Below, in pieces: positions 1 through 59,259 of a stretch of 59,259 nucleotides of DNA. How positions within the stretch are numbered: the first letter of the stretch is position 1; every line of letters begins with the position of its first letter. The DNA is from a virus, in IMG/VR virus record IMGVR_UViG_3300045738_001587, positions 1 through 59,259 of that record. One strand, given 5' to 3'. Position numbers and translations under genes: made by a program. Under the pieces are notes generated by a model that worked only from the letters and a program-made list of their open reading frames with translations, searched no databases and was not told the DNA's origin.

Positions 1-2
1 GC

Positions 3-344
3 AGGTCGTCATATAGAGGTCTTTGCAAAGTGGTGAAAGGAGCAAAGAATTGCAAGTCTAGTGTTGTCTGTGATGCCTTGATTTTAGATGAACAAAGCCG
101 TAGCGATACTTATCCATATATAGAAGTCGAAGAAGAAAGTGCGACCATAGAACATGAAGCGTCGGTAAGTAAGATTGGAGAAGATCAATTGTTTTACCTA
201 ATGTCTCGCGGGATGACCGAAGGCGAAGCGTGTTCATTGATTGTGAGTGGCTTTGTTGAACCACTAACTAAGATTCTTCCAATGGAATATAGTATTGAAC
301 TGAATAAATTAATTGAGTTACAAATGGAGGGATCAGTGGGATAA
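3..344 (+). CDS. sufB: SufB, Fe-S cluster scaffold (C-terminal part)
   Basis: This is the C-terminal part of the SufB subunit of the SUF Fe-S assembly scaffold. The gene enters the window from the left, so the 5' end is missing. The reading frame that starts at base 3 is open to the edge and begins RSSYRGLCKV, matching the SufB core. Further on it has TYPYIEV, the family-typical EHEASVSKIGEDQLFY block, and the LEGSVG-like end QMEGSVG. The GTG at 30 is internal and not the true start. SufB normally works with SufC and SufD, neither of which is seen here. An A-type carrier at 34651-34974 could be a partner. The family call is sure; whether the complete phage gene is functional is unknown. Confidence 0.93.
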   Translation, partial: RSSYRGLCKVVKGAKNCKSSVVCDALILDEQSRSDTYPYIEVEEESATIEHEASVSKIGEDQLFYLMSRGMTEGEACSLIVSGFVEPLTKILPMEYSIELNKLIELQMEGSVG

Positions 345-779
345 ATGAGCCTACCACACATTTACACTCTTGGTGGTCGTAAACAAAACAATCCCAACGA
401 AAGAAACGATTGTACAGTAAGGGCTTTAGCTATCTCTACTAATACAGATTACAAAATTGCTCACGACTTTCTCAAAGAACGTGGTCGTAGGTGTAGAAAA
501 TCCTTTCGATTTCCTAAGAAGTGTTCTGATGATTGTGCATTAGGCTATGAGTTTATTTGGAAGCCCTTTACTTTTGTAAAAGGGAAAAAAAGAATGAGTC
601 CTGAGCGTTTCGCTATAGAGTTTTCTAAAGGTGTTTATATTTGTAAAACTGTGAAGCACGTTTATGCTGTAGTGAATGGAATCATCAATGATGCCTATAA
701 GGTTGATTGGTATGATGGTCGATGCGTTTATGGCTGTTGGAAAGTAGATGAGTCACCTTGCTTGGGAGAACGAACATGA
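345..779 (+). CDS. Putative papain-like fold protein
   Basis: A 144-residue phage protein that starts directly after the sufB stop. It has an early NDCTVRAL motif (about residues 21-28) and a later KHVYAVVNG segment (about 103-111) followed by Asp-containing strands. This Cys-early, His-late arrangement resembles papain-like cysteine peptidase or transglutaminase-type folds seen in many phage hypothetical proteins. The activity is inferred from motif layout alone and the substrate is unknown. The stop overlaps the next start by four bases, suggesting translational coupling. Confidence 0.5.
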   Translation: MSLPHIYTLGGRKQNNPNERNDCTVRALAISTNTDYKIAHDFLKERGRRCRKSFRFPKKCSDDCALGYEFIWKPFTFVKGKKRMSPERFAIEFSKGVYICKTVKHVYAVVNGIINDAYKVDWYDGRCVYGCWKVDESPCLGERT

Positions 780-979
780 ATGATAAAGAAAAAGCAGATA
801 AGTATGATGAATTGGTAGAGAAGTCTGGCAACGGTGATGATGTAATAGACATTGAAGGACAGAAGTGGCTCCGTATGCACCCTGAGATGGAGAAATGGGC
901 AGACATGAACAAAGATATGATTGAATGGATGACAGAAGCTACCAACAAACACAGAACCCCTCGTAGCGATTGTGGGTAA
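776..979 (+). CDS. Small acidic hypothetical protein
   Basis: A 67-residue, highly charged, probably helical protein with no motif I recognise. The ATG at 776 is preferred over the upstream TTG at 758 because a GGGAG ribosome site sits just upstream. It overlaps the previous stop by four bases and ends nine bases before tRNA-Glu. Confidence 0.55.
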   Translation: MNDKEKADKYDELVEKSGNGDDVIDIEGQKWLRMHPEMEKWADMNKDMIEWMTEATNKHRTPRSDCG

Positions 980-987
980 GTAAATGC

Positions 988-1059
988 GGCCTCATCGTCT
1001 AGTGGTTAGGACTCCAGCTTTTCACGCTGGCAACAGGGGTTCGACTCCCCTTGAGGTCA
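988..1059 (+). tRNA. tRNA-Glu (TTC)
   Basis: Full cloverleaf. The acceptor stem GGCCTCA pairs with TGAGGTC with one G-U. The anticodon stem CCAGC/GCTGG encloses loop TTTTCAC with anticodon TTC. The T arm is AGGGG-TTCGACT-CCCCT. The discriminator is A and no CCA is encoded. It lies in a short gap before the dCMP deaminase gene. Confidence 0.95.
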
Positions 1060-1080
1060 CTAATAATTATGGAGAAGCCA

Positions 1081-1518
1081 ATGAAAACAAGTGATATAAA
1101 TTGGGATATAAGGTTTTTGGAAATAGCAGAACTTGTGTCTCACTGGTCAAAAGACCCATCTACTCAGGTGGGTGCTGCTGTGATAGACCCCGATAGGCGT
1201 GTAGTTTCTTTGGGCTATAATGGCTTCCCAAAAGGCATTTGTGACGACGAGAGACTCAATAAACGCCAAACGAAATATAAGATAGTGGTACATGCTGAAT
1301 GTAACGCATTACTTTTTGCGGATAGGCCACTAACACAATGTACCATGTATACATTCCCCTTTATGCCCTGCCCAACTTGCGCTGGCCTCATTATTCAATC
1401 TGGAATAACTAGAGTTGTTACATACGAAAACAAGATTTGGCGGTGGCAAGAAGAATTTGATGTATCAAGGGCGATGTTTAAGGAGGCAGGCACTAAACTA
1501 GACGAACTCTTGTGTTAA
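1081..1518 (+). CDS. dCMP deaminase
   Basis: Deoxycytidylate deaminase, about 145 residues, converting dCMP to dUMP for dTTP synthesis. The zinc/catalytic motif HAECNA and the downstream PCPTCAGL motif (PCxxC) are both present, as is the N-terminal SKDPSTQVGA segment typical of the family. ATG 1081 is chosen because GGAG lies six bases upstream; in-frame codons further back run into tRNA-Glu. It fits with the ribonucleotide reductase, dUTPase and dNMP kinase genes elsewhere in the window. Confidence 0.93.
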   Translation: MKTSDINWDIRFLEIAELVSHWSKDPSTQVGAAVIDPDRRVVSLGYNGFPKGICDDERLNKRQTKYKIVVHAECNALLFADRPLTQCTMYTFPFMPCPTCAGLIIQSGITRVVTYENKIWRWQEEFDVSRAMFKEAGTKLDELLC

Positions 1519-1521
1519 GAC

Positions 1522-1594
1522 GGACTTGTAGCTCAGTGGTTAGAGCAGTCGTCTTATAAGCGACAGGTCGCTGGTTCAATTCCAGCCAAGTCTA
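1522..1594 (+). tRNA. tRNA-Ile (TAT)
   Basis: Full cloverleaf four bases after the deaminase stop. Acceptor GGACTTG pairs with CAAGTCT (one G-U). The anticodon loop CTTATAA gives anticodon TAT, reading ATA isoleucine codons. The T arm is GCTGG-TTCAATT-CCAGC. Discriminator is A, with no encoded CCA. ATA is very common in this window, so the tRNA probably supports phage codon use. Confidence 0.93.
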
Positions 1595-1595
1595 T

Positions 1596-1624
1596 TTGTA
1601 TCGTCCAATATACACCGATATGTA
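1596..1624 (+). promoter_or_regulatory. Putative promoter, copy 1 of a repeated element
   Basis: TTGTAT (1596-1601), a 17-base spacer, then TATGTA (1619-1624). The whole stretch from about 1593 to 1647 is closely similar to 5173-5227, including the spacer and the run to CATTTG just before the ribosome site. Its place upstream of 1657 and its repetition support a promoter. Confidence 0.6.
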
Positions 1625-1656
1625 CGAAAAAACCTGTATCCATTTGGAGAACTATT

Positions 1657-1893
1657 ATGGCAGATTTCTGCTTAGATTGTACAATTGAACTTTTTGGGAA
1701 AAATTATGCGGAAAAAAATGACTTTCGTGGTATAATAAGTAAGGAAGTTGTGGACGATGGGTATTTAGCTTCGGTGTTATGCGAGGGCTGCGGATTTATA
1801 ATGGTAGATAACCTCGGTAAAAGAATCTCCACGGCTGACGAATGGGTAGAAAATACTACCAACACAAAGATACCAAGACCAGACAACAATTAA
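1657..1893 (+). CDS. Small Cys-rich protein, possible zinc binder
   Basis: A 78-residue protein with two Cys pairs, CLDC near the N-terminus and CEGC near residue 43, spaced as in a zinc ribbon. No family recognised. The start follows a GGAG site at about 1646 and the repeated promoter-like element, so it may head a transcript that includes the isomerase gene at 1904. Confidence 0.6.
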   Translation: MADFCLDCTIELFGKNYAEKNDFRGIISKEVVDDGYLASVLCEGCGFIMVDNLGKRISTADEWVENTTNTKIPRPDNN

Positions 1894-1903
1894 GGAGTGT
1901 GCC

Positions 1904-2407
1904 GTGGGCTTACAATACAGACTAACATGCTGTGATAGAATTTACCTAAGCCGCGTACCCACCAACAGGATGCAAGCGTGTCCATACTGTGGAGAGAAAA
2001 ATCCAGTGACAGAAGAAGTGGACAAAGAAGATCATGTGTTTCCGGTAACATTCGGTCACTCTGGAGACAAGAAGCATGACGTTAGGCCGTGGGGTTCCTA
2101 CATCGTTCTATTGGATGAGCCAAGCGTTAAAGTCAAAAAGATAACAGTTAAACCAAAACAAAGACTAAGCCTACAGCTTCACACCAAAAGGGAAGAACTC
2201 TGGAAGATAATTTCTGGATTTGGGGTTATGCGTGTTGGTCACAGAGAATTTGATATAAAGGCTGGAGATCAAGTCGAAATCCATAATTACCAAGTCCACC
2301 GTGTAGAAAACTCAGGTGAAGAAAACCTGATTTTCATTGAGGTTCAAACTGGCGTATGTCAAGAAGATGATATTATCAGGATACAAGACGACTACGACAG
2401 AAGCTAG
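1904..2407 (+). CDS. Mannose-6-phosphate isomerase-like cupin with N-terminal zinc ribbon
   Basis: Residues about 60-160 form a cupin of the type II phosphomannose isomerase family (the C-terminal domain of ManC/AlgA-like proteins). It has RPWGSY, KPKQRLSLQLH, the EELW segment, GD at the barrel turn and VHRVENSG. It would interconvert fructose-6-P and mannose-6-P, or a related sugar phosphate. The first 35 residues carry TCC and CPYC Cys motifs resembling a zinc ribbon, an unusual addition. No GDP-mannose pyrophosphorylase domain is attached. GTG 1904 is supported by AAGGAG six bases upstream. It works logically with the phosphomannomutase at 5237 and GDP-fucose synthase at 55315. Confidence 0.82.
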   Translation: MGLQYRLTCCDRIYLSRVPTNRMQACPYCGEKNPVTEEVDKEDHVFPVTFGHSGDKKHDVRPWGSYIVLLDEPSVKVKKITVKPKQRLSLQLHTKREELWKIISGFGVMRVGHREFDIKAGDQVEIHNYQVHRVENSGEENLIFIEVQTGVCQEDDIIRIQDDYDRS

Positions 2408-2428
2408 TCAGATTAAAATGGAGACAAG

Positions 2429-2668
2429 ATGGTTGAATCAATAGAAGTATATGAGGTAGGCACGGAAGTAGTCTTATCAGATGGAGTCGATGCCAAAATT
2501 GTAACGGTTGCCATCCACGCTGGAAACATGGTTCAGTACGAGTGTTCTTGGTGGAGCAGCAAAACCAGAACTAGAGATTGGTTTACCGTAGAAGATTTCA
2601 AAGAAATCGGAAAAAAGGATAAACCGACTAAGATTGGCTTTCTGAGGACAACGAACAGTGAGCAATAA
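2429..2668 (+). CDS. Hypothetical phage protein
   Basis: A 79-residue protein with beta-rich composition (GTEVVLSDGVDAKIV) and a WW pair in the middle, compatible with a small barrel domain. No function recognised. It overlaps the following gene by 11 bases. Confidence 0.55.
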   Translation: MVESIEVYEVGTEVVLSDGVDAKIVTVAIHAGNMVQYECSWWSSKTRTRDWFTVEDFKEIGKKDKPTKIGFLRTTNSEQ

Positions 2669-2891
2669 ACCATTTTCAATTAAGTACGATTGGGATGACT
2701 TCGATGATACTTGGAAACTGACAGATTTCCAAAAATACCGCATACGCAGTCGGTTCAAGAGAGAGGTTGAAGAAACCATCCAAGGTATAATTGATGAATC
2801 CATTAGCGACAAGAGAAAGAGAAGGGCGGAGCTAAATTCACACAACGATCCAAAAGACCCTTTCAACTTAGACCTTGGTGGAGAAGGATAA
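2658..2891 (+). CDS. Hypothetical charged protein
   Basis: A 77-residue protein, rich in Asp, Lys and Arg and probably mostly helical. GTG start inside the previous gene; the stop TAA shares a base with the ATG of the next small gene (TAATG), typical of translational coupling. No motif recognised. Confidence 0.5.
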   Translation: MSNKPFSIKYDWDDFDDTWKLTDFQKYRIRSRFKREVEETIQGIIDESISDKRKRRAELNSHNDPKDPFNLDLGGEG

Positions 2892-3022
2892 TGAGTAATG
2901 GTTTTGAAAGATGGCTAGACAACCATAATCACAAAATGGAACTGATGAGAACTTTATTTGGGCTTATAGCTGCTTCAACCGGCATACTAATTTTTTTGAA
3001 GGTATTTAATTTTCTAGACTAA
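2891..3022 (+). CDS. Small single-TM protein (43 aa)
   Basis: A short frame with a charged N-terminal part and one hydrophobic segment (LFGLIAASTGILIFLKVF, about residues 22-39). Its start overlaps the previous stop as TAATG. The size and topology suggest a small phage membrane protein of unknown role. Confidence 0.5.
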   Translation: MSNGFERWLDNHNHKMELMRTLFGLIAASTGILIFLKVFNFLD

Positions 3023-3029
3023 AGGATAT

Positions 3030-3161
3030 ATGATGGACATTAAGGAACATTTTAGTAGAATGTTGGTAACACTTGGATGGGCTGCTACGGGTGGTGTTGT
3101 GCTTTATGGCATGTACGGCCTGTGTCGCCTGTGTCATATCACTTCGCTTATGGGCAGTTAG
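3030..3161 (+). CDS. Small single-TM protein (43 aa), end overlaps tRNA-Val
   Basis: AAGGA lies just before the ATG at 3030. The protein has a hydrophobic stretch around residues 12-30 (TLGWAATGGVVLYGMYG) and a Cys-rich tail. The last codons and the stop lie inside the tRNA-Val gene, so expression and tRNA processing may conflict. It could still be a chance frame. Confidence 0.4.
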   Translation: MMDIKEHFSRMLVTLGWAATGGVVLYGMYGLCRLCHITSLMGS

Positions 3162-3224
3162 CTCAGTTGGTAGAGCATCACGTTGACATCGTGGAGGTCA
3201 TTGGTTCAAGTCCAATACTGCCCA
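3152..3224 (+). tRNA. tRNA-Val (GAC)
   Basis: Full cloverleaf: acceptor GGGCAGT/ACTGCCC, anticodon loop TTGACAT with anticodon GAC (reads GTC/GTT), T arm ATTGG-TTCAAGT-CCAAT, discriminator A. No CCA encoded. Its 5' end overlaps the end of the small frame at 3030-3161. Confidence 0.95.
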
Positions 3225-3281
3225 CTTTGCTTGCATCAGTTTCACAGCTTTGTATTTTAAAGGGTTATAAATTAATATAAA

Positions 3282-3374
3282 ATGTGGTATAAACTTGTAT
3301 TAGCGTCGGCAATAATTTCTGTCATAATGGTCGGACTCCACTTTTTCCTAAAAAGAATTAGGGACGGGGGATAA
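3282..3374 (+). CDS. Small single-TM protein (30 aa)
   Basis: A 30-residue frame consisting of one hydrophobic helix (LVLASAIISVIMVGLHFFL) and a basic tail. No strong ribosome site lies at normal distance; AAAGGG is about 18 bases upstream. Plausible as one more small membrane protein in this cluster, but weakly supported. Confidence 0.3.
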   Translation: MWYKLVLASAIISVIMVGLHFFLKRIRDGG

Positions 3375-3414
3375 AAATTCAGTGGATAAAATAAAACCAA
3401 ATAAGGATAAAAAG

Positions 3415-3621
3415 ATGGATTGGATCAATATAACTAAATTTCTCATCATACTGGCGTTTTGCACTATATTTGTGTGGGACAGCATAGTAATGTTTTTTGC
3501 TAAGGATATGAACGCAACTATTAGTCTTTCAATTTACACTCTCTCCAGACAGCACCCAATTATCCCGTTTATGATAGGGACTTTGTGTGGCCATGTGTTC
3601 TGGCCCCTCATGCACAACTGA
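3415..3621 (+). CDS. Small membrane protein, two hydrophobic segments
   Basis: 68 residues with a first TM segment at about 6-25 (FLIILAFCTIFVW) and a second, weaker one near the C-terminus (PFMIGTLCGHVFWPL). The start at 3415 has AAGGA seven bases upstream; a GTG at 3382 would add eleven basic residues. The HPIIPF...GHVFW pattern recurs, as I recall, in phage hypothetical proteins. A holin-like role is possible by size only. Confidence 0.55.
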   Translation: MDWINITKFLIILAFCTIFVWDSIVMFFAKDMNATISLSIYTLSRQHPIIPFMIGTLCGHVFWPLMHN

Positions 3622-3633
3622 CAGGTCTGCTAA

Positions 3634-3834
3634 ATGGACAAACAAACAGAGCTTAAGATTTCCAGTTTAGAATATCAGATAAGAAAGACAGAAAGAGGAA
3701 TAAAGGTTTTGTTTGCACAAAAGGGTAACGCAGATGAAATTTTAAAGTATGGAGAAAAAAGAGAAAAGTTACAGGACGAGTTAGAGTTTTTAACAGGCGA
3801 AAGAGAGCCACGCATCCCGAATTGGCCTTTATAG
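3634..3834 (+). CDS. Small coiled-coil protein
   Basis: A 66-residue charged protein with heptad-like spacing (residues about 4-55), ending with a short Pro-containing tail. No family recognised. It overlaps an upstream in-frame ATG of the next gene, but that gene's preferred start at 3843 lies after this stop. Confidence 0.5.
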   Translation: MDKQTELKISSLEYQIRKTERGIKVLFAQKGNADEILKYGEKREKLQDELEFLTGEREPRIPNWPL

Positions 3835-3842
3835 GAGAAATT

Positions 3843-4286
3843 ATGAGTGAGTCATTAAAAACAATTGTAGTGGATTGCGATGGGGTTATCGCTGGGAAAT
3901 CGAATGGCGGTGACTATGCAAACGCTCCCCCTCTGACACATGGGATCAAGCAAGTAAATGAGCTATATGACATGGGATATGAAATAACCCTCTTTACCGC
4001 TAGATATGGTGACAGGGAAAAGGGCAACATCCATAAGCAGTACAGCCGTGGCTTTAAAGAGTGGACAGAGTGGTTGGAAAAGCATGGTGTCAAGTATCAC
4101 AACGCCTACATGGGTAAGCCAGCAGGAGTCCTCTACATCGACGACAAGGCCGCTAGGGTTACTGGTGACGATGAAGATGGGTGGAAAGCAGTCTGGAAAG
4201 AAGAGGAAGAATTGAAGGGCAAAGACAAGTACGGAAATCACTACACCGAAGAACAGCGCAGTTATTGGGATGGATTCATTGGATAG
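3843..4286 (+). CDS. HAD-superfamily phosphatase
   Basis: A 147-residue HAD-fold hydrolase. The nucleophile motif VVDCDGVIA (DxD) is near the N-terminus, motif II is in TLFTARYGD, and the acidic motif IV is in YIDDKA. It resembles short HAD phosphatases found in capsule and sugar gene sets, and may act on a sugar phosphate. The exact substrate is unknown. ATG 3843 has AGGAG five bases upstream; the in-frame ATG at 3822 lacks one. It is followed directly by UDP-glucose dehydrogenase. Confidence 0.75.
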   Translation: MSESLKTIVVDCDGVIAGKSNGGDYANAPPLTHGIKQVNELYDMGYEITLFTARYGDREKGNIHKQYSRGFKEWTEWLEKHGVKYHNAYMGKPAGVLYIDDKAARVTGDDEDGWKAVWKEEEELKGKDKYGNHYTEEQRSYWDGFIG

Positions 4287-4290
4287 CCCC

Positions 4291-5169
4291 ATGATTATTA
4301 AGAAAGTGGGAATCATAGGACAAGGCTTTGTGGGAACAGCCCTCAAGGAAGCGTTCTTACCCCACTACGAGACACTAACATACGACAAGTTTAGGGACGA
4401 CCTTTCTACACACAGTAGCATAGCAGGCGTTTCACGCGAATGTGATGCCATATTCGTCTGTGTTCCCACTCCTATGAGTCCCGATGGCAGTTGCGACACT
4501 TCTATAGTGGATACTGTCTGCGAAGAAATATCCAGCAGCGCAGGACGATTCTGTTCGGGAATCACCCACCCAACGTGGGAGGGAATTGATTTCTCTGCCA
4601 CCGAGAGAATAATCGTAATCAAATCCACCGTTCCACCTAGCTTCACACAACAAAAAAACCACTCATCGGAGGGTGAATTCGTATTTAATCCAGAATTCCT
4701 AATGGAAAGAAGCGCGACAGAGGACTTTAAAAATACAAACAGGGTTATACTAGGTGGGTCACAGAGAGCCACTTCGGTATTAAAACAATTTTACTTAAAA
4801 GTATTTCCCGACGCTGACATAACAGAGACAGACCCCACGACAGCAGAATTTGTTAAGTATATTACCAACAGCTTTTTAGCCGCAAAGGTGTCCATAGCAA
4901 ATGAATTTTCATTACTGTGTTCTGCTTTTGGGGTAGACTACAATGAGGTTATAGAATATGCTACCCTCGATGAGAGGCTCGGTAGATCACATTGGGCTGT
5001 TGGTTCGTCTAGTCCTGACGGAAAGTTGGGGTTCGGTGGAACCTGCTTTCCTAAAGATTTAAATGCTATCATCGCCGTAGCGGAGTCATTATCACTTTCT
5101 ATGGACACCCTCAAGGGGGCTTGGGAGACTAACCTTAGAGTCAGGCCAGAGAAAGATTGGGAGCAATAG
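4291..5169 (+). CDS. UDP-glucose 6-dehydrogenase (short phage form)
   Basis: Oxidises UDP-glucose to UDP-glucuronate with NAD. Visible features are the Rossmann motif GIIGQGFVG at the start, VCVPTP, IKSTVPP, NPEFLMER, the central helix SFLAAKVSIANE, and the catalytic Cys in GFGGTCFPKD near the C-terminus. At about 290 residues it lacks most of the C-terminal UDP-binding domain of the usual 390-450 residue enzymes. An in-frame ATG at 4270 would overlap the HAD gene. It likely feeds the glycosyltransferases in this genome. Confidence 0.9.
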   Translation: MIIKKVGIIGQGFVGTALKEAFLPHYETLTYDKFRDDLSTHSSIAGVSRECDAIFVCVPTPMSPDGSCDTSIVDTVCEEISSSAGRFCSGITHPTWEGIDFSATERIIVIKSTVPPSFTQQKNHSSEGEFVFNPEFLMERSATEDFKNTNRVILGGSQRATSVLKQFYLKVFPDADITETDPTTAEFVKYITNSFLAAKVSIANEFSLLCSAFGVDYNEVIEYATLDERLGRSHWAVGSSSPDGKLGFGGTCFPKDLNAIIAVAESLSLSMDTLKGAWETNLRVRPEKDWEQ

Positions 5170-5175
5170 ATTTAT

Positions 5176-5204
5176 TTGTACCTTCCAATATATCCCGATA
5201 TGTT
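5176..5204 (+). promoter_or_regulatory. Putative promoter, copy 2 of a repeated element
   Basis: TTGTAC (5176-5181), 17-base spacer, TATGTT (5199-5204). The element and about 25 following bases match the copy at 1596. It lies in the gap before the phosphomannomutase gene at 5237. Confidence 0.6.
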
Positions 5205-5236
5205 GGCAAAACTCGTATCCATTTGAAGTCTGACTT

Positions 5237-5968
5237 ATGAATTATTTATTCGATGTGGACGGAACTTTAACACCGCATAGACATCCTATGGACAAAGACT
5301 TCAGAAGGATGTTTGGAAAATGGGTAAGCGACCAGCAGCAAATTGGAGACAAGGTTTATCTGGTAACGGGTTCAGACAAGAAAAAGACCGTAGAGCAAAT
5401 AGGCTTGGCTCTATGGAGACATGTTAGTGGCTGCTACCAAAACTGCGGAAACCAACTTTATGTTCGGGGTAGACTAATAAAACAATCTCCTTGGAAAATA
5501 AGCGAGGAATTAAGATTAAGCATCATGGAGATTATTAGTAGTAGCCTATGGTATGGGGTTGCAGGAGAGAATATAAACGAGAGAGTTGGTATGATAAACA
5601 TATCAACCGTAGGCAGAGAATGTACAGCACTACAAAGGCTACAGTATTTAAATTGGGACAAAAAGAGCAGAGAGCGAGAGTCCATTATTAAAACAATATT
5701 ATCAAGCAACCCAGACTTAGACGCGACCATAGGCGGCGAGATAAGCATTGATATATACCCAAAGGGCAGAGATAAATCACAAGTTTTATTTGACATTCAG
5801 GGCGAAACATTTTTCTTTGGGGATAAGTGCGAGCTAGGCGGCAACGATTACACGGTAGCAAAACGATCAGATTTCTACTTTAATGTCTCGGGACATGAAG
5901 AAACAAGGTATTTGTTAGAGTCTTTTATTAATAGTAACAAAAACGGTGAGTCAAATGAACAGACTTAA
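5237..5968 (+). CDS. Phosphomannomutase, eukaryotic (HAD-IIB) type
   Basis: A 243-residue HAD-fold protein resembling PMM2/Sec53-type phosphomannomutases, which convert mannose-6-P to mannose-1-P. Motif I is FDVDGTLTPHR. A cap region follows, with the substrate-loop-like GGEISIDIYPKGRDKSQVL near residue 170 and the C-terminal FFGDKCELGGNDYTVAK. The GDK..GGND signature is characteristic of this family rather than the bacterial ManB family. The repeated promoter element lies upstream. It pairs with the isomerase-like cupin at 1904. Confidence 0.85.
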   Translation: MNYLFDVDGTLTPHRHPMDKDFRRMFGKWVSDQQQIGDKVYLVTGSDKKKTVEQIGLALWRHVSGCYQNCGNQLYVRGRLIKQSPWKISEELRLSIMEIISSSLWYGVAGENINERVGMINISTVGRECTALQRLQYLNWDKKSRERESIIKTILSSNPDLDATIGGEISIDIYPKGRDKSQVLFDIQGETFFFGDKCELGGNDYTVAKRSDFYFNVSGHEETRYLLESFINSNKNGESNEQT

Positions 5969-6506
5969 AGGCATGAGAACATATTTAGCAGGCGCTATGG
6001 ATCGTGTTGACGACGGAGGCAATGGATGGAGAGAAAAGATCACTCCTATGCTCAAGAAAATGGGTGTTGTGGTCATCAACCCATGTGATAAGCCAGCGGA
6101 TGTAGTGATTGAAGATAGCGAAACACGTTCAAATATAGAAAAGCTCAAGGTGTCTGGCGAATTTGAAAAGATAAGAAAGAACTATGGGGTAATAAGAACC
6201 CTTGACCTTCGGTGCGTAGACATCTCAGACTTTTTAATAGTAAGCATTGACTTAGACATACATGCTTGCGGGACGTATGAGGAAATCTCGGTGGCTAACA
6301 GTCAAAAGAAACCAGTATTAGTCTGGTGTCAGCAGGGCAAGGTGTCCGCACCGAACTGGCTATTCTTTATGCTCCCACATCAGCACATATTTGATTCTAT
6401 GGAGAACCTCATGGGCTACTTGGCATATGTAGATAGACACAAGACCAGTGTGGATCACTACAAGAGATGGTTCTTTTTCAACAAACAAAAAATGGAAATG
6501 ATTTGA
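5955..6506 (+). CDS. Nucleoside 2-deoxyribosyltransferase-like protein
   Basis: About 183 residues. The N-terminal TYLAGAMD and the later CGTYEEIS segment match the nucleoside 2-deoxyribosyltransferase-like fold common in large phages. The family swaps bases on deoxynucleosides or hydrolyses nucleotide glycosidic bonds; the actual substrate here is unknown. ATG 5955 lies inside the end of the previous gene, with GGTGAG upstream. The stop overlaps the next ATG as TGATG. Confidence 0.7.
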   Translation: MNRLKGMRTYLAGAMDRVDDGGNGWREKITPMLKKMGVVVINPCDKPADVVIEDSETRSNIEKLKVSGEFEKIRKNYGVIRTLDLRCVDISDFLIVSIDLDIHACGTYEEISVANSQKKPVLVWCQQGKVSAPNWLFFMLPHQHIFDSMENLMGYLAYVDRHKTSVDHYKRWFFFNKQKMEMI

Positions 6507-6667
6507 TGGCACTATATACAATTGGTATAACGATATTCCTTTACTGGATTACCTGCGTTTCGTGTATCAGAGGCAAGGACTACCCACACGCTATAATGTG
6601 GTTTGCATACGGGCTTGCCAACTTAGGTCTGCTGTGGTACGAATATAGAAAAGTTGTAAAATCTTGA
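6506..6667 (+). CDS. Small two-TM protein (53 aa)
   Basis: Two hydrophobic segments (YTIGITIFLYWITCV, and MWFAYGLANLGLLWY) separated by a short charged loop. The ATG at 6506 overlaps the previous stop (TGATG), preferred over an upstream TTG. Similar short proteins with an AYGLANLGLL-type helix occur, as I recall, in other phages; role unknown. Confidence 0.6.
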   Translation: MALYTIGITIFLYWITCVSCIRGKDYPHAIMWFAYGLANLGLLWYEYRKVVKS

Positions 6668-6675
6668 AATTTAAG

Positions 6676-6704
6676 CTGTACCGAAGCTCGTCACGCACTA
6701 TAAT
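6676..6704 (+). promoter_or_regulatory. Putative promoter
   Basis: CTGTAC (6676-6681), 17-base spacer, perfect TATAAT (6699-6704). The -35-like hexamer differs by one base from that at 5176. Placed in a 73-base gap before 6741. Confidence 0.6.
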
Positions 6705-6740
6705 ATAACAGACGCTAACCAAAATGGAGATCACAATACA

Positions 6741-6962
6741 ATGGTAAGTTTAAATGAAATGGCTGACGCGCATATCAAAAATGTGCATCAGAAGATCGAA
6801 GAGCTTAAAGGGCAGCAAGCCCAAATTGAGCAAGAAGTGGCGAGACTGAGTATGTATCTTGAACAATGCGTTGAAGAGCTTGCGTCTCAAAAATCCCCAA
6901 CTGTGCCTAACCCCCCAGCGTTCGGAGATCCGACGACGGGACAAGGTGCTGTATTTCAGTAG
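6741..6962 (+). CDS. Coiled-coil protein
   Basis: 73 residues; residues about 8-50 form a heptad-rich helix (QQAQIEQEVARL), followed by a Pro/Gly-rich tail. It may be a small structural or scaffold component. First gene after the 6676 promoter. Confidence 0.55.
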   Translation: MVSLNEMADAHIKNVHQKIEELKGQQAQIEQEVARLSMYLEQCVEELASQKSPTVPNPPAFGDPTTGQGAVFQ

Positions 6963-6973
6963 GAGTTTTACAA

Positions 6974-7294
6974 ATGGGAATTAGTGAATTTTACGACAGT
7001 TTGTCCTCCCTTCCCGTTAGCTATACTTGGTCTATCCAAGGTCAAAATGTTATCGTTGGGACAGGCAGTCGCGGCAATGCTAGAGGATTGACCTTCAATC
7101 CAGTTACAGCGGTCGCGTTTGCTGAAGGGTACGGTTCTTTTGGAACCAATAAGAGAGACACGCTTAGAGCCGGTAGGACTCTTGGTTTGACTCGCACGTT
7201 TACGGAAAATTTGTATCAGGCTACGACCAATTATTCAAACAGAGGTCATAGTCAAGTTGTTAGAGGCAAGGTTCGTTCAGCATTGGAGCTTTAA
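6974..7294 (+). CDS. Hypothetical protein
   Basis: 106 residues with Gly, Ser, Thr and Arg richness and no recognised motif (for example QNVIVGTGSRGNARGL). It sits between a coiled-coil protein and SSB, with a good ribosome site (AGGAG) upstream. Confidence 0.55.
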   Translation: MGISEFYDSLSSLPVSYTWSIQGQNVIVGTGSRGNARGLTFNPVTAVAFAEGYGSFGTNKRDTLRAGRTLGLTRTFTENLYQATTNYSNRGHSQVVRGKVRSALEL

Positions 7295-7295
7295 T

Positions 7296-7676
7296 ATGAA
7301 TGTTAATTGTTGGTTAGGGTGTGGTAGACTTACTAAGGACGCTGAAGCAAGCGTCACTAAGAAAGGCACATCCATGAGTAAATTTCGGTTGGCGGTTAAT
7401 GATCGCCGTACTGAAGAAACGCTTTTCTTGAACGTCTTGTGTTTTGGCAAGATGGCGGAAAGTCTTAATGAGCATCTAACAAAGGGTCGCCTGATCTCAG
7501 TTCAGGGCAAGATCAAGGTTGATGAGTATGAGGACAAGAATGGCAATCCGCGAAACTCAGTCTGCGTCATGGCAGACGAGATTTCCCTTGGCCCAAATCC
7601 TAATGGTCAGGGTTCCCCGCAGCGCGAAGCAGTGACTGCGGTCGAAACCGTAGCCGAAGGAGAAACTCCATTCTAA
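7296..7676 (+). CDS. ssb: Single-stranded DNA-binding protein (first copy)
   Basis: An OB-fold SSB of 126 residues. Recognisable blocks are GRLTKDAE, SKFRLAVND, FLNVLCFGKMAE and GRLISVQGKIKVDEYEDKNG, in the order seen in bacterial SSB. The C-terminal tail is short and ends with TPF, resembling the acidic-Pro-Phe tip used to recruit partners. ATG 7296 follows GGAG. A second SSB is encoded at 41054. Confidence 0.92.
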   Translation: MNVNCWLGCGRLTKDAEASVTKKGTSMSKFRLAVNDRRTEETLFLNVLCFGKMAESLNEHLTKGRLISVQGKIKVDEYEDKNGNPRNSVCVMADEISLGPNPNGQGSPQREAVTAVETVAEGETPF

Positions 7677-7688
7677 GGAAATATAGAC

Positions 7689-7994
7689 ATGCCTTCAGCG
7701 GTAGCCATCCTTAAACACGGCATTAAAGATAGAGCAAATCTCAAACATCGAGTTCGGCTAGCTATTGAAGAAATAGCCATAGACGAATTCGGCGGCTCTA
7801 ACCTACAGTTTAAAGAAGGTAAAAACGCCGTGTCCTTCAACTTCAGTATGGCGGGTTTAAGACTCTCTGGTGAGGTTCTCCTAACAGAGAACCGTGTTGA
7901 AGCAAAGATCAGGCTACCGCTGATAGGCGTTTCTATGCAAGGAATGGTAATCGAAACACTATACAAACTTATCCCCAAGTATCTTAGTGAGTGA
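7689..7994 (+). CDS. Hypothetical protein, possible PHA-granule-regulator-like fold
   Basis: 101 residues. The C-terminal two thirds alternate strands and a final helix (FNFSMAGLRLSGEVLL then VEAKIRLPL). The pattern is reminiscent of the small polyhydroxyalkanoic acid system family. The resemblance is weak and from memory, so I give no function. Confidence 0.45.
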   Translation: MPSAVAILKHGIKDRANLKHRVRLAIEEIAIDEFGGSNLQFKEGKNAVSFNFSMAGLRLSGEVLLTENRVEAKIRLPLIGVSMQGMVIETLYKLIPKYLSE

Positions 7995-7996
7995 CT

Positions 7997-8641
7997 ATGT
8001 TCACACCCCAAGTTAATTCAGGCTTTGAAGATTTTAGGATAGATGAAAAGCTGTGGGCGGAAAAGGGCCATTTCAGTAAGGATCAATTTCATTTTGTTTA
8101 TAGTTTAGTTGAAGACTTACACCCCACCTACGCCCTAGAAACAGGGTTTCACACCGGAAGATCCAGCTATGCAGTCTTAGAAGCCGGTAAAACAACCCTT
8201 AAGAAAATGATGTCTATTGACATAGACCTCGATAACAGTCCCCTTGGCCGAAAACAGAAGGACATACTAGAGCTTCACTATAAGGACAACAACTTCAAGG
8301 TCATAGAAGCCTGTAGTCACGAAACATTCAATAGCTCTTTTTTTGAACTCAACTTCCCCGAAGGGATAGACTTTATGATGGTAGATGGAGATCATACCTA
8401 TGAAGGGTGCTTGCAAGACATTTCTTTAGTACTGCCACACATTACCAAGGGTGGCATTATAATCGTCGATGATTACAAATCTGGCCCACCAGAGGGATGC
8501 GTCATCGAGGATGTCAGTCGGGCTTGTGATTTTGTCAATTCCATCCAGCAAAATTTATCAAAACAGGAGTGGAACCATCGCGGAAAAGGCTTCTGTGTTT
8601 TTACCAAGGTGGGTGGGTCAACACCGTTTCCAGATCAATAA
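7997..8641 (+). CDS. Class I SAM-dependent methyltransferase-like protein
   Basis: About 214 residues with the arrangement of the Methyltransf_24 type: an N-terminal ALETGFHTGRSSY segment in the motif I position, MMSIDIDLD as the acidic motif II, and DFMMVDGDHTYEGCLQDI, then GGIIIVDDYKS. Such proteins are common near glycan genes and may methylate sugars. ATG 7997 is chosen over a GTG six bases earlier. Confidence 0.75.
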   Translation: MFTPQVNSGFEDFRIDEKLWAEKGHFSKDQFHFVYSLVEDLHPTYALETGFHTGRSSYAVLEAGKTTLKKMMSIDIDLDNSPLGRKQKDILELHYKDNNFKVIEACSHETFNSSFFELNFPEGIDFMMVDGDHTYEGCLQDISLVLPHITKGGIIIVDDYKSGPPEGCVIEDVSRACDFVNSIQQNLSKQEWNHRGKGFCVFTKVGGSTPFPDQ

Positions 8642-8656
8642 CAGGGTTGTATTATC

Positions 8657-8899
8657 ATGGCTAAAAAAAGATGGAACCAAAGCAAACAATACGACGCGGG
8701 GATAGTAATAACAACCCAAAGTCCCTATGGAAGCCATACAGATATGGTTGTAGACCCAGCGGTTTTTGCCAGTGGCGGCGCTGTCGCCAACCTGAAAGAC
8801 AACCAAGTTTTTTGCCAAGACGACCAAGGTTATTATATAACCGAAAGAAGCCGTTTGGATAATGGGTTAGCAGACCCAAGAAGGTATTCAGGCAGATAA
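8657..8899 (+). CDS. Hypothetical protein
   Basis: 80 residues, basic N-terminus and mixed polar composition. No motif recognised. It ends before a 118-base gap that carries a strong promoter-like sequence. Confidence 0.45.
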   Translation: MAKKRWNQSKQYDAGIVITTQSPYGSHTDMVVDPAVFASGGAVANLKDNQVFCQDDQGYYITERSRLDNGLADPRRYSGR

Positions 8900-8949
8900 C
8901 AACACCCAGCGGGGGCGAAGAAAATTCGGAACTTTTGGCTGTTTTGTGC

Positions 8950-8977
8950 TTGACAATCAGCAGGAATGTGTTAAGAT
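8950..8977 (+). promoter_or_regulatory. Strong sigma70-like promoter
   Basis: Consensus TTGACA (8950-8955), 16-base spacer, TAAGAT (8972-8977), followed by an AT-rich start region. It is the best -35 match seen in the window and would drive the gene at 9018 and the glycosyltransferase genes after it. Confidence 0.7.
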
Positions 8978-9017
8978 ATAAGTATATCAATTTTTTTCAA
9001 ACCCGCAGGTGCTTGTT

Positions 9018-9419
9018 ATGGAACTGCTCGGATCTCTATTAGCCTTCATATATTGTATGGCGGCTCTACATGGCTACAGGAATCAGTCTAGGTTCGACGG
9101 GTACGACGTAAACGTTTCTAGAACCTCTGAGGACAGCGACTTCTTTGCTGGGGTTGCATACGAAGAATCTGGTGACCCAGCAGCCTTCTACTTCTTTAAC
9201 GATACGGAAGAAGAAGCACAGGTGGCTACCAAGCCTGCCACCAAGCCAAAGCCTCCCCAAGCAAAAGACCACCCTTTATACCAAGATTGTGTGGACACGC
9301 TGGTAACTTTAGGCTATAATAAGACAGAAGCAAAAAAACTTTCGTCTTCAATTCTAGAGTCTACTGATATAGGTTCTGTAAAAGAGTTTTTATCAGAGGT
9401 ATTTAAGAGAGAAAATTAA
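9018..9419 (+). CDS. Membrane-anchored protein with UBA/RuvA-C-like domain
   Basis: 133 residues: a short hydrophobic N-terminal segment (LLGSLLAFIYCMAAL), an acidic linker with KPATKPKPP, then a C-terminal three-helix region (CVDTLVTLGYNKTEAKKLSSSIL). That region looks like the RuvA C-terminal or UBA-type helical domain. The domain call is inferred from the LGYNKTEA pattern. ATG 9018 has AGGTG upstream. Confidence 0.55.
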   Translation: MELLGSLLAFIYCMAALHGYRNQSRFDGYDVNVSRTSEDSDFFAGVAYEESGDPAAFYFFNDTEEEAQVATKPATKPKPPQAKDHPLYQDCVDTLVTLGYNKTEAKKLSSSILESTDIGSVKEFLSEVFKREN

Positions 9420-9421
9420 CA

Positions 9422-10273
9422 GTGCCTCCCAGTCCAGAACAATATATTAGTGAACTTAAATCCATAAACATCGAAACTATCAGTCGGTGTAATATGGAAA
9501 AAGATCATTGCGACGAATGCCCTATCGTAGCAAGAAGTGAAGTTTTTGGTAACTTCATACTGCCTTTTGATGTGATAACAAACCTTGTAAAAGAACTGAG
9601 TAAGCATGGTTACAAAGGACGAACTGGGTTTCATCACTATTCTGACCCAATGGTTGATAAAAGAATATTTGACATAGTGAAAATGCATATCAAACTATGT
9701 CCTCAAGCTGAAACTCAAATTTGGACTAATGGCAGGCTTTTAAGCAAGGGAAAAGCCAAGAGGCTACTAGGCTTGGGCCTAACCCATCTCCATGTAACTG
9801 CATACACTGACGAAGAACTTATAAAGTACAAAAAATTAGCCGACGACTTGCGGAAAGAATGGCCCGATGTAGTATATGAAATATGCGGTGGCAACTTAGA
9901 CGCACGCATGTCAATTTATACGGATGAGCCTAATGACATTACTGATGGATGCCCTAGAATAACAGACCAGCTAGTAATAACAAGCAGTGGTGATATTCAA
10001 CTTTGTTGCTGGGATTGGTTACGCAAAAATGAATTTGGAAACATCAAGAAACACGGCCTGATTGAAATTTTGAAAAGTAGCAACTTTTTATCCATGAGAG
10101 ACGATCTCATGCTAGGGAAAAGGAAAAAATATTACCCATGCGATAGGTGTACGGTTCAGTATGGATATAGCCCACCGCCGCCCCCGAAAAAGAAAACAGA
10201 GGCTGGCCTTGAACCTGTTGCCCGCACCCCGTGGAAAACACTGCTCCAGCAGATAGATAAATTTTCACCATGA
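9422..10273 (+). CDS. Radical SAM/SPASM-like protein with atypical cysteine spacing
   Basis: 283 residues, GTG start. An N-terminal cluster SRCNMEKDHCDECP (about residues 22-34) gives CX6CX2C instead of the usual CX3CX2C that binds the SAM-cleaving 4Fe-4S cluster. The C-terminal half has a SPASM-like set (CCWDW, FGNI, YPCDRC) that would hold auxiliary clusters. A Pro-rich linker (SPPPPPKKK) precedes the tail. It overlaps the next glycosyltransferase gene by four bases, suggesting action on the same glycan pathway or its carrier. Function inferred; substrate unknown. Confidence 0.65.
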   Translation: MPPSPEQYISELKSINIETISRCNMEKDHCDECPIVARSEVFGNFILPFDVITNLVKELSKHGYKGRTGFHHYSDPMVDKRIFDIVKMHIKLCPQAETQIWTNGRLLSKGKAKRLLGLGLTHLHVTAYTDEELIKYKKLADDLRKEWPDVVYEICGGNLDARMSIYTDEPNDITDGCPRITDQLVITSSGDIQLCCWDWLRKNEFGNIKKHGLIEILKSSNFLSMRDDLMLGKRKKYYPCDRCTVQYGYSPPPPPKKKTEAGLEPVARTPWKTLLQQIDKFSP

Positions 10274-11136
10274 AGATCATAACAAGTACACATTACAACA
10301 GGCCAGCCTGTACTAAGATGATGCTAGATCATCTAGCAGAATGTGAAGGGATAGAGGACTACAAGATAATCTGCTGTGTTGAACCTGTAAATAATATTAT
10401 ACCAGACCTAATTGAATCGCACCCCTTAAATACGGAGCTTGTGGTAAATGATAGACTTTTGGGCTTATGGGAAAACAAGCATAAGGCCTTGTCTCTGGGG
10501 TTTAATGAGTCAGATTACGTCATACACCTAGAGGACGACATACTTTTATCTCAAGATGGTTTGCGAATGTTTGAATTTTGCTACCCCTTGAAGGACGAGA
10601 AAAGATTTTTCACTGTGTCTGCGTACAATAACCCAAAGGACGACAGCCATCTCAATGAGGATGCCAAAAGAAAAGTCGATGAACGGGCTGCATATCACCC
10701 ATGGGGATGGGCTATTTGGCTTGATAGGTGGAAAGAATTGAAGGAAAACTGGAGTGGTCAAGATACGGAGCTATCCAATAAATATCGAGGCGCTAGACTT
10801 GAGGCTTATCCTATACTTTCTAGAATCCAGAATGTGGGGCATCTAAAAGGGGAGTATTCATCAAGCCTAACAAAGAAAGACATTACGAAAGTAAAGACAT
10901 TGCTTGGAAGTGCAAATACAAAATACGACAGGTCGGAGCTAGAATATTTTGACCAAGCAGGAGATGATGAGCCATACGAGAACTCCGCTGGACGAGAAGT
11001 AATAAAGCTAAGTGATGACTATGTGAGGACAAGACATCCTCCAGCTTATGATGAGCAGTATGTTAAATTTTGGGCTAAAGATTACGACATGTCAAACACT
11101 AACTTTTATTTTGATGAGGGCATGAATATTGGATAA
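10270..11136 (+). CDS. GT-A glycosyltransferase-like protein
   Basis: 288 residues. The N-terminus (ITSTHYNRP) and the metal-binding-like YVIHLEDDILLSQDG around residues 82-96 fit a GT-A (family 2 or similar) transferase. The HPWGWAIWLDRW segment further on is typical of acceptor regions in this type. Start and stop overlap both neighbours. Confidence 0.75.
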   Translation: MKIITSTHYNRPACTKMMLDHLAECEGIEDYKIICCVEPVNNIIPDLIESHPLNTELVVNDRLLGLWENKHKALSLGFNESDYVIHLEDDILLSQDGLRMFEFCYPLKDEKRFFTVSAYNNPKDDSHLNEDAKRKVDERAAYHPWGWAIWLDRWKELKENWSGQDTELSNKYRGARLEAYPILSRIQNVGHLKGEYSSSLTKKDITKVKTLLGSANTKYDRSELEYFDQAGDDEPYENSAGREVIKLSDDYVRTRHPPAYDEQYVKFWAKDYDMSNTNFYFDEGMNIG

Positions 11137-12043
11137 CAACTTTTTATTATCAAGATTTCCAGAAGACTTATTTCCTCCCCTCGCAGAAGGCCGAGCGAAC
11201 TACTATAGCAAGACCATCAAAGGGGGAGGCGTGTGTTCGCGCTCTAATGTAGTCATAACAGGCCTGTGTAGAAACATTATCGACGTACTACCTCACGCGG
11301 CTGCTAGGCTGCGCAGGACGGCAGAATTATTCAAAGAGGCTAAGATACTAATATATGAAAACGACTCTGACGACGGGACAACTCAAGCCCTAAGAACAGA
11401 ATTTGAGGGCGAAAACAATGTCATACTCAAGCAGGATAGAACCGGACACAAAATGTTCGATAAGACTAGGGAGCTAGAAAGGCCTCTATACCTTGGAAGG
11501 TTACGCCAAAGGTGTAACGGCTGGATAAAAGACATAAATAAATTTTTCCCAATCGACTATATCATCGTGATAGACTTAGACCTAGATGGAGGCTGGTCTT
11601 ACGATGGAATCCTGAATAGCTTTGGTTACGATCACTGGTCTGCCATGACCGCCAACGGCTTTGAGTACAAAGAAAAGAAGATAGAAAGCGAACAAGGCGT
11701 TGAATACCTAGAGTATGAACGTCTGTTCTTTGACACTTTTGCTTATAAGAAATATGGAAGCTGGGAAGTATTAGATTCAGAAGAAACCAATAGGTTAAGG
11801 TTCGAGAGAGGAGAAGAGCCTTTTAGAGTTTACTCAAACTTCAACGGTGTTGGAATATACAAATATGAGGACATGATTGACTGTGTTTTCGGGGCGCACC
11901 AAAATCCAGATGGAACAGTTATCAACGAGTGGTCTTTCATGCACAATCAAATGGTCAAACGTGGGTGTAACATATACCTGAACCCCAGCCTAATCACTCT
12001 ATATTCCCCAACAGAATACAGCACACACATTGAGCAGGAATAA
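11129..12043 (+). CDS. Glycosyltransferase-like protein (CAP59/GT69-like)
   Basis: 304 residues, TTG start overlapping the previous gene. Features are VITGLCRNI near residue 43, IYENDSDDGT, and IIVIDLDLDGGW around residue 145 as the DxD metal site. This order recalls the CAP59-type mannosyltransferase family. The assignment to GT69 is tentative; a transferase is likely. Confidence 0.65.
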   Translation: MDNNFLLSRFPEDLFPPLAEGRANYYSKTIKGGGVCSRSNVVITGLCRNIIDVLPHAAARLRRTAELFKEAKILIYENDSDDGTTQALRTEFEGENNVILKQDRTGHKMFDKTRELERPLYLGRLRQRCNGWIKDINKFFPIDYIIVIDLDLDGGWSYDGILNSFGYDHWSAMTANGFEYKEKKIESEQGVEYLEYERLFFDTFAYKKYGSWEVLDSEETNRLRFERGEEPFRVYSNFNGVGIYKYEDMIDCVFGAHQNPDGTVINEWSFMHNQMVKRGCNIYLNPSLITLYSPTEYSTHIEQE

Positions 12044-13122
12044 TGCTAAATATAATATCACCAATCAATCAGCTTGGATACGGTATAGCTGGGCTTAATA
12101 TATGCAAAGAGCTTGACAAGATTTCCCCCATCGCGCTGTTCCCCCTAGCTCAACCAACAGTTACGTGTCAGGATGATTTTGATATTGTTAACGATATGAT
12201 TAAAAACGCTAGGATGCCAGATTTTAACGCTCCCTGTTTAAGGATTTGGCATCAACACGACATGAGCCAGTTTGTTGGAAACGGCCTAAAAATTGGATTC
12301 CCTATCTTTGAACTTGATGAATTTAATGACCTCGAAAAGCACCACCTTGGCCAGCTTGATAAGATATTTGTGTGTTCCGAGTGGGCCAAAAGAGTGGTTC
12401 TAAAAGAGATAGGCTTACCCCCAGAACACGTACACGTCGTACCATTAGGGGTTGATAGAACAATTTTCAAGGAATCCACAGTTGACAATCACGAAAAAGA
12501 TGGTACAATATTCTTTAACTGCGGTAAGTGGGAGGTCAGGAAAGGGCATGATATCATCCCAGAAGCCTTTTCTAGGGCATTTTCCAGCGAAGATAACGTC
12601 GAGTTATGGATGATGTGCGACAACCCTTTTGTTCAAGGGGATGAAAAAATGAGGTGGATAGACCTGTACAAAAGCTCGCCTCTAGGGGGTAAAATAAGCT
12701 TTCTGGACAGGGCAGAGACACACGAAGGGGTGTATAATATAATGTCCAACGTTAGCTGTGGAGTATTCCCAGCTAGGGCAGAAGGGTGGAACCTAGAGCT
12801 ACTAGAGATGATGTCCTGCGGGAAGCCCGTAATAGCAACAGACTATTCGGCCCATACGGAGTTTTGTACTAAAGAAAATGCCTTCCTAGTGTCGATAGAC
12901 AAAGAAGAAAAGGCTTATGACGGAAAGTGGTTTCACGGAGAAATTGGAAACTGGGCTAGTATAGGGGAAGATCAAATAGATCAAATATCATCCCACATGA
13001 GAAACATACACGACAATAAAATAAAAACCAACCCACAAGGTGTCATCACGGCCGAAAAGTACACTTGGAAAAACTCTGCCCGCGAAGCGCACGGACACCT
13101 GAAGGAGTATGACAATTTTTAA
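12043..13122 (+). CDS. GT-B glycosyltransferase, family 4-like
   Basis: 359 residues. The C-terminal half contains the GT4 donor-site elements: VPLGVDRTIF, NCGKWEVRKGHD, and PARAEGWNLELLEMMSCGKPVIATDYSAH with the ExxxxxE-type acidic pair. Start shares a base with the previous stop. It would transfer a nucleotide-activated sugar; donor unknown. Confidence 0.88.
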   Translation: MLNIISPINQLGYGIAGLNICKELDKISPIALFPLAQPTVTCQDDFDIVNDMIKNARMPDFNAPCLRIWHQHDMSQFVGNGLKIGFPIFELDEFNDLEKHHLGQLDKIFVCSEWAKRVVLKEIGLPPEHVHVVPLGVDRTIFKESTVDNHEKDGTIFFNCGKWEVRKGHDIIPEAFSRAFSSEDNVELWMMCDNPFVQGDEKMRWIDLYKSSPLGGKISFLDRAETHEGVYNIMSNVSCGVFPARAEGWNLELLEMMSCGKPVIATDYSAHTEFCTKENAFLVSIDKEEKAYDGKWFHGEIGNWASIGEDQIDQISSHMRNIHDNKIKTNPQGVITAEKYTWKNSAREAHGHLKEYDNF

Positions 13123-13513
13123 TTTTTTCAAAAAAAAGAAAGAAGAAGAAGAAGAGGTAAAAGACCCAGAAGAACAAGAGGGTGAAGACAAACCAAAGGT
13201 ATTGGCGTGTATATCTTATTATATAACTGACGAAGGTACGACTTATATAGACGTTGAAATGTCAGACTATGATGAGGATAGCATTACTTTAATCGCCTCT
13301 CTTGTTACTGGTATTCATTCTGGACTATACACTCAGGACACTTTAACGATGCTAAGAAATGGCCTTGTAAAGGCAGGAAGACCGGAGCTTTATATAGATC
13401 TGGTAGCAAAAATATCTTCTGTTTTTTCGTCAGCCTACGACGGCCCAGACGACTCAGAAAACCCAGAAGACCCAGAGACGCCTTTTATTAAGCCGTCTGA
13501 AATCCTAGACTAA
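13109..13513 (+). CDS. Acidic hypothetical protein with charged N-terminus
   Basis: 134 residues. It starts with a Phe-rich tip and a Lys then Glu run (FNFFKKKKEEEEE), followed by a compact domain with strands and helices, then an Asp/Glu/Pro-rich tail. No function recognised. It overlaps the preceding glycosyltransferase by 14 bases. Confidence 0.55.
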   Translation: MTIFNFFKKKKEEEEEVKDPEEQEGEDKPKVLACISYYITDEGTTYIDVEMSDYDEDSITLIASLVTGIHSGLYTQDTLTMLRNGLVKAGRPELYIDLVAKISSVFSSAYDGPDDSENPEDPETPFIKPSEILD

Positions 13514-13524
13514 AGGGGTTTATT

Positions 13525-13944
13525 ATGCGAGAGAAAAGAAAAATAGGATGGCAAAAATATGAAAGTGTTATAGAGGAACAAATGTCATCTCCACTTTTGC
13601 AGGACATTTTATCACAAAAAGAGGAGCAACACGAAGAAGAAGAAGAATACGAAAGACTCATACAAGAGTTCAACAACAATGACGAAGACGTGAAATTTGT
13701 AGAATCAAGCCCAGCGATAACCATCTCAGAACAAATGATGAATGAGCTGTCTATGCTAACTAGCTTTGATTGCTGGGTTGGTCACACAAATTTTAACATA
13801 ACTCCTTCCATGAAAGCCAAGCTGGACTCTGTAGAGGGGGTTGAACTGCTAAAAATTTGCAGTAGGTATAGATTTTTTATAGGAATAGGTAAAATGTTCG
13901 ACTTTAAGACAGTCAGAACGAAACTTGAAAAGGAACTTTTGTAA
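13525..13944 (+). CDS. Hypothetical protein
   Basis: 139 residues. The N-terminal half is helical and glutamate-rich (KEEQHEEEEEYERL). The C-terminal half holds SFDCWVGHTNFNIT and RYRFFIGIGKMFDF. No family recognised. Just upstream of the sigma-like factor. Confidence 0.55.
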   Translation: MREKRKIGWQKYESVIEEQMSSPLLQDILSQKEEQHEEEEEYERLIQEFNNNDEDVKFVESSPAITISEQMMNELSMLTSFDCWVGHTNFNITPSMKAKLDSVEGVELLKICSRYRFFIGIGKMFDFKTVRTKLEKELL

Positions 13945-13955
13945 AAGGAATAATT

Positions 13956-14423
13956 ATGAACGATAAGATTGAAAACGCTTTGAAAGATCCAAATTTACAA
14001 GGAATAATGAACAAAGCCGCTAGTACCTTTACTAGACAGCTAACTCAAGACGAGATATACACTTGTAAAATTAATGCATTATGGAAGTCATTAAAGCATT
14101 GGGATGAAAGAAAAAAGTCAAAATTTAGTACATATCTCTTTAACGGCGTTAAGTATGAATGTATCAGGGAGCTAAAGTTTAAAAAGAAAAATAAAGCAAT
14201 TGGCGGAAAAGACCTAGACAAGATCCTCGCCAGCCGCGAAGACCATGTTGCCGAAGCTGATATAATTGACGAAATAGACAATTTGCCCTACGCGGAACTA
14301 ATAAAAGACAGGTCTAAAAGCTTCACTATCAACGAGATAGCAAATAGACACGGAATGAACAGAGAATCTACCAGAAGAAGGATAAAAAAATCCGCTAAGT
14401 TGCTGTCTAAGCGGCTGAAATAA
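13956..14423 (+). CDS. Sigma-70-family-like transcription factor
   Basis: 155 residues. Residues about 40-75 (FSTYLFNGVKYECIRELK) resemble sigma region 2, and residues about 122-152 (FTINEIANRHGMNRESTRRR) form a region 4 helix-turn-helix. The size is like small phage late sigma factors (for example T4 gp55), which direct RNA polymerase to late promoters. The role is inferred; promoter specificity is unknown. The next gene has a TATAAT element and a very strong ribosome site, so it may be a target. Confidence 0.65.
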   Translation: MNDKIENALKDPNLQGIMNKAASTFTRQLTQDEIYTCKINALWKSLKHWDERKKSKFSTYLFNGVKYECIRELKFKKKNKAIGGKDLDKILASREDHVAEADIIDEIDNLPYAELIKDRSKSFTINEIANRHGMNRESTRRRIKKSAKLLSKRLK

Positions 14424-14432
14424 GTGTATAAT
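14405..14432 (+). promoter_or_regulatory. Putative promoter for 14505
   Basis: A perfect TATAAT (14427-14432) at the end of the sigma-like gene, with only a weak -35 (TGTCTA 14405-14410, 16-base spacer; CTGTCT one base earlier gives 17). About 70 bases of leader follow before the structural-type gene, whose ribosome site is AGGAGGT. Confidence 0.5.
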
Positions 14433-14504
14433 ATGGTAGGAAAATTAGGATTGCTGCGGAACCGGAAACTTTAAACTTTTACTTTTTTATAGGAGGTAGT
14501 TATT

Positions 14505-15200
14505 ATGGCTACTCAAGCAGCAAAATCCGGTGGTGGCGCAGAAAATGTAGACGGCGGTGTAATAATTGGTATTACGGCGGTAGACTTAGCGGCCAAAGAT
14601 AGCCCAAATGTCATTGGCAAAGGCCTAAACGAACTCGCAACTGGCAATGAATATGGTTCCAAGGTTGTTCCAATAGACACTGACACAGGTGGCAGAGTTG
14701 ACGGCCACCCAGAGTTTACTGACAACGTTGGCATTGGGGCGGCAACCGCAGGTGTGGGAACATCCATGGCGTTTACCCCGAATCCAGCAGACAGAACTGC
14801 TACCGATCCACAGTTTATTATCAGAGGCGTATCTACCACCCTCGCTGGAAGTGGAAACACTGTCCTTCAGGTTCTAGGCAGTGATTACGCTGGCAAGGCC
14901 CACGATTGGGTTAATGAAACCGTGTCAGACAGAAAAATTGGAACATATTCCGACACCTCTATTGATGTCTTAGAGCCTACATCTAGCGGCATATTCCCTT
15001 ATAGAACTAAGGGTTCAAACGCTGGTGATGCTCTGGCATTTGTTCATCCTAGTGGCGATGGCCTGTCGTCAGGCACGGCGGGCGCTGTTACTGTTGCAGA
15101 CTTCGATAACCGTGGCACTCCGGGCAAGCTCAACTTTATGGCCGGTGGCCCCACGCCAACTGGTCAAAATTACCCAGCTAAGGATAGCTTTGAAACTTAA
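14505..15200 (+). CDS. Putative virion structural protein
   Basis: 231 residues, Gly/Ala/Thr-rich, no Cys and no catalytic motif, looking like a repetitive beta-rich virion or decoration protein. The leader has an AGGAGGT ribosome site close to consensus. The gene is bounded by a TATAAT element and a hairpin terminator, as expected for an abundant late product. The structural role is an inference from composition and expression signals. Confidence 0.5.
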   Translation: MATQAAKSGGGAENVDGGVIIGITAVDLAAKDSPNVIGKGLNELATGNEYGSKVVPIDTDTGGRVDGHPEFTDNVGIGAATAGVGTSMAFTPNPADRTATDPQFIIRGVSTTLAGSGNTVLQVLGSDYAGKAHDWVNETVSDRKIGTYSDTSIDVLEPTSSGIFPYRTKGSNAGDALAFVHPSGDGLSSGTAGAVTVADFDNRGTPGKLNFMAGGPTPTGQNYPAKDSFET

Positions 15201-15210
15201 TTCCGCTTAA

Positions 15211-15275
15211 GAGGCCAGCCCCCTTAGGAACGCTCCGGTTAAGGTCTTACCTTCGGGGGCTGCCTCATATTTTTC
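15211..15275 (+). terminator. Hairpin terminator
   Basis: GAGGC-C-AGCCCCC (15211-15223) pairs with GGGGGCT-GCCTC (15255-15266) with a one-base bulge. The loop of about 30 bases can form an inner stem. ATATTTTTCT follows. It isolates the structural gene from the PAS/holin pair. Confidence 0.75.
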
Positions 15276-15308
15276 TATAAGCAAACAAACGCCATAGGGG
15301 AGTATATA

Positions 15309-15881
15309 GTGGATACCGAAAATATCACACTCATAGCTGCAATGTTAACCACCTTGCTCACCTTTTTGGTCGCTGTGTGGGTTAAGGTTCTACGTCCTGC
15401 GATGAAGTTTATAGATAAACATGATGATGTCGTAAAATCTATAAACACGATAGAAAAAGAAATCACATGTAACGACGGAGGAAGCCTAAAAGACGCTATC
15501 ACAAATGTTAATAACACATGTGGAAGAATCGAAAATAGGCAAAAGATAATAGAACAGAGGACGAAAGCCGCCCTACACCACAGCAATACGGCTCTTTTTG
15601 AAACTGACAGCATAGGGAGGATGGCTTGGGCTAATGAACCATTCCACAAGCTAACAGGCCAAACACTAACAAACGTCACGGGTTTTGATTGGCTTACCTA
15701 TATACATGAGGACGAGAGAGAAGAATTTTTGCAAGAGTTTGAGTCTTGCATAGAAATGAACAGGAAGTTTTCCAAAGAAGTGAAGACATCCGATGGGCAG
15801 GAAATGAGGATGACTGGATATCCTTATAGATTAAATGACAATAAACAAGGAGGTTTTCTAATTAGCCTCGTAGAGGCTTAA
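15309..15881 (+). CDS. Membrane-anchored PAS-domain protein
   Basis: 190 residues, GTG start. An N-terminal TM helix (residues about 6-25) is followed by a helical linker of about 70 residues with coiled-coil character. A PAS fold follows from about residue 98 (FETDSIGRMAWANEPFHKLTG, then GFDWLTYIHEDERE and ISLVE). PAS domains sense ligands, redox state or light, usually feeding a kinase, but no effector domain is present. The next gene is a holin-like protein 15 bases away, so a lysis-timing role is possible but unproved. Confidence 0.8.
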   Translation: MDTENITLIAAMLTTLLTFLVAVWVKVLRPAMKFIDKHDDVVKSINTIEKEITCNDGGSLKDAITNVNNTCGRIENRQKIIEQRTKAALHHSNTALFETDSIGRMAWANEPFHKLTGQTLTNVTGFDWLTYIHEDEREEFLQEFESCIEMNRKFSKEVKTSDGQEMRMTGYPYRLNDNKQGGFLISLVEA

Positions 15882-15896
15882 GAAAGGTAGTATATT

Positions 15897-16118
15897 ATGG
15901 GTTCTAATAAATGGTCACTGAATTGGGATGATGGTAAAAAGCTCGCCCTGAACACTTTTTTTGTATCAATTGCCGCTGGCCTGACTTATCTCGGTACGCA
16001 GGCTGCTAATATTGATTTGGGCTCTATGACAGCTTTGGTTGTCCCCATTGCAACGCTAGTCATTGGGGCTGCGACACAGTGGGCAAAAGACAGCTCCAAC
16101 AACGAACCATCAGAGTAA
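15897..16118 (+). CDS. Holin-like protein
   Basis: 73 residues with two TM segments (about 17-34 and 42-60), a short turn between them and charged ends, typical of small holins. It follows the PAS protein and is followed by a classical terminator, so the two form a separate transcription unit. No endolysin lies beside it. Confidence 0.6.
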   Translation: MGSNKWSLNWDDGKKLALNTFFVSIAAGLTYLGTQAANIDLGSMTALVVPIATLVIGAATQWAKDSSNNEPSE

Positions 16119-16195
16119 TCTTGATTACATAGTGGTTCGAGGCACCAGAACAAAAGTTGATTGGAATTAAATATTGAAAACATATAGATAAACAT

Positions 16196-16238
16196 AGCTC
16201 GCCCTAGAGTGGTAGTCATCCTTGGGCGAGCTTTTTTT
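16196..16238 (+). terminator. Rho-independent terminator
   Basis: Perfect 8-bp stem GCTCGCCC (16197-16204) / GGGCGAGC (16224-16231), extended by one A-T pair, followed by seven T. Ends the PAS/holin unit before nrdA. Confidence 0.92.
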
Positions 16239-16255
16239 GCACCAAGGAAGATAGT

Positions 16256-18496
16256 ATGCAGGTAACTAAGCATAGCGGAGAATTGGAAGAATATGACGTT
16301 GAAAAGATACACAAGGTTGTCGAGTGGGCGACAGACAAAATCAACGGTGTTTCCCTATCAGATATAGAAATGAATATGAATCTCTCGCTGAGAGATAAAA
16401 TAAACACGCGCGAGATACACCAGCTATTAATAAAAAGCGCCAGCGATCTAATATCAGAGTCCTCCCCAAATTATCAATACGTCGCGGCACGATTGCTCAA
16501 CATGAGCCTCAGAAAGCTTGTGTGGCATCACGCTATTAAGCCACCGTGTCTATACCACCACATCACCCGCCTTATGGACAGTGGGGTGTATGACCACGAA
16601 ATGCTGGACAACTGGACTCCCGAAGAAGTCCAAGACTTAGGGGATTATATTAAACATGATAGAGATAACATGTTTACCTATTCTGGACTCCAACAGCTAA
16701 TAGATAAATATCTAATAAAAAATAGAACAACCGGTGTTATCTACGAAACACCACAAATTGCTTATATGGCAATAGCCATGTGCTTGTTTTCCACCGACGA
16801 CGACAAGATGAAAAGAACAAAAGAGGCGTATGACACCTACTCTACGTTCAAGATTAATCTCCCTACGCCCATCATGGCTGGCGTGAGGTCAACCATAAAG
16901 CAGTTCGCCTCCTGTGTTCTGGTAGACATTGGTGATGATCTAGATAGCATCTTCTCCAGCCTACATGCAGTAGGGAAATATACAGCTAGGCGTGCGGGAA
17001 TCGGCTTAAACGCAGGGAGAATAAGACCTATAAATTCTCCAATTCGAGGTGGAGAGGTAGTCCACACTGGCCTGATACCGTATCTTAAAATCTTCGAGTC
17101 AGCAGTTAAGGCCACTTCTCAGAATGGCCTACGAGGGGGTTCTGCAACTGTACACATACCCTTCTGGCACTATGAGATTGAAGATGTTATAGTATTGAAG
17201 AACAACGCCGGGACAGATGACAACAGGGTTAGGAAGCTTGACTACTCAGTCCAGTTCTGCAAGCTGTTCTACGATAGACTGATAAAAAATCAAGACATAA
17301 CTCTATTCAGCCCCCACGAAGCTACTGGCCTATATGAAGCATTTGGAAACAATAAGGAATTTGAAGAACTATATGTTAAGTATGAAACCTCAAGATCCAT
17401 AAAAATGAAGAGGAAGATAAGCGCCAGAAAGCTTGCAGAGGTGTTCGCCAGAGAACGCCTTGAGACTGGCAGAATCTATAGCATGAACATAGACACCGCA
17501 AACCAACACGGGTCTTGGGATATCCCAGTTTATATGAGCAATCTTTGCCAAGAAATTATACATCCAACCGTACCAATTAATAGCATATGTGACGAAGAAG
17601 GGGAAATTGGAATTTGTATCCTCTCTGCTATAAATTTAGTGGAACTAAACTCTGACGATGACATACAAGCGGCCTGTAAGAACGCTGTGGAATCCTTGGA
17701 ATCAGTAATTGAATACCAAGACTATCCCGTTAAGGCCGGAGAAAACTTCACTAAGAACAGAAGGTCGCTGGGCGTTGGCATCACCAACCTTGCAGGTTTT
17801 TTGGCTAAGAATAAGCTAACTTACACTGACCCCAAGACGCCCAAATTTGTCCACGACATGATGGAAAAAATACAATGGTATCTGTTGGATACGTCATGCA
17901 AGCTGGCGGAAAAACTTGGGCCATGTGAAAAATTTAGTGATACCAAGTACGCAAGAGGCCTGCTTCCAATTGACTGGTACAAGAAGACGGTTGATGAAAT
18001 CGTAAAACCTAAATACTCAATGGACTGGGAGGGTCTTAGGTCTAGAATAAAAGAGTTTGGCCTGCGACATTCAACTCTGTCTGCTATTATGCCATGCGAA
18101 TCTAGCTCTGTCATACAAAACAGCACGAACGGAATTGAACCAGTGCGTCAACTTCTTTCATACAAAAAAGCAAAGAACGGAGTGCTGAAACAGCTAGTAC
18201 CTAACTATCATAAGGGTAGGAAGTATTATACGTTGGCATTCGACATACAGGACAATAGGGATATAATCAATATCATCGCTGTGCTACAAAAGTTCGTTGA
18301 CATGAGCATTAGCGCGAACCTATATTATAACTATGAGCATTATGAGGACGACTCCATACCATTGAGCCAGATTATTAAAGACAGCGTATACAGTTATAAG
18401 TATGGAGTTAAGAATTTGTACTATTGCAATACCCCAGACGGGGACGGCCAACTAGAAAAAGAGGCAGACTGTGAAGGCGGAGCCTGCGCAATATGA
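16256..18496 (+). CDS. nrdA: Ribonucleotide reductase class Ia, large subunit
   Basis: 746 residues. Reduces ribonucleoside diphosphates. The N-terminal ATP-cone region is residues about 1-90. The three reaction cysteines are in ASCVLVD, SNLCQEI (NxCxE) and GICILSAINL. The C-terminal tail CEGGACAI carries the redox cysteine pair that is reduced by thioredoxin or glutaredoxin. Full length for the family. nrdB is separated from it by an AT-rich cassette instead of being adjacent. Confidence 0.97.
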   Translation: MQVTKHSGELEEYDVEKIHKVVEWATDKINGVSLSDIEMNMNLSLRDKINTREIHQLLIKSASDLISESSPNYQYVAARLLNMSLRKLVWHHAIKPPCLYHHITRLMDSGVYDHEMLDNWTPEEVQDLGDYIKHDRDNMFTYSGLQQLIDKYLIKNRTTGVIYETPQIAYMAIAMCLFSTDDDKMKRTKEAYDTYSTFKINLPTPIMAGVRSTIKQFASCVLVDIGDDLDSIFSSLHAVGKYTARRAGIGLNAGRIRPINSPIRGGEVVHTGLIPYLKIFESAVKATSQNGLRGGSATVHIPFWHYEIEDVIVLKNNAGTDDNRVRKLDYSVQFCKLFYDRLIKNQDITLFSPHEATGLYEAFGNNKEFEELYVKYETSRSIKMKRKISARKLAEVFARERLETGRIYSMNIDTANQHGSWDIPVYMSNLCQEIIHPTVPINSICDEEGEIGICILSAINLVELNSDDDIQAACKNAVESLESVIEYQDYPVKAGENFTKNRRSLGVGITNLAGFLAKNKLTYTDPKTPKFVHDMMEKIQWYLLDTSCKLAEKLGPCEKFSDTKYARGLLPIDWYKKTVDEIVKPKYSMDWEGLRSRIKEFGLRHSTLSAIMPCESSSVIQNSTNGIEPVRQLLSYKKAKNGVLKQLVPNYHKGRKYYTLAFDIQDNRDIINIIAVLQKFVDMSISANLYYNYEHYEDDSIPLSQIIKDSVYSYKYGVKNLYYCNTPDGDGQLEKEADCEGGACAI

Positions 18497-18567
18497 ATGA
18501 AAATTTCTATGCGGACTTTGCTTTGTACTACCCAACGCAGCCCGGTATGTCCGCGCGAAGAGAGTAA
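18493..18567 (+). CDS. Possible 24-residue peptide
   Basis: A short frame that starts inside the nrdA stop (ATATGA) and ends just before the next gene. Composition is polar and it has no TM segment. It may be a chance frame in the junction between nrdA and the AT-rich cassette. Confidence 0.2.
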   Translation: MNENFYADFALYYPTQPGMSARRE

Positions 18568-18574
18568 CATTTGA

Positions 18575-19282
18575 ATGAAAGATAAAAAAGTTTTAATTTT
18601 AGGAAACAAACACTATTATAATTTCAAATTGAACGATATTATAGATAGTTTTGATGTAATTTATAGATTTAATCTTACTTTTCCCGGAAAAAATAATGGC
18701 ACAAAATTTGGTAAGTTAGCAATGTGCGGACATGTATACGACAGGTTTGTAAAAAATCCTATTAGCAAGGAACAAATAATACAAAAATATAAACATGATT
18801 ATGATATTTCATATTTAAGCGAGTGGTATGATTTCTTTCAAGAAAATAAAGAAAACTTTGATGAGATATTTCATCAAAATGAACACAACTGGCAGTCATT
18901 GAACAGGACGCTTGAAGAATATGGTAGTCCTCACAGATTTTCATACATGGCATCAACAGGATATTCGGTTATTTTTAGAAATTTAGCAGATAGTAATAAT
19001 AAAGTATATGTTTCAGGGTTCACTTTATGTGATGACGAACTAAGAGAATCAGCAGGGGACGCAAATGGAATCGCTATAGAAAGAAGTCAATATAACCCTC
19101 CCAAAAGCCATCACTCATGTTCGGAAGAAAGTCGCATCTTAGCTTGGTTACATAACAATAAAAAGGTTGACGCATCTTTGTGTATGCTAGAGGACACCGA
19201 CGAACTTAATCTAAAGATCAACGAATATAACACAGAACCTTCGGAGTTCATACTTAATTTATTAAATAGGAAAATAGTATGA
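18575..19282 (+). CDS. Sialyltransferase-like (GT29-like) protein
   Basis: 235 residues. The N-terminus VLILGNKHYYNFKLNDII then FDVIYRFN, followed by STGYSVIF and VYVSGFTL, resembles the sialyl-motif layout of GT29-like enzymes that use CMP-activated acid sugars. The match is by pattern only. The coding sequence is very AT-rich compared with nrdA, a sign of recent acquisition. It overlaps the cupin gene by four bases. Confidence 0.55.
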   Translation: MKDKKVLILGNKHYYNFKLNDIIDSFDVIYRFNLTFPGKNNGTKFGKLAMCGHVYDRFVKNPISKEQIIQKYKHDYDISYLSEWYDFFQENKENFDEIFHQNEHNWQSLNRTLEEYGSPHRFSYMASTGYSVIFRNLADSNNKVYVSGFTLCDDELRESAGDANGIAIERSQYNPPKSHHSCSEESRILAWLHNNKKVDASLCMLEDTDELNLKINEYNTEPSEFILNLLNRKIV

Positions 19283-19668
19283 GAACACAAGGTAAAGTGT
19301 GGGGAAAGACCCAAGATATATTTAAAAACTCTAATTTTGAGCTTCATAGAATCGAAGCCAAGAAAGGTGGCTTTTGCTCTAAGCACCGACATGAACATAA
19401 ATATAATGCATTCTATATTGAAAAGGGGAAGCTAAAGATAACAGTCTATGAAACAGATTATGATTTAATTGATGAAACGATTATATCCACAGGAGAGATG
19501 ACAATAGCTAAACCCGGAACTTATCACAGGTTTGAGGCACTTGAAGATACAATTTGTTATGAAATTTATTGGGTAGAGTTAAATCATGATGATATAGAAA
19601 GGGAGGGCGTTGGCGGACTTATCAAAGACTCTTTGTCCATTAACACACTAGACGACCTGAGGAGATAG
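19279..19668 (+). CDS. Cupin-domain protein
   Basis: 129 residues forming a single cupin barrel. Motif 1 is CSKHRHEHKYNAFYIEKG with metal-binding His residues, and motif 2 is PGTYHRFEAL. It may act as a sugar isomerase, epimerase or dioxygenase. Second gene of the AT-rich cassette. Confidence 0.7.
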   Translation: MRTQGKVWGKTQDIFKNSNFELHRIEAKKGGFCSKHRHEHKYNAFYIEKGKLKITVYETDYDLIDETIISTGEMTIAKPGTYHRFEALEDTICYEIYWVELNHDDIEREGVGGLIKDSLSINTLDDLRR

Positions 19669-19674
19669 AATAAT

Positions 19675-20679
19675 ATGACATTTAAACTACAAAACAGAGA
19701 AGTAAGGTTTGAGGTTACAAATCACTGTAATGCTCATTGCGTTTTTTGCCCACGGGAACTGCACACCAGACAACAAGGCGTTATGGACTTAGACGCATAC
19801 AAAAAGTGGATTGATGAGATTTACGAAGGCGACTACGGGGTTGATTTTATTTCTTTAGAAAATTACGGAGAACCCTTTGTTGATCCTCACCTGTTTGACA
19901 GGGCTAGATACGCAAAAGAGAGAGGCTTCTATACGGCAACGATATCAACAGGCTCACTCATGCACAAGAAAAAAAATGGAAGGTGTAGCCTAGAACAAAC
20001 CCTTGAGTGCATAGACAAGCTTAGGTTCAGTTATTATGCACTAACAAAAGATGTCTACGAATTTCTTCAAAAAAAGCTTACCTTTGAAGTTACAACTAAG
20101 AATATCCATGATCTTATAGAGATGAAGGCAAAAAGAGGAGGCGTCACTAGAATTGAAATGTATTTTCTTCTTATGCCAGAGAACGAACACCAAATGGAAG
20201 ATTGGATAAAAAAATACGAACCTTTAGTTGATGGAATATCTGTTTGGAAGCCTCACAATTGGAGTGACGGTAAAGAATATAGAGAAGTAAGCGATAAAAA
20301 CAAAGTTTCTTGCGGTAGACCTTTTAATGGCCCTATTCAGATTCAATGGGACGGAAAGCTTACCCCTTGTTGTTACGATTACAATAATGCTATTGTTTTA
20401 GGTGACGTTTCTAATGATGCAATAAAAAATCAAGTCACGGGAGAGAAGTATGAAGCTTTCCGTGATGCTCATGCCAAGGGGGAGTTTTACAAGTACCCCT
20501 TTTGTGATGGTTGTGACCAACTGCACAAGAGGGACGATGTTTTAGTTTACACTAATATTAAGGAGGTACAGGTAGGGTCAGTAAATACTAGTTACGATGA
20601 ACTATTAGATCCAGAAGAGACGCGCACTGAATGGGGAGACGAGATAGAGAAAAAGATCAACGGTAAAAATGATAGTTAA
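19675..20679 (+). CDS. Radical SAM/SPASM enzyme
   Basis: 334 residues. Canonical CX3CX2C cluster motif CNAHCVFCP near residue 16, an ENYGEPFVDP segment in the place of the family GGEP motif, and a C-terminal SPASM region (VSCGRPF, TPCCYDYN, FCDGC) for auxiliary Fe-S clusters. Substrate unknown; the aminotransferase gene overlaps its end, suggesting successive steps. An Fe-S enzyme whose maturation could benefit from the phage SufB and A-type carrier. Confidence 0.85.
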   Translation: MTFKLQNREVRFEVTNHCNAHCVFCPRELHTRQQGVMDLDAYKKWIDEIYEGDYGVDFISLENYGEPFVDPHLFDRARYAKERGFYTATISTGSLMHKKKNGRCSLEQTLECIDKLRFSYYALTKDVYEFLQKKLTFEVTTKNIHDLIEMKAKRGGVTRIEMYFLLMPENEHQMEDWIKKYEPLVDGISVWKPHNWSDGKEYREVSDKNKVSCGRPFNGPIQIQWDGKLTPCCYDYNNAIVLGDVSNDAIKNQVTGEKYEAFRDAHAKGEFYKYPFCDGCDQLHKRDDVLVYTNIKEVQVGSVNTSYDELLDPEETRTEWGDEIEKKINGKNDS

Positions 20680-21811
20680 AACAGCAAATAAATGTTATGT
20701 AACAGACACCGAAGGTAATATATATATTGATACTACTATGGGATCAGGTGCCCAAATAATAGGTCACAATAACCCTCTGATTAAAAGAATAGGCGAGAAG
20801 ATAAAAAGAGGTACAATCTATTCAATACCCAACCAACATACAGATAAAGTAAACTGCTACTTAAAGGAACACATAAACCCCGATTTTGATGAGCAATACA
20901 TCTTCTGTAATTCGGGCACCGAAGCTAACATGAGGGCTATAAGATTGGCCCGTGCATACACAGGTAAAAATTTAGTTGGTAGATTTCATGGGGGCTGGCA
21001 TGGTGGATTAGATGGTTTCTTAGAAGAACACCCAGACAACAAGGGAATTCCTGCGGCGACTGATAGCTTGTTTAAAGTCCTACCTTACAATGATGATAAG
21101 TGCTTCGAGCAGATTACTTCTGACATGGCTGCTGTAATAGTAGAGCCCGTGCAGGGATCTAATCCTAGGTCTGACATTAAACAGTTTCTGCAAAAATTAA
21201 GAGACCGCTGCACCAAGACAGGTGTACTATTAATATTTGATGAAATTATGACGGGTTTTAGATTATCTGCAAAGGGGGGTGCTGGCGTTTTTGATGTGAG
21301 ACCCGATATAGTAACTTATGGGAAAGTTTTAGGGGGAGGCTTTCCAATAGGAGCGGTTGGAGGTAAAACCGAAATCATGAAAACAAAGAATGTTTTTTAT
21401 GGGGGAACTTTTTCTGCAAATCCCTTGAGCATGTATGCAGCCAAATTAATTCTTGAAACTATCATTGATAAAAAATATATCCAATATGATAAACTAAACA
21501 ATGCTGGCAAAACATTCAGAGATGAACTAAATAAGTTTTTTATTAAGCAAGATAAGGAAATGAGAGTAATGGGGTATGACTCCCTCAATAGAATTATTTT
21601 TACAGATAGATTTATTAGAAATAGAAAAGAAAGAGATGAGCTTGAGCCCAGCGATGCTCAAAAGATATTCTCTGAAAAACTAGAACGGTTCGGAGTGTTT
21701 GTGAATTGGAATGGGCTATACCACTTCTCTATGGCTCACACACCAGAGGTGGTTGAAGACCTTATTAGTACAATTAAGAGAGCCTGTAATCAAGATTTAA
21801 AGGAGAAATAA
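20669..21811 (+). CDS. Class-III PLP aminotransferase, glutamate-1-semialdehyde aminomutase-like
   Basis: 380 residues. Features are CNSGTEANMRAIRLAR, GGWHGG, VIVEPVQGS, IFDEIMTGFR and the PLP lysine in TYGKVLGGGFPIGAVGG, then the SANPLSMYAA segment. It is closest in pattern to glutamate-1-semialdehyde 2,1-aminomutase-like enzymes. The neighbours (cupin, radical SAM, glycosyltransferase-like) argue for amination of an unusual sugar or small molecule instead of tetrapyrrole synthesis. AT-rich like the rest of the cassette. Confidence 0.85.
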   Translation: MIVKTANKCYVTDTEGNIYIDTTMGSGAQIIGHNNPLIKRIGEKIKRGTIYSIPNQHTDKVNCYLKEHINPDFDEQYIFCNSGTEANMRAIRLARAYTGKNLVGRFHGGWHGGLDGFLEEHPDNKGIPAATDSLFKVLPYNDDKCFEQITSDMAAVIVEPVQGSNPRSDIKQFLQKLRDRCTKTGVLLIFDEIMTGFRLSAKGGAGVFDVRPDIVTYGKVLGGGFPIGAVGGKTEIMKTKNVFYGGTFSANPLSMYAAKLILETIIDKKYIQYDKLNNAGKTFRDELNKFFIKQDKEMRVMGYDSLNRIIFTDRFIRNRKERDELEPSDAQKIFSEKLERFGVFVNWNGLYHFSMAHTPEVVEDLISTIKRACNQDLKEK

Positions 21812-21830
21812 ATATGGTAGGTAAAGAAGA

Positions 21831-22457
21831 ATGAAAGTGTCCTTCTGTATAACGTGCTATAATAAGGATGTTCATTTTCTGGATAAACTCCTAAGAACTT
21901 TAGAAGAACAAACCAAAGCCCCTTTCGAGGTCATTGTGTCCTCAAGCGGGATGCGTAACCTAGAACTTCCTGCGGAGCTTGTCATTGCAGGTAAGAGTGT
22001 TCCAGTGATTGGAACAAACAGCGAGGAGAAGATTATTCAAAGCGTGGCCAGAAACAGAGCTATAAAAAAGTCCTCAGGAGATATAGTAATCTTCTTTGAC
22101 GTTGACGATATGCCACACCCCCAAAAGATAGAAGTAACGCAAAATATATTCTCTAAGGGGGAAGCAGAGGCTTTGGTACATTCCTATTCACGGAACGGGA
22201 CACCCTTTAAGCCTATCGAAAATGAAGATGTTGTCAAAATTACAGAGAAAAATCCAACCTGCACCAATTTAAGATCACCCGATGGTGGTAAAATCCATCA
22301 TGCACACATAGCCGTCAAAAAAGAAGTCTTGCGGTCATTCAGTTTCAACGAGACTCTTGAGTATTATAGGTTAGAAGATGGAAAGTTTTGTCAGGACTTA
22401 TTCGACGCGGGAGTCAAAATATACTACTTAAATCAACCGCTAGTGAAATACACTTGA
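21831..22457 (+). CDS. Family 2 glycosyltransferase
   Basis: 208 residues. VSFCITCYNKD at the start and the DxD-type FFDVDDMP at about residue 90 are typical GT2 elements; a later ARNRAIKKSSGDIVIF block supports this. It lies between the AT-rich cassette and nrdB. Confidence 0.85.
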   Translation: MKVSFCITCYNKDVHFLDKLLRTLEEQTKAPFEVIVSSSGMRNLELPAELVIAGKSVPVIGTNSEEKIIQSVARNRAIKKSSGDIVIFFDVDDMPHPQKIEVTQNIFSKGEAEALVHSYSRNGTPFKPIENEDVVKITEKNPTCTNLRSPDGGKIHHAHIAVKKEVLRSFSFNETLEYYRLEDGKFCQDLFDAGVKIYYLNQPLVKYT

Positions 22458-22470
22458 GATCGAGACATAA

Positions 22471-23550
22471 ATGAAAAGCATATTGAATAAAATAAATGTT
22501 GACACAATGAAGCAGCCGTTGTTCCTTGGGGAGGACTTATCCCTACAGAGATATGACAAATTCAAGTATCCAGTTTTCTTTGACCTATTCAAAAAGCAGC
22601 TAGAATTTTTCTGGAGGCCGGAAGAAATAGAGCTTAAGAAGGACAGAAGTGATTTTAAAGACGACGCTATTATGTCGGATAACGAAAGGTTCATATTCAC
22701 CTCTAATCTTAAGTACCAAACAATGATGGACTCAGTGATATGCCGAGGGGTTCCGGCTATCCAAGAGTATGTATCAAACCCTGAGCTTGAGGCTTGCCTA
22801 AATGTTTGGCAGTTTTTTGAGCAGATTCACAGCTACAGCTATACCTATATAATAAAAAATGTCTACTCCAACCCAAGTGAGATACTGGACTCGTGCCTAA
22901 CGGATGAAGAGATTGTAGCTAGAGCAGACGTTGCGGTCAGAGAGTACGACAAACTTAAAGGCTTGAGCAATAGCAAAAAGCCAGATGACATAAAAAGGCA
23001 AATTTACCTTACACTAATTAGCATTAACATATTGGAAGCCGTGAGGTTTTATGTTTCCTTTATCTGTGCCTTTGCATTTGCCGAGAATAAAAAAATGTCA
23101 GGAAATGCAGACATTGTTAAGCTGATTAAACGTGACGAGGCGATACATTTATACAACACCCAAGAAATCCTTAAAATATTGTGCAACGTAAAATCAGAGG
23201 GATTCACTAGAATCGCCAAGGAGTGTGAAGAAGAGGCTTGTCGTATGTTCGCCTGCGCAGCAGAAGAAGAGAAGAAATGGGCGTCGTACCTGTTTAAAGA
23301 CGGATCAATCATTGGCCTTAACGAGCCAGTAATGCACCAGTATATTGACTGGCTCTGCATGTCTAGGCGTAAGGCTATTGGGCTGCCACACGAAAGCGGA
23401 ATTAAGAACCCAATATCTGGGTGGACAGAGCCTTGGATGAACAGTGAAGCCGTTCAGGTGGCCCCACAGGAGCATGAGATAACATCCTACAAGATTGGCG
23501 CTAGCGTCAATGACCTTGAAGACATGGACTTTGGAGACATTAAACTATGA
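22471..23550 (+). CDS. nrdB: Ribonucleotide reductase class Ia, small subunit
   Basis: 359 residues. Di-iron ligands are visible in MMDSV, FEQIHSYSYTYI (Glu, His and the radical Tyr at the spacing of E. coli E115, H118, Y122), NILEAVRF and RDEAIHL. The conserved tyrosine means a classic tyrosyl radical enzyme. Its C-terminal residues would bind NrdA. It overlaps dut by four bases. Confidence 0.96.
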   Translation: MKSILNKINVDTMKQPLFLGEDLSLQRYDKFKYPVFFDLFKKQLEFFWRPEEIELKKDRSDFKDDAIMSDNERFIFTSNLKYQTMMDSVICRGVPAIQEYVSNPELEACLNVWQFFEQIHSYSYTYIIKNVYSNPSEILDSCLTDEEIVARADVAVREYDKLKGLSNSKKPDDIKRQIYLTLISINILEAVRFYVSFICAFAFAENKKMSGNADIVKLIKRDEAIHLYNTQEILKILCNVKSEGFTRIAKECEEEACRMFACAAEEEKKWASYLFKDGSIIGLNEPVMHQYIDWLCMSRRKAIGLPHESGIKNPISGWTEPWMNSEAVQVAPQEHEITSYKIGASVNDLEDMDFGDIKL

Positions 23551-23993
23551 TAGATCCTAGATTTGCCGGAAAACTTATTAAAGTTAAGAAGCTAGAAAAT
23601 GACGCAATCTTGCCAACGAGAACAAATGCATCTGACGCTGGGTGGGATTTATACTCAACAGCCTCAAGTTCAATCGAAAGCAAAAGCCGAGACATGATAT
23701 CGACAGGTATTTCTATCGAGATTCCAGACGGCTACGTGGGCCTTGTCTGGCCACGGTCTGGTTTATCTGTTAAGAATGGGATTGATGTATTAGCTGGGGT
23801 TATTGATTCTGGCTACAGGGGGGAAATTAGGGTGTGTCTATATAATACTAGCGACCAACAGGTAGATATTATCAAAGGCGACCGGATAGCACAAATAATT
23901 TTTCAGCAACTGCCAGACTTTGTGATGATTGAGGCAGATGTCCTAAACGTCTCAAGTAGGGGCGAAGGAGGATTTGGAAGTAGTGGCAAATAA
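23547..23993 (+). CDS. dut: dUTPase
   Basis: 148 residues, trimeric dUTPase family. All five motifs are visible: DAGWDLY, PRSGLS, GVIDSGYRGEI, RIAQIIF and RGEGGFGSSG. It hydrolyses dUTP to dUMP and PPi, keeping uracil out of DNA and supplying dTMP synthesis. Confidence 0.97.
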   Translation: MIDPRFAGKLIKVKKLENDAILPTRTNASDAGWDLYSTASSSIESKSRDMISTGISIEIPDGYVGLVWPRSGLSVKNGIDVLAGVIDSGYRGEIRVCLYNTSDQQVDIIKGDRIAQIIFQQLPDFVMIEADVLNVSSRGEGGFGSSGK

Positions 23994-24669
23994 TAACTCA
24001 AGGTCTAGAAAAAACAAAAGAGGCAAAAGAAGAATTGCTGTCTCGGTGACGGCCAAAACGGAGAACCAAAAAAAATACATTAAAGATATAATTGATAACG
24101 AAGTAGTTTTTTGCATAGGGCCGTCTGGTAGCGGAAAGTCCTACATAGCCTCTGGCATAGCAGCCGACCACCTATTTAAGGGAATCATAGATCAACTAAT
24201 AGTAACAAGGCCTTTAGTCTGTACTGGCAAAGATATCGGCTCGCTTCCGGGCGAGCTTGATGAAAAGATAAGACCATACCTAATGCCTATGGAAGAAAAC
24301 CTAAGACATTTTTTAGGCAGAGAAGCTTACGTCCAGATGATTAATAGCCAAAGAATTAGATACGAACCTCTTGAAGTCATGCGGGGAGCGACTTTCCATC
24401 ATTCATATATGATACTCGACGAAGCCCAAAACTGCACGGTGGATCAGATAAAAATGTTCATAACAAGGATGGGAGAAAACTCCAAAGTTTTGATAAATGG
24501 AGATGTTCGACAAACAGACATAAAGGGCCGAAGCGGGCTTTTCCAATGCATAGACCGGCTAGAGGGCGTTGAGGGCGTAGGGGTAAGCGAATTGTTTTAT
24601 GAAGACATACAAAGGAACGGAATTATAGGCAGAATACTAGAAGCCCTAGAGGAAGAATATTATGACTAA
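23983..24669 (+). CDS. phoH: PhoH-like ATPase
   Basis: About 228 residues. Walker A IGPSGSGKSYIA, Walker B MILDEAQN and the PhoH-specific LPGELDEKIRPYL and NGDVRQTD segments are present. GTG 23983 is favoured since AAGGAGG lies 11 bases upstream; a TTG at 23974 would be too close. PhoH is widespread in phages, with proposed RNA-helicase or stress roles that are not settled. Confidence 0.93.
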   Translation: MANNNSRSRKNKRGKRRIAVSVTAKTENQKKYIKDIIDNEVVFCIGPSGSGKSYIASGIAADHLFKGIIDQLIVTRPLVCTGKDIGSLPGELDEKIRPYLMPMEENLRHFLGREAYVQMINSQRIRYEPLEVMRGATFHHSYMILDEAQNCTVDQIKMFITRMGENSKVLINGDVRQTDIKGRSGLFQCIDRLEGVEGVGVSELFYEDIQRNGIIGRILEALEEEYYD

Positions 24670-24690
24670 TTACTATACGAAAGGTGAAAA

Positions 24691-25023
24691 ATGAATCAGA
24701 AAGATTTTCAAACAAGAAAAAAGGAATCTGTCACTAGCGAACTCTTTGACAGAATTGGTAATCCCGTCATCAACAAAAAGGAAAGGACATATGCCAAGAG
24801 GATCGTAACGGAGGGTAGTAATAGCGCGCACTATATACAAACATTTAATAACGCACTATACGACCCAAACAACAGCATGTACTCACATAGGGAGGGTAAC
24901 ATAAATTTTGAGTTAAAGTACAAGAAGGTCTCAAAAGAGACATTTGATTTTTACATGTTGTTCTTGAAAACCAAGAATAACCTATACTTTACTAGAGCGC
25001 AAAGGAGTTTTTTAAATGACTAA
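24691..25023 (+). CDS. Hypothetical protein
   Basis: 110 residues, charged, no motif recognised. It starts the run of small genes between phoH and recA and overlaps the next gene by eight bases. Confidence 0.5.
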   Translation: MNQKDFQTRKKESVTSELFDRIGNPVINKKERTYAKRIVTEGSNSAHYIQTFNNALYDPNNSMYSHREGNINFELKYKKVSKETFDFYMLFLKTKNNLYFTRAQRSFLND

Positions 25024-25303
25024 GAAAGGCCCGTTAGGAAAAGCTGAAGAATACTATGTAAAAGGACACTATACCTCTGTGGAGGCTAAACAAATAGCCA
25101 AAGAGCTTGATCGACCAATTGGGGTTATCAAAAAGCATATTGAAAAAGTTAAGTCCGAAGAAGCCACAGGGGCTACCGCAGGAAAAATGATGGCTCGTCA
25201 GGACGGCATAGTGGTGATGACAGAATCCTCTTCCACTATGGCCGACGAGACAAAGAAGACTGAAGATAGGCGACCAAGCTGTACTACGAGTACCAAGCAA
25301 TGA
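25016..25303 (+). CDS. Putative helix-turn-helix phage protein
   Basis: 95 residues. Residues about 20-42 (SVEAKQIAKELDRPIGVIKKHI) could form a helix-turn-helix; a second conserved-looking block is DGIVVMTESSSTMADE. The pattern recurs in T4-like phages as far as I recall, with unknown role. Possible DNA-binding factor. Confidence 0.5.
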   Translation: MTKKGPLGKAEEYYVKGHYTSVEAKQIAKELDRPIGVIKKHIEKVKSEEATGATAGKMMARQDGIVVMTESSSTMADETKKTEDRRPSCTTSTKQ

Positions 25304-25746
25304 AATTAATAGAAGGAAACTCTGCGTTTCTGGAAAGCTTCAAGGAAGATGAAAGAAATCATACTTGGGTGAAGGTAAGGCTTTCGGACGACAAGCTTTA
25401 CCATTTCAGGCTGGGCAAGCTGTGGACTCACATAAAGTCAATCTGTGAAAAACGCAGCCTGTCGGTGGAAACCATAGAGCTTCAATTTAAATCTCACGTT
25501 GAGAACATATACTCTAGATCTCAGGATGCAGAGGCAGTGTACCTAGTGCGCACAGTAATGGGCCAAATGGGCGCGGCCAGTAGGGAATATTACACGCTTG
25601 GAGAACTGAAAGATGGAATTGTCCACAAGAGCATGTGGCTCATTCCAGAGATAATGGTTGACAAAACTTATGAAGACGAACTTGAAAATTGCTTTGAGGA
25701 GGCTATGATATATAATCATGACAAAGGAAAGATCAGAAAAGAGTAA
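25300..25746 (+). CDS. Hypothetical protein
   Basis: 148 residues, mixed alpha/beta, no motif recognised. It overlaps the previous and following genes, so it is part of the recombination/replication operon. Confidence 0.5.
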   Translation: MKLIEGNSAFLESFKEDERNHTWVKVRLSDDKLYHFRLGKLWTHIKSICEKRSLSVETIELQFKSHVENIYSRSQDAEAVYLVRTVMGQMGAASREYYTLGELKDGIVHKSMWLIPEIMVDKTYEDELENCFEEAMIYNHDKGKIRKE

Positions 25747-26167
25747 CTATACATCCCCCTCTACGGGTGAATACTGCACATGCACGCAATACATAGCTGA
25801 AATCATGTGTACCAGAATGGCGGAAAAGGACAATCAAGGCACGCAGGCCTATAAATTCTGGAACAGCAAAAAGTGGCGGAAAGTCTACGGCTATCAGATC
25901 GTATTGGCAAACCGCCTGTCTAAACAATATTCATGTGCGGCGATAGTTAAAGCCATAAACTCTAAAGAGCTAAAGCACATGTATTCACTGGGTTATCCGG
26001 GTATCCATGAGATAATTCAGAAATATCAAAATATAATTGAGTCTCAAAAGCCCACCGAGACTAATATAATAATACAGGATCAGCCTAAGACGAGATCCGC
26101 TTCTTTCGGTAAAAAGTCACAATTGCAAAGGTTAAGGAATGTTGATGGCAAAGAAAAGAAAGGCTAA
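25718..26167 (+). CDS. Hypothetical protein
   Basis: 149 residues with a Cys-rich start (CTCTQY and IMC) and basic, aromatic middle (WNSKKWRKVYGYQI). It lies directly upstream of and overlaps the RecA-like gene, as replication accessory genes often do, but no family is recognised. Confidence 0.5.
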   Translation: MTKERSEKSNYTSPSTGEYCTCTQYIAEIMCTRMAEKDNQGTQAYKFWNSKKWRKVYGYQIVLANRLSKQYSCAAIVKAINSKELKHMYSLGYPGIHEIIQKYQNIIESQKPTETNIIIQDQPKTRSASFGKKSQLQRLRNVDGKEKKG

Positions 26168-27248
26168 CAAATTTGCCGAGGACGCAGTTAGCAGTAGCGT
26201 TGTTTCCACTTATGGAGATGTCGTCAGAACCGGGACGGAAGTCCTTGACAATCTCAACAACCTTCAGATAATCGGTGTCTCCCCAGCCCTAGACATAGCT
26301 CTCGGTGGAGGGTTCAGGGAAGGTAGCTGCGTCGTAATGACGGGAGACCCAAAGAGTGGCAAAACAACGACAGCCCTTCACTTTGCTTCCAAGTGCCAAG
26401 CCTTAGGTAAAAAGGTCATATACATCAACACAGAAGGTCGCCTGTCAGTACAAAACTTTGATGGGATAAAAGGACTACAGGCCGACAAGATTCTTGTAGT
26501 AGAATCAACAGACGACAAAATCCTGTCCGCAGAAGACTTCCTAAATATCATAGAATATTATATCAACAATGATCCAGAATGTGTTATAATTATTGATTCC
26601 ACATCAAACATGGTTCCAAGAGATGAGCTTGAGGGAGAGGTTAGAACCGGAGTGAGAAATGCTCTACCAAGACTGCTATCCATGTTCTTTAAGAGAATAG
26701 GCTCCTCAATAACCAAGAACAAAACCATACTACTGTGTGTCACCCACAATATCGCCAATACCAGCGGAAGCCGATACGCCCCCATGAAAATGGCAGACTG
26801 CGGGAACATGCTTCAGTATCAAGCCGGAACCAACATGGTCATAACACACAGGGGCAAATGGCAGGTTCCAGCGCAAACTGGGCCTCATGTAGGACAAATA
26901 GCGAACTGGGTTATAAAAACATCCAATGCTGGCGGTCTGCCAAACTCAACCGCCGAAAGCTGGATTAGGTACGGCATTGGCGTGGATGAAATTCAGGAAA
27001 TAATCCATATAGCCTGCGAGTTTAGGCTCATCAAGACGGCCGGAGCTTGGTACACAATTCAGTGTGCAATAGACGACAAGGCGTCTCCAATCATAGCCAA
27101 AGTACTCAAAAAGAACGAAATCTCAGAAAAAGAAGAAGACATAGAAAGATTCTTTAAGTTCCAAGGGGTCAACAATCTATGCGATTTCCTCAACGAAAAC
27201 CCCTCTGTTGCTGACTTCATATACCAGAACGTGAAGGAGCTATTTTGA
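26145..27248 (+). CDS. RecA/UvsX-like recombinase
   Basis: About 367 residues. Walker A is TGDPKSGKTTTA and Walker B is CVIIIDSTSNM. The core order (GVSPALDIALGGGF, then ATP site, YINTEGR, then ILLCVTHNI) fits a phage RecA/UvsX recombinase that assembles on ssDNA for strand exchange. ATG 26145 has AAGGA six bases upstream. Genes after it give a nuclease and a UvsY-like mediator candidate. Confidence 0.9.
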   Translation: MAKKRKANKFAEDAVSSSVVSTYGDVVRTGTEVLDNLNNLQIIGVSPALDIALGGGFREGSCVVMTGDPKSGKTTTALHFASKCQALGKKVIYINTEGRLSVQNFDGIKGLQADKILVVESTDDKILSAEDFLNIIEYYINNDPECVIIIDSTSNMVPRDELEGEVRTGVRNALPRLLSMFFKRIGSSITKNKTILLCVTHNIANTSGSRYAPMKMADCGNMLQYQAGTNMVITHRGKWQVPAQTGPHVGQIANWVIKTSNAGGLPNSTAESWIRYGIGVDEIQEIIHIACEFRLIKTAGAWYTIQCAIDDKASPIIAKVLKKNEISEKEEDIERFFKFQGVNNLCDFLNENPSVADFIYQNVKELF

Positions 27249-27670
27249 AAGTTATAGGTTTAAACGGTAGAGAATACAATCTAAACCTTTCTAAGTACAA
27301 CGTCTACAAAAATGACAACAGAAAGAGATCCAAGCATCACGTAAGAGCAAGAGAACTCATAAACAAAGTTTACAACAGTTACGGAGTGCTTGAAGAAGTA
27401 AAGTTGCCCGGAAGTACTTCGGCGCACAAAAAGTCCGTACTATATTTAGATTTTTATATACCGAACATACGGATTGCGTTCGAGGTACACGGGCGTCAGC
27501 ACTATGAGCATGTGCCGTTTTTCCATAGAACAAAAGCGGCGTTCATACTGGCCAAGGCGAGAGATGAAGACAAAGCCGAATGGTGTGAACTAAACAACAT
27601 TGAATTGATAATACTTAAATACTCAGGAACAGACAATGAGTGGATTGAAACAATTAAAGGCGTCCGATAG
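27245..27670 (+). CDS. PD-(D/E)XK-type endonuclease
   Basis: 141 residues, TTG start overlapping the previous stop. The core LYLDFYIPNIRIAFEVHGRQH gives a D-x(n)-E-V-H-G motif of the VSR/restriction-like fold; the C-terminal part carries RDEDKAEWC and LIILKY. Such proteins in phages act in recombination or DNA breakdown. Substrate not known. Confidence 0.7.
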   Translation: MKVIGLNGREYNLNLSKYNVYKNDNRKRSKHHVRARELINKVYNSYGVLEEVKLPGSTSAHKKSVLYLDFYIPNIRIAFEVHGRQHYEHVPFFHRTKAAFILAKARDEDKAEWCELNNIELIILKYSGTDNEWIETIKGVR

Positions 27671-28112
27671 GCTGGCAGCACACATCGAAAGCGTTGAAGA
27701 ATACATTAACCTTACTAACGTTAAGTATTCTACGTTTAAAGAGGAATTTTTACTTGCAGCAGACATGTCCAGAGACACTATGTCTAAGCTAACCACGCAA
27801 GAACTGTTTGATACAGCCTATATACTGTATGGTTACTCAACCTACATTCAAGACGAAGTGAACAAGAACAGAGTTGTGTTATCGTGGTGTGAAGACCAGA
27901 TTGAAAAACTGGTGGCTTCCAACCTTGCCAATTTTGATCAGTATACCAAGCATAATGTAAAACGCCAAATAATCATAAAGGAGAACAGCTTCGCTTCTAG
28001 TGTTGATTATATGCGGTCTGTTGCGGAGGCTAGGCTGCAATCGTTAGAGGGTAAGGTTTATGAACTAAAACGTCAAGGTGATATCCTATTAGAAAGGGCC
28101 AAAAGATTATGA
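27636..28112 (+). CDS. UvsY-like recombination mediator candidate
   Basis: 158 residues, almost entirely helical, with coiled-coil-like ends and a basic middle (TKHNVKRQII). In T4-like phages the mediator UvsY is a small helical partner of UvsX. Position two genes after the RecA-like protein and the fold suggest the same role. The sequence match is weak, so this is an inference. Confidence 0.4.
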   Translation: MSGLKQLKASDRLAAHIESVEEYINLTNVKYSTFKEEFLLAADMSRDTMSKLTTQELFDTAYILYGYSTYIQDEVNKNRVVLSWCEDQIEKLVASNLANFDQYTKHNVKRQIIIKENSFASSVDYMRSVAEARLQSLEGKVYELKRQGDILLERAKRL

Positions 28113-28471
28113 ATCCAGAAGACTTAAGTATTGAAGAACTCCAAGAGCTTCTTAGGAGCAAAATTGAAGAGAGCGAAATTGAAGAGCCTAGCGAGACTGT
28201 TATTGATGACGACTTTACGGTTACAAGAACAGACTCAGTGAATGAGGCAAATAAACAGAAGGTCGAGGCCAAGGATAACACATGGATTGACGAAGGAGAA
28301 CACAAGGACGTAGAGACTCCTGAGTATAAACCAACGACCAGAAATAGGCTCAAGCCCGAGTCGCACAAGGTTAATAGGGTCTGCCACATTTGCGGAAAAA
28401 AGTTTGAAATATCGCCAAGCCTAATCAGCGGTGAATTTACGCGATGCGATAATTGCACAGGAAGAAAATAA
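28109..28471 (+). CDS. Acidic protein with C-terminal zinc ribbon
   Basis: 120 residues: acidic, probably disordered N-terminal 80 residues, then a CHICGKKFEI ... RCDNC zinc-ribbon at the end. Sits immediately upstream of the helicase gene. It may be a helicase- or primase-associated DNA binder; no family assigned. Confidence 0.55.
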   Translation: MNPEDLSIEELQELLRSKIEESEIEEPSETVIDDDFTVTRTDSVNEANKQKVEAKDNTWIDEGEHKDVETPEYKPTTRNRLKPESHKVNRVCHICGKKFEISPSLISGEFTRCDNCTGRK

Positions 28472-28472
28472 G

Positions 28473-29960
28473 ATGGATCAGAATCTAGCAGACGCTGGGT
28501 CAGAAAGAGCCGTTCTTTCGGCCCTGTTTCAGTACGGTATAGAAGCCTACGTTGAAGTCTCTGACATTATAAGCAGCGAAACATTTGGCAGCACTAATAA
28601 TCAAATACTATATAAGTGCGTTGAAAAAGTAATAGAGAGTAATTCCGAGGTTGACATCCCTTCAATACTTTCAGCGGCCTCGCAGATGGGTCACTCGGAT
28701 CGAGTTGAAAGCAAGCAGGAGTTGCAATACATAAAGTCCTTGTTCGATTTTCCTGTCAACAAGGATAACGTGATAAGCTTTGCTCTACAGATAAAGAAGT
28801 ACGAATTTGCCAGAAGGATTAAAAAGCTTACAACAAGAATTCATAAGGATATGGATGGTGTCACCGGTGGCGAATCTATCAACGATATCATATCAATGCT
28901 AGAAGAGCCTGTTATGGATTTCCTCAGGGAAGACGACGCCGGAGAGAGGCCAAAGAAAATTGGCGAAGATGCGTTTGAATACCTAGAATTCCTACAGGAA
29001 AATAAATGCGATATAATAGGCATATCAACAGGCTTCAACAGGTACGACCAAGCGATTGGCGGTGGTCTAAGAAGAAAATGTGTGGACTTAATAGCGGCCA
29101 GACCCAAGGTGGGCAAAAGCGTATTCGCTGATAATGTTGCCATCAACGCCTCATCAAGAGGAATACCAGTTTTGGTTCTAGATACAGAGATGTGTAAAGA
29201 AGACCATCTGAATAGGATTATCGCAAACCTGAGCGGAGTTCCAATCAATGAGGTTTCTACTGGTCAGTTTGTTGATGATGACGAAAAAAATCAGAGAGTC
29301 CACGAGGCAGTTGAGAAAATAGAAGATATACCCTACAGTTACGTCAGCGTTGCTGGCAAGCCATTTGACCAGATATTGAACATTATTAAAAGATGGATCA
29401 TACAAGACGTAAAGCTAGATGAGAACGGAAAAACAAATGACTGTGTGGTTATTTATGATTACCTAAAGCTCATGTCATCTGGCGCTATAACAAACAATAT
29501 TCAAGAGTATCAAGCTCTTGGTTTTCAAATCACATCTCTGCACAATCTATGCGTCAAATATGATTTTCCGTGTCTGTCGTTTGTACAACTTAACAGAGAT
29601 GGAATTACTAAAGAATCAACAGACGCAGTAAGTGGCTCCGATAGGCTCATTTGGCTATGCACTTCATTTTCCATATTCAAATCCAAATCTCCAGAAGAGC
29701 TTGCGGAGGATGGCCCTAGTGCAGGCAATAGAAAGCTAGTGCCAGTTGTAGCTAGGCATGGCGCTGGTCTGTCCGATGGCAATTATATAAACATGCGTAT
29801 GCACGGAGAATTTGCCAAGCTTGACGAATTGCGAACCAGAAATGAGTTTAGAACGCAGCCAGTAGACGACACAGGGCTTATAGACGAGCAGGAATTAGTT
29901 AATGTTAATGAGAGTATAAAAAATGGAACTGAAGAAGATCAAAAAGCTCCTTGGGAATAA
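28473..29960 (+). CDS. Replicative DNA helicase, DnaB-like
   Basis: 495 residues. An N-terminal domain begins with GSERAVLSALF; the RecA-type motor domain has GGGLRRKCVDLIAARPKVGKSVFA (Walker A region, about residues 190-213), LVLDTEM, VVIYDYLKL (Walker B) and SFVQLNRDG. Hexameric helicase that unwinds at the fork and recruits primase. ATG 28473 is the first in-frame start after the previous stop. It overlaps the primase gene. Confidence 0.93.
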   Translation: MDQNLADAGSERAVLSALFQYGIEAYVEVSDIISSETFGSTNNQILYKCVEKVIESNSEVDIPSILSAASQMGHSDRVESKQELQYIKSLFDFPVNKDNVISFALQIKKYEFARRIKKLTTRIHKDMDGVTGGESINDIISMLEEPVMDFLREDDAGERPKKIGEDAFEYLEFLQENKCDIIGISTGFNRYDQAIGGGLRRKCVDLIAARPKVGKSVFADNVAINASSRGIPVLVLDTEMCKEDHLNRIIANLSGVPINEVSTGQFVDDDEKNQRVHEAVEKIEDIPYSYVSVAGKPFDQILNIIKRWIIQDVKLDENGKTNDCVVIYDYLKLMSSGAITNNIQEYQALGFQITSLHNLCVKYDFPCLSFVQLNRDGITKESTDAVSGSDRLIWLCTSFSIFKSKSPEELAEDGPSAGNRKLVPVVARHGAGLSDGNYINMRMHGEFAKLDELRTRNEFRTQPVDDTGLIDEQELVNVNESIKNGTEEDQKAPWE

Positions 29961-30936
29961 CCTAGACTTGGTTCTTTCCGAGCTTGAGATTGAGTATCAA
30001 AAAAACGGTGACAACCTCACCTGTCCATGCCCAGTCCACGAAGGCAGTGACAACCCAAATGGTTTCTCCTTTTCTGTTGATCGGCAAATCTGGGGGTGCT
30101 GGACTAGGGGTTGCCACCAAGAATTTGGTAATGATATACTCGGACTCATACGTGGGACATTATCCATTAAGACGGGAGAGGAAGTGGGATTCCCAAAAGC
30201 GTTGCGGTGGGCGTGTCGGATTCTTAATGTTGATAGCAAAGACGTTCAGGTAAATAAAGAAGAAGAGCCAGACGAGTTTGTCAAGCTGGTGAATATTTTA
30301 TCCCAGAAAGACCCGTCCCACGAGGATTCGTGCGCCATCATAGACTGCGATGTCTCACATCCGTCAGATTACTTTTGCTCAAGAGGTTTTTCAGAAGACA
30401 CCTTGCTGCACTTTGAGGTTGGTGATTGCTTGCAGAAAAAATCCTCTATGGTCAACAGGGCAATAATACCAATACATAACTCAGGCGGAGACAAAATTGT
30501 ATCCTATATTGGTAGGTCTGTCAGGGATTATGTCAAGCCAAAATTCTTGTTTACCAGCGGGTTCAATAAGACGAAGTATTTGTACAACTATCATAGAGCA
30601 AAAGAAAAGATTCATGAGACCTCCTGCGTGTTCTTGACGGAGGGGCAAGGCGACGTTTGGAAATTGTACGAAGCTGGAGTAGAAAATGCAGTCAGCATCT
30701 TCGGGAAGTCATTAAGCTTTTTTCAAAAAAGTATGCTAGAGAAAAGCGGCGCAACCAAACTGGTTGTTTTGACAGACAACGATCAGGCGGGTAGAGAGTC
30801 AAAGGTTAAAATTCAAAGAGAAATGAGCAGGATGTTCAAAGTTATTTTCCCCAGAATGTCCAAAAAAGATATAGGCGATATGACGGCTAAACAAATAAAA
30901 GAAGACATATTACCGCAACTGGAAGGCATGTTTTAA
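29923..30936 (+). CDS. DNA primase, DnaG-like
   Basis: 337 residues. The N-terminal zinc site has CPCPVH and CWTRGCHQ. A TOPRIM domain follows with LTEGQGDVWKL and VLTDNDQAGRES (the acidic catalytic residues). Makes RNA primers; no C-terminal helicase-interaction domain is obvious. It overlaps both helicase and kinase genes. Confidence 0.9.
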   Translation: MELKKIKKLLGNNLDLVLSELEIEYQKNGDNLTCPCPVHEGSDNPNGFSFSVDRQIWGCWTRGCHQEFGNDILGLIRGTLSIKTGEEVGFPKALRWACRILNVDSKDVQVNKEEEPDEFVKLVNILSQKDPSHEDSCAIIDCDVSHPSDYFCSRGFSEDTLLHFEVGDCLQKKSSMVNRAIIPIHNSGGDKIVSYIGRSVRDYVKPKFLFTSGFNKTKYLYNYHRAKEKIHETSCVFLTEGQGDVWKLYEAGVENAVSIFGKSLSFFQKSMLEKSGATKLVVLTDNDQAGRESKVKIQREMSRMFKVIFPRMSKKDIGDMTAKQIKEDILPQLEGMF

Positions 30937-31682
30937 TGGTTAACATAATAGGGATATCAGGCAAGAAACAATCCGGCAAGAACACTATGGCTAACTATCT
31001 GCATGGAGAAATCCTAAAGAGAACTGGTACTGTGTCAGATTTTGAAATAGATGCAAATGGGTCTCTCATAATTACCACAAGCGTAGACGGAGACGTTGAA
31101 CACGGCGTTTTAGATGTCACCAGAAGAGACTCTCAGTTTACAAGCTATGCCCACGCGCACATGTGGCCCTATGTAAAGCTTTATAGCTTCGCGGACGGAC
31201 TCAAGCAAGTGTGCATGGATTTTTTCGACCTTTCATTTGAGCAGGCATACGGCACAAACGAACAAAAGAATACAGCGTGCCAAGTTTTTTGGGAAGACTT
31301 ACCAACCAAGACTAGCAACAAGGGAAACATGACTGCGCGCGAACTGTTGCAATATTTTGGTACAGATATAATGAGGAAGATGCTCCAAGACGTATGGGTC
31401 AACCATACAATAAAAACAATAAACCGCGAACAAAGCGGATTGGCAATCATCGCAGACATAAGGTTTCCAAATGAAGTAGAGGCTGTCAAGAGAAACAAAG
31501 GCAAGGTCGTAAGGCTAACTAGGGAACTAATCGAAGATAGCCACAGCAGCGAAGTAGCCCTAGACAAAGCAAACTATGATTGGGATAATTTTGATTTTAT
31601 AATCAACAACTCTAAAGGCAGCATAACAAACTTTTGCAAAGAGATAGATAAATTGTTTAACCAATTGGAGGTGGTATGCTAG
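30936..31682 (+). CDS. Deoxynucleoside monophosphate kinase-like
   Basis: 248 residues with an N-terminal P-loop GISGKKQSGKNTMA, then LYSFADGLKQVC, a LLQYFGTDIMR segment and AIIADIRFPNEVEA. This matches the phage T4 gp1-type dNMP kinase layout. It would convert dNMPs to dNDPs for synthesis of phage DNA. Confidence 0.82.
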   Translation: MVNIIGISGKKQSGKNTMANYLHGEILKRTGTVSDFEIDANGSLIITTSVDGDVEHGVLDVTRRDSQFTSYAHAHMWPYVKLYSFADGLKQVCMDFFDLSFEQAYGTNEQKNTACQVFWEDLPTKTSNKGNMTARELLQYFGTDIMRKMLQDVWVNHTIKTINREQSGLAIIADIRFPNEVEAVKRNKGKVVRLTRELIEDSHSSEVALDKANYDWDNFDFIINNSKGSITNFCKEIDKLFNQLEVVC

Positions 31683-32689
31683 TCACTTATATAAGAAGCT
31701 CTAGCTTCAATAACTATTCCTACTGTCAGATGCAGTATTTCCTAACGTATACGCTGGGACATCAATCAAAATCTGGCAAAAAGGCCCAACTTGGGACTAT
31801 AGTACATAAAGTTATGGAAGTCTTGGCAGGATGCCAGCACTTAGTACAAAAAATGAAGAAGATGCTGCTTATTGACGACGCTCTTGGTGAAATTAAATTC
31901 ACGAAGAAAAAGCTAGCAAGCGACGAATTTGTTAATGATATATTGCTAAGGAGCTACGACTGGTATACTAAAAAGTGCGACCATAAATACACAAAAGCAG
32001 ACTATAAATTCTGCAATGAAACCACTTGGGAGGCACTTAATCATAACGACGGACTGTTTGACCCAAGAAACAGAAAGATAGTGGCTGCTGAACCACACTT
32101 TGATATAGTTATAGATGAGCCGTGGGCCAAATATGACTACACCCTGCCAAACGGAGAAAAGCTAGAAGGACAGCTAGCAATAAAAGGAACAATTGATCTT
32201 GTAACTGAGGTAGAGGATGGTATAATTGAAGTAGTTGACTGGAAGACTGGAAAAAGGCTAGACTGGGCCACGGGGGAAGAAAAAACATACGAAAAACTGT
32301 GTGAAGACCCACAACTGCTACTGTACAACTATGCTATCTCCAAGCTATTCCCAGAGTACAAGCAGTCCATAATGACTGTCTTTTTCATCAGGGATGGAGG
32401 CCCATTTTCAATGTGCTTTGATAGCAAGGACAGGGAAAAATTTATGGAAATGCTAAAGCTTAAATTTCAGCAAATTAGCAATAACCAAAAGCCTCAGCCC
32501 CTGTCTCAAACTAGAAATCACTGGAAGTGTACTAAGCTTTGCCACTTTTACAAGAACAAGTGGCCGGGAACAGACCAGAATATGTGTATATATACAGAGG
32601 AACACCTTAAGAAACACGGAATGGAAAAAACCGTGGAAGAGTGTACGGCCAAAGGATTTAGCGTGGGCCATTATGAGGCTCCGGGGTAG
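31676..32689 (+). CDS. PD-(D/E)XK exonuclease with probable 4Fe-4S cluster
   Basis: 337 residues of the Cas4/AddB-like nuclease group. The nuclease core has GTIVHKVME, GTIDLVTEV, and EVVDWKTGK (DxK catalytic motif), then DPQLLLYNYA. One N-terminal Cys (SYCQMQY) and a C-terminal WKCTKLC then NMC set match the four-cysteine iron-sulphur staple of this group. It would resect or process DNA ends in recombination. Another candidate client for the phage Fe-S genes. Confidence 0.83.
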   Translation: MLVTYIRSSSFNNYSYCQMQYFLTYTLGHQSKSGKKAQLGTIVHKVMEVLAGCQHLVQKMKKMLLIDDALGEIKFTKKKLASDEFVNDILLRSYDWYTKKCDHKYTKADYKFCNETTWEALNHNDGLFDPRNRKIVAAEPHFDIVIDEPWAKYDYTLPNGEKLEGQLAIKGTIDLVTEVEDGIIEVVDWKTGKRLDWATGEEKTYEKLCEDPQLLLYNYAISKLFPEYKQSIMTVFFIRDGGPFSMCFDSKDREKFMEMLKLKFQQISNNQKPQPLSQTRNHWKCTKLCHFYKNKWPGTDQNMCIYTEEHLKKHGMEKTVEECTAKGFSVGHYEAPG

Positions 32690-32698
32690 AGGAAAGAT

Positions 32699-33238
32699 AT
32701 GATTGAGATAGAAATTACAGAGGAAATGAAGAAGAGGGCATGGGCCAAGTCACGGGAAATGGGAGTCATAAAGAACTCCATTATGAGTGGCGATGGCAAT
32801 ATAGCAGGGTTCTTAGGCGAAGAAGTAGCAAATTCAGTCATAAAAGGTGAGATCAACAACACTTATGACTACGACATCATTACCAAAGATGGTATTAAAT
32901 ATGATGTCAAGACCAAGAGATGCACTTCGCCCCCCAAGCGCTACTATGATTGCTCTGTTGCTAATTTCAACACAAAACAAAAATGTGACAGATACGTTTT
33001 CGTAAGAATAGAAAACAAAAACAATAGATGGGGAAGAGCTTGGGTTCTTGGCTGGCTTGAACACGATGAGTATTTTAGAAAAGCTCGCAAGCTAACCAAG
33101 GGCGAGGTTGACCCTTCTAACAACTTTGTTGTGCGTGCTGACTGTCACAATGTCGCAATATCAGAATTAACTAACTTCACGGGAGAAGAAGATGCTAGAC
33201 TTCATTTACGACAGGAGAAACTTTCTAAGAATAGGTAG
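32699..33238 (+). CDS. PD-(D/E)XK nuclease-like protein
   Basis: 179 residues. GFLGEEVANSVI followed by KYDVKTKRC forms the E...D-x-K pattern of restriction-endonuclease-like folds; the YDCSVANFNTKQKCDRYVF segment after it also fits. Activity not certain. The 3' end overlaps the Tat-exported gene by 47 bases. Confidence 0.65.
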   Translation: MIEIEITEEMKKRAWAKSREMGVIKNSIMSGDGNIAGFLGEEVANSVIKGEINNTYDYDIITKDGIKYDVKTKRCTSPPKRYYDCSVANFNTKQKCDRYVFVRIENKNNRWGRAWVLGWLEHDEYFRKARKLTKGEVDPSNNFVVRADCHNVAISELTNFTGEEDARLHLRQEKLSKNR

Positions 33239-34439
33239 CATTGGAGCCGGGATGAGCGCAGTTGGTCTATCTGACTACGCCTTTTCTCAAGATATAGCTC
33301 TGGGCTACAAAGACAAGACCGTCGTCTGGGTATGGCTAGGTGGAGGGCCGACACAGTTTGAAACTTTCCACGCACCCAACGACACGGTTCCCTCAGAGTG
33401 GCAGCCGGTAAACGGGGCTATTCACGACCCCAAGACTAACATAACCCTTGGGGCTGACTGGAAAGAGCTTTCCAAGCATACTAGCAAGTTAAATGTGGTC
33501 AATTCATTTAGCCACAAAGATTCCTCTCACCGTCAGGGGACTCATTTCGTTATGACTGGACATTACAACGCAGATAGAACGACTACCTCTATGGCAGAGC
33601 ATCCGTCTTTTGGGTCTATCGTGTCTGCTTGTTATGGCCCGAGCAACCCAGACAACGGGGTGCCCACCTATGTTAAGCAGGGCAAGATCGAGGGAGACGA
33701 AGGAACTTGGCTTGGAGGGGCATATAAACCCTTTGACCCATCAAACAAAGATAATCTAACCCCACGCATAGAGCTTTCGCGGTTTACAAGCAGAAAAGAC
33801 TTACTAAACGCAATAGACGGAATAAGAATTTCCGGCAACGGGGCCGAGTCCGTAGAATTTTATAAGGGACAAGCTTATGATGTGATTCTCGGCTCGGCAA
33901 AAGACGCCTTTGACCTTGAAAAAGAAGACCCGAAGACCCACGAACTCTATGGGACAGCCGCCATCGGGCAGCAGCTTCTTTTAGCAAGAAGGCTTGCCGA
34001 ATATGGCACAAGGTTTGTAACTATCCATTATGGGGGATGGGACATGCATGGCAACATCTCTAAGGCCATACAGGGCAAAGTTCCGCCCATAGATAAAGCT
34101 ATTTCTGGCTTCCTTCAAGACGTTTGGGATCGTGGTCTAAGTGAAAAAATTATGCTTGTCGTGACGGGCGAATTTGGAAGAACTAAAATCAATGCCAACT
34201 CTGGCAGGGATCACTGGCCTGCAATTACTCCTATGCTCATGGCTGGTGGACAATATCATTCTGGCAGAACCATTGGCACATCAGACCGATCCTACAGCCC
34301 GTTGGACAATCCAGTTGGGCCGCTTGACCTTCAGGCCACACTGTTTGACCATTTTGGAATAGACAAGGACATACAAAGAGTAGACAACGGTGGACGACCA
34401 AGATATTTACTCGAAGGAGAGGCGAAGGTAATCCTATGA
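33192..34439 (+). CDS. DUF1501-family protein with Tat signal
   Basis: 415 residues. The start at 33192 has GGGAG six bases upstream and gives a twin-arginine signal DRRNFLRIGSIGAG; the next ATG would remove it, so the 47-base overlap with the previous gene is probably real. The mature part has VWVWLGGGPTQFETF, HGNISKAI and VTGEFGRTK, characteristic of DUF1501, a sulfatase/phosphatase-like fold domain. DUF1501 is greatly expanded in Planctomycetota and relatives. Phage copies are not something I know of. It would be exported folded to the periplasm or cell surface. Confidence 0.9.
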   Translation: MLDFIYDRRNFLRIGSIGAGMSAVGLSDYAFSQDIALGYKDKTVVWVWLGGGPTQFETFHAPNDTVPSEWQPVNGAIHDPKTNITLGADWKELSKHTSKLNVVNSFSHKDSSHRQGTHFVMTGHYNADRTTTSMAEHPSFGSIVSACYGPSNPDNGVPTYVKQGKIEGDEGTWLGGAYKPFDPSNKDNLTPRIELSRFTSRKDLLNAIDGIRISGNGAESVEFYKGQAYDVILGSAKDAFDLEKEDPKTHELYGTAAIGQQLLLARRLAEYGTRFVTIHYGGWDMHGNISKAIQGKVPPIDKAISGFLQDVWDRGLSEKIMLVVTGEFGRTKINANSGRDHWPAITPMLMAGGQYHSGRTIGTSDRSYSPLDNPVGPLDLQATLFDHFGIDKDIQRVDNGGRPRYLLEGEAKVIL

Positions 34440-34654
34440 TGACGCTTATTCTAAGAAAAGCAGCACTTCTGCTTGGTGTATTTGGTGTCGGTGCGTGGCT
34501 AATGTACTCAGCCCAAAATGGAAATTATGAAAGGCAAGACCTTCTCAAAGGAATAGCCTTGTGGTCACTTATTGGTTCCTTTGGACTATACATATGTTCG
34601 ACGGGATTACTCAAGTTTCATAGTCGAACTGTTGATAGGAAGGATAACCAATGA
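34436..34654 (+). CDS. Small two-TM protein
   Basis: 72 residues. Two hydrophobic helices (AALLLGVFGVGAWLMY, and IALWSLIGSFGLYICSTGLL). It overlaps both neighbours by four bases, so it is co-translated with the DUF1501 protein and the A-type carrier. Confidence 0.6.
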   Translation: MMTLILRKAALLLGVFGVGAWLMYSAQNGNYERQDLLKGIALWSLIGSFGLYICSTGLLKFHSRTVDRKDNQ

Positions 34655-34974
34655 CAATTAAACTAACAGAATCCGCAGGAGCAGAGGCTAAGAAATATCT
34701 TGAAGATACCGAAGAAAAGTATCTAAGGATTGGCGTGGAGGGCGGTGGATGTTCTGGCTTTCAGTATAATTTAACAGTAGTCGATGACTACGATGAAGAA
34801 AAAGATACACTGTCTCATCAGTATGGCGTAGATGTTATTGTAGACCAGAAAAGCGATCTCTATTTAGATGGAACTGTCTTAGACTACTACAATGATATTT
34901 CCAAACGTGGTTTTACTTTCAATAATCCCAACGCGACAAAAAGCTGTGGATGCGGAAGCAGTTTTCAGGTGTGA
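34651..34974 (+). CDS. A-type Fe-S cluster carrier (IscA/SufA/ErpA-like)
   Basis: 107 residues, full length. The three conserved cysteines are in GGGCSGF and the C-terminal SCGCGSSF. The N-terminal LTESAGAEAKKYL and central RIGVEGGG blocks also fit. These proteins carry Fe-S clusters to client enzymes. Together with the SufB at the left edge this gives the phage two separate Fe-S assembly genes; other SUF genes are not seen here. Confidence 0.93.
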   Translation: MTIKLTESAGAEAKKYLEDTEEKYLRIGVEGGGCSGFQYNLTVVDDYDEEKDTLSHQYGVDVIVDQKSDLYLDGTVLDYYNDISKRGFTFNNPNATKSCGCGSSFQV

Positions 34975-34987
34975 TTTAGGAGAAGTC

Positions 34988-35245
34988 ATGACTTATATAT
35001 ATGAAGACACCAAAACCGGCGAGCTTTACCGCTACTCCAGAAGAGGTGTATACAAAAAGAATGGAAGACCCCTACGGTTCGTAAAAAAAACCAAAGGAAA
35101 CATAATGACTATAGACTTTATAAAAGAAGCTGACGAATTCTTACAGAGAAAAAACAACGCCGACGAGAAGGCTGGATACCCACCCAACTGTAACGAGGGG
35201 TATGTAGAAAAAGACGGAAAATGTGTCCCCAAAACGGACGAGTAA
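34988..35245 (+). CDS. Small hypothetical protein with possible internal start
   Basis: 85 residues, no function recognised. ATG 34988 has AGGAG five bases before. A second in-frame ATG at 35104 also has an AAGGA site, so a shorter 46-residue product with a Cys-bearing end (PPNCNEGYVEKDGKCV) could be made separately. Followed by the GAPDH gene after three bases. Confidence 0.5.
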   Translation: MTYIYEDTKTGELYRYSRRGVYKKNGRPLRFVKKTKGNIMTIDFIKEADEFLQRKNNADEKAGYPPNCNEGYVEKDGKCVPKTDE

Positions 35246-35248
35246 TAC

Positions 35249-36202
35249 ATGATTAAAGTTGGCGTAGTCGGATATGGCACAATAGGAAAACGTGTGGCAG
35301 ACGCTGTATTGTTACAAGATGATATGGAGCTTGCTGGCGTCACAGCAAATACCTACAACTACAAAATAGAATCTGCCATCAGGAAAGGCATTTCTATATT
35401 CCCGATAGAAAAAATACATCTGCTTCTCAATGAAGTTGATATAGTTGTAGACTGCACCCCAAAGGGAGTAGGAGCCGACAATAAAGAGACATACTCTGAA
35501 GCTGGCGTGAAGGCCATATTTCAAGGTGGAGAAAAGCCCGACGTAGGGTTTAGCTTTGTGGCCCAATGTAACTACGACAAGGCCGTTGGAAAAGATTTCA
35601 TTCGAGTAGTTAGTTGCAACACAACTGGATTATGCAGGACGCTGAAGGCGTTAGATTGTAACTATAACATAGACAAGGTACACGCCACGATGATAAGAAG
35701 GGCCGCCGACCCTTGGGATATATATCACGGGCCCATTAATGCCCTTGTTCCACACTTGGTGGTTCCATCACATCATGGGCCGGATGTTAGAACGATCCTG
35801 CCCAAGTTAGAAATATTCACAACTTCCATATCTGTCCCTACCACGTTGATGCATATGCACAGCATAGCGGTTGACCTAAATACTGCTCCCACCGTTGAAG
35901 AAGTTGTAGATTTGTTTCAGAATACAACAAGGGTTCGCGTCGTGCATAATTCCGATGGAATAAGATCGACAGCCGAAATCATGGAGTACGCCAAAGACCT
36001 TGGTAGAGACAGGGGAGACATGCCAGAGGTGTGTGTGTGGAGCGATACTATCGGAGTGTGGGGAAAGAAGTTGTTATATATACAAGCGATTCACCAAGAA
36101 AGCGACGTTGTTCCAGAAAACATCGATGCAATTAGAGCGGCGTTTGATTTATACCCAGCCGCTAGTAGTATACAAAAGACAAACAAAAGTTTAGGCATAT
36201 AA
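35249..36202 (+). CDS. Glyceraldehyde-3-phosphate dehydrogenase, archaeal (type II)
   Basis: 317 residues. It matches the archaeal type II GAPDH family closely: GYGTIGKRVADAV, DIVVDCTPKGVGA, FQGGEKPDVG, the catalytic VVSCNTTGLCRT, the IRRAADP and SHHGPDV segments, VPTTLMHMH, STAEIMEYAKDLGR and HQESDVVPENIDAIRA. From memory the archaeal enzymes are about 20 residues longer, with the gap after residue 48, in the nucleotide-binding half. It would oxidise glyceraldehyde-3-P (or a related aldehyde-phosphate) with NAD(P). This type is rare in bacteria and I do not know of a phage copy. Confidence 0.93.
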   Translation: MIKVGVVGYGTIGKRVADAVLLQDDMELAGVTANTYNYKIESAIRKGISIFPIEKIHLLLNEVDIVVDCTPKGVGADNKETYSEAGVKAIFQGGEKPDVGFSFVAQCNYDKAVGKDFIRVVSCNTTGLCRTLKALDCNYNIDKVHATMIRRAADPWDIYHGPINALVPHLVVPSHHGPDVRTILPKLEIFTTSISVPTTLMHMHSIAVDLNTAPTVEEVVDLFQNTTRVRVVHNSDGIRSTAEIMEYAKDLGRDRGDMPEVCVWSDTIGVWGKKLLYIQAIHQESDVVPENIDAIRAAFDLYPAASSIQKTNKSLGI

Positions 36203-36231
36203 TTTTATTTAAGGTGTTGGAGATTTGTTTT

Positions 36232-36702
36232 ATGATAAATACATTAAAATATTTTTGTGCGGTACTAATATTGTCAGCGATCCCCACCAGCCCCTTAGTT
36301 GCTCAACAACCAAAAGAGGTTGACCTACAGATAGAGATAAGCAAAACCATTCAGGCTATTAGGGCTATCACGAAGCCAACAGAATCGCCTTATCGCCCCG
36401 CGCTTATTCATCAGTTCAGAAACTTAGAATATTCTCCAGCCGCCAGAGAGCTTGCCGTTGCCCGTAGGCGAGCATCGCTAGACGGCAGGTTCCTCGGTCA
36501 AATGAGAGGCGTCGGTTATCGACCCATCATTTCCTTTTTTCCTCAGGGAGACATGATGACGGTTGGGCCAGTGATAGTTTCACCAGATCGTAGGTATGTA
36601 CGAATAGGAATTTCAGCGGCTAGAACGGGAATCGGCCACGTCTACACCTTCAACTTCTCTACCGGAGAATATCGAAGGCTAGATAATGGAGGCAATAAAT
36701 AA
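36232..36702 (+). CDS. Secreted hypothetical protein
   Basis: 156 residues. A Sec signal peptide covers about residues 1-25 (LKYFCAVLILSAIP, cleavage after LVA). The mature part ends in a beta-rich motif (VSPDRRYVRIGISAA ... YTFNFSTGEYRRL) that resembles secreted proteins of Planctomycetota, from memory. ATG 36232 is preferred over a TTG at 36214. Overlaps the next gene by one base. Confidence 0.6.
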   Translation: MINTLKYFCAVLILSAIPTSPLVAQQPKEVDLQIEISKTIQAIRAITKPTESPYRPALIHQFRNLEYSPAARELAVARRRASLDGRFLGQMRGVGYRPIISFFPQGDMMTVGPVIVSPDRRYVRIGISAARTGIGHVYTFNFSTGEYRRLDNGGNK

Positions 36703-36995
36703 TGAAGTTCCTTAAACTTGCAATGTGCCTACTGTTCATCCTTTCCGTGGCAAACCTTGGCTTCTCTTGTTATATGTATAAGGAGCTTAAGAAAACACCT
36801 GTAATAGACATAGACTTGCCACAGATAAACGCCTTTCGTGGGGAGTCTGCGCAAAGAGACGCCTTTTTGTTCCAAGCAAACCTCATGACCCACCATCGGC
36901 TAGGAATACATGTTCCCGGATCACAAAACATGTGCCCAATGTGCAATACAGAACTTGATCAAGGCACAGAAGCTTTAAAAATTACGGGAAATTAG
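36702..36995 (+). CDS. Membrane-anchored protein with CxxC motif
   Basis: 97 residues. An N-terminal hydrophobic helix (LKLAMCLLFILSVANLGFSC) works as a signal or anchor; the exported part holds CPMC, a possible metal or redox pair. Function unknown. Last gene before a putative promoter. Confidence 0.55.
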   Translation: MKFLKLAMCLLFILSVANLGFSCYMYKELKKTPVIDIDLPQINAFRGESAQRDAFLFQANLMTHHRLGIHVPGSQNMCPMCNTELDQGTEALKITGN

Positions 36996-36997
36996 TG

Positions 36998-37023
36998 TTG
37001 AACCCGACAGTTTTGACTATAAT
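36998..37023 (+). promoter_or_regulatory. Possible promoter for split polymerase
   Basis: A perfect TATAAT (37018-37023) sits 62 bases before the polymerase gene, but the TTGAAC (36998-37003) gives a spacer of only 14 bases, so the -35 part is uncertain. Confidence 0.35.
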
Positions 37024-37085
37024 ATAGTGACGACGGTCAATCTTGTTGTCATTTTAATATTGAAATTAACTTTGAAGGATCTACT

Positions 37086-38720
37086 ATGGATTGGGCTCCG
37101 CTCTGCAACTATACTCACTATAGCTTACTCAAGGGCTTTTCTAAGCCATCCCAGCTCGCCCAAAAATGCAAAGAGAACGACTACAAGGCCTGCGGAATTG
37201 CAGACTATAAATCAATCTCTGGGGCCGTGAGCTTCTTTCAGTCGTGCATCAAGCATGGCATCAAGCCAATTATTGGCTGTTCTTTTGATGGATTCACGCT
37301 CTTTGCTAAAAGCAAATCAGGGTGGCTCGATCTCATTCAACTTGTATCCTCTATAGGAGAAGACGGGAACCTTAATAGCCACGTTTTAAATGATGTGTGC
37401 CGCCGTGGGAATCTTATTTCTATCTCCGAAACTGAGCAAACCTCACCCATAAAGGGTGAAGACTTTTACGCTAAGACGCCAGCGTTGATGGACACATATT
37501 ACACAGAAAAGAAGGACGCTCCGCTGCATAGGGTTTTGCTTTGCTCGAAATTAAAAACAACGCTCCCGAAAATCAACAAAGCTCTTTCCAAAAATGAAGA
37601 CTTTGAGTTTAGGGAGTTCTTTGAACGCAACGACTTTCATCTGAGAGATTCGGTAGAAATATGCGAAATCCTCACTGAGGACAGAGAGCTAAATGTCAAA
37701 AAAATTATTGACAAGTGCGAGGACTACGACATCCTAAGCAAGCCAATGCTTCCAAAGTTCACAACCCCCACCGGAGCGTCAGAAGAAGAATATTTGAAAG
37801 AACTATGCAGGCACGGCTGGGTCGAACTTCTAGCAGAAAACGGAAAGGTTACCAACGACGAAGACAAAGAAAAATACCTAGAAAGATTCACAGAGGAATT
37901 CAGGGTAATTAAAGAAGCAAATCTCTTTGGTTATTTCTTAATTGTTAGAGATATCATTAGCTTTGTTAATAGCAAGGGCTGGCTATCAGGGCCGGGAAGA
38001 GGCTCTGCCGCCGGGTGCTTAATTTCCTATCTGGTGGGCATTACAAAGATTGACCCAATTGAGTACGGGCTTTTGTTTGAGAGGTTCTATAATAGTGGTA
38101 GAAACACAGATGACCATGTCTCCCTGCCGGACATTGATATTGATGTTCCCGGTAACAAAAGAGATGAGATCATCGAATACTTAAAAGACACATACGGGAA
38201 GCACAATGTTAGCCAGATGGTCACCTTTGGCAGACTGCAAGGCAGAAGCGCCATAAAAGAAATACTAAGAATTAACGAGGCTTGCTCCTTTGGGGAGATG
38301 AACGAAATCTCTAAAAGCATACCAAATGAATCCGACGTATCTGACCAGCTTCAGGCTATGGACGAAGAGGACAGGTCTATAATCAAATTCGCTCTCCTTG
38401 ACAACCCAGAAGAACTGAGAGATTATTGCTATGTAACAGAAAAGGGCAGGCTAGAAGGAGATTACGCAGAATACTTTGAGCAGGCCATCAGGATTGAGGG
38501 TACGTTTAAAACTCAAGGTAAGCACGCCGCAGGAATTGTTATATCGTCTGACCACCTATATAATGTTTGTCCTATGGTAAACCAGAAAAGCGGATCAGAA
38601 AAAATCGCAGGATTAGAAATGGCCGACCTCGAAAGCTTGGGCCATGTCAAGTTTGACATACTAGGTATTAATCTCCTAGATAAGATTATGAAAATTGAGG
38701 AACTATTAAATGTCGTATAG
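37086..38720 (+). CDS. dnaE: DNA polymerase III alpha, N-terminal part
   Basis: 544 residues. The N-terminal PHP region (CNYTHYSLLKGFS, CGIADYKSI, PIIGCSFDG) is followed by the polymerase palm: GPGRGSAAGCLISYLVGI, the catalytic pair LPDIDIDVPG, and the third Asp in HVKFDILGIN. The protein then stops after 12 more residues. The remaining palm and fingers are in the second gene at 39380, so neither half alone can polymerise. The stop lies inside the exonuclease gene. The two halves must associate, or be joined by an unseen process. Confidence 0.92.
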   Translation: MDWAPLCNYTHYSLLKGFSKPSQLAQKCKENDYKACGIADYKSISGAVSFFQSCIKHGIKPIIGCSFDGFTLFAKSKSGWLDLIQLVSSIGEDGNLNSHVLNDVCRRGNLISISETEQTSPIKGEDFYAKTPALMDTYYTEKKDAPLHRVLLCSKLKTTLPKINKALSKNEDFEFREFFERNDFHLRDSVEICEILTEDRELNVKKIIDKCEDYDILSKPMLPKFTTPTGASEEEYLKELCRHGWVELLAENGKVTNDEDKEKYLERFTEEFRVIKEANLFGYFLIVRDIISFVNSKGWLSGPGRGSAAGCLISYLVGITKIDPIEYGLLFERFYNSGRNTDDHVSLPDIDIDVPGNKRDEIIEYLKDTYGKHNVSQMVTFGRLQGRSAIKEILRINEACSFGEMNEISKSIPNESDVSDQLQAMDEEDRSIIKFALLDNPEELRDYCYVTEKGRLEGDYAEYFEQAIRIEGTFKTQGKHAAGIVISSDHLYNVCPMVNQKSGSEKIAGLEMADLESLGHVKFDILGINLLDKIMKIEELLNVV

Positions 38721-39387
38721 AGATTATATTGTTTTTGACTTTGAAACTGGGTCTAGAAACCCGCAAAAAACACAGCCGACACAGATCGCCGCACTAGCTC
38801 TGGACGGCAGGAACTTTAGGCTTAAGGGAACTTTTAATAGTGAAATTAGGCCAATCATAGACGACGAAAAAGCCATTAAGGCTGGCTTAGACCCGTTGGA
38901 AGATGAAGCCCTCAGAATCACAGGCAAGACGAGGAAAGCGTTAGCTAAAGCCCCGCTGCCCAAAACGGTATGGAAAAAGTTTGAAAACTTTGTAAACCAA
39001 TACAACTGGAAGGGCACACAGTTTTTTGCTCCCATTCCAGCGGGGTTTAATATTATTGGTTTCGACATGATTATCGTAAATAGAATGTGTGAACAATATG
39101 GCTCATACGACAAAGAAAGACAGCAGCAAAAGATATTTAACAAGATTTACAAAGTTGACATGATGGACAATATGTTTATGTGGACTGAGGGAGACCCGTC
39201 CATCAAGTCTATAAGCATGGACTCATTAAGAGAACGAATGGGCCTAAGCAGCGAAAACGCCCACGATGCCCTACAGGACGTTAAAGACACGGCAAATATT
39301 ATGATTAAATTTATGAAGACTCACAGGGCCGTGTATCGTAACTTAAAAATTGACAAGGCTTTTGCGGACGGCGAATTATATGTCTAA
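38710..39387 (+). CDS. 3'-5' proofreading exonuclease, DnaQ-like (DEDDh)
   Basis: 225 residues. ExoI DFETG with the D and E, ExoII in GFNIIGFDMIIV, ExoIII NAHDALQDVKDT (His and Asp). It supplies proofreading, like the epsilon subunit. It overlaps the 5' half of dnaE by 11 bases and the 3' half by eight, so the three genes are translationally coupled and the exonuclease physically separates the polymerase coding regions. Confidence 0.9.
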   Translation: MSYRDYIVFDFETGSRNPQKTQPTQIAALALDGRNFRLKGTFNSEIRPIIDDEKAIKAGLDPLEDEALRITGKTRKALAKAPLPKTVWKKFENFVNQYNWKGTQFFAPIPAGFNIIGFDMIIVNRMCEQYGSYDKERQQQKIFNKIYKVDMMDNMFMWTEGDPSIKSISMDSLRERMGLSSENAHDALQDVKDTANIMIKFMKTHRAVYRNLKIDKAFADGELYV

Positions 39388-40951
39388 AGAAATAGATTAT
39401 AAGTGCGAAGAAACATGGAGCTTGTTCCACGAAGGAAGAACTAAAGGTGTTTTCCAGCTTGAGAGTAACCTAGGAAAGTCTTGGTCTAGAAAGCTCAAGC
39501 CCAGCAACATAGAGGAACTCGCGGCGCTGGTTGCCCTTATCAGGCCGGGATGTCTCAAGGCTATATCCAACGGAAAGTCTATGACACAAAGATACATCGA
39601 CAGGAAGAATGGATCGGAAAAGGTTGAGTATCTACACGACGCACTGGAGGACATTTTAAAGCCCACTTATGGTGTTCTTGTATATCAGGAACAATCTATG
39701 AGAATAGTCCAAAAACTTGCTGGTTTTGACCTCAAAGATGCCGACATACTACGAAAGGCTATCGGGAAAAAGAAAGCTGGCTTGATGGCAAAAGTAAAGC
39801 GGTCTTTCCTAAAGGGCGCAGCCAGTAAAGAAATTGTTACAAGTGAAGAAGCCGAAGAAATCTTTAGTTGGATTGAAAAGTCCAGCAGATACTCGTTCAA
39901 TAAGTCTCACGCCGTAGCATATGCAATATGTTCCTTCTGGAGTGCCTTCTACAAGGTTCATCACACTGAACAATTCTTTCTTGCTTATCTGTATCATGCC
40001 AACGAAAAACAGGACACACACGAAGAAGTATATGAATTGGTTTCCGACGCGAAGCTTTTTGATATAAAAACCAAGACTCCAAACATAACAAACTTCTCTG
40101 AAAAGTTTAATATGTCAAATGGATCAATATATTTTGGCGTCAAGGACGTTAAGTCGCTGACAGGAAAGACCGGCGACAAGGCCATAGCCGCCGTCAAAGA
40201 GCTTTCGTCCCAGCTAGGCAAGAGCGCTAAGAGCTTCAGTTGGCTAGATATACTCATCAACCTAACCCCCAAAATAAACGCCACGGCGTTCAAAGCTCTG
40301 GCTTCCATTGGATTTTTCAGAGGGTTCAAAGATAAGATAACAAGGAACAGAGCCCTTTATGAGTACGAGATATACAGGAGTCTAACCAAGGCCGAAGTGC
40401 GATGGATTGAAGAAAACTACAGAATCCTTAAGTGGAGAAGTTTAATCGACTGCCTGATTGACTTGGCCCCAGTAAAGAAGGAAGGCGGCGGCACTAGCAA
40501 GGAAGCTAGGTCAGAGGCAGTAAGAAATGAAATACATTTTCTCGAAAACCCACCTTACGACCTTTCCGATGACCCAAGCTGGATTATAGAACAGGAAGTA
40601 AAGTTTTTGGGATGCCCCGTTTCAATGTCAAAAATAGAAGCGGCAGATATTTCTGGCGCTAATACCACCTGTAAAGAAATAGCCGAAGGGAAAAATGGAA
40701 AAAGCCTTCTGGTGGCTGGAAACATAAAAAGAGTATCAAACTATAAGATTAAAAAGGGGAAATCAAAAGGAGAATATATGTCCTTTCTAACCATAGAAGA
40801 CGACACATGCACCTTAGATAGTGTCGTTATTTTCCCAGATTGTCGCAAAAAGTTTCAATATTCTTTATATGAAGGGAATAACTTACTGTTTAGCGGATCT
40901 GTCTCAAAAGAAGATAATTCCCTAATTGTTAATAACATTTTTGAGATTTAG
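39380..40951 (+). CDS. dnaE: DNA polymerase III alpha, C-terminal part
   Basis: 523 residues. It begins at the exact point where the first half ends relative to bacterial DnaE: ETWSLFHEGRTKGVFQLES, ALVALIRPGC, PTYGVLVYQEQSM, the fingers block IGKKKAGLMAKVK, and SRYSFNKSHAVAYA. A C-terminal OB-like region is seen from about residue 440 (LLVAGNIKRVSNYKIKKG). No clear intein sequence at either junction. ATG 39380 overlaps the exonuclease stop. Confidence 0.92.
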   Translation: MSKEIDYKCEETWSLFHEGRTKGVFQLESNLGKSWSRKLKPSNIEELAALVALIRPGCLKAISNGKSMTQRYIDRKNGSEKVEYLHDALEDILKPTYGVLVYQEQSMRIVQKLAGFDLKDADILRKAIGKKKAGLMAKVKRSFLKGAASKEIVTSEEAEEIFSWIEKSSRYSFNKSHAVAYAICSFWSAFYKVHHTEQFFLAYLYHANEKQDTHEEVYELVSDAKLFDIKTKTPNITNFSEKFNMSNGSIYFGVKDVKSLTGKTGDKAIAAVKELSSQLGKSAKSFSWLDILINLTPKINATAFKALASIGFFRGFKDKITRNRALYEYEIYRSLTKAEVRWIEENYRILKWRSLIDCLIDLAPVKKEGGGTSKEARSEAVRNEIHFLENPPYDLSDDPSWIIEQEVKFLGCPVSMSKIEAADISGANTTCKEIAEGKNGKSLLVAGNIKRVSNYKIKKGKSKGEYMSFLTIEDDTCTLDSVVIFPDCRKKFQYSLYEGNNLLFSGSVSKEDNSLIVNNIFEI

Positions 40952-40960
40952 TGTGTCTTT

Positions 40961-40990
40961 TTGTGCCTGTATCATCTAATATAGTAAGAT
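40961..40990 (+). promoter_or_regulatory. Putative promoter
   Basis: TTGTGC (40961-40966), 18-base spacer, TAAGAT (40985-40990), the same -10 hexamer as the 8950 promoter, and a -35 like those at 1596 and 5176. It would drive SSB2 and the start of the glycosylation island. Confidence 0.5.
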
Positions 40991-41053
40991 GGGCTTTCTG
41001 TAAATAAAGGGATATAAATGGGAAGATATGATAATTGACTTAAGGAAACAACA

Positions 41054-41362
41054 ATGAATCTTTGTTCTTTTACCGGGTACTTAACCGAAGACCCGAAGCT
41101 CTCTAAACCAAACGGAGTGAGCCTGATTGAGTTCACTCTAGTTGTCTACACTTACAGAACAACCAAAAGCACGGGAGAGAAGAGCCGTATTCCGACCTTC
41201 TTGAACTGCGAGGCTTGGCATACTGGTGCTGACACCATAGCAAAGCTTGCCACCAAGGGGACAAAGATGCATGTTCATGCTTCTGCCAAAAACCCCTCAA
41301 AAGGCGCTAAAGGCACCATTTTTAGAGTAAACGAATTTGACTTCTGTGGCATAGAAGAGTAA
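41054..41362 (+). CDS. ssb: Single-stranded DNA-binding protein (second copy)
   Basis: 102 residues. OB-fold blocks FTGYLTEDPKLS, SLIEFTLVVYTY, PTFLNCEAWHTGADTIA and KGTKMHVHASAKNP follow the SSB order. There is no typical acidic tail ending in PF, though the last residues IEE are acidic. Clearly diverged from the copy at 7296, so the two may be specialised. Confidence 0.88.
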   Translation: MNLCSFTGYLTEDPKLSKPNGVSLIEFTLVVYTYRTTKSTGEKSRIPTFLNCEAWHTGADTIAKLATKGTKMHVHASAKNPSKGAKGTIFRVNEFDFCGIEE

Positions 41363-41364
41363 AT

Positions 41365-43047
41365 ATGAGAAAAAAAAGAATACTGTTCTGTAGCGAAGCA
41401 ACCTTTCTTAATACTGGCTATGCAACTTATACAAGAGAGACTCTAAAATACCTCAACAGCACGGGCAAGTATGAGCTAGCAGAAATGGCGTCCTACGGAG
41501 AAAGAGACGACCCAAGAGCCAAGGATATTCCGTGGAAGTTTTATGGCGTCATGCCCAACCAAAACTGTGAGCCAAAGTCTAGCAAGCAAGAAATAGATTC
41601 CTATCACGCTAAACCAACCAACCAGTTTGGCGAGTATGCATTTGAGTCTACATGCCTAGACTTTATGCCCGATATAGTTTGTGACATTAGAGACTTTTGG
41701 ATGCTGGACTTCGCTGAAAGGTCTCCGTTCAGAAGGCACTTCAAGTGGTGCATAATGCCAACGGTGGACGCAAGCCCACAGGCTAGACAGTGGATCTCAA
41801 CATACCAGAGCGCCGACGCCTGTCTTACATATTCAGATTGGGCCGGAGAGGTTCTCAAAGATCAATCCGGTGGAAAAATCAATTACTTAGGCACAGCATC
41901 GCCTTCGGCTCATCCGGCATACAAACCAGTTGGCGACAAAAAGGCTCACAAGGAAGGGTACGGCCTAGATCCAAAATATAAGATTATCGGCACAGTAATG
42001 AGAAACCAAAGAAGGAAGCTTTATCCAGATCTTTTTGAGGCCTTCAAGTTATTTTTAGATAAGTCTAAGGACAAAAATTATTACCTTTATTGTCACACGA
42101 GCTACCCAGACCTAGGGTGGGACATACCTGAGTTGCTTCAGCAACATGAAATATCATCCAAGGTTCTATTCACGTATGTATGCCCAGAGACGAATAACGT
42201 GTTTCCTTCCCTTTTTAGGGGGGCGATTCAGGAGTCTCCTTTCACAAAGCAGTATAACGCCCAGCTTTGTAGTGTCAAGAACGGAGCAAGCTACGAGCAA
42301 CTTGCCAGCATAATCAACTTGTTTGATCTTTATGTGCAGTACGCAAACTCCGAAGGGTTTGGCCTGCCGCAAGTAGAGGCTGCCGCATGCGGTGTGCCAA
42401 TCATGTCTACCGACTATTCGGCAATGGAAAGTGTTGTCAGGAAGCTATCGGGAGTCCCCCTGAAACCAAAAGCCCTCTATAAAGAGCTTGAGACTGGTTG
42501 CTATAGAGCCGTTCCAGACAATAAGCTAGCAGCAAAAGAGTTCCAAAACTTCTTTTCTCTTAGTGAAGCCGATAGATCCAAAAAAGGGGCCGAAACCAGA
42601 GAGTGTTTTATGAAATACTATCAATGGCACCTAAGTGGTAAAAAGTGGGAAAATTATTTTGATAGCGTTGAGATAGCACCCGTAGAGCAAACTTGGGCCT
42701 CCCCACCAATGACAATTGAGTCCGCTCCAAAGCCAGACTTTTCAGAAAATACTCCAAACATAGCCATGCTTGCGAGATGGCTTATTACTGATGTATTAAG
42801 AAGGGCCGACTTAGTAAATTCCTTTTTTGAGTCCAGACTCACAAGAGACCTAACATACAGAAATGCTACCGGATCAACCGGCGGCATGTACTTTAATGAA
42901 AATTCAGCAGCCTTTGATGGCCAAAACACCAGAAACCCATTCTCCCCAGAAATTGCCTACGACCACTTCAAAGAGCTAAACGACAGGCAAATATTTTGGG
43001 AGTCCAGAAGAATTGATTCTATGAAAGAAAGAGGAATAATAAAGTAA
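41365..43047 (+). CDS. GT-B glycosyltransferase with long C-terminal extension
   Basis: 560 residues. The start FCSEATFLNTGYATYTRETL and the C-terminal donor site SEGFGLPQVEAAACGVPIMSTD fit family 4. The last 120 residues (from about 440) form an extra region not typical of GT4. First gene of the glycosylation island, two bases after the SSB2 stop. Confidence 0.85.
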   Translation: MRKKRILFCSEATFLNTGYATYTRETLKYLNSTGKYELAEMASYGERDDPRAKDIPWKFYGVMPNQNCEPKSSKQEIDSYHAKPTNQFGEYAFESTCLDFMPDIVCDIRDFWMLDFAERSPFRRHFKWCIMPTVDASPQARQWISTYQSADACLTYSDWAGEVLKDQSGGKINYLGTASPSAHPAYKPVGDKKAHKEGYGLDPKYKIIGTVMRNQRRKLYPDLFEAFKLFLDKSKDKNYYLYCHTSYPDLGWDIPELLQQHEISSKVLFTYVCPETNNVFPSLFRGAIQESPFTKQYNAQLCSVKNGASYEQLASIINLFDLYVQYANSEGFGLPQVEAAACGVPIMSTDYSAMESVVRKLSGVPLKPKALYKELETGCYRAVPDNKLAAKEFQNFFSLSEADRSKKGAETRECFMKYYQWHLSGKKWENYFDSVEIAPVEQTWASPPMTIESAPKPDFSENTPNIAMLARWLITDVLRRADLVNSFFESRLTRDLTYRNATGSTGGMYFNENSAAFDGQNTRNPFSPEIAYDHFKELNDRQIFWESRRIDSMKERGIIK

Positions 43048-43208
43048 TGGGTACATACTGGGGATACACCCGCAGGGATCATATGTGGTATGCCTGTTAT
43101 TATATTGAGGGCAAAGCTAAAGTCAAACTAGGGCCGTTTTATACACAAGAAGAAGTCATGGAGGCGGCAGAAAAACATGACGCCCCCAAAAAGGATACTA
43201 ATAAATGA
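43047..43208 (+). CDS. Small hypothetical protein (53 aa)
   Basis: A short frame between two glycosyltransferase genes. It shares bases with the stop before it and the ATG after it (ATG in TAATG, stop TGA in ATGA). Aromatic-rich start (YWGYTRRDHMWYACYYI). Overlaps at both ends support real translation. No family known. Confidence 0.55.
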   Translation: MGTYWGYTRRDHMWYACYYIEGKAKVKLGPFYTQEEVMEAAEKHDAPKKDTNK

Positions 43209-44332
43209 AGGTATTGTATTTCGGACACTATAAAGAGGGAACAGGGTGGGCTCAGGCCGCAATTGATTATATGCTGGCTATGGACTCGATTGGAATTGAT
43301 GTTGTCTGTAGAAACGTAAACCTGACCGGCGTTGAGTACCCTGTTCCAGACAAGATACTAGAACTAGAAAAAAAGCCTACCTACGGTGCGGAATACTGTA
43401 TTCAGCATTTGCTCCCCCATCATCTAGTGGGAACAGGCAGCTTCAAGAAAAATGTGGCTTACTTTGCCGGAGAAACCACAACAATCAAACACCAACCTTG
43501 GTTTGTTCATCTGGAGCAGATGGACGAAGTGTGGGTTCCCAACACAGACCTATGGCAAGCCCTATCTTTGGACAATCTAATAACCCCCAATGGAATAAAG
43601 GTTCTCCCACACACTAAAGATATAGACAGCTACAATAAACAGACAGAAGTTATTAATATACCGGAGGCAGAGGGGAAATTCAAGTTCTACTATATAGCCG
43701 ATCTAAGTGAGAGGAAAAACCTTATCTCTACACTCAGATGCTTTCATAGTGAATTTTCTGCTTCTGATAACGTATCTCTCATACTAAAGACCAAAAAACA
43801 TGGCGCTCCCCCTCAAGAGCTAGCAGATCATGTTAAGAATATTTCAAACTCGGTAAAGAAGAGGCTAAGAATATTCTCAAATATAGAGTACTATGTTGAC
43901 GACATAATAATTGCTGAAGAAGTTAGTGGCGACGTAATTTCTGGGATACATAAATATGCTGACTGCTTTCTAGGCATAAGCCGGGGAGAGGGGTGGTCTA
44001 TTCCTGCATTTGACGCTATGGCCCACGGCAATACACCGATATGCAGCAACTTCGGTGGGCCAAAAGAATTCATCGACAGTGAAAATGAGTCAACTGGATG
44101 CCTTGTAGACGGCCAGCTATCTGTTTGCGATTGCCCAGACGCAGCTTTCCCTGAGATATTTACTGGACAAGAAAACTGGTTCCAACCCAATGAAATAAAA
44201 ACGAAGAGGGCTATGAGGCATTATTACGAGCAAAGGAAAAGCATAGACAGGAACGCCGGACTGGAGCAAGCCAAAAAGTTTTCTTACGAGAATATAGGAA
44301 ACAAGATAAAGGAGTTTTTAACCAATGGCTAA
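43205..44332 (+). CDS. GT-B glycosyltransferase, family 4-like
   Basis: 375 residues. The acceptor half starts YFGHYKEGTGWAQAA; the donor half has YYIADLSERKNL and GISRGEGWSIPAFDAMAHGNTPICSN, with the acidic donor-binding pattern. Adjacent transferase overlaps by eight bases. Confidence 0.85.
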   Translation: MKVLYFGHYKEGTGWAQAAIDYMLAMDSIGIDVVCRNVNLTGVEYPVPDKILELEKKPTYGAEYCIQHLLPHHLVGTGSFKKNVAYFAGETTTIKHQPWFVHLEQMDEVWVPNTDLWQALSLDNLITPNGIKVLPHTKDIDSYNKQTEVINIPEAEGKFKFYYIADLSERKNLISTLRCFHSEFSASDNVSLILKTKKHGAPPQELADHVKNISNSVKKRLRIFSNIEYYVDDIIIAEEVSGDVISGIHKYADCFLGISRGEGWSIPAFDAMAHGNTPICSNFGGPKEFIDSENESTGCLVDGQLSVCDCPDAAFPEIFTGQENWFQPNEIKTKRAMRHYYEQRKSIDRNAGLEQAKKFSYENIGNKIKEFLTNG

Positions 44333-45356
44333 AACTTTTAATGTCAAACTACCAGAGATGGCCCCGAATAGGCTCGTGATTAGACACATAGCTCAGGCAC
44401 AAGGCGAAAAACCAGAAAAATATAATATCCTCACCTTTGCAGCTCACGAGAGATATCAAAGCCAGCTAGCCAAAACGGGACACAATTTCTATCTCTTTGA
44501 GACTGAAGGAATAAAAACTTGGAACGAGAACTTTGCCCCACTCCCAGACAACCACTATGTGCTTCCTAGGGAAACTATATATAGAGGTGTTAAGTTCGAC
44601 ATGATGTTATCTCATAGCAAGTTTGGTCAATTTCAGATAACACAGGTGTTAAATAAAAACTTAGACCTTCCGCTGATATCCTTAGAGCATACGGTTCCAA
44701 CACCAAACCTCAAAGACGAATGGGTAGAAGAAATCAAAAATATGACAGGAGACATAAACGTCTTCATCTCTGAATACTCAAAGGGCGTTTGGGGTTTAAA
44801 CACAGACAATATAGATATAATTCACCACAGCGTTGACTCTGAGACCTTCAAACCCATCTCCATTGAGCAGCAGCCTCACGTACTTAGCGTTGTAAACGAT
44901 TATAAGAACAGGGACTACTGCTGCAACTATAGCGGCTGGCTCAGAATAACAGAAGGCTTGAACGCCGTTGTGGTAGGTGAAAATGATGATCTGGGCAGCC
45001 CCGCTCCCTCTATTCAGGCGTTGGTAGAAGAGTATAATAAAGCTCAGGTATTCCTAAACACATCAACATTTAGCCCCATTCCAAGCGTTCTCCTAGAGGC
45101 TATGGCGTGCGGCTGTGCCGTTGTTAGTACGGCGACCTGCATGATACCAGAAGTCATTGAGCATGGCGTAAACGGCATGATGTCAAACGACGAGGACGAA
45201 CTAAGGGGCTATATAGACCAGCTTCTTGAGGATAAAGAGCTACGCGCTAGGCTAGGAGAAGAAGCCAGAAAGACTATAGTAAAAAAGTTCAGCGAAGAAA
45301 ACTTTTTAAATAATTGGAATAATATTTTCGATAAAGCATATGAGGTTTCCAAATGA
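44325..45356 (+). CDS. GT-B glycosyltransferase, family 4-like
   Basis: 343 residues. The donor-site segment is STFSPIPSVLLEAMACGCAVVSTATCMIP and the C-terminal tail ARLGEEARKTIVKKFSEENF is typical of GT4 enzymes. The N-terminal half is divergent. Confidence 0.85.
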   Translation: MAKTFNVKLPEMAPNRLVIRHIAQAQGEKPEKYNILTFAAHERYQSQLAKTGHNFYLFETEGIKTWNENFAPLPDNHYVLPRETIYRGVKFDMMLSHSKFGQFQITQVLNKNLDLPLISLEHTVPTPNLKDEWVEEIKNMTGDINVFISEYSKGVWGLNTDNIDIIHHSVDSETFKPISIEQQPHVLSVVNDYKNRDYCCNYSGWLRITEGLNAVVVGENDDLGSPAPSIQALVEEYNKAQVFLNTSTFSPIPSVLLEAMACGCAVVSTATCMIPEVIEHGVNGMMSNDEDELRGYIDQLLEDKELRARLGEEARKTIVKKFSEENFLNNWNNIFDKAYEVSK

Positions 45357-45769
45357 AAAAAATACATGTAGTGCCTAAGGGCAGCGAAACGATTAAAGGA
45401 TACGATAAAGTAGAAGTTTCGGAAGATGGGATTGACATGTCTGGCGTATCAGATAATGAGTGTTCATTTATACTAGCCTCCGATATAGTGGACGAAATCC
45501 CCACTGAAAGCATCACAGGGGCACTCTCTATATTTGTTAGCAAAATGAGACTAGGAGCAACCTTGATTACGGGGGGAACAGACATCAGGCTTGTTTCTAG
45601 GGCTGTGGTAAGGGGCGATATTAAGGTAGGCGATGCTAGCAAGCTAATGTCCGCGTCACAATCTTGCGTAGACCTCAACCTCACCGTAACAATACTAAAG
45701 AGCCTAGGCTTGACCATCAAGTCCACCGCGTATGAAGGGTTCAGATATGAAATTGAAGCCGTTAGATGA
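45353..45769 (+). CDS. Methyltransferase-remnant-like hypothetical protein
   Basis: 138 residues. The middle ASDIVDEIPTE ... MRLGATLITGGTDIRLVSR looks like the second half of a Rossmann-type methyltransferase, but no SAM-binding glycine motif is visible. It could be a structural remnant or a fold of its own. Overlaps the next gene. Confidence 0.4.
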   Translation: MKKIHVVPKGSETIKGYDKVEVSEDGIDMSGVSDNECSFILASDIVDEIPTESITGALSIFVSKMRLGATLITGGTDIRLVSRAVVRGDIKVGDASKLMSASQSCVDLNLTVTILKSLGLTIKSTAYEGFRYEIEAVR

Positions 45770-46496
45770 GTTTCTGTATACTAGCTGCAAGGGGTGTAAA
45801 TTTGCGGTCTATGACGAAAAGACACAAACTGGATGCCGGGCCGATCAGATAAAAAGATTCGGAAAAGAAAACATAATAGAAGCATATGACAACGAAAGTG
45901 AATTCTATGTCATCAAAACGATTTGCCCATATATGGTTCCGGCAGATTTAAATTGCACGCTTGAAGAGGCGCGGGAACACGCTACAGTGGTAACTTTTGG
46001 CATTGCCCTGCCCCTAACAGGCATAGAACAAAACTCCGAAGAAATCTCCAAGACAATACGCTCAATATGCTACGTGGACTACAGAAAAGAAGATTTCAAG
46101 TTGTCCATTTCTCATAAATACAACATAAACAACGACGAGAAAGATATCGTAAAAGACCAGATATCAATTCTTGACAAAGAGGGCGTTAAATCAAACATTA
46201 CAGTATACGCAAGCAGCGAATTTGAAGAGAAAGAAACATTCAAAAGCCTGAAGTATGCCAATTATGTTACAAAAATTAAGGTGGGAAATGAATTAAATAA
46301 GAATAGATTGAGAGAAATTGAGTCAATTGTTGGTAGCAGAGCGAGAAGACCTATCTTTTTTGAATCCCCCGAAGCAAACTTCGTTTTGTTCAGGTCAATT
46401 AGCTCTAGATATTATGAATACGGTGCAAATTATGATGAAACCGAACTTGGCATATCACAAGAGCTATCTGGGGACGATTTATACATAGGGCTATGA
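45747..46496 (+). CDS. Hypothetical protein with Cys-rich N-terminus
   Basis: 249 residues. Residues about 14-33 contain CKGCKF and a further Cys, possibly a metal site, and another Cys in ICPYM. The rest resembles a degenerate GT-A-like domain (VVTFGIALPLTGIEQN). ATG 45747 lies inside the previous gene. Function unknown. Confidence 0.45.
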   Translation: MKLKPLDEFLYTSCKGCKFAVYDEKTQTGCRADQIKRFGKENIIEAYDNESEFYVIKTICPYMVPADLNCTLEEAREHATVVTFGIALPLTGIEQNSEEISKTIRSICYVDYRKEDFKLSISHKYNINNDEKDIVKDQISILDKEGVKSNITVYASSEFEEKETFKSLKYANYVTKIKVGNELNKNRLREIESIVGSRARRPIFFESPEANFVLFRSISSRYYEYGANYDETELGISQELSGDDLYIGL

Positions 46497-47263
46497 GAAA
46501 AAGATTTATAACATCCCCAAGAAGCAGCAATAGGGAGATACCGGACTATACCATGACTATTGTGCTTTTGTGTGCAAACGCCGGACACAGAATGAAGTCC
46601 TACGGCCCAACCTCACTAGCCAAGCTGGGCCAGATAAGGCTTATTGATCTGCAAATGGCAAGCATAGCTAGGGTGTTCAAGGATTTTGAAGTTATTATTT
46701 GCGGCGGATTTGAATCAGATAAAATAGTAAAGCACCTAAGAGATAACTACAAGGGCGTTGGTGTAAGATTCGTTGAAAACCAACTATATGAGCATTCAAA
46801 TTGCTGCGAGAGCTTGCGGCTTTCTCTCAACAATATAGTAAACGATAAAATCTTGGTGTGCAACGGGGAGATAATACTGAACGATAACATACTCGGCCTA
46901 GTAGATGAAACTAGGTCTTTTGTTGTCTATGAGAAATTTGACAACCCAAGCTTTGATGTGGGGGTTATCGTTGACCAAAACGGCAGGACGGAGAACTTTT
47001 GTTATGGCATAGGAAACAAGTGGGCGGAAATACTTTTCTTGAATAATCGAGACGTAATAGAGGCTGTCAGGAAAATCATATCCGCGCCGGACTACAAAAA
47101 TAAATTCATATTTGAAGCCTTGAATGATCTCTCAAAAACAAGGTTCAGATTAGAGTCAATAGAAAACCCCAACAGGCCAATAACTAAAATAAGCAACATT
47201 AAAACTTATCACGAGGTTAGTAAAATTTATGCGCGTACTAATACAAAATTATTCAAGTCCTGA
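46493..47263 (+). CDS. Nucleotidyltransferase-like protein
   Basis: 256 residues. The start IVLLCANAGHRMKSYGPTSLAKLG followed by LIDLQMASIARVF and VIICGGFESDKI resembles the NTP-transferase (MobA/RfbA-like) fold, although the usual GxGTR loop is altered to AGHRMKS. It may activate a sugar phosphate; with the loop altered the activity is uncertain. Confidence 0.6.
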   Translation: MRKRFITSPRSSNREIPDYTMTIVLLCANAGHRMKSYGPTSLAKLGQIRLIDLQMASIARVFKDFEVIICGGFESDKIVKHLRDNYKGVGVRFVENQLYEHSNCCESLRLSLNNIVNDKILVCNGEIILNDNILGLVDETRSFVVYEKFDNPSFDVGVIVDQNGRTENFCYGIGNKWAEILFLNNRDVIEAVRKIISAPDYKNKFIFEALNDLSKTRFRLESIENPNRPITKISNIKTYHEVSKIYARTNTKLFKS

Positions 47264-48137
47264 TAGCACCGAGGCGATGTACTTTTGCCAAGCGTTGCAA
47301 TCTGCGGGCGTACACGCAGGGTTATGGCCCACAAACTCTATGAGCGCGTTTGATGCGTTTGATAAGTTTTCCCCCGATATATTCATAGTCAAATACGCCC
47401 ATCTCACTAACGACGCCTTGAAGTATCTAGGCCAAGCCCCAAACATAAACTGCGTCATCAACATGACCGGAGCGCAACAAGAGCATGTTGACATGCTGGA
47501 AGGGCTATCCGAGCAAATTAATATTCCTTTCGTATACACTAATGAACCAGCAGCCCTGCAAAGACTAAAGCAAAAAAATATAAAGTTGGCAAGCATCATG
47601 CCCGGAGCCGACATTTTCCTGAACATAGCAACAACGCCCCTGCCGGAGTTTAATATAGACCTTGGTATTGTCTCTAACTATGATTCAAAGTCAAGGCTAA
47701 AGGATATATATAAAGATTTCGAGAGCTACCATTTTATATCGACAAACGCCGACCTGACAGAAGCTCTGGATATTACTGCTCCTATAGTAAACTTGGTTTC
47801 ACTTTTGGAAAAATACGACAACATAATTATTTCGGAGGATGGGCCAGTCGTACCACAGGTCTTCTTTGAGGCAGCCGCCCGATGCAAAAGTGTATACTAT
47901 CAAACAAAATATGAGTCACATCAGCACAAGGTGTTACCGGTACTTAATAAGCTACTTGGATCAACAGGAGCGTTTGAGTATGGAACAAAGACTAGCGATG
48001 TAACCAAGAGGATAAGAGAGAGAAACACTTGCTTGAATAGAACAAAGAGACTCGCTTCATTGTTAAAGAACAGCGAAGTAGAATCCAGAATAGGAAAAAT
48101 GATAAAGGAATTAACTAATGATAACAGTAATTCTTAA
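47229..48137 (+). CDS. GT-B glycosyltransferase-like protein
   Basis: 302 residues. The N-terminal VLIQNYSSPDSTEAMYFCQAL and the later IIISEDGPVVPQVFFEAAARCKSVYYQ, in the position of the donor site, suggest a GT-B enzyme of an unassigned family (CgeB-like). Overlaps the gene before by 35 bases. Confidence 0.6.
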   Translation: MRVLIQNYSSPDSTEAMYFCQALQSAGVHAGLWPTNSMSAFDAFDKFSPDIFIVKYAHLTNDALKYLGQAPNINCVINMTGAQQEHVDMLEGLSEQINIPFVYTNEPAALQRLKQKNIKLASIMPGADIFLNIATTPLPEFNIDLGIVSNYDSKSRLKDIYKDFESYHFISTNADLTEALDITAPIVNLVSLLEKYDNIIISEDGPVVPQVFFEAAARCKSVYYQTKYESHQHKVLPVLNKLLGSTGAFEYGTKTSDVTKRIRERNTCLNRTKRLASLLKNSEVESRIGKMIKELTNDNSNS

Positions 48138-48870
48138 TGGTTACAAGCGGCCGTACTCCCTCAAGGAGCAGTACGAAGCCATCAAGAACCAAACCATAGA
48201 CGATGCCACAATAATGTTTTGGGCTAACACGCCAGACGGTGTTCCAGATTTTCCAAAGGAAGTGGTTGACGCTTGCGAATCAACTATTTCTAATAGCAAC
48301 TATGGGGTCTGGGGGAGGTTTGCATTGGCACTAAACGCCAGAACCAAATATGTGTGCATCATAGACGACGACACAATACCGGGAAGAAAGTGGCTGGAGA
48401 ACTGTGTAACAACAATGCAGACCCACAGGGGGCCACTAGGCACTCGTGGATTGATTATGAACCCAGAAGACGACCGGAAGTATCCAGCGTGCGGCTATGA
48501 AGCCGTAGGCTGGGGCGGGCCAAACGAGGAAACGGTAAGGGTTGACATGCTTTGCCATTGTTGGTTTTTTGAAAAGGAATGGCTCAAGGCCTTCTGGTCA
48601 GACATGCCTGATGTTATACCAATGAACTTTGGAGAAGATATGCACTTATCATTTTCGGTAAAGAGACACCTTGGCCTGCACAGCTATGTGCCGCCACATC
48701 CTAAAGACGACAAGGAAATGTGGGGTTCCATGCCAGACACGGGGATTAAATACGGAGAAGATGAACACGCTATCTCTTGGGGGTCAGAGGCCAATATGGG
48801 GATGCATCGCTATTGGAATTTTATGAGAGACAGTGGTTATAAACTTGTGAGGGAAGAAAATGAAGTTTGA
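48118..48870 (+). CDS. GT-A glycosyltransferase-like protein
   Basis: 250 residues. TVILNGYKRP at the start, CIIDDDTIPGRKWLEN (DDD metal site) near residue 80, and a later MNFGEDMHLSF acidic segment are like GT2/GT64-type transferases. Overlaps both neighbours. Confidence 0.78.
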   Translation: MITVILNGYKRPYSLKEQYEAIKNQTIDDATIMFWANTPDGVPDFPKEVVDACESTISNSNYGVWGRFALALNARTKYVCIIDDDTIPGRKWLENCVTTMQTHRGPLGTRGLIMNPEDDRKYPACGYEAVGWGGPNEETVRVDMLCHCWFFEKEWLKAFWSDMPDVIPMNFGEDMHLSFSVKRHLGLHSYVPPHPKDDKEMWGSMPDTGIKYGEDEHAISWGSEANMGMHRYWNFMRDSGYKLVREENEV

Positions 48871-49618
48871 TACAGATAGAGACAAGGAATTTCAAAAAGA
48901 CCTAGAAAGTATCATAGAAGCCCTTCGGGTTGGTGAGAAAATTAGCTTCTCAAAGTTTTGCGATGGTGAGTGGGCGATTATGACCAACAAGCCAATGCCA
49001 GAAGTGCAACATAATGAGTGGACTTTTGACCCAAACGAACCCAATGACGCCGAAATGAGAGTTAGGCTTATAAAAGCTTTTCAATACAAAAACCCAAGAT
49101 ATTTTATAGGAATAGCGGGGCCAGCGATCTGGGGGGCACAAACATTTTTGGAAATGAAACACAACTCCCTCCAAGACGAAGAGATGATCACTTGGGCAGA
49201 CATATTTGTAAATGCAAATTACAGGCAATACGTTGACGAGATAGTTCCATTGTTCTCTGAAAAGCCTGTAGTTCTATTCTGCAACAGCGCGGCCAGCACC
49301 AAGGATGCTCCGTTCGATGTCGTAAAGATGTTTACAGTGGAAGACAGGGCTTGGAAAGAAGGATTTGGCTTGGTGGAAGAGACTAAAAGTTTTGTTGTAG
49401 ACAATGAAATAAAAGACCACATATTCCTCTTTGCTTGCGGCCCAATAGGAAACGTACTCTGCCACGAACTTACCGAGCTTAGTGAAGACAACACATATCT
49501 AGACGTTGGCTCTACGCTGAACCCTTACTTGGGCCTACAAAAGTATAATAGAGATTATTACGATCAGGACTCACAGTTTGCAAAGCATAAAGGTATATGG
49601 CTGTATGAGCAATCTTGA
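48860..49618 (+). CDS. GT-D-fold glycosyltransferase-like protein
   Basis: 252 residues. ISFSKFCDGEWAIM near residue 33 matches the DGE motif of the GT-D (DUF1792) group; ADIFVNANYRQYV and FACGPIGNVLCHEL further on also fit. GT-D enzymes elsewhere glucosylate surface adhesins. Donor not known. Confidence 0.7.
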   Translation: MKFDTDRDKEFQKDLESIIEALRVGEKISFSKFCDGEWAIMTNKPMPEVQHNEWTFDPNEPNDAEMRVRLIKAFQYKNPRYFIGIAGPAIWGAQTFLEMKHNSLQDEEMITWADIFVNANYRQYVDEIVPLFSEKPVVLFCNSAASTKDAPFDVVKMFTVEDRAWKEGFGLVEETKSFVVDNEIKDHIFLFACGPIGNVLCHELTELSEDNTYLDVGSTLNPYLGLQKYNRDYYDQDSQFAKHKGIWLYEQS

Positions 49619-50570
49619 CGAGCTTAGGTATTTTACATACACGCACACGAACGCGGCAGATGTCTGGAGGCCTTACTTCGGCCTACTGGAAAAGCATAGT
49701 CCCGAACTAAAGCACACGGTGATTGTGAACAAGGTAAATGCTGATATACCTTTCTCCCTTAACGAGGAAAGCGACTTCTGCCAGCTAGAATACAACGACA
49801 ACGCAAACTATTGCCAAGAATATATAAACTGCCTATTGAAAACAAAGGAAGACTATATAATATATATGCAGGAAGACTTCTATCTTTATAAGGATATTGA
49901 TAGGAGTGCTATAGCGTCTTATATTGATGTGCTTGAGTCCGATAGAGAGGTTTCCTTCGTTAGGTTATGCAAGCAGCCCTTTTTTGATATAGGGCTGTTT
50001 ATGCCAGAGGCCATAGTGGAGCGCTGGCGTCAACTATGTAAAATTACACCGACTTGGCGTGCTATGGACGAGTACCGAAAGTTTGTTACAGAGACGGGCG
50101 TTAGCAAAAGCCAGATGGAGGAACTAAGGTGCATAGATACTTACACCAACAGCAATGTAAGTGAAATACCCTATTCAGACACTTTGTTCTGGACTCAAGA
50201 CCCGAGTAAAAAACTTACCGCCAAAATATCTTACTCTATGCAGCCTACCATTTGGAGAAAATCAGACCTAATCAATCTATATGAAAGATGTAACCGATAC
50301 AAATTTGGAGAAGGTGACGACTGGACTGACGCAATGAACAACGTTGGCACCAAGGGTCTATATCACTACGACGGTGAGCCGCAAAGAGGGCTTTTACATA
50401 GAGATTCAAATGTCTTTCCTTATGTCCTGACGGCTATAGTAAAGGGAATGTGGAACACAATGGAATACCCAGAAATGGTAGAGATTATAAACGACTATAG
50501 AATTGACCCTCTCGTTAGAGGTGAGCTAAACAGCAGCAATATGCACGGCAGCAGTTGGCATCAGGGGTAA
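49605..50570 (+). CDS. Glycosyltransferase-like protein
   Basis: 321 residues. YIIYMQEDFYLYKDID around residue 85 looks like a GT-A metal-binding site. ATG 49605 is preferred over 49578, which lies deeper in the previous gene. No precise family assigned. Confidence 0.6.
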   Translation: MSNLDELRYFTYTHTNAADVWRPYFGLLEKHSPELKHTVIVNKVNADIPFSLNEESDFCQLEYNDNANYCQEYINCLLKTKEDYIIYMQEDFYLYKDIDRSAIASYIDVLESDREVSFVRLCKQPFFDIGLFMPEAIVERWRQLCKITPTWRAMDEYRKFVTETGVSKSQMEELRCIDTYTNSNVSEIPYSDTLFWTQDPSKKLTAKISYSMQPTIWRKSDLINLYERCNRYKFGEGDDWTDAMNNVGTKGLYHYDGEPQRGLLHRDSNVFPYVLTAIVKGMWNTMEYPEMVEIINDYRIDPLVRGELNSSNMHGSSWHQG

Positions 50571-51319
50571 TGATGAAGAAAGTTATTTCTTTCGTGGCGT
50601 GGGGTGACAATCCCATGTATACACACGGCGCAGTCTACAACGCTAGATTAGCCAATGAAATTTTTCCGGGTTGGGTTTCGAGGTTCTATCTAGCCCCATC
50701 CGTCCCAAAATATATAATCACAGAACTATCAGGCATAGATAATACTGAAATAAAGCTAATGGATTACGAGGCAAATAACAGATCAATGTTCTGGAGGTTT
50801 TACCCAGCTTCTGAGGAAAATGTGGATGTCATAGTGTCCAGAGACACCGACAGCAGGCTTAGTCCTAGGGAGAAGGCCGCAGTCGATGAATGGCTATCCA
50901 GTGACAAGGGGTTCCACATAATGAGGGATCACCCATACCATGACATGCCCATAATGGGAGGCATGTGGGGGGCAAAAAGAGGAACCATACCTCAAATGAG
51001 AGACATCATATATCAGCACCTGAGAGACACAGAGTCTGAAGATCAGGACTTGAATGAAAGATACGGAAATGAAAGATACGGAGAAGATCAGGACTTGTTG
51101 GCCTTAAAGATATACCCCTTAATAAAGGACAACGTAATTGTCCACGACGACTACGAAGGCAGGTGGAGGACTAATGTATCCAAGTATCAAGAATGTGCTT
51201 CCCTGCCATTTCCAACGCCAAGAAATTTTGATGTCGATAGCCATGTCCCAATATTTATAGGTGAGCAATTCGACGGAACGTGCAGTAGACTACACCCAGA
51301 GTACTTAATGATACTATGA
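50570..51319 (+). CDS. Glycosyltransferase-like protein
   Basis: 249 residues. KKVISFVAWGDNPMYTHGAVYNA at the start and VIVSRDTDSRLSPRE near residue 90 (DxD) point to a GT-A-type enzyme. A small internal duplication (NERYGNERYGEDQD) is visible around residue 165. ATG 50570 overlaps the previous stop. Confidence 0.6.
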   Translation: MMKKVISFVAWGDNPMYTHGAVYNARLANEIFPGWVSRFYLAPSVPKYIITELSGIDNTEIKLMDYEANNRSMFWRFYPASEENVDVIVSRDTDSRLSPREKAAVDEWLSSDKGFHIMRDHPYHDMPIMGGMWGAKRGTIPQMRDIIYQHLRDTESEDQDLNERYGNERYGEDQDLLALKIYPLIKDNVIVHDDYEGRWRTNVSKYQECASLPFPTPRNFDVDSHVPIFIGEQFDGTCSRLHPEYLMIL

Positions 51320-51356
51320 GATTTTTTAACTTAGATTACATGTGTCTGGAGCTGTA

Positions 51357-52118
51357 ATGAAGATATTAGTAGTTGGAGATGCGTGTACCGATGAGTATGT
51401 GTATGGCGATTGTGTTAGGCTGTGCCCAGAGGGCCCGGTTCCGATACTTAATGAATTAGAGAGAACCAAAACTCTAGGAATGGCCGCAAACACATACCAG
51501 AACATGCTTGTGTTTTGTTCTGATACTGAGCTAATATCTAACAACCCCATAGAAATCATAAAAACCAGATTCGTCGATAGAAAGACTAACCAGTTGTTAT
51601 TGAGGGTAGACACCCGCGACAGGACAGAAAGGATATCGAAACAAAATATTGACGAAATATGTGATAATCAATATGACCTAATAGTCGCATCGGACTACTG
51701 CAAGGGCTTTCTACATGATGAGGACTTAACTAAGATAGGGCGAGCAAGTGATCACATCTCAGTTTTGGACAGCAAAAGACCTATTAGCCAAAAGATTATA
51801 GACTCATTTGATTTTGTCAAACTCAATAAAAATGAATATAACAAGAATAAAGAGATACTAAGCCACCCCTCCAACAAGCGGAAAACCGTTATCACAATGG
51901 GCGGAGAGGGAGTAAGGTTTCTTGATGAAAAATATAAACCGGTAAAAACCCTGCAAACCTTTGATGTGTCTGGCGCTGGCGATGTTTTTACTGCTGTGTT
52001 TTCTTATAGTGTAGCCTGTGGGTTCAGTGTTAGTGATTCTATAATATCGGCACAGAATTGCTGTATCAAGGTAATCCAGCGAAGGGGAACATGCGTCTAT
52101 GAAAAAGATATGGACTAA
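51357..52118 (+). CDS. PfkB-family sugar kinase, HldE N-domain-like
   Basis: 253 residues. PfkB kinases of the RfaE/HldE N-terminal type phosphorylate heptose-7-phosphate. Features are VVGDACTDEYVYGD, PEGPVPIL, VITMGGEGV and the ATP/catalytic signature DVSGAGDVFTAVF. ATG 51357 has GGAG five bases upstream. The next gene encodes the matching nucleotidyltransferase half, so the two functions are split in this phage. Confidence 0.85.
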   Translation: MKILVVGDACTDEYVYGDCVRLCPEGPVPILNELERTKTLGMAANTYQNMLVFCSDTELISNNPIEIIKTRFVDRKTNQLLLRVDTRDRTERISKQNIDEICDNQYDLIVASDYCKGFLHDEDLTKIGRASDHISVLDSKRPISQKIIDSFDFVKLNKNEYNKNKEILSHPSNKRKTVITMGGEGVRFLDEKYKPVKTLQTFDVSGAGDVFTAVFSYSVACGFSVSDSIISAQNCCIKVIQRRGTCVYEKDMD

Positions 52119-52494
52119 TGGATGCTTTGATGTTTTGCACTTGGGGCATCTTAGGCTTTTGGAATATGCAAAATCCTGCGGAGACTATTTGACCGTAGGA
52201 ATAGATTCCGACCGTAGGGTAAGGCAACTGAAGGGAACAAAAAGACCCATAAACAACGAATTTTTTAGAAGAGAAATGCTATCAGGTATTAGATGGGTTG
52301 ATAATGTAGTAGTTTTCGACTCCGACGCAGAACTGGAAAAATTGATTGAAACACATTCAGACCAAATGATTATTGGTTCTGACTACAGAGATAAAAGAGT
52401 AATAGGCTCTCAATATTCGGAAGTGGTGTTTTTTGACAAAATAGATGACTATTCTACTACGAATATAATAAAGAAACTTTCGGAGGAGCGATGA
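52099..52494 (+). CDS. Cytidylyltransferase-like, HldE C-domain-like
   Basis: 131 residues. The nucleotidyltransferase start TNGCFDVLHLGHLRLL carries the HxGH motif; GSDYRDKRVIGS and the STTNIIKKL end match HldE C-domain enzymes that make ADP-heptose. Overlaps the kinase gene. With the kinase it gives most of an ADP-heptose-type route; isomerase and epimerase steps are not clearly seen. Confidence 0.87.
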   Translation: MKKIWTNGCFDVLHLGHLRLLEYAKSCGDYLTVGIDSDRRVRQLKGTKRPINNEFFRREMLSGIRWVDNVVVFDSDAELEKLIETHSDQMIIGSDYRDKRVIGSQYSEVVFFDKIDDYSTTNIIKKLSEER

Positions 52495-53195
52495 AAGACC
52501 GCGTTATATTTCTGGGCCATCTTGGTCTAGGAGACCATATTATACAACAGGGTATTGTAAATAGGCTCGCTAGTCAATACAAGCGTGTTTTGATTTTTTG
52601 CAAGAATCATAACCTAGGGTCGGTTAGATATATGTGCGACTCCAACGTGGATATCACGCCCGTAGCGGGAGACGCCGATGTGCATCAAATATACCCACAG
52701 ATAGAAAATACAGATATAATTAGTGTGGGTTTTTATAATAATAATTGGGAAAAGTTTCCCGCAAGTGAAACAACTTTTGATAGATACTTTTACGAACAGG
52801 CTGAGATGGATTTTGAAGTTAGCTATGAAGTCAAGCTTGATAGTCTTGTTGAACAAAAGGCCAATAGCAAAGTAATGGAACTGATCTCCCTCGACCCCCT
52901 CGTCGGTAAATATGAACCCTTTTGCTTTGTGCATGATGACAGAGAAAGGGGTTTTGAAATAGATACGAATAGAATAAGCCCACACCTTAAGATAGTTAGA
53001 CCTTCAGTCAGAGCAGAAAAGATATTTGATTATATACCATTAATACAGAAGGCGGATGAAATTCATTGTATAGACAGCTCCTTTGCTCTTATGATAGATA
53101 GAGTGGAAGTAAGTTGCGATAAATACATGCATCGCTATGCAAGAGAGAACAGTCTTAACCCCTCCTACAGGGAAGACTGGATAATGTTACAATGA
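52491..53195 (+). CDS. GT-B protein, heptosyltransferase-like (GT9-like)
   Basis: 234 residues. IFLGHLGLGDHIIQQGIVNRLA at the start resembles the GT9 nucleotide-sugar glycosyltransferase N-domain, and ADEIHCIDSSFALMID the donor-binding part. It is shorter than typical GT9 enzymes. Placement right after the ADP-heptose genes supports the role. Confidence 0.65.
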   Translation: MKDRVIFLGHLGLGDHIIQQGIVNRLASQYKRVLIFCKNHNLGSVRYMCDSNVDITPVAGDADVHQIYPQIENTDIISVGFYNNNWEKFPASETTFDRYFYEQAEMDFEVSYEVKLDSLVEQKANSKVMELISLDPLVGKYEPFCFVHDDRERGFEIDTNRISPHLKIVRPSVRAEKIFDYIPLIQKADEIHCIDSSFALMIDRVEVSCDKYMHRYARENSLNPSYREDWIMLQ

Positions 53196-53263
53196 AGGAG
53201 TTCGACGATTCTTTGCTAACCCCATTGGATATAGAAAAGAGCATAGACATAAGGACTTATTAG
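53192..53263 (+). CDS. Possible 23-residue peptide
   Basis: A short frame that starts inside the previous stop (ATGA) and ends right before the next ATG, so it bridges two genes without spare bases. It might encode a peptide or only serve to re-initiate translation. Polar sequence, no motif. Confidence 0.3.
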   Translation: MKEFDDSLLTPLDIEKSIDIRTY

Positions 53264-54139
53264 ATGCGCTACATTTGCTACAACTGGTTTCCAACAATAG
53301 CAGACCACTGCTTAGATTGCGAAGAGTCTGCGTACACACACTGTGGAGTAAGCAGGCTACACGACAAAATATTAGTCCCAGACCGCGTTTTGGACAATGA
53401 AACTGTTTTTGTAAAGTCAGATTTTATATACAACGGACTGTTTCAAGGAGAGATATTGCCAAAGATTAAGAGTCGATTTACTCTTATATCCGGGATTTCA
53501 TCTTTGCCCGTGGGTGACGGTGCCTCCATTCGCCCAATACTTGAAAATGATCTAGTAGAGAATTGGTTTTGCACAAACCCGCCTGTCTTAGAAGGCAAGC
53601 TTCCGAGCAAGGTTGTTCCCCTGCCAATTGGTTTTGAGGAAAAAGAACGTGAAGGCGGTGATCAAAAAATTATACATCGTAGGAGACTTGAGAGGATTCC
53701 ATTTGAAGAAAAAAAGGACAGAATACTCTTGCCACACCATAACTTTGGGACAAACATAAGCAGGCGAGAGTTATTTGAAAAGATCGCCAGCCTGCATTTT
53801 GTGGACACGCAAGAAAACAAGCTTACTTGGGAAGAATACATAAAGCTCGTGGATAGGTATAAGTTTGTCATTGGCTTGGAGGGCTCAGGCCACGATATTC
53901 ACAGGAACTATGATGCCCTTCTAGTAGACACTGTGCCGATAAACAAAAGAAATATCATAGAAAAGCTTTTTGGTTTCCATGAAATACCGGGAATATTTAT
54001 TGAATCTTGGGACAATCTAAACGCAGACAAATTTGGAAAAATTCTTAACTTACACCACGACTTTGAAAAGTCTGGCAAATTTCTACATATAGACTATCAT
54101 AAAAGTTTGATTGAGAAGTTTAAAACGGAGGATAATTGA
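53264..54139 (+). CDS. Glycosyltransferase-like protein (exostosin-like)
   Basis: 291 residues. FVIGLEGSGHDIHRNYDALLVDTVPIN in the C-terminal half resembles the donor region of exostosin/GT47-type or related fucosyltransferase-like enzymes. N-terminal Cys residues (HCLDCEES) are unusual. Family not certain. Confidence 0.55.
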   Translation: MRYICYNWFPTIADHCLDCEESAYTHCGVSRLHDKILVPDRVLDNETVFVKSDFIYNGLFQGEILPKIKSRFTLISGISSLPVGDGASIRPILENDLVENWFCTNPPVLEGKLPSKVVPLPIGFEEKEREGGDQKIIHRRRLERIPFEEKKDRILLPHHNFGTNISRRELFEKIASLHFVDTQENKLTWEEYIKLVDRYKFVIGLEGSGHDIHRNYDALLVDTVPINKRNIIEKLFGFHEIPGIFIESWDNLNADKFGKILNLHHDFEKSGKFLHIDYHKSLIEKFKTEDN

Positions 54140-54141
54140 AA

Positions 54142-55278
54142 ATGACAGTTAAGTTCAATAATTTAAACGCCCAGTGGCAAGTCATTAAAGGCAAGTGCTT
54201 ACCCGCAATTAATGGTCTATTTGAAAAATCCGATTTTATACTTGGTGACGCCGTAAGCGAGTTTGAAGAAATGTTTGCAAGCTATGTTGGATGCAAATAC
54301 GCAGTCGGTGTATCAAACGGAACTGACGCACTAAAGCTGGCCGCTCAGTCCCTCGCAATTCAGGGCAGCAAAACTTTGTTTGTTATACCGGCCAACGCGT
54401 TCATTGCAACCATTATGGGAATTGAACAAGCGGCCCCAAATGCAGACTATAGATTAATAGACTGCAATGAATATCACCAAATAGACACCATCCAATTAGA
54501 ATGGCTCTTGGCAACAGAAAGAAAGGACTATGACTATGTTGTTATTGTTCCTGTGCATCTATATGGGTATACATGCGACATGGGAAAAATCTGCGAACTG
54601 GCAGACAGGTTTGACTGCGCCATATTAGAGGATGCGTCTCAGGCTCATGGGGCCAAATGGAAAGGGAGGCCCGTTGGAAGCTTTGGGGACGTTGCCGCCT
54701 TCTCCCTGTGTCCGGGGAAAAATCTTGGCGCAGCAGGTGACGCTGGAGTGATAACCACAGACGACAGAAGAGCCTACATCATCCTTCAATCGCTACGAAA
54801 CCTAGGCTCGCGGAAAAAGAATGAACATAATATTTGTGGAGGAAATCATAGGCTAGACACTATTCAGGCCGTCATATTAAAAGAAAAAATGAATTATATT
54901 GATTTGTGGAATGAGGAGCGCAGGCAGGTAGCTAACCAGTACGAGGCAAAAATCAAAAACAAAAACATAGTCCTTCCCTCTACGCCAAAGTGGTGCGAAC
55001 CAGTTCATTATGTGTATCCAGTCAAGGCTGACAACAGAAAGCGGTTTACTGAATATCTCGATAAAAATGGGGTTCAATGGGGCGTCCACTATCCAAGGTG
55101 CATAGAGGAAACGCCAATGTACAGACACTTGATTAGAGTTGGCGAAGATTCCAACAAGCTGTCGGGGCCAAATTACAGAGCCCTTCAGTATAGCAACGAA
55201 ATGGTCAGCCTTCCTATTCATCCATTTATGGGGCCTGAGGTAGATATCGTATGCGAGGTAATTAATGAATACAAATAG
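54142..55278 (+). CDS. DegT/DnrJ-type sugar aminotransferase
   Basis: 378 residues, PLP enzyme that aminates nucleotide-linked keto sugars. GVSNGTDALKLA, VIPANAFIATIMGI, PVHLYGYTCDM, LEDASQAHGA, SLCPGKNLGAAGDAG (PLP Lys) and the HYP segment are visible. GGAGG is upstream; a TTG at 54136 is an alternative start. An amino sugar donor is therefore part of the pathway. Confidence 0.92.
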   Translation: MTVKFNNLNAQWQVIKGKCLPAINGLFEKSDFILGDAVSEFEEMFASYVGCKYAVGVSNGTDALKLAAQSLAIQGSKTLFVIPANAFIATIMGIEQAAPNADYRLIDCNEYHQIDTIQLEWLLATERKDYDYVVIVPVHLYGYTCDMGKICELADRFDCAILEDASQAHGAKWKGRPVGSFGDVAAFSLCPGKNLGAAGDAGVITTDDRRAYIILQSLRNLGSRKKNEHNICGGNHRLDTIQAVILKEKMNYIDLWNEERRQVANQYEAKIKNKNIVLPSTPKWCEPVHYVYPVKADNRKRFTEYLDKNGVQWGVHYPRCIEETPMYRHLIRVGEDSNKLSGPNYRALQYSNEMVSLPIHPFMGPEVDIVCEVINEYK

Positions 55279-55314
55279 AACACAATTAACTTCTTGAGAA
55301 AAGGAACTACAAAC

Positions 55315-56235
55315 ATGAAAAGAGTACTACTGACTGGGGCAAATGGATTTGTAGGCTCCAACGTTTACATGAGACTAAAGAGCAGATTCAACATCATCCC
55401 CGCTCATAGCATAGACCTAAGATCGGAACTTGTGTGCAGGAAAACTATCGAAAACAGCCATTGTGATGTTATCGTCCACACCGCAGGCAAGGTTGGCGGC
55501 ATTGGGGCCAACGGCAGGAATCCCGGCAGGTTCTTCTATGACAATATGTTAATGGGATTGAACATGATTGAACACGCCCGTCAAGTAGGCGTGGATAAAT
55601 TTATCATGCTAGGAACAGTATGTTCATATCCCAAGCTAACGCCGGTTCCCTTTAGTGAGAGCGAAATATGGAATGGGTATCCAGAGGAAACAAACGCCCC
55701 TTATGGAATAGCGAAAAAGGCGCTAATGGAAATGATTTCTGCATACCACAAGCAGTACAACTTTCCCGGAGTTAATCTAATCCCCGTAAATATGTACGGC
55801 CCACACGATCATTTCAATCTAACAGACAGCCATGTCATACCCGCCCTCATCACAAAGATTGACCAAGCCAAGAAGAACGGCGATGAGTCGATAAAGGTGT
55901 GGGGAACGGGTGAAGCCTCAAGGGAATTTCTTTTTGTTGGCGACTTTGCTGAAGCGGTGGGGCAAGCAATAGATGTTGAGGTCGGGCCTGAGCCAATCAA
56001 TATCGGGACGGGCAAGGAGATCAAAATATCAGAGCTTGTAGAAAAAATTTGCAGCATACTAGGGTATGACGGAGAAATTCTTTATGACACATCTAAGCCG
56101 GACGGTCAGCCCAGAAGATGTTTAGATGTAACGAGAGCCAAGGATCTTCTTGGGTTTGAAGCTTTAACGAATCTTGACCAAGGGCTAGAACAGACAATTG
56201 AGTTTTACAATCTCAAGAAGGGGGAAGAAGAATGA
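55315..56235 (+). CDS. GDP-L-fucose synthase-like epimerase/reductase
   Basis: 306 residues, short-chain dehydrogenase fold. GANGFVGSNVY (nucleotide site), the family-typical AGKVGGIGANGRNPG, MLGTVCSYPK, PYGIAKKALME (YxxxK) and MYGPHDHFNLTDSHVIPALI match GDP-L-fucose synthase (WcaG/Fcl). It needs GDP-4-keto-6-deoxymannose; no GDP-mannose dehydratase is seen in the window. AAGGA lies nine bases upstream of ATG 55315. Confidence 0.88.
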   Translation: MKRVLLTGANGFVGSNVYMRLKSRFNIIPAHSIDLRSELVCRKTIENSHCDVIVHTAGKVGGIGANGRNPGRFFYDNMLMGLNMIEHARQVGVDKFIMLGTVCSYPKLTPVPFSESEIWNGYPEETNAPYGIAKKALMEMISAYHKQYNFPGVNLIPVNMYGPHDHFNLTDSHVIPALITKIDQAKKNGDESIKVWGTGEASREFLFVGDFAEAVGQAIDVEVGPEPINIGTGKEIKISELVEKICSILGYDGEILYDTSKPDGQPRRCLDVTRAKDLLGFEALTNLDQGLEQTIEFYNLKKGEEE

Positions 56236-56678
56236 ATTTAGGTGTTTATGTAATTCAGAACAGTGAAAACGAACAGACAACAAATATAGCAAAGAACCTA
56301 AACGAGGGAATCAGCGAAGGGCTTCTGTCCGACGCTTCTTTGTTCTATGATGTCGTGGGGCCGAATAGTCTTAAGTATAATTTTGGGGCATTTAACTCTA
56401 CAGACATATGGAACTTTTCAGGCGACCTGATAACCACAGATGTACAGTCCACAATGAAAGCCATCAGTACTGTAAACAAGTTTAGGTTGCTGTTTTATTT
56501 TGGATGGGAAAAGGCACAAGACGTAATGGGATTGATACACATTGTAAACAACCCAAATGTGAAAACCATATGTACCAACGAGGAGACGGCAAAAGAGCTA
56601 ACTAGGCTAACCGCCAAAAAGCCGTTGGGCATCGTGAACAACTTTAATATTAAAGACATCATAAAGGTGATAAAATGA
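56232..56678 (+). CDS. Hypothetical protein of the glycan island
   Basis: 148 residues with a Rossmann-like alternation of strands and helices (LGVYVIQNSENEQT, LLFYFGWEKAQD, TICTNEETAKEL). It may be a glycosyltransferase-related domain. Overlaps both neighbours by four bases. Confidence 0.45.
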   Translation: MNLGVYVIQNSENEQTTNIAKNLNEGISEGLLSDASLFYDVVGPNSLKYNFGAFNSTDIWNFSGDLITTDVQSTMKAISTVNKFRLLFYFGWEKAQDVMGLIHIVNNPNVKTICTNEETAKELTRLTAKKPLGIVNNFNIKDIIKVIK

Positions 56679-57439
56679 ACGAGAAGACAGTAGTTGATTT
56701 ATATGAAGAGGGAAGCAGCACGTATCAGATAGCAGAGCGATTTAGCACGTATCCAAACAAGATTAGGCGGATATTATCCAAGAACGGAGTGGCGCTAAAG
56801 AGCCGTAGTCAGGCGCAAAAGAACGCGCTTGTTAGTGGTAGGGCAAAGCACCCAACCGTAGGAAAGACTAGGACTAAAGAAGAAAGGCTCAAGATTGGCT
56901 CGTCCGTTGAGAATTATTGGGCTAAAATGGGCGATGGTGAATATAACAAAAGGTGCGAGGACGCCAGAGATCGTTGGTATAGTATGCCAGACGAAGAAAG
57001 AGACAGGATTTGCAGCATGGCTATTAAGGCCATACAAAAAGCTGGCAAGGAAGGGTCAAAGCTTGAAAAATTTATTTTGGAATCGCTATCTTCAGCAGGG
57101 TATTCAGTGGAATTCCATAAAAAAAATCTGATTCCCAATCAAAATATGGAAATAGATTTGTATATTCCATCCCATAAGACTATTATAGAGATAGACGGGC
57201 CTTCTCATTTTCTTCCAATTTGGGGGGAAGAAAAGCTGAACAAACAAGTAAAGTCTGACAGCCAGAAAACTGGTTTGATTCTCAGTAAGGGTTTTATTAT
57301 AATCCGCGTGAAGAACTTGTCTGACTTTTTGTCACTTAATAGTAAGGAGAATCTTTTTAAAGACATTGTTGAACAATTAGAAAGCATTGACAAGAAATTT
57401 CCCATTGAATCGAAAAGGTATATTGAAATTACATTATGA
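56675..57439 (+). CDS. HTH, NUMOD-like and PD-(D/E)XK endonuclease
   Basis: 254 residues. N-terminal HTH (SSTYQIAERFSTYPNKIRRIL), a middle repeat resembling NUMOD modules (GKTRTKEERLKIGSS), and a C-terminal nuclease core MEIDLYIPSHKTIIEIDGPSH with a D...E-x-D pattern like VSR/DUF559 endonucleases. Architecture fits a free-standing homing-type endonuclease. It may move itself or its neighbours between phages. Confidence 0.7.
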   Translation: MNEKTVVDLYEEGSSTYQIAERFSTYPNKIRRILSKNGVALKSRSQAQKNALVSGRAKHPTVGKTRTKEERLKIGSSVENYWAKMGDGEYNKRCEDARDRWYSMPDEERDRICSMAIKAIQKAGKEGSKLEKFILESLSSAGYSVEFHKKNLIPNQNMEIDLYIPSHKTIIEIDGPSHFLPIWGEEKLNKQVKSDSQKTGLILSKGFIIIRVKNLSDFLSLNSKENLFKDIVEQLESIDKKFPIESKRYIEITL

Positions 57440-58200
57440 ATAACCATGAAGAACAAGATATGTTTGAAACCGTTGAACTTGAATCGCCGCAAGACGTAGA
57501 TACGTCCGTTACGGATATCATAGAATCGGACACGCCCTCAATCACTGATCCAGAATGGAGCGACTATGTGATGGGGTTGTTCGCTGACAATGAATTGTAC
57601 GACGGCAATCCGCTGGTTGCTGGTCTCAGGCGCGTGGCGGAAATTATTATTGGCCCAGTTGTGTTTAGCGGGCCTACTCAAGTTTTCCCACCACAGAGAG
57701 ACGATCATCACGGTCGTGCCACTGTAGTGTTTACTGTTGAGTTTGAAAATGGCGTGAGATATTCTGAGGTTGCAGACTGCTGGGAAGGAAACACAGACGA
57801 TATGTTCTGTGCTTATGCCGTTGCAACTGCAAGCACGCGGGCTGAAGGTAGGGCTTTGCGAAAAGCTTTGCGTATCAAGGCAGTCGCGGCTGAAGAAATG
57901 ACAAAGAAGGACACGGCGCAGATTGTTCGTGACCTTTCTAATAAGAAGGACACCTCAGACGGTGGCTACGACGATCAGGGCCGCATGTCAGAAGCACAAT
58001 ACAACTTTATTGATGTAAAGTGCCGACAGCTAAACGTCAATGGTGAAAAATTGTTTAAGGATGTATTCAAAGCTGATAATAATCGTAAGGTGTCTAAGAA
58101 GGTAGCCAGCGATATTATTGACACGCTAAATGAATACCAACGCGATAAAGATACTATTCCAGAAAATGTTTTAGGTTATGCAGAGGAGTGGCGAAGCTAA
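57436..58200 (+). CDS. Possible Rad52-like single-strand annealing protein
   Basis: 254 residues. The central part (VAGLRRVAEIIIGPV, ATVVFTVEFENG, then AVATASTRAEGRALRKAL) resembles the strand-strand-helix core of Rad52/Sak-like phage annealing proteins, where the TRAEGRALR helix is typical. The acidic N-terminus and helical C-terminus are extra. Moderate to low certainty. Confidence 0.4.
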   Translation: MNNHEEQDMFETVELESPQDVDTSVTDIIESDTPSITDPEWSDYVMGLFADNELYDGNPLVAGLRRVAEIIIGPVVFSGPTQVFPPQRDDHHGRATVVFTVEFENGVRYSEVADCWEGNTDDMFCAYAVATASTRAEGRALRKALRIKAVAAEEMTKKDTAQIVRDLSNKKDTSDGGYDDQGRMSEAQYNFIDVKCRQLNVNGEKLFKDVFKADNNRKVSKKVASDIIDTLNEYQRDKDTIPENVLGYAEEWRS

Positions 58201-58535
58201 TGAAAGTAATTTATACTACACAAAATGGCAACATCAGTGCGGAGATTGAAGGTGATTCTCATAGGGACATCTTTGAGCAGATAAGCAGGTTCCAAGAGGT
58301 TTTTGAGCAGAACGCCTGTGGAAAATGCGAAAGCGAAGATATCAAGTTTGTAATGAGAACAGTAGAAGACAATCAGTATTTTGAGCTGAGGTGTGCAAAC
58401 TGTGGAGCAAGGCTCTCGTTTGGTGCAAACAAGAAAGGCGGTGGTCTATTTCCGAGGCGTAAGGATAGCGACGGAAGCTGGCTCCCCGATTCTGGGTGGG
58501 TCAAATGGAACCCCAAGACTGAAAAGAACGAGTAG
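58200..58535 (+). CDS. Zinc-ribbon protein
   Basis: 111 residues. Four cysteines in CGKC and CANC form a zinc ribbon from about residue 39. ATG 58200 overlaps the previous stop. Common type of small phage protein; role not known. Last + strand gene in the window. Confidence 0.6.
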   Translation: MKVIYTTQNGNISAEIEGDSHRDIFEQISRFQEVFEQNACGKCESEDIKFVMRTVEDNQYFELRCANCGARLSFGANKKGGGLFPRRKDSDGSWLPDSGWVKWNPKTEKNE

Positions 58536-58551
58536 GCAATCTATAGTTTGT

Positions 58552-58591
58552 GCAAAAAAGAAAGCCCCTTTCCTAGTGGATTGGGGCTTTC
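58552..58591. terminator. Bidirectional terminator
   Basis: GAAAGCCCC (58560-58568) pairs perfectly with GGGGCTTTC (58583-58591). On the - strand it is followed by a six-T run (the A run at 58554-58559), a classical terminator for the minus-strand genes. On the + strand the T run is weak (CGCTTT), so it is less efficient for the + operon. Confidence 0.85.
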
Positions 58592-58619
58592 GCTTTGGGG
58601 TTGTATATTTAAATTGCCT

Positions 58620-58730
58620 TTAAAAAATGCTTGCCCACCATCCTCTGGACATACCAAGGAAATATACACCAACCGCAATGACAACAGCTACTAAAGGTTT
58701 TCTTTTAAGTAAATCTAAAAGTTTCGACAT
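58620..58730 (-). CDS. Small single-TM protein (36 aa)
   Basis: A minus-strand frame with a good AAGGAG eight bases before its ATG (58739-58744). Basic N-terminus, then one TM helix (LVAVVIAVGVYFLGM) and a WW pair near the end. It follows the protease gene and lies just before the terminator; function unknown. Confidence 0.6.
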   Translation of the reverse strand: MSKLLDLLKRKPLVAVVIAVGVYFLGMSRGWWASIF

Positions 58731-58750
58731 TTTACTGTCTCCTTAAATTG

Positions 58751-59259
58751 CTACTTAGTAATTCTAATAAGAAACGGAAATTCGTCTAGTTCAGTATCCG
58801 AACTTTTTCCCTCGTCATTTTTATCTGATTTATCTGCTTCTCCTTCAACAGGAAGTGAGAGTATGTCAATTAATTTTGGGACATCTTCGCTTGCATCCAA
58901 AGCCCACAAAACATCATTTTTTACTGCCCACTCGTGCATACGTCTCACGGGTACTATAAAATTAAATCCTTCGCCAGCGCCTCTTACGAGCATACCTACA
59001 TACTTGCCGCTGTTCTCGTTGTCGCCGCGTTCAGACAAGAACACGCCGCCACCGCTGGAACCCGGAAACGCCGTTACTGTTGTTTGATCGAACACAACGC
59101 CATCACCAGTGCCAAGGCTAAGCACTCTGCCCACCTTGGACATGATTCCACGGGTCATAGAGTTAGCGCCCTGCAACCCAAGAAGAGAGCCAACGTGGTA
59201 CAACTCTGTACCAATAGGCGTAATCTTGTCCCCACCCAAGAAAAACACTGTATCTTCAT
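58751..59259 (-). CDS. Trypsin-like serine protease, C-terminal part
   Basis: Partial, about 169 residues; the gene continues past the right edge. The frame reads to the edge as EDTVFFLGG. FPGSSGGGVFLSE carries the catalytic Ser of a chymotrypsin/DegP-like fold, preceded by a strand-rich part; the His and Asp would be upstream, outside the window. C-terminal tail is acidic and disordered. It could be a virion prohead-type or host-acting protease. The two minus-strand genes are the only ones against the main direction. Confidence 0.75.
   Translation of the reverse strand, partial: EDTVFFLGGDKITPIGTELYHVGSLLGLQGANSMTRGIMSKVGRVLSLGTGDGVVFDQTTVTAFPGSSGGGVFLSERGDNENSGKYVGMLVRGAGEGFNFIVPVRRMHEWAVKNDVLWALDASEDVPKLIDILSLPVEGEADKSDKNDEGKSSDTELDEFPFLIRITK

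What the first reader, a model, noticed from the sequence alone, without database searches (positions are those of the whole stretch)
37086..40951. DNA polymerase III alpha split exactly around a proofreading exonuclease gene
The first half carries the PHP region, the LPDIDIDV pair and the third catalytic Asp, and ends 12 residues after VKFDILGIN. The second half begins in the stretch that follows in bacterial DnaE and has the fingers motifs. A complete DnaQ-like gene sits between them and overlaps both. The active site must be rebuilt from two chains. I see no intein sequence at the junctions, so this differs from the split-intein DnaE of cyanobacteria.
Basis: partly seen in the sequence, partly recalled or inferred. 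Interest (0 to 1): 0.75.

Follow-up and report, generated by a model that had tools for sequence, protein, structure and literature searches.

The report
Phage replicative polymerase in two chains
A large group of uncultured viruses of bacteria makes its main DNA-copying enzyme as two separate protein chains, with the gene for the proofreading enzyme always placed between the two half-genes, so a core replication enzyme probably works there without ever being one chain.

Summary
Window 37086-40951 encodes a DnaE-type polymerase III alpha chain in two genes (544 and 523 aa) around a complete DEDDh exonuclease gene (225 aa). The genes overlap by 11 and 8 bases, in three different frames. The break lies in the loop between palm and fingers, matching about E. 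coli DnaE 575/585. All three catalytic aspartates are on the first chain, the fingers on the second.

It is no artefact. 216 distinct environmental viral loci carry the same N-exonuclease-C order, with no fusion of any two parts. On a tree the split form is one clade (100/100) apart from one-chain DnaE. In 15 long contigs of the clade (101-206 kb) it is the only recognised replicative polymerase. No intein lies at this junction, although the same tests detect true split inteins at other sites in several relatives.

Best explanation: an ancient, permanent gene fission. The two chains and the exonuclease, translated next to each other, assemble non-covalently into a Pol III core. Assembly and activity are inferred, not shown.

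Split Pol III alpha is already known in some jumbo phages (distant genes, minimal form), and Cellulophaga phages break it elsewhere. This is therefore a new variant of a known kind: clade-wide, complete, and always with the exonuclease between.

The parts
37086..38720 (+). N half of DNA polymerase III alpha (544 aa): degenerate PHP domain, thumb, palm with D349, D351, D524
   Evidence: PF02811 1.2e-14, PF07733 1.3e-68; AF2 pLDDT 88.7, pTM 0.86; Foldseek to 2hpi E 1.3e-36 and 2hnh TMq 0.76; maps to E. coli DnaE 7-568
38710..39387 (+). DEDDh 3'-5' exonuclease (225 aa), DnaQ/epsilon-like; D10, E12, D119, H185, D190 invariant in 37 sequences
   Evidence: PF00929 2.7e-12; phrog_192 'DNA polymerase exonuclease subunit' 1.4e-22; alignment A2
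39380..40951 (+). C half of DNA polymerase III alpha (523 aa): fingers, HHH-like region, C-terminal OB-like fold
   Evidence: PF17657 4.2e-47; AF2 pLDDT 88.3, pTM 0.77; Foldseek to 4iqj E 1.2e-22; maps from E. coli DnaE 589 on
38710..38720 (+). 11-base overlap of N-half stop and exonuclease start, GAGGA upstream of the ATG
   Evidence: sequence; overlaps of -8/-11 are the commonest in relatives, and 82% of exonuclease starts have a Shine-Dalgarno-like motif against 12% of internal ATGs
39380..39387 (+). 8-base overlap of C-half start and exonuclease stop
   Evidence: sequence; short overlaps are common in relatives
41054..41362 (+). single-strand binding protein gene just downstream; conserved neighbour of the module
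   Evidence: PF00436 3.9e-09; found downstream in 176 of 216 loci
28431..32689 (+). upstream replication genes: DnaB helicase, primase, dNMP kinase, PD-(D/E)XK nuclease
   Evidence: found upstream in 108, 143, 166 and 178 of 216 loci (loci hold at most about 6 kb of flank)

Best explanation
An ancestral phage DnaE gene was broken once, in the loop between palm and fingers, with the proofreading exonuclease gene between the pieces. The arrangement was then kept across a large, uncultured phage clade. Each gene has its own start and stop; where they overlap, translation is probably coupled, so the chains are made together. The N chain (PHP-thumb-palm, all catalytic aspartates) and the C chain (fingers to OB) fold separately and join without a peptide bond. 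The exonuclease joins them, probably at the PHP side as epsilon does in E. coli. Shown: gene anatomy, conservation, single clade, no intein, no fusion, no other recognised polymerase. Inferred: assembly, activity, coupling, docking site.
For: Anatomy. 216 distinct loci with N-E-C and 0 fusions. N chains end within -5 to +23 aa of the window's end, and C chains start with no more than 40 aa extra at the first ATG in all but one case, where that frame holds an upstream gene. Both halves alone give confident models matching solved Pol III alpha. Active-site residues of palm and exonuclease are invariant. Split clade is monophyletic 100/100 against one-chain phage and E. coli DnaE. N, E and C distances correlate (r 0.88-0.93), and dS is saturated while dN is 0.07-0.21. 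In 15 contigs of 101-206 kb: one N and one C half each (two in one contig), 0 family A, 0 family B polymerases. In the window's subclade the PHP metal ligands are gone, so the exonuclease is the only evident proofreader.
Against: No binding, activity or protein data; the clade has no cultured member in the collection searched, so expression of both halves is inferred from selection only. Distance correlation also follows from shared ancestry. About two thirds of the relatives have other genes or gaps at the N-exonuclease junction, so overlap coupling is not universal. No multimer prediction was possible. The long contigs are not known to be complete.
Confidence: 0.86

Rival explanations
1. The halves are joined by protein trans-splicing through a split intein at the junction, as in cyanobacterial DnaE.
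For: The same genes carry split inteins at other sites in relatives.
Against: No Hint/intein match in the window's halves, while the same Pfam models detect the split inteins of relatives at E about 1e-5 to 1e-8 and a cis intein at 9e-14. The N chain ends 20 residues after the catalytic D524 and the C chain starts at once with DnaE sequence; there is no room for the two intein parts. None of 164 loci measured has room for an intein N part at the junction.
Confidence: 0.02
2. The halves are joined at RNA or translation level (intron, ribosome hop or frameshift across the exonuclease gene).
For: Neighbouring overlapping frames make frameshifting conceivable.
Against: Rfam scan of the window finds no group I or II intron, only three tRNAs. 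N and C frames differ and the whole exonuclease gene lies between. Each gene has its own start; the extra genes between the halves in relatives vary in number and length.
Confidence: 0.03
3. One half works alone, or pairs with the host's alpha chain, and the two halves do not form one enzyme.
For: Phages can recruit host replication proteins; no DnaN-type clamp was found in 15 long contigs, so some host parts are probably used.
Against: Both halves are always kept together, and each keeps full conservation of its polymerase motifs. The phage has its own helicase, primase and SSB.
Confidence: 0.06
4. Decayed gene or assembly artefact.
For: A single metagenomic contig could carry errors.
Against: 216 distinct loci from many metagenomes with the same order, invariant catalytic residues, saturated dS with low dN.
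Confidence: 0.01

Closest known systems
Split minimal Pol III alpha of group 2.2 jumbo phages (Iyer et al. 2021, PMC7824862)
   Same: Phage C-family polymerase in two chains without a described intein; the authors infer that they rebuild one enzyme.
   Different: There the two genes are far apart, the enzyme is reduced to a catalytic and a template-binding part, and a family B polymerase is present. Here the halves are neighbours around an exonuclease, keep PHP and a C-terminal OB-like fold, and no family A or B polymerase was found.
Cellulophaga phages phi13:1/phiST (Cbastvirus), two-gene DNA polymerase III alpha
   Same: Two adjacent genes encode one DnaE; no intein is annotated.
   Different: The break is at about N-half residue 342/347, before the catalytic DxD, with no exonuclease between; palm and fingers stay in one chain. 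It lies outside the split clade on the tree.
Cyanobacterial split-intein DnaE
   Same: DnaE made from two genes.
   Different: Joined by trans-splicing and broken inside the fingers (own knowledge). Here there is no intein and the break is at the palm/fingers loop. Some relatives carry a split intein at FNK|SH, next to the cyanobacterial site.
Fractured genes (Dassa et al. 2009; paper not held, cited in PMC6892783; content from own knowledge)
   Same: Phage replication gene cut in two with a free-standing gene between; relatives show exactly this, with a Vsr-like endonuclease in L035.
   Different: At the present junction the gene between is the proofreading exonuclease, with no split intein.
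Methanothermobacter thermautotrophicus PolB in two polypeptides (PMC7776575)
   Same: A replicative polymerase naturally encoded by two polypeptides.
   Different: Family B, archaeal, unrelated fold.

Membership tests
Bacterial DNA polymerase III alpha, DnaE type (family C) | palm with three catalytic aspartates | tested here: met
   D349, D351, D524 invariant in 37 sequences; PF07733 complete
Bacterial DNA polymerase III alpha, DnaE type (family C) | fingers domain | tested here: met
   PF17657 4.2e-47; Foldseek to 4iqj/2hpi
Bacterial DNA polymerase III alpha, DnaE type (family C) | PHP domain | tested here: met
   PF02811 1.2e-14; in the window metal ligands are lost and the domain is shortened
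Bacterial DNA polymerase III alpha, DnaE type (family C) | C-terminal OB fold | tested here: inconclusive
   PF01336 below its cut-off; the strand-rich end of the model has weak matches to OB proteins
Bacterial DNA polymerase III alpha, DnaE type (family C) | one polypeptide; TIGR00594 over its 434-bit cut-off | tested here: not met
   Halves score 340.6 and 268.3 bits apart; separate genes in every one of 216 loci
DnaQ/epsilon-type DEDDh proofreading exonuclease | D-E / D / H-D catalytic residues | tested here: met
   D10, E12, D119, H185, D190 invariant
DnaQ/epsilon-type DEDDh proofreading exonuclease | binds the alpha chain and proofreads | not testable with these tools
   gene position and PHROG name only
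Cyanobacterial split-intein DnaE | intein N and C parts at the broken ends | tested here: not met
   no intein match in the window, with positive controls in relatives
Fractured genes | split intein with free-standing endonuclease at the break | tested here: not met
   not at this junction; met at N306 or C175 in L035, L048, L070, L252, L337
Split minimal Pol III of group 2.2 jumbo phages | minimal catalytic parts, distant genes, family B polymerase present | tested here: not met
   adjacent genes, PHP and OB-like parts present, 0 of 15 long contigs with family B

The most novel reading that the evidence does not exclude
A whole, widespread, uncultured phage clade replicates with a permanently two-chain Pol III alpha whose proofreading exonuclease is always encoded between the halves. 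It is the clade's only replicative polymerase and comes from one ancient fission. In some members further split inteins cut the same genes, so that one working polymerase would be built from up to four translated pieces, two joints made by trans-splicing and one left unjoined (L048).
Probability: 0.75. Interest if true: 0.68.

Novelty: new variant of a known kind. Interest (0 to 1): 0.6.

Why it matters
Replicative polymerases are normally single catalytic chains. A clade-wide, long-kept two-chain form broken exactly between palm and fingers gives a natural test of whether a family C polymerase needs that covalent link. The two permanent halves are also interrupted by split inteins in relatives, so permanent gene fission and split-intein breakage can be compared in the same genes. 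It warns annotators that DnaE in such phages will be missed or called partial.

Tried and rejected
Intein at the junction: none in the window, and no room for one. Introns: none in Rfam scans of the window or of the interrupted relatives; the interruptions proved to be inteins. One-chain or fused relatives: none among about 326 loci, apart from the differently broken Cellulophaga phage. Cultured members through the exonuclease: 7 weak hits (23.8-26.7% identity), not next to a polymerase in the two looked at. dN/dS ratio: not computable because dS is saturated. Promoter and terminator scan: near shuffle level. A search with the most divergent C half (L210) found only itself. Paper searches for an earlier description of this arrangement found none. 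The fractured-genes paper itself is not held.

Full report
1. What is there. The window is a 59,259-base viral record. On + it encodes a 544-aa protein (37086-38720), a 225-aa protein (38710-39387) and a 523-aa protein (39380-40951), in three frames, overlapping by 11 and 8 bases. Pfam finds PHP and the complete PF07733 domain in the first, an RNase_T exonuclease in the second and the DnaE fingers in the third. NCBIfam TIGR00594 is matched at model positions 198-571 by the first (best stretch) and 583-883 by the third.

2. Where the break lies. Against E. coli DnaE the N half ends at about residue 575 and the C half begins at about 585; the missing part is a variable loop. The catalytic aspartates D349, D351 and D524 are on the N chain. 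By the published domain borders of E. coli alpha (own knowledge: palm to about 560, fingers from 561) this is the palm/fingers border. AlphaFold2 folds each half alone with high confidence (pLDDT 88.7 and 88.3), and Foldseek matches both to solved Pol III alpha (E 1.3e-36 and 1.2e-22).

3. Conservation. Scans of IMG/VR with the exonuclease, with both halves and with divergent relatives gave about 320 loci. By profile search 287 loci read N-E-C and none of the split clade has any two parts fused; 216 are distinct by exonuclease DNA. Divergent members are down to 30-40% identity to the window's parts. N chains all end, and C chains nearly all start, at the same place. Palm and exonuclease active-site residues are invariant. 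dN is 0.07-0.21 with dS saturated, and pairwise distances of N, E and C correlate at 0.88-0.93. On a tree with eight one-chain phage DnaE, E. coli DnaE and the two-gene Cellulophaga DnaE, the split clade is one group with 100/100 support: one fission fits the data.

4. Setting. Upstream are DnaB helicase, primase, dNMP kinase and PD-(D/E)XK nuclease, downstream SSB and glycosyltransferases, kept in most relatives. In 15 contigs of 101-206 kb there is one N and one C half each (two in one contig), and no family A polymerase, family B polymerase or DnaN-type clamp. The contigs may be incomplete, so absence is not proven. The likely reading is that this is the clade's replicative polymerase and that a clamp, if used, is the host's or unrecognised (inference).

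5. Translation. A Shine-Dalgarno-like motif stands before 66% of N, 82% of exonuclease and 39% of C starts, against 12% of internal ATGs. The common overlaps are -8/-11 at N-exonuclease and -20/-8/-11/-4 at exonuclease-C. Each gene is therefore probably started on its own, with coupling where they overlap. In about two thirds of loci other genes or gaps lie between N and exonuclease: putative DNA-binding or endonuclease-like ORFs, unknown small ORFs and others.

6. Not an intein, but inteins nearby. The window's halves have no intein match. Pfam finds intein domains in relatives at other sites, a positive control. Split inteins with a free-standing ORF between (Vsr-like in L035) sit at FNK|SH of the C half in L035, L048, L070, L252 and L337, and at GPGRG|SA of the N half in L048; L227 has a broken-frame intein at that same N site; L010 has a cis intein at RPG|CLK. 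These sites are in conserved motifs, whereas the permanent break lies in a variable loop. That speaks against the permanent break being an old intein site, though it cannot exclude it. Contig G003 holds two modules about 80% alike, one with and one without the C-half intein.

7. PHP decay. Divergent split lineages (L184, L187, L199, L205, L210, L216, L238) keep the usual PHP metal motifs (PLHxH, TDHG, [ST]GHxGS, DSHY/DAHY). The window's subclade has lost them along with about 80-90 residues of the domain. The exonuclease is then the only evident proofreader there (inference).

8. Verdict. Real, conserved and most likely functional as a two-chain polymerase with a separate exonuclease. The kind (split Pol III alpha in phages) is known from Iyer et al. 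2021 (PMC7824862) and from Cellulophaga phages, with other break points and gene arrangements. PHROG profile coordinates also suggest other break points in cultured phages. This is a new variant, notable for its spread, completeness and constant N-exonuclease-C order.

Noticed in passing
L035 7193-8480; L048 1696-2924 and 5498-6764; L070 7840-9136; L252 about 10,000-11,207; L337 4319-5631: True split inteins, each with a free-standing ORF (Vsr-like in L035) between, break the halves again at FNK|SH or GPGRG|SA; L048 has both, so its polymerase comes from four translated pieces.
   Followed up: yes
L010 6856-7617 (also in L100): Cis intein with an HNH endonuclease part in the fingers at RPG|CLK.
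   Followed up: partly
L336 and L337 (206-kb contig of L238): Two N-E-C modules about 80% identical in one contig, one with and one without the C-half split intein; could be a chimera of two phages.
   Followed up: partly
between N half and exonuclease in 54 of 216 loci, e.g. L077 3287-3499: Conserved small protein of about 71 aa (SVIFSGCS...YQVWSD motif) without any Pfam match; absent from the window.
   Followed up: partly
C-half N terminus of divergent relatives, e.g. L205, L242, L210, L238: Extra 25-40 aa with a CGC motif and a later Cys, perhaps metal-binding; unexplained.
   Followed up: no
window 37086-37700 against L184/L187/L205: PHP metal ligands lost in the window's subclade but kept in divergent split lineages.
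   Followed up: yes
window 33192-34439 and 35249-36202: DUF1501 protein and a GAPDH-like protein with a DapB-like N part in a phage genome, just upstream of the polymerase; unusual cargo.
   Followed up: no
15 contigs of 101-206 kb (G001-G015): No DnaN-type sliding clamp found although the polymerase is Pol III-like.
   Followed up: partly
L333 3571-6126 (Bacillus phage vB_BpsS-140): An 852-aa DnaE-like ORF is not annotated in the public record.
   Followed up: no
L239-L243: N-E-C phage contigs sit in bacterial MAGs of GTDB (SAR202, Flavobacteriales, Chitinophagia, Alphaproteobacteria): binned phages or host hints.
   Followed up: no
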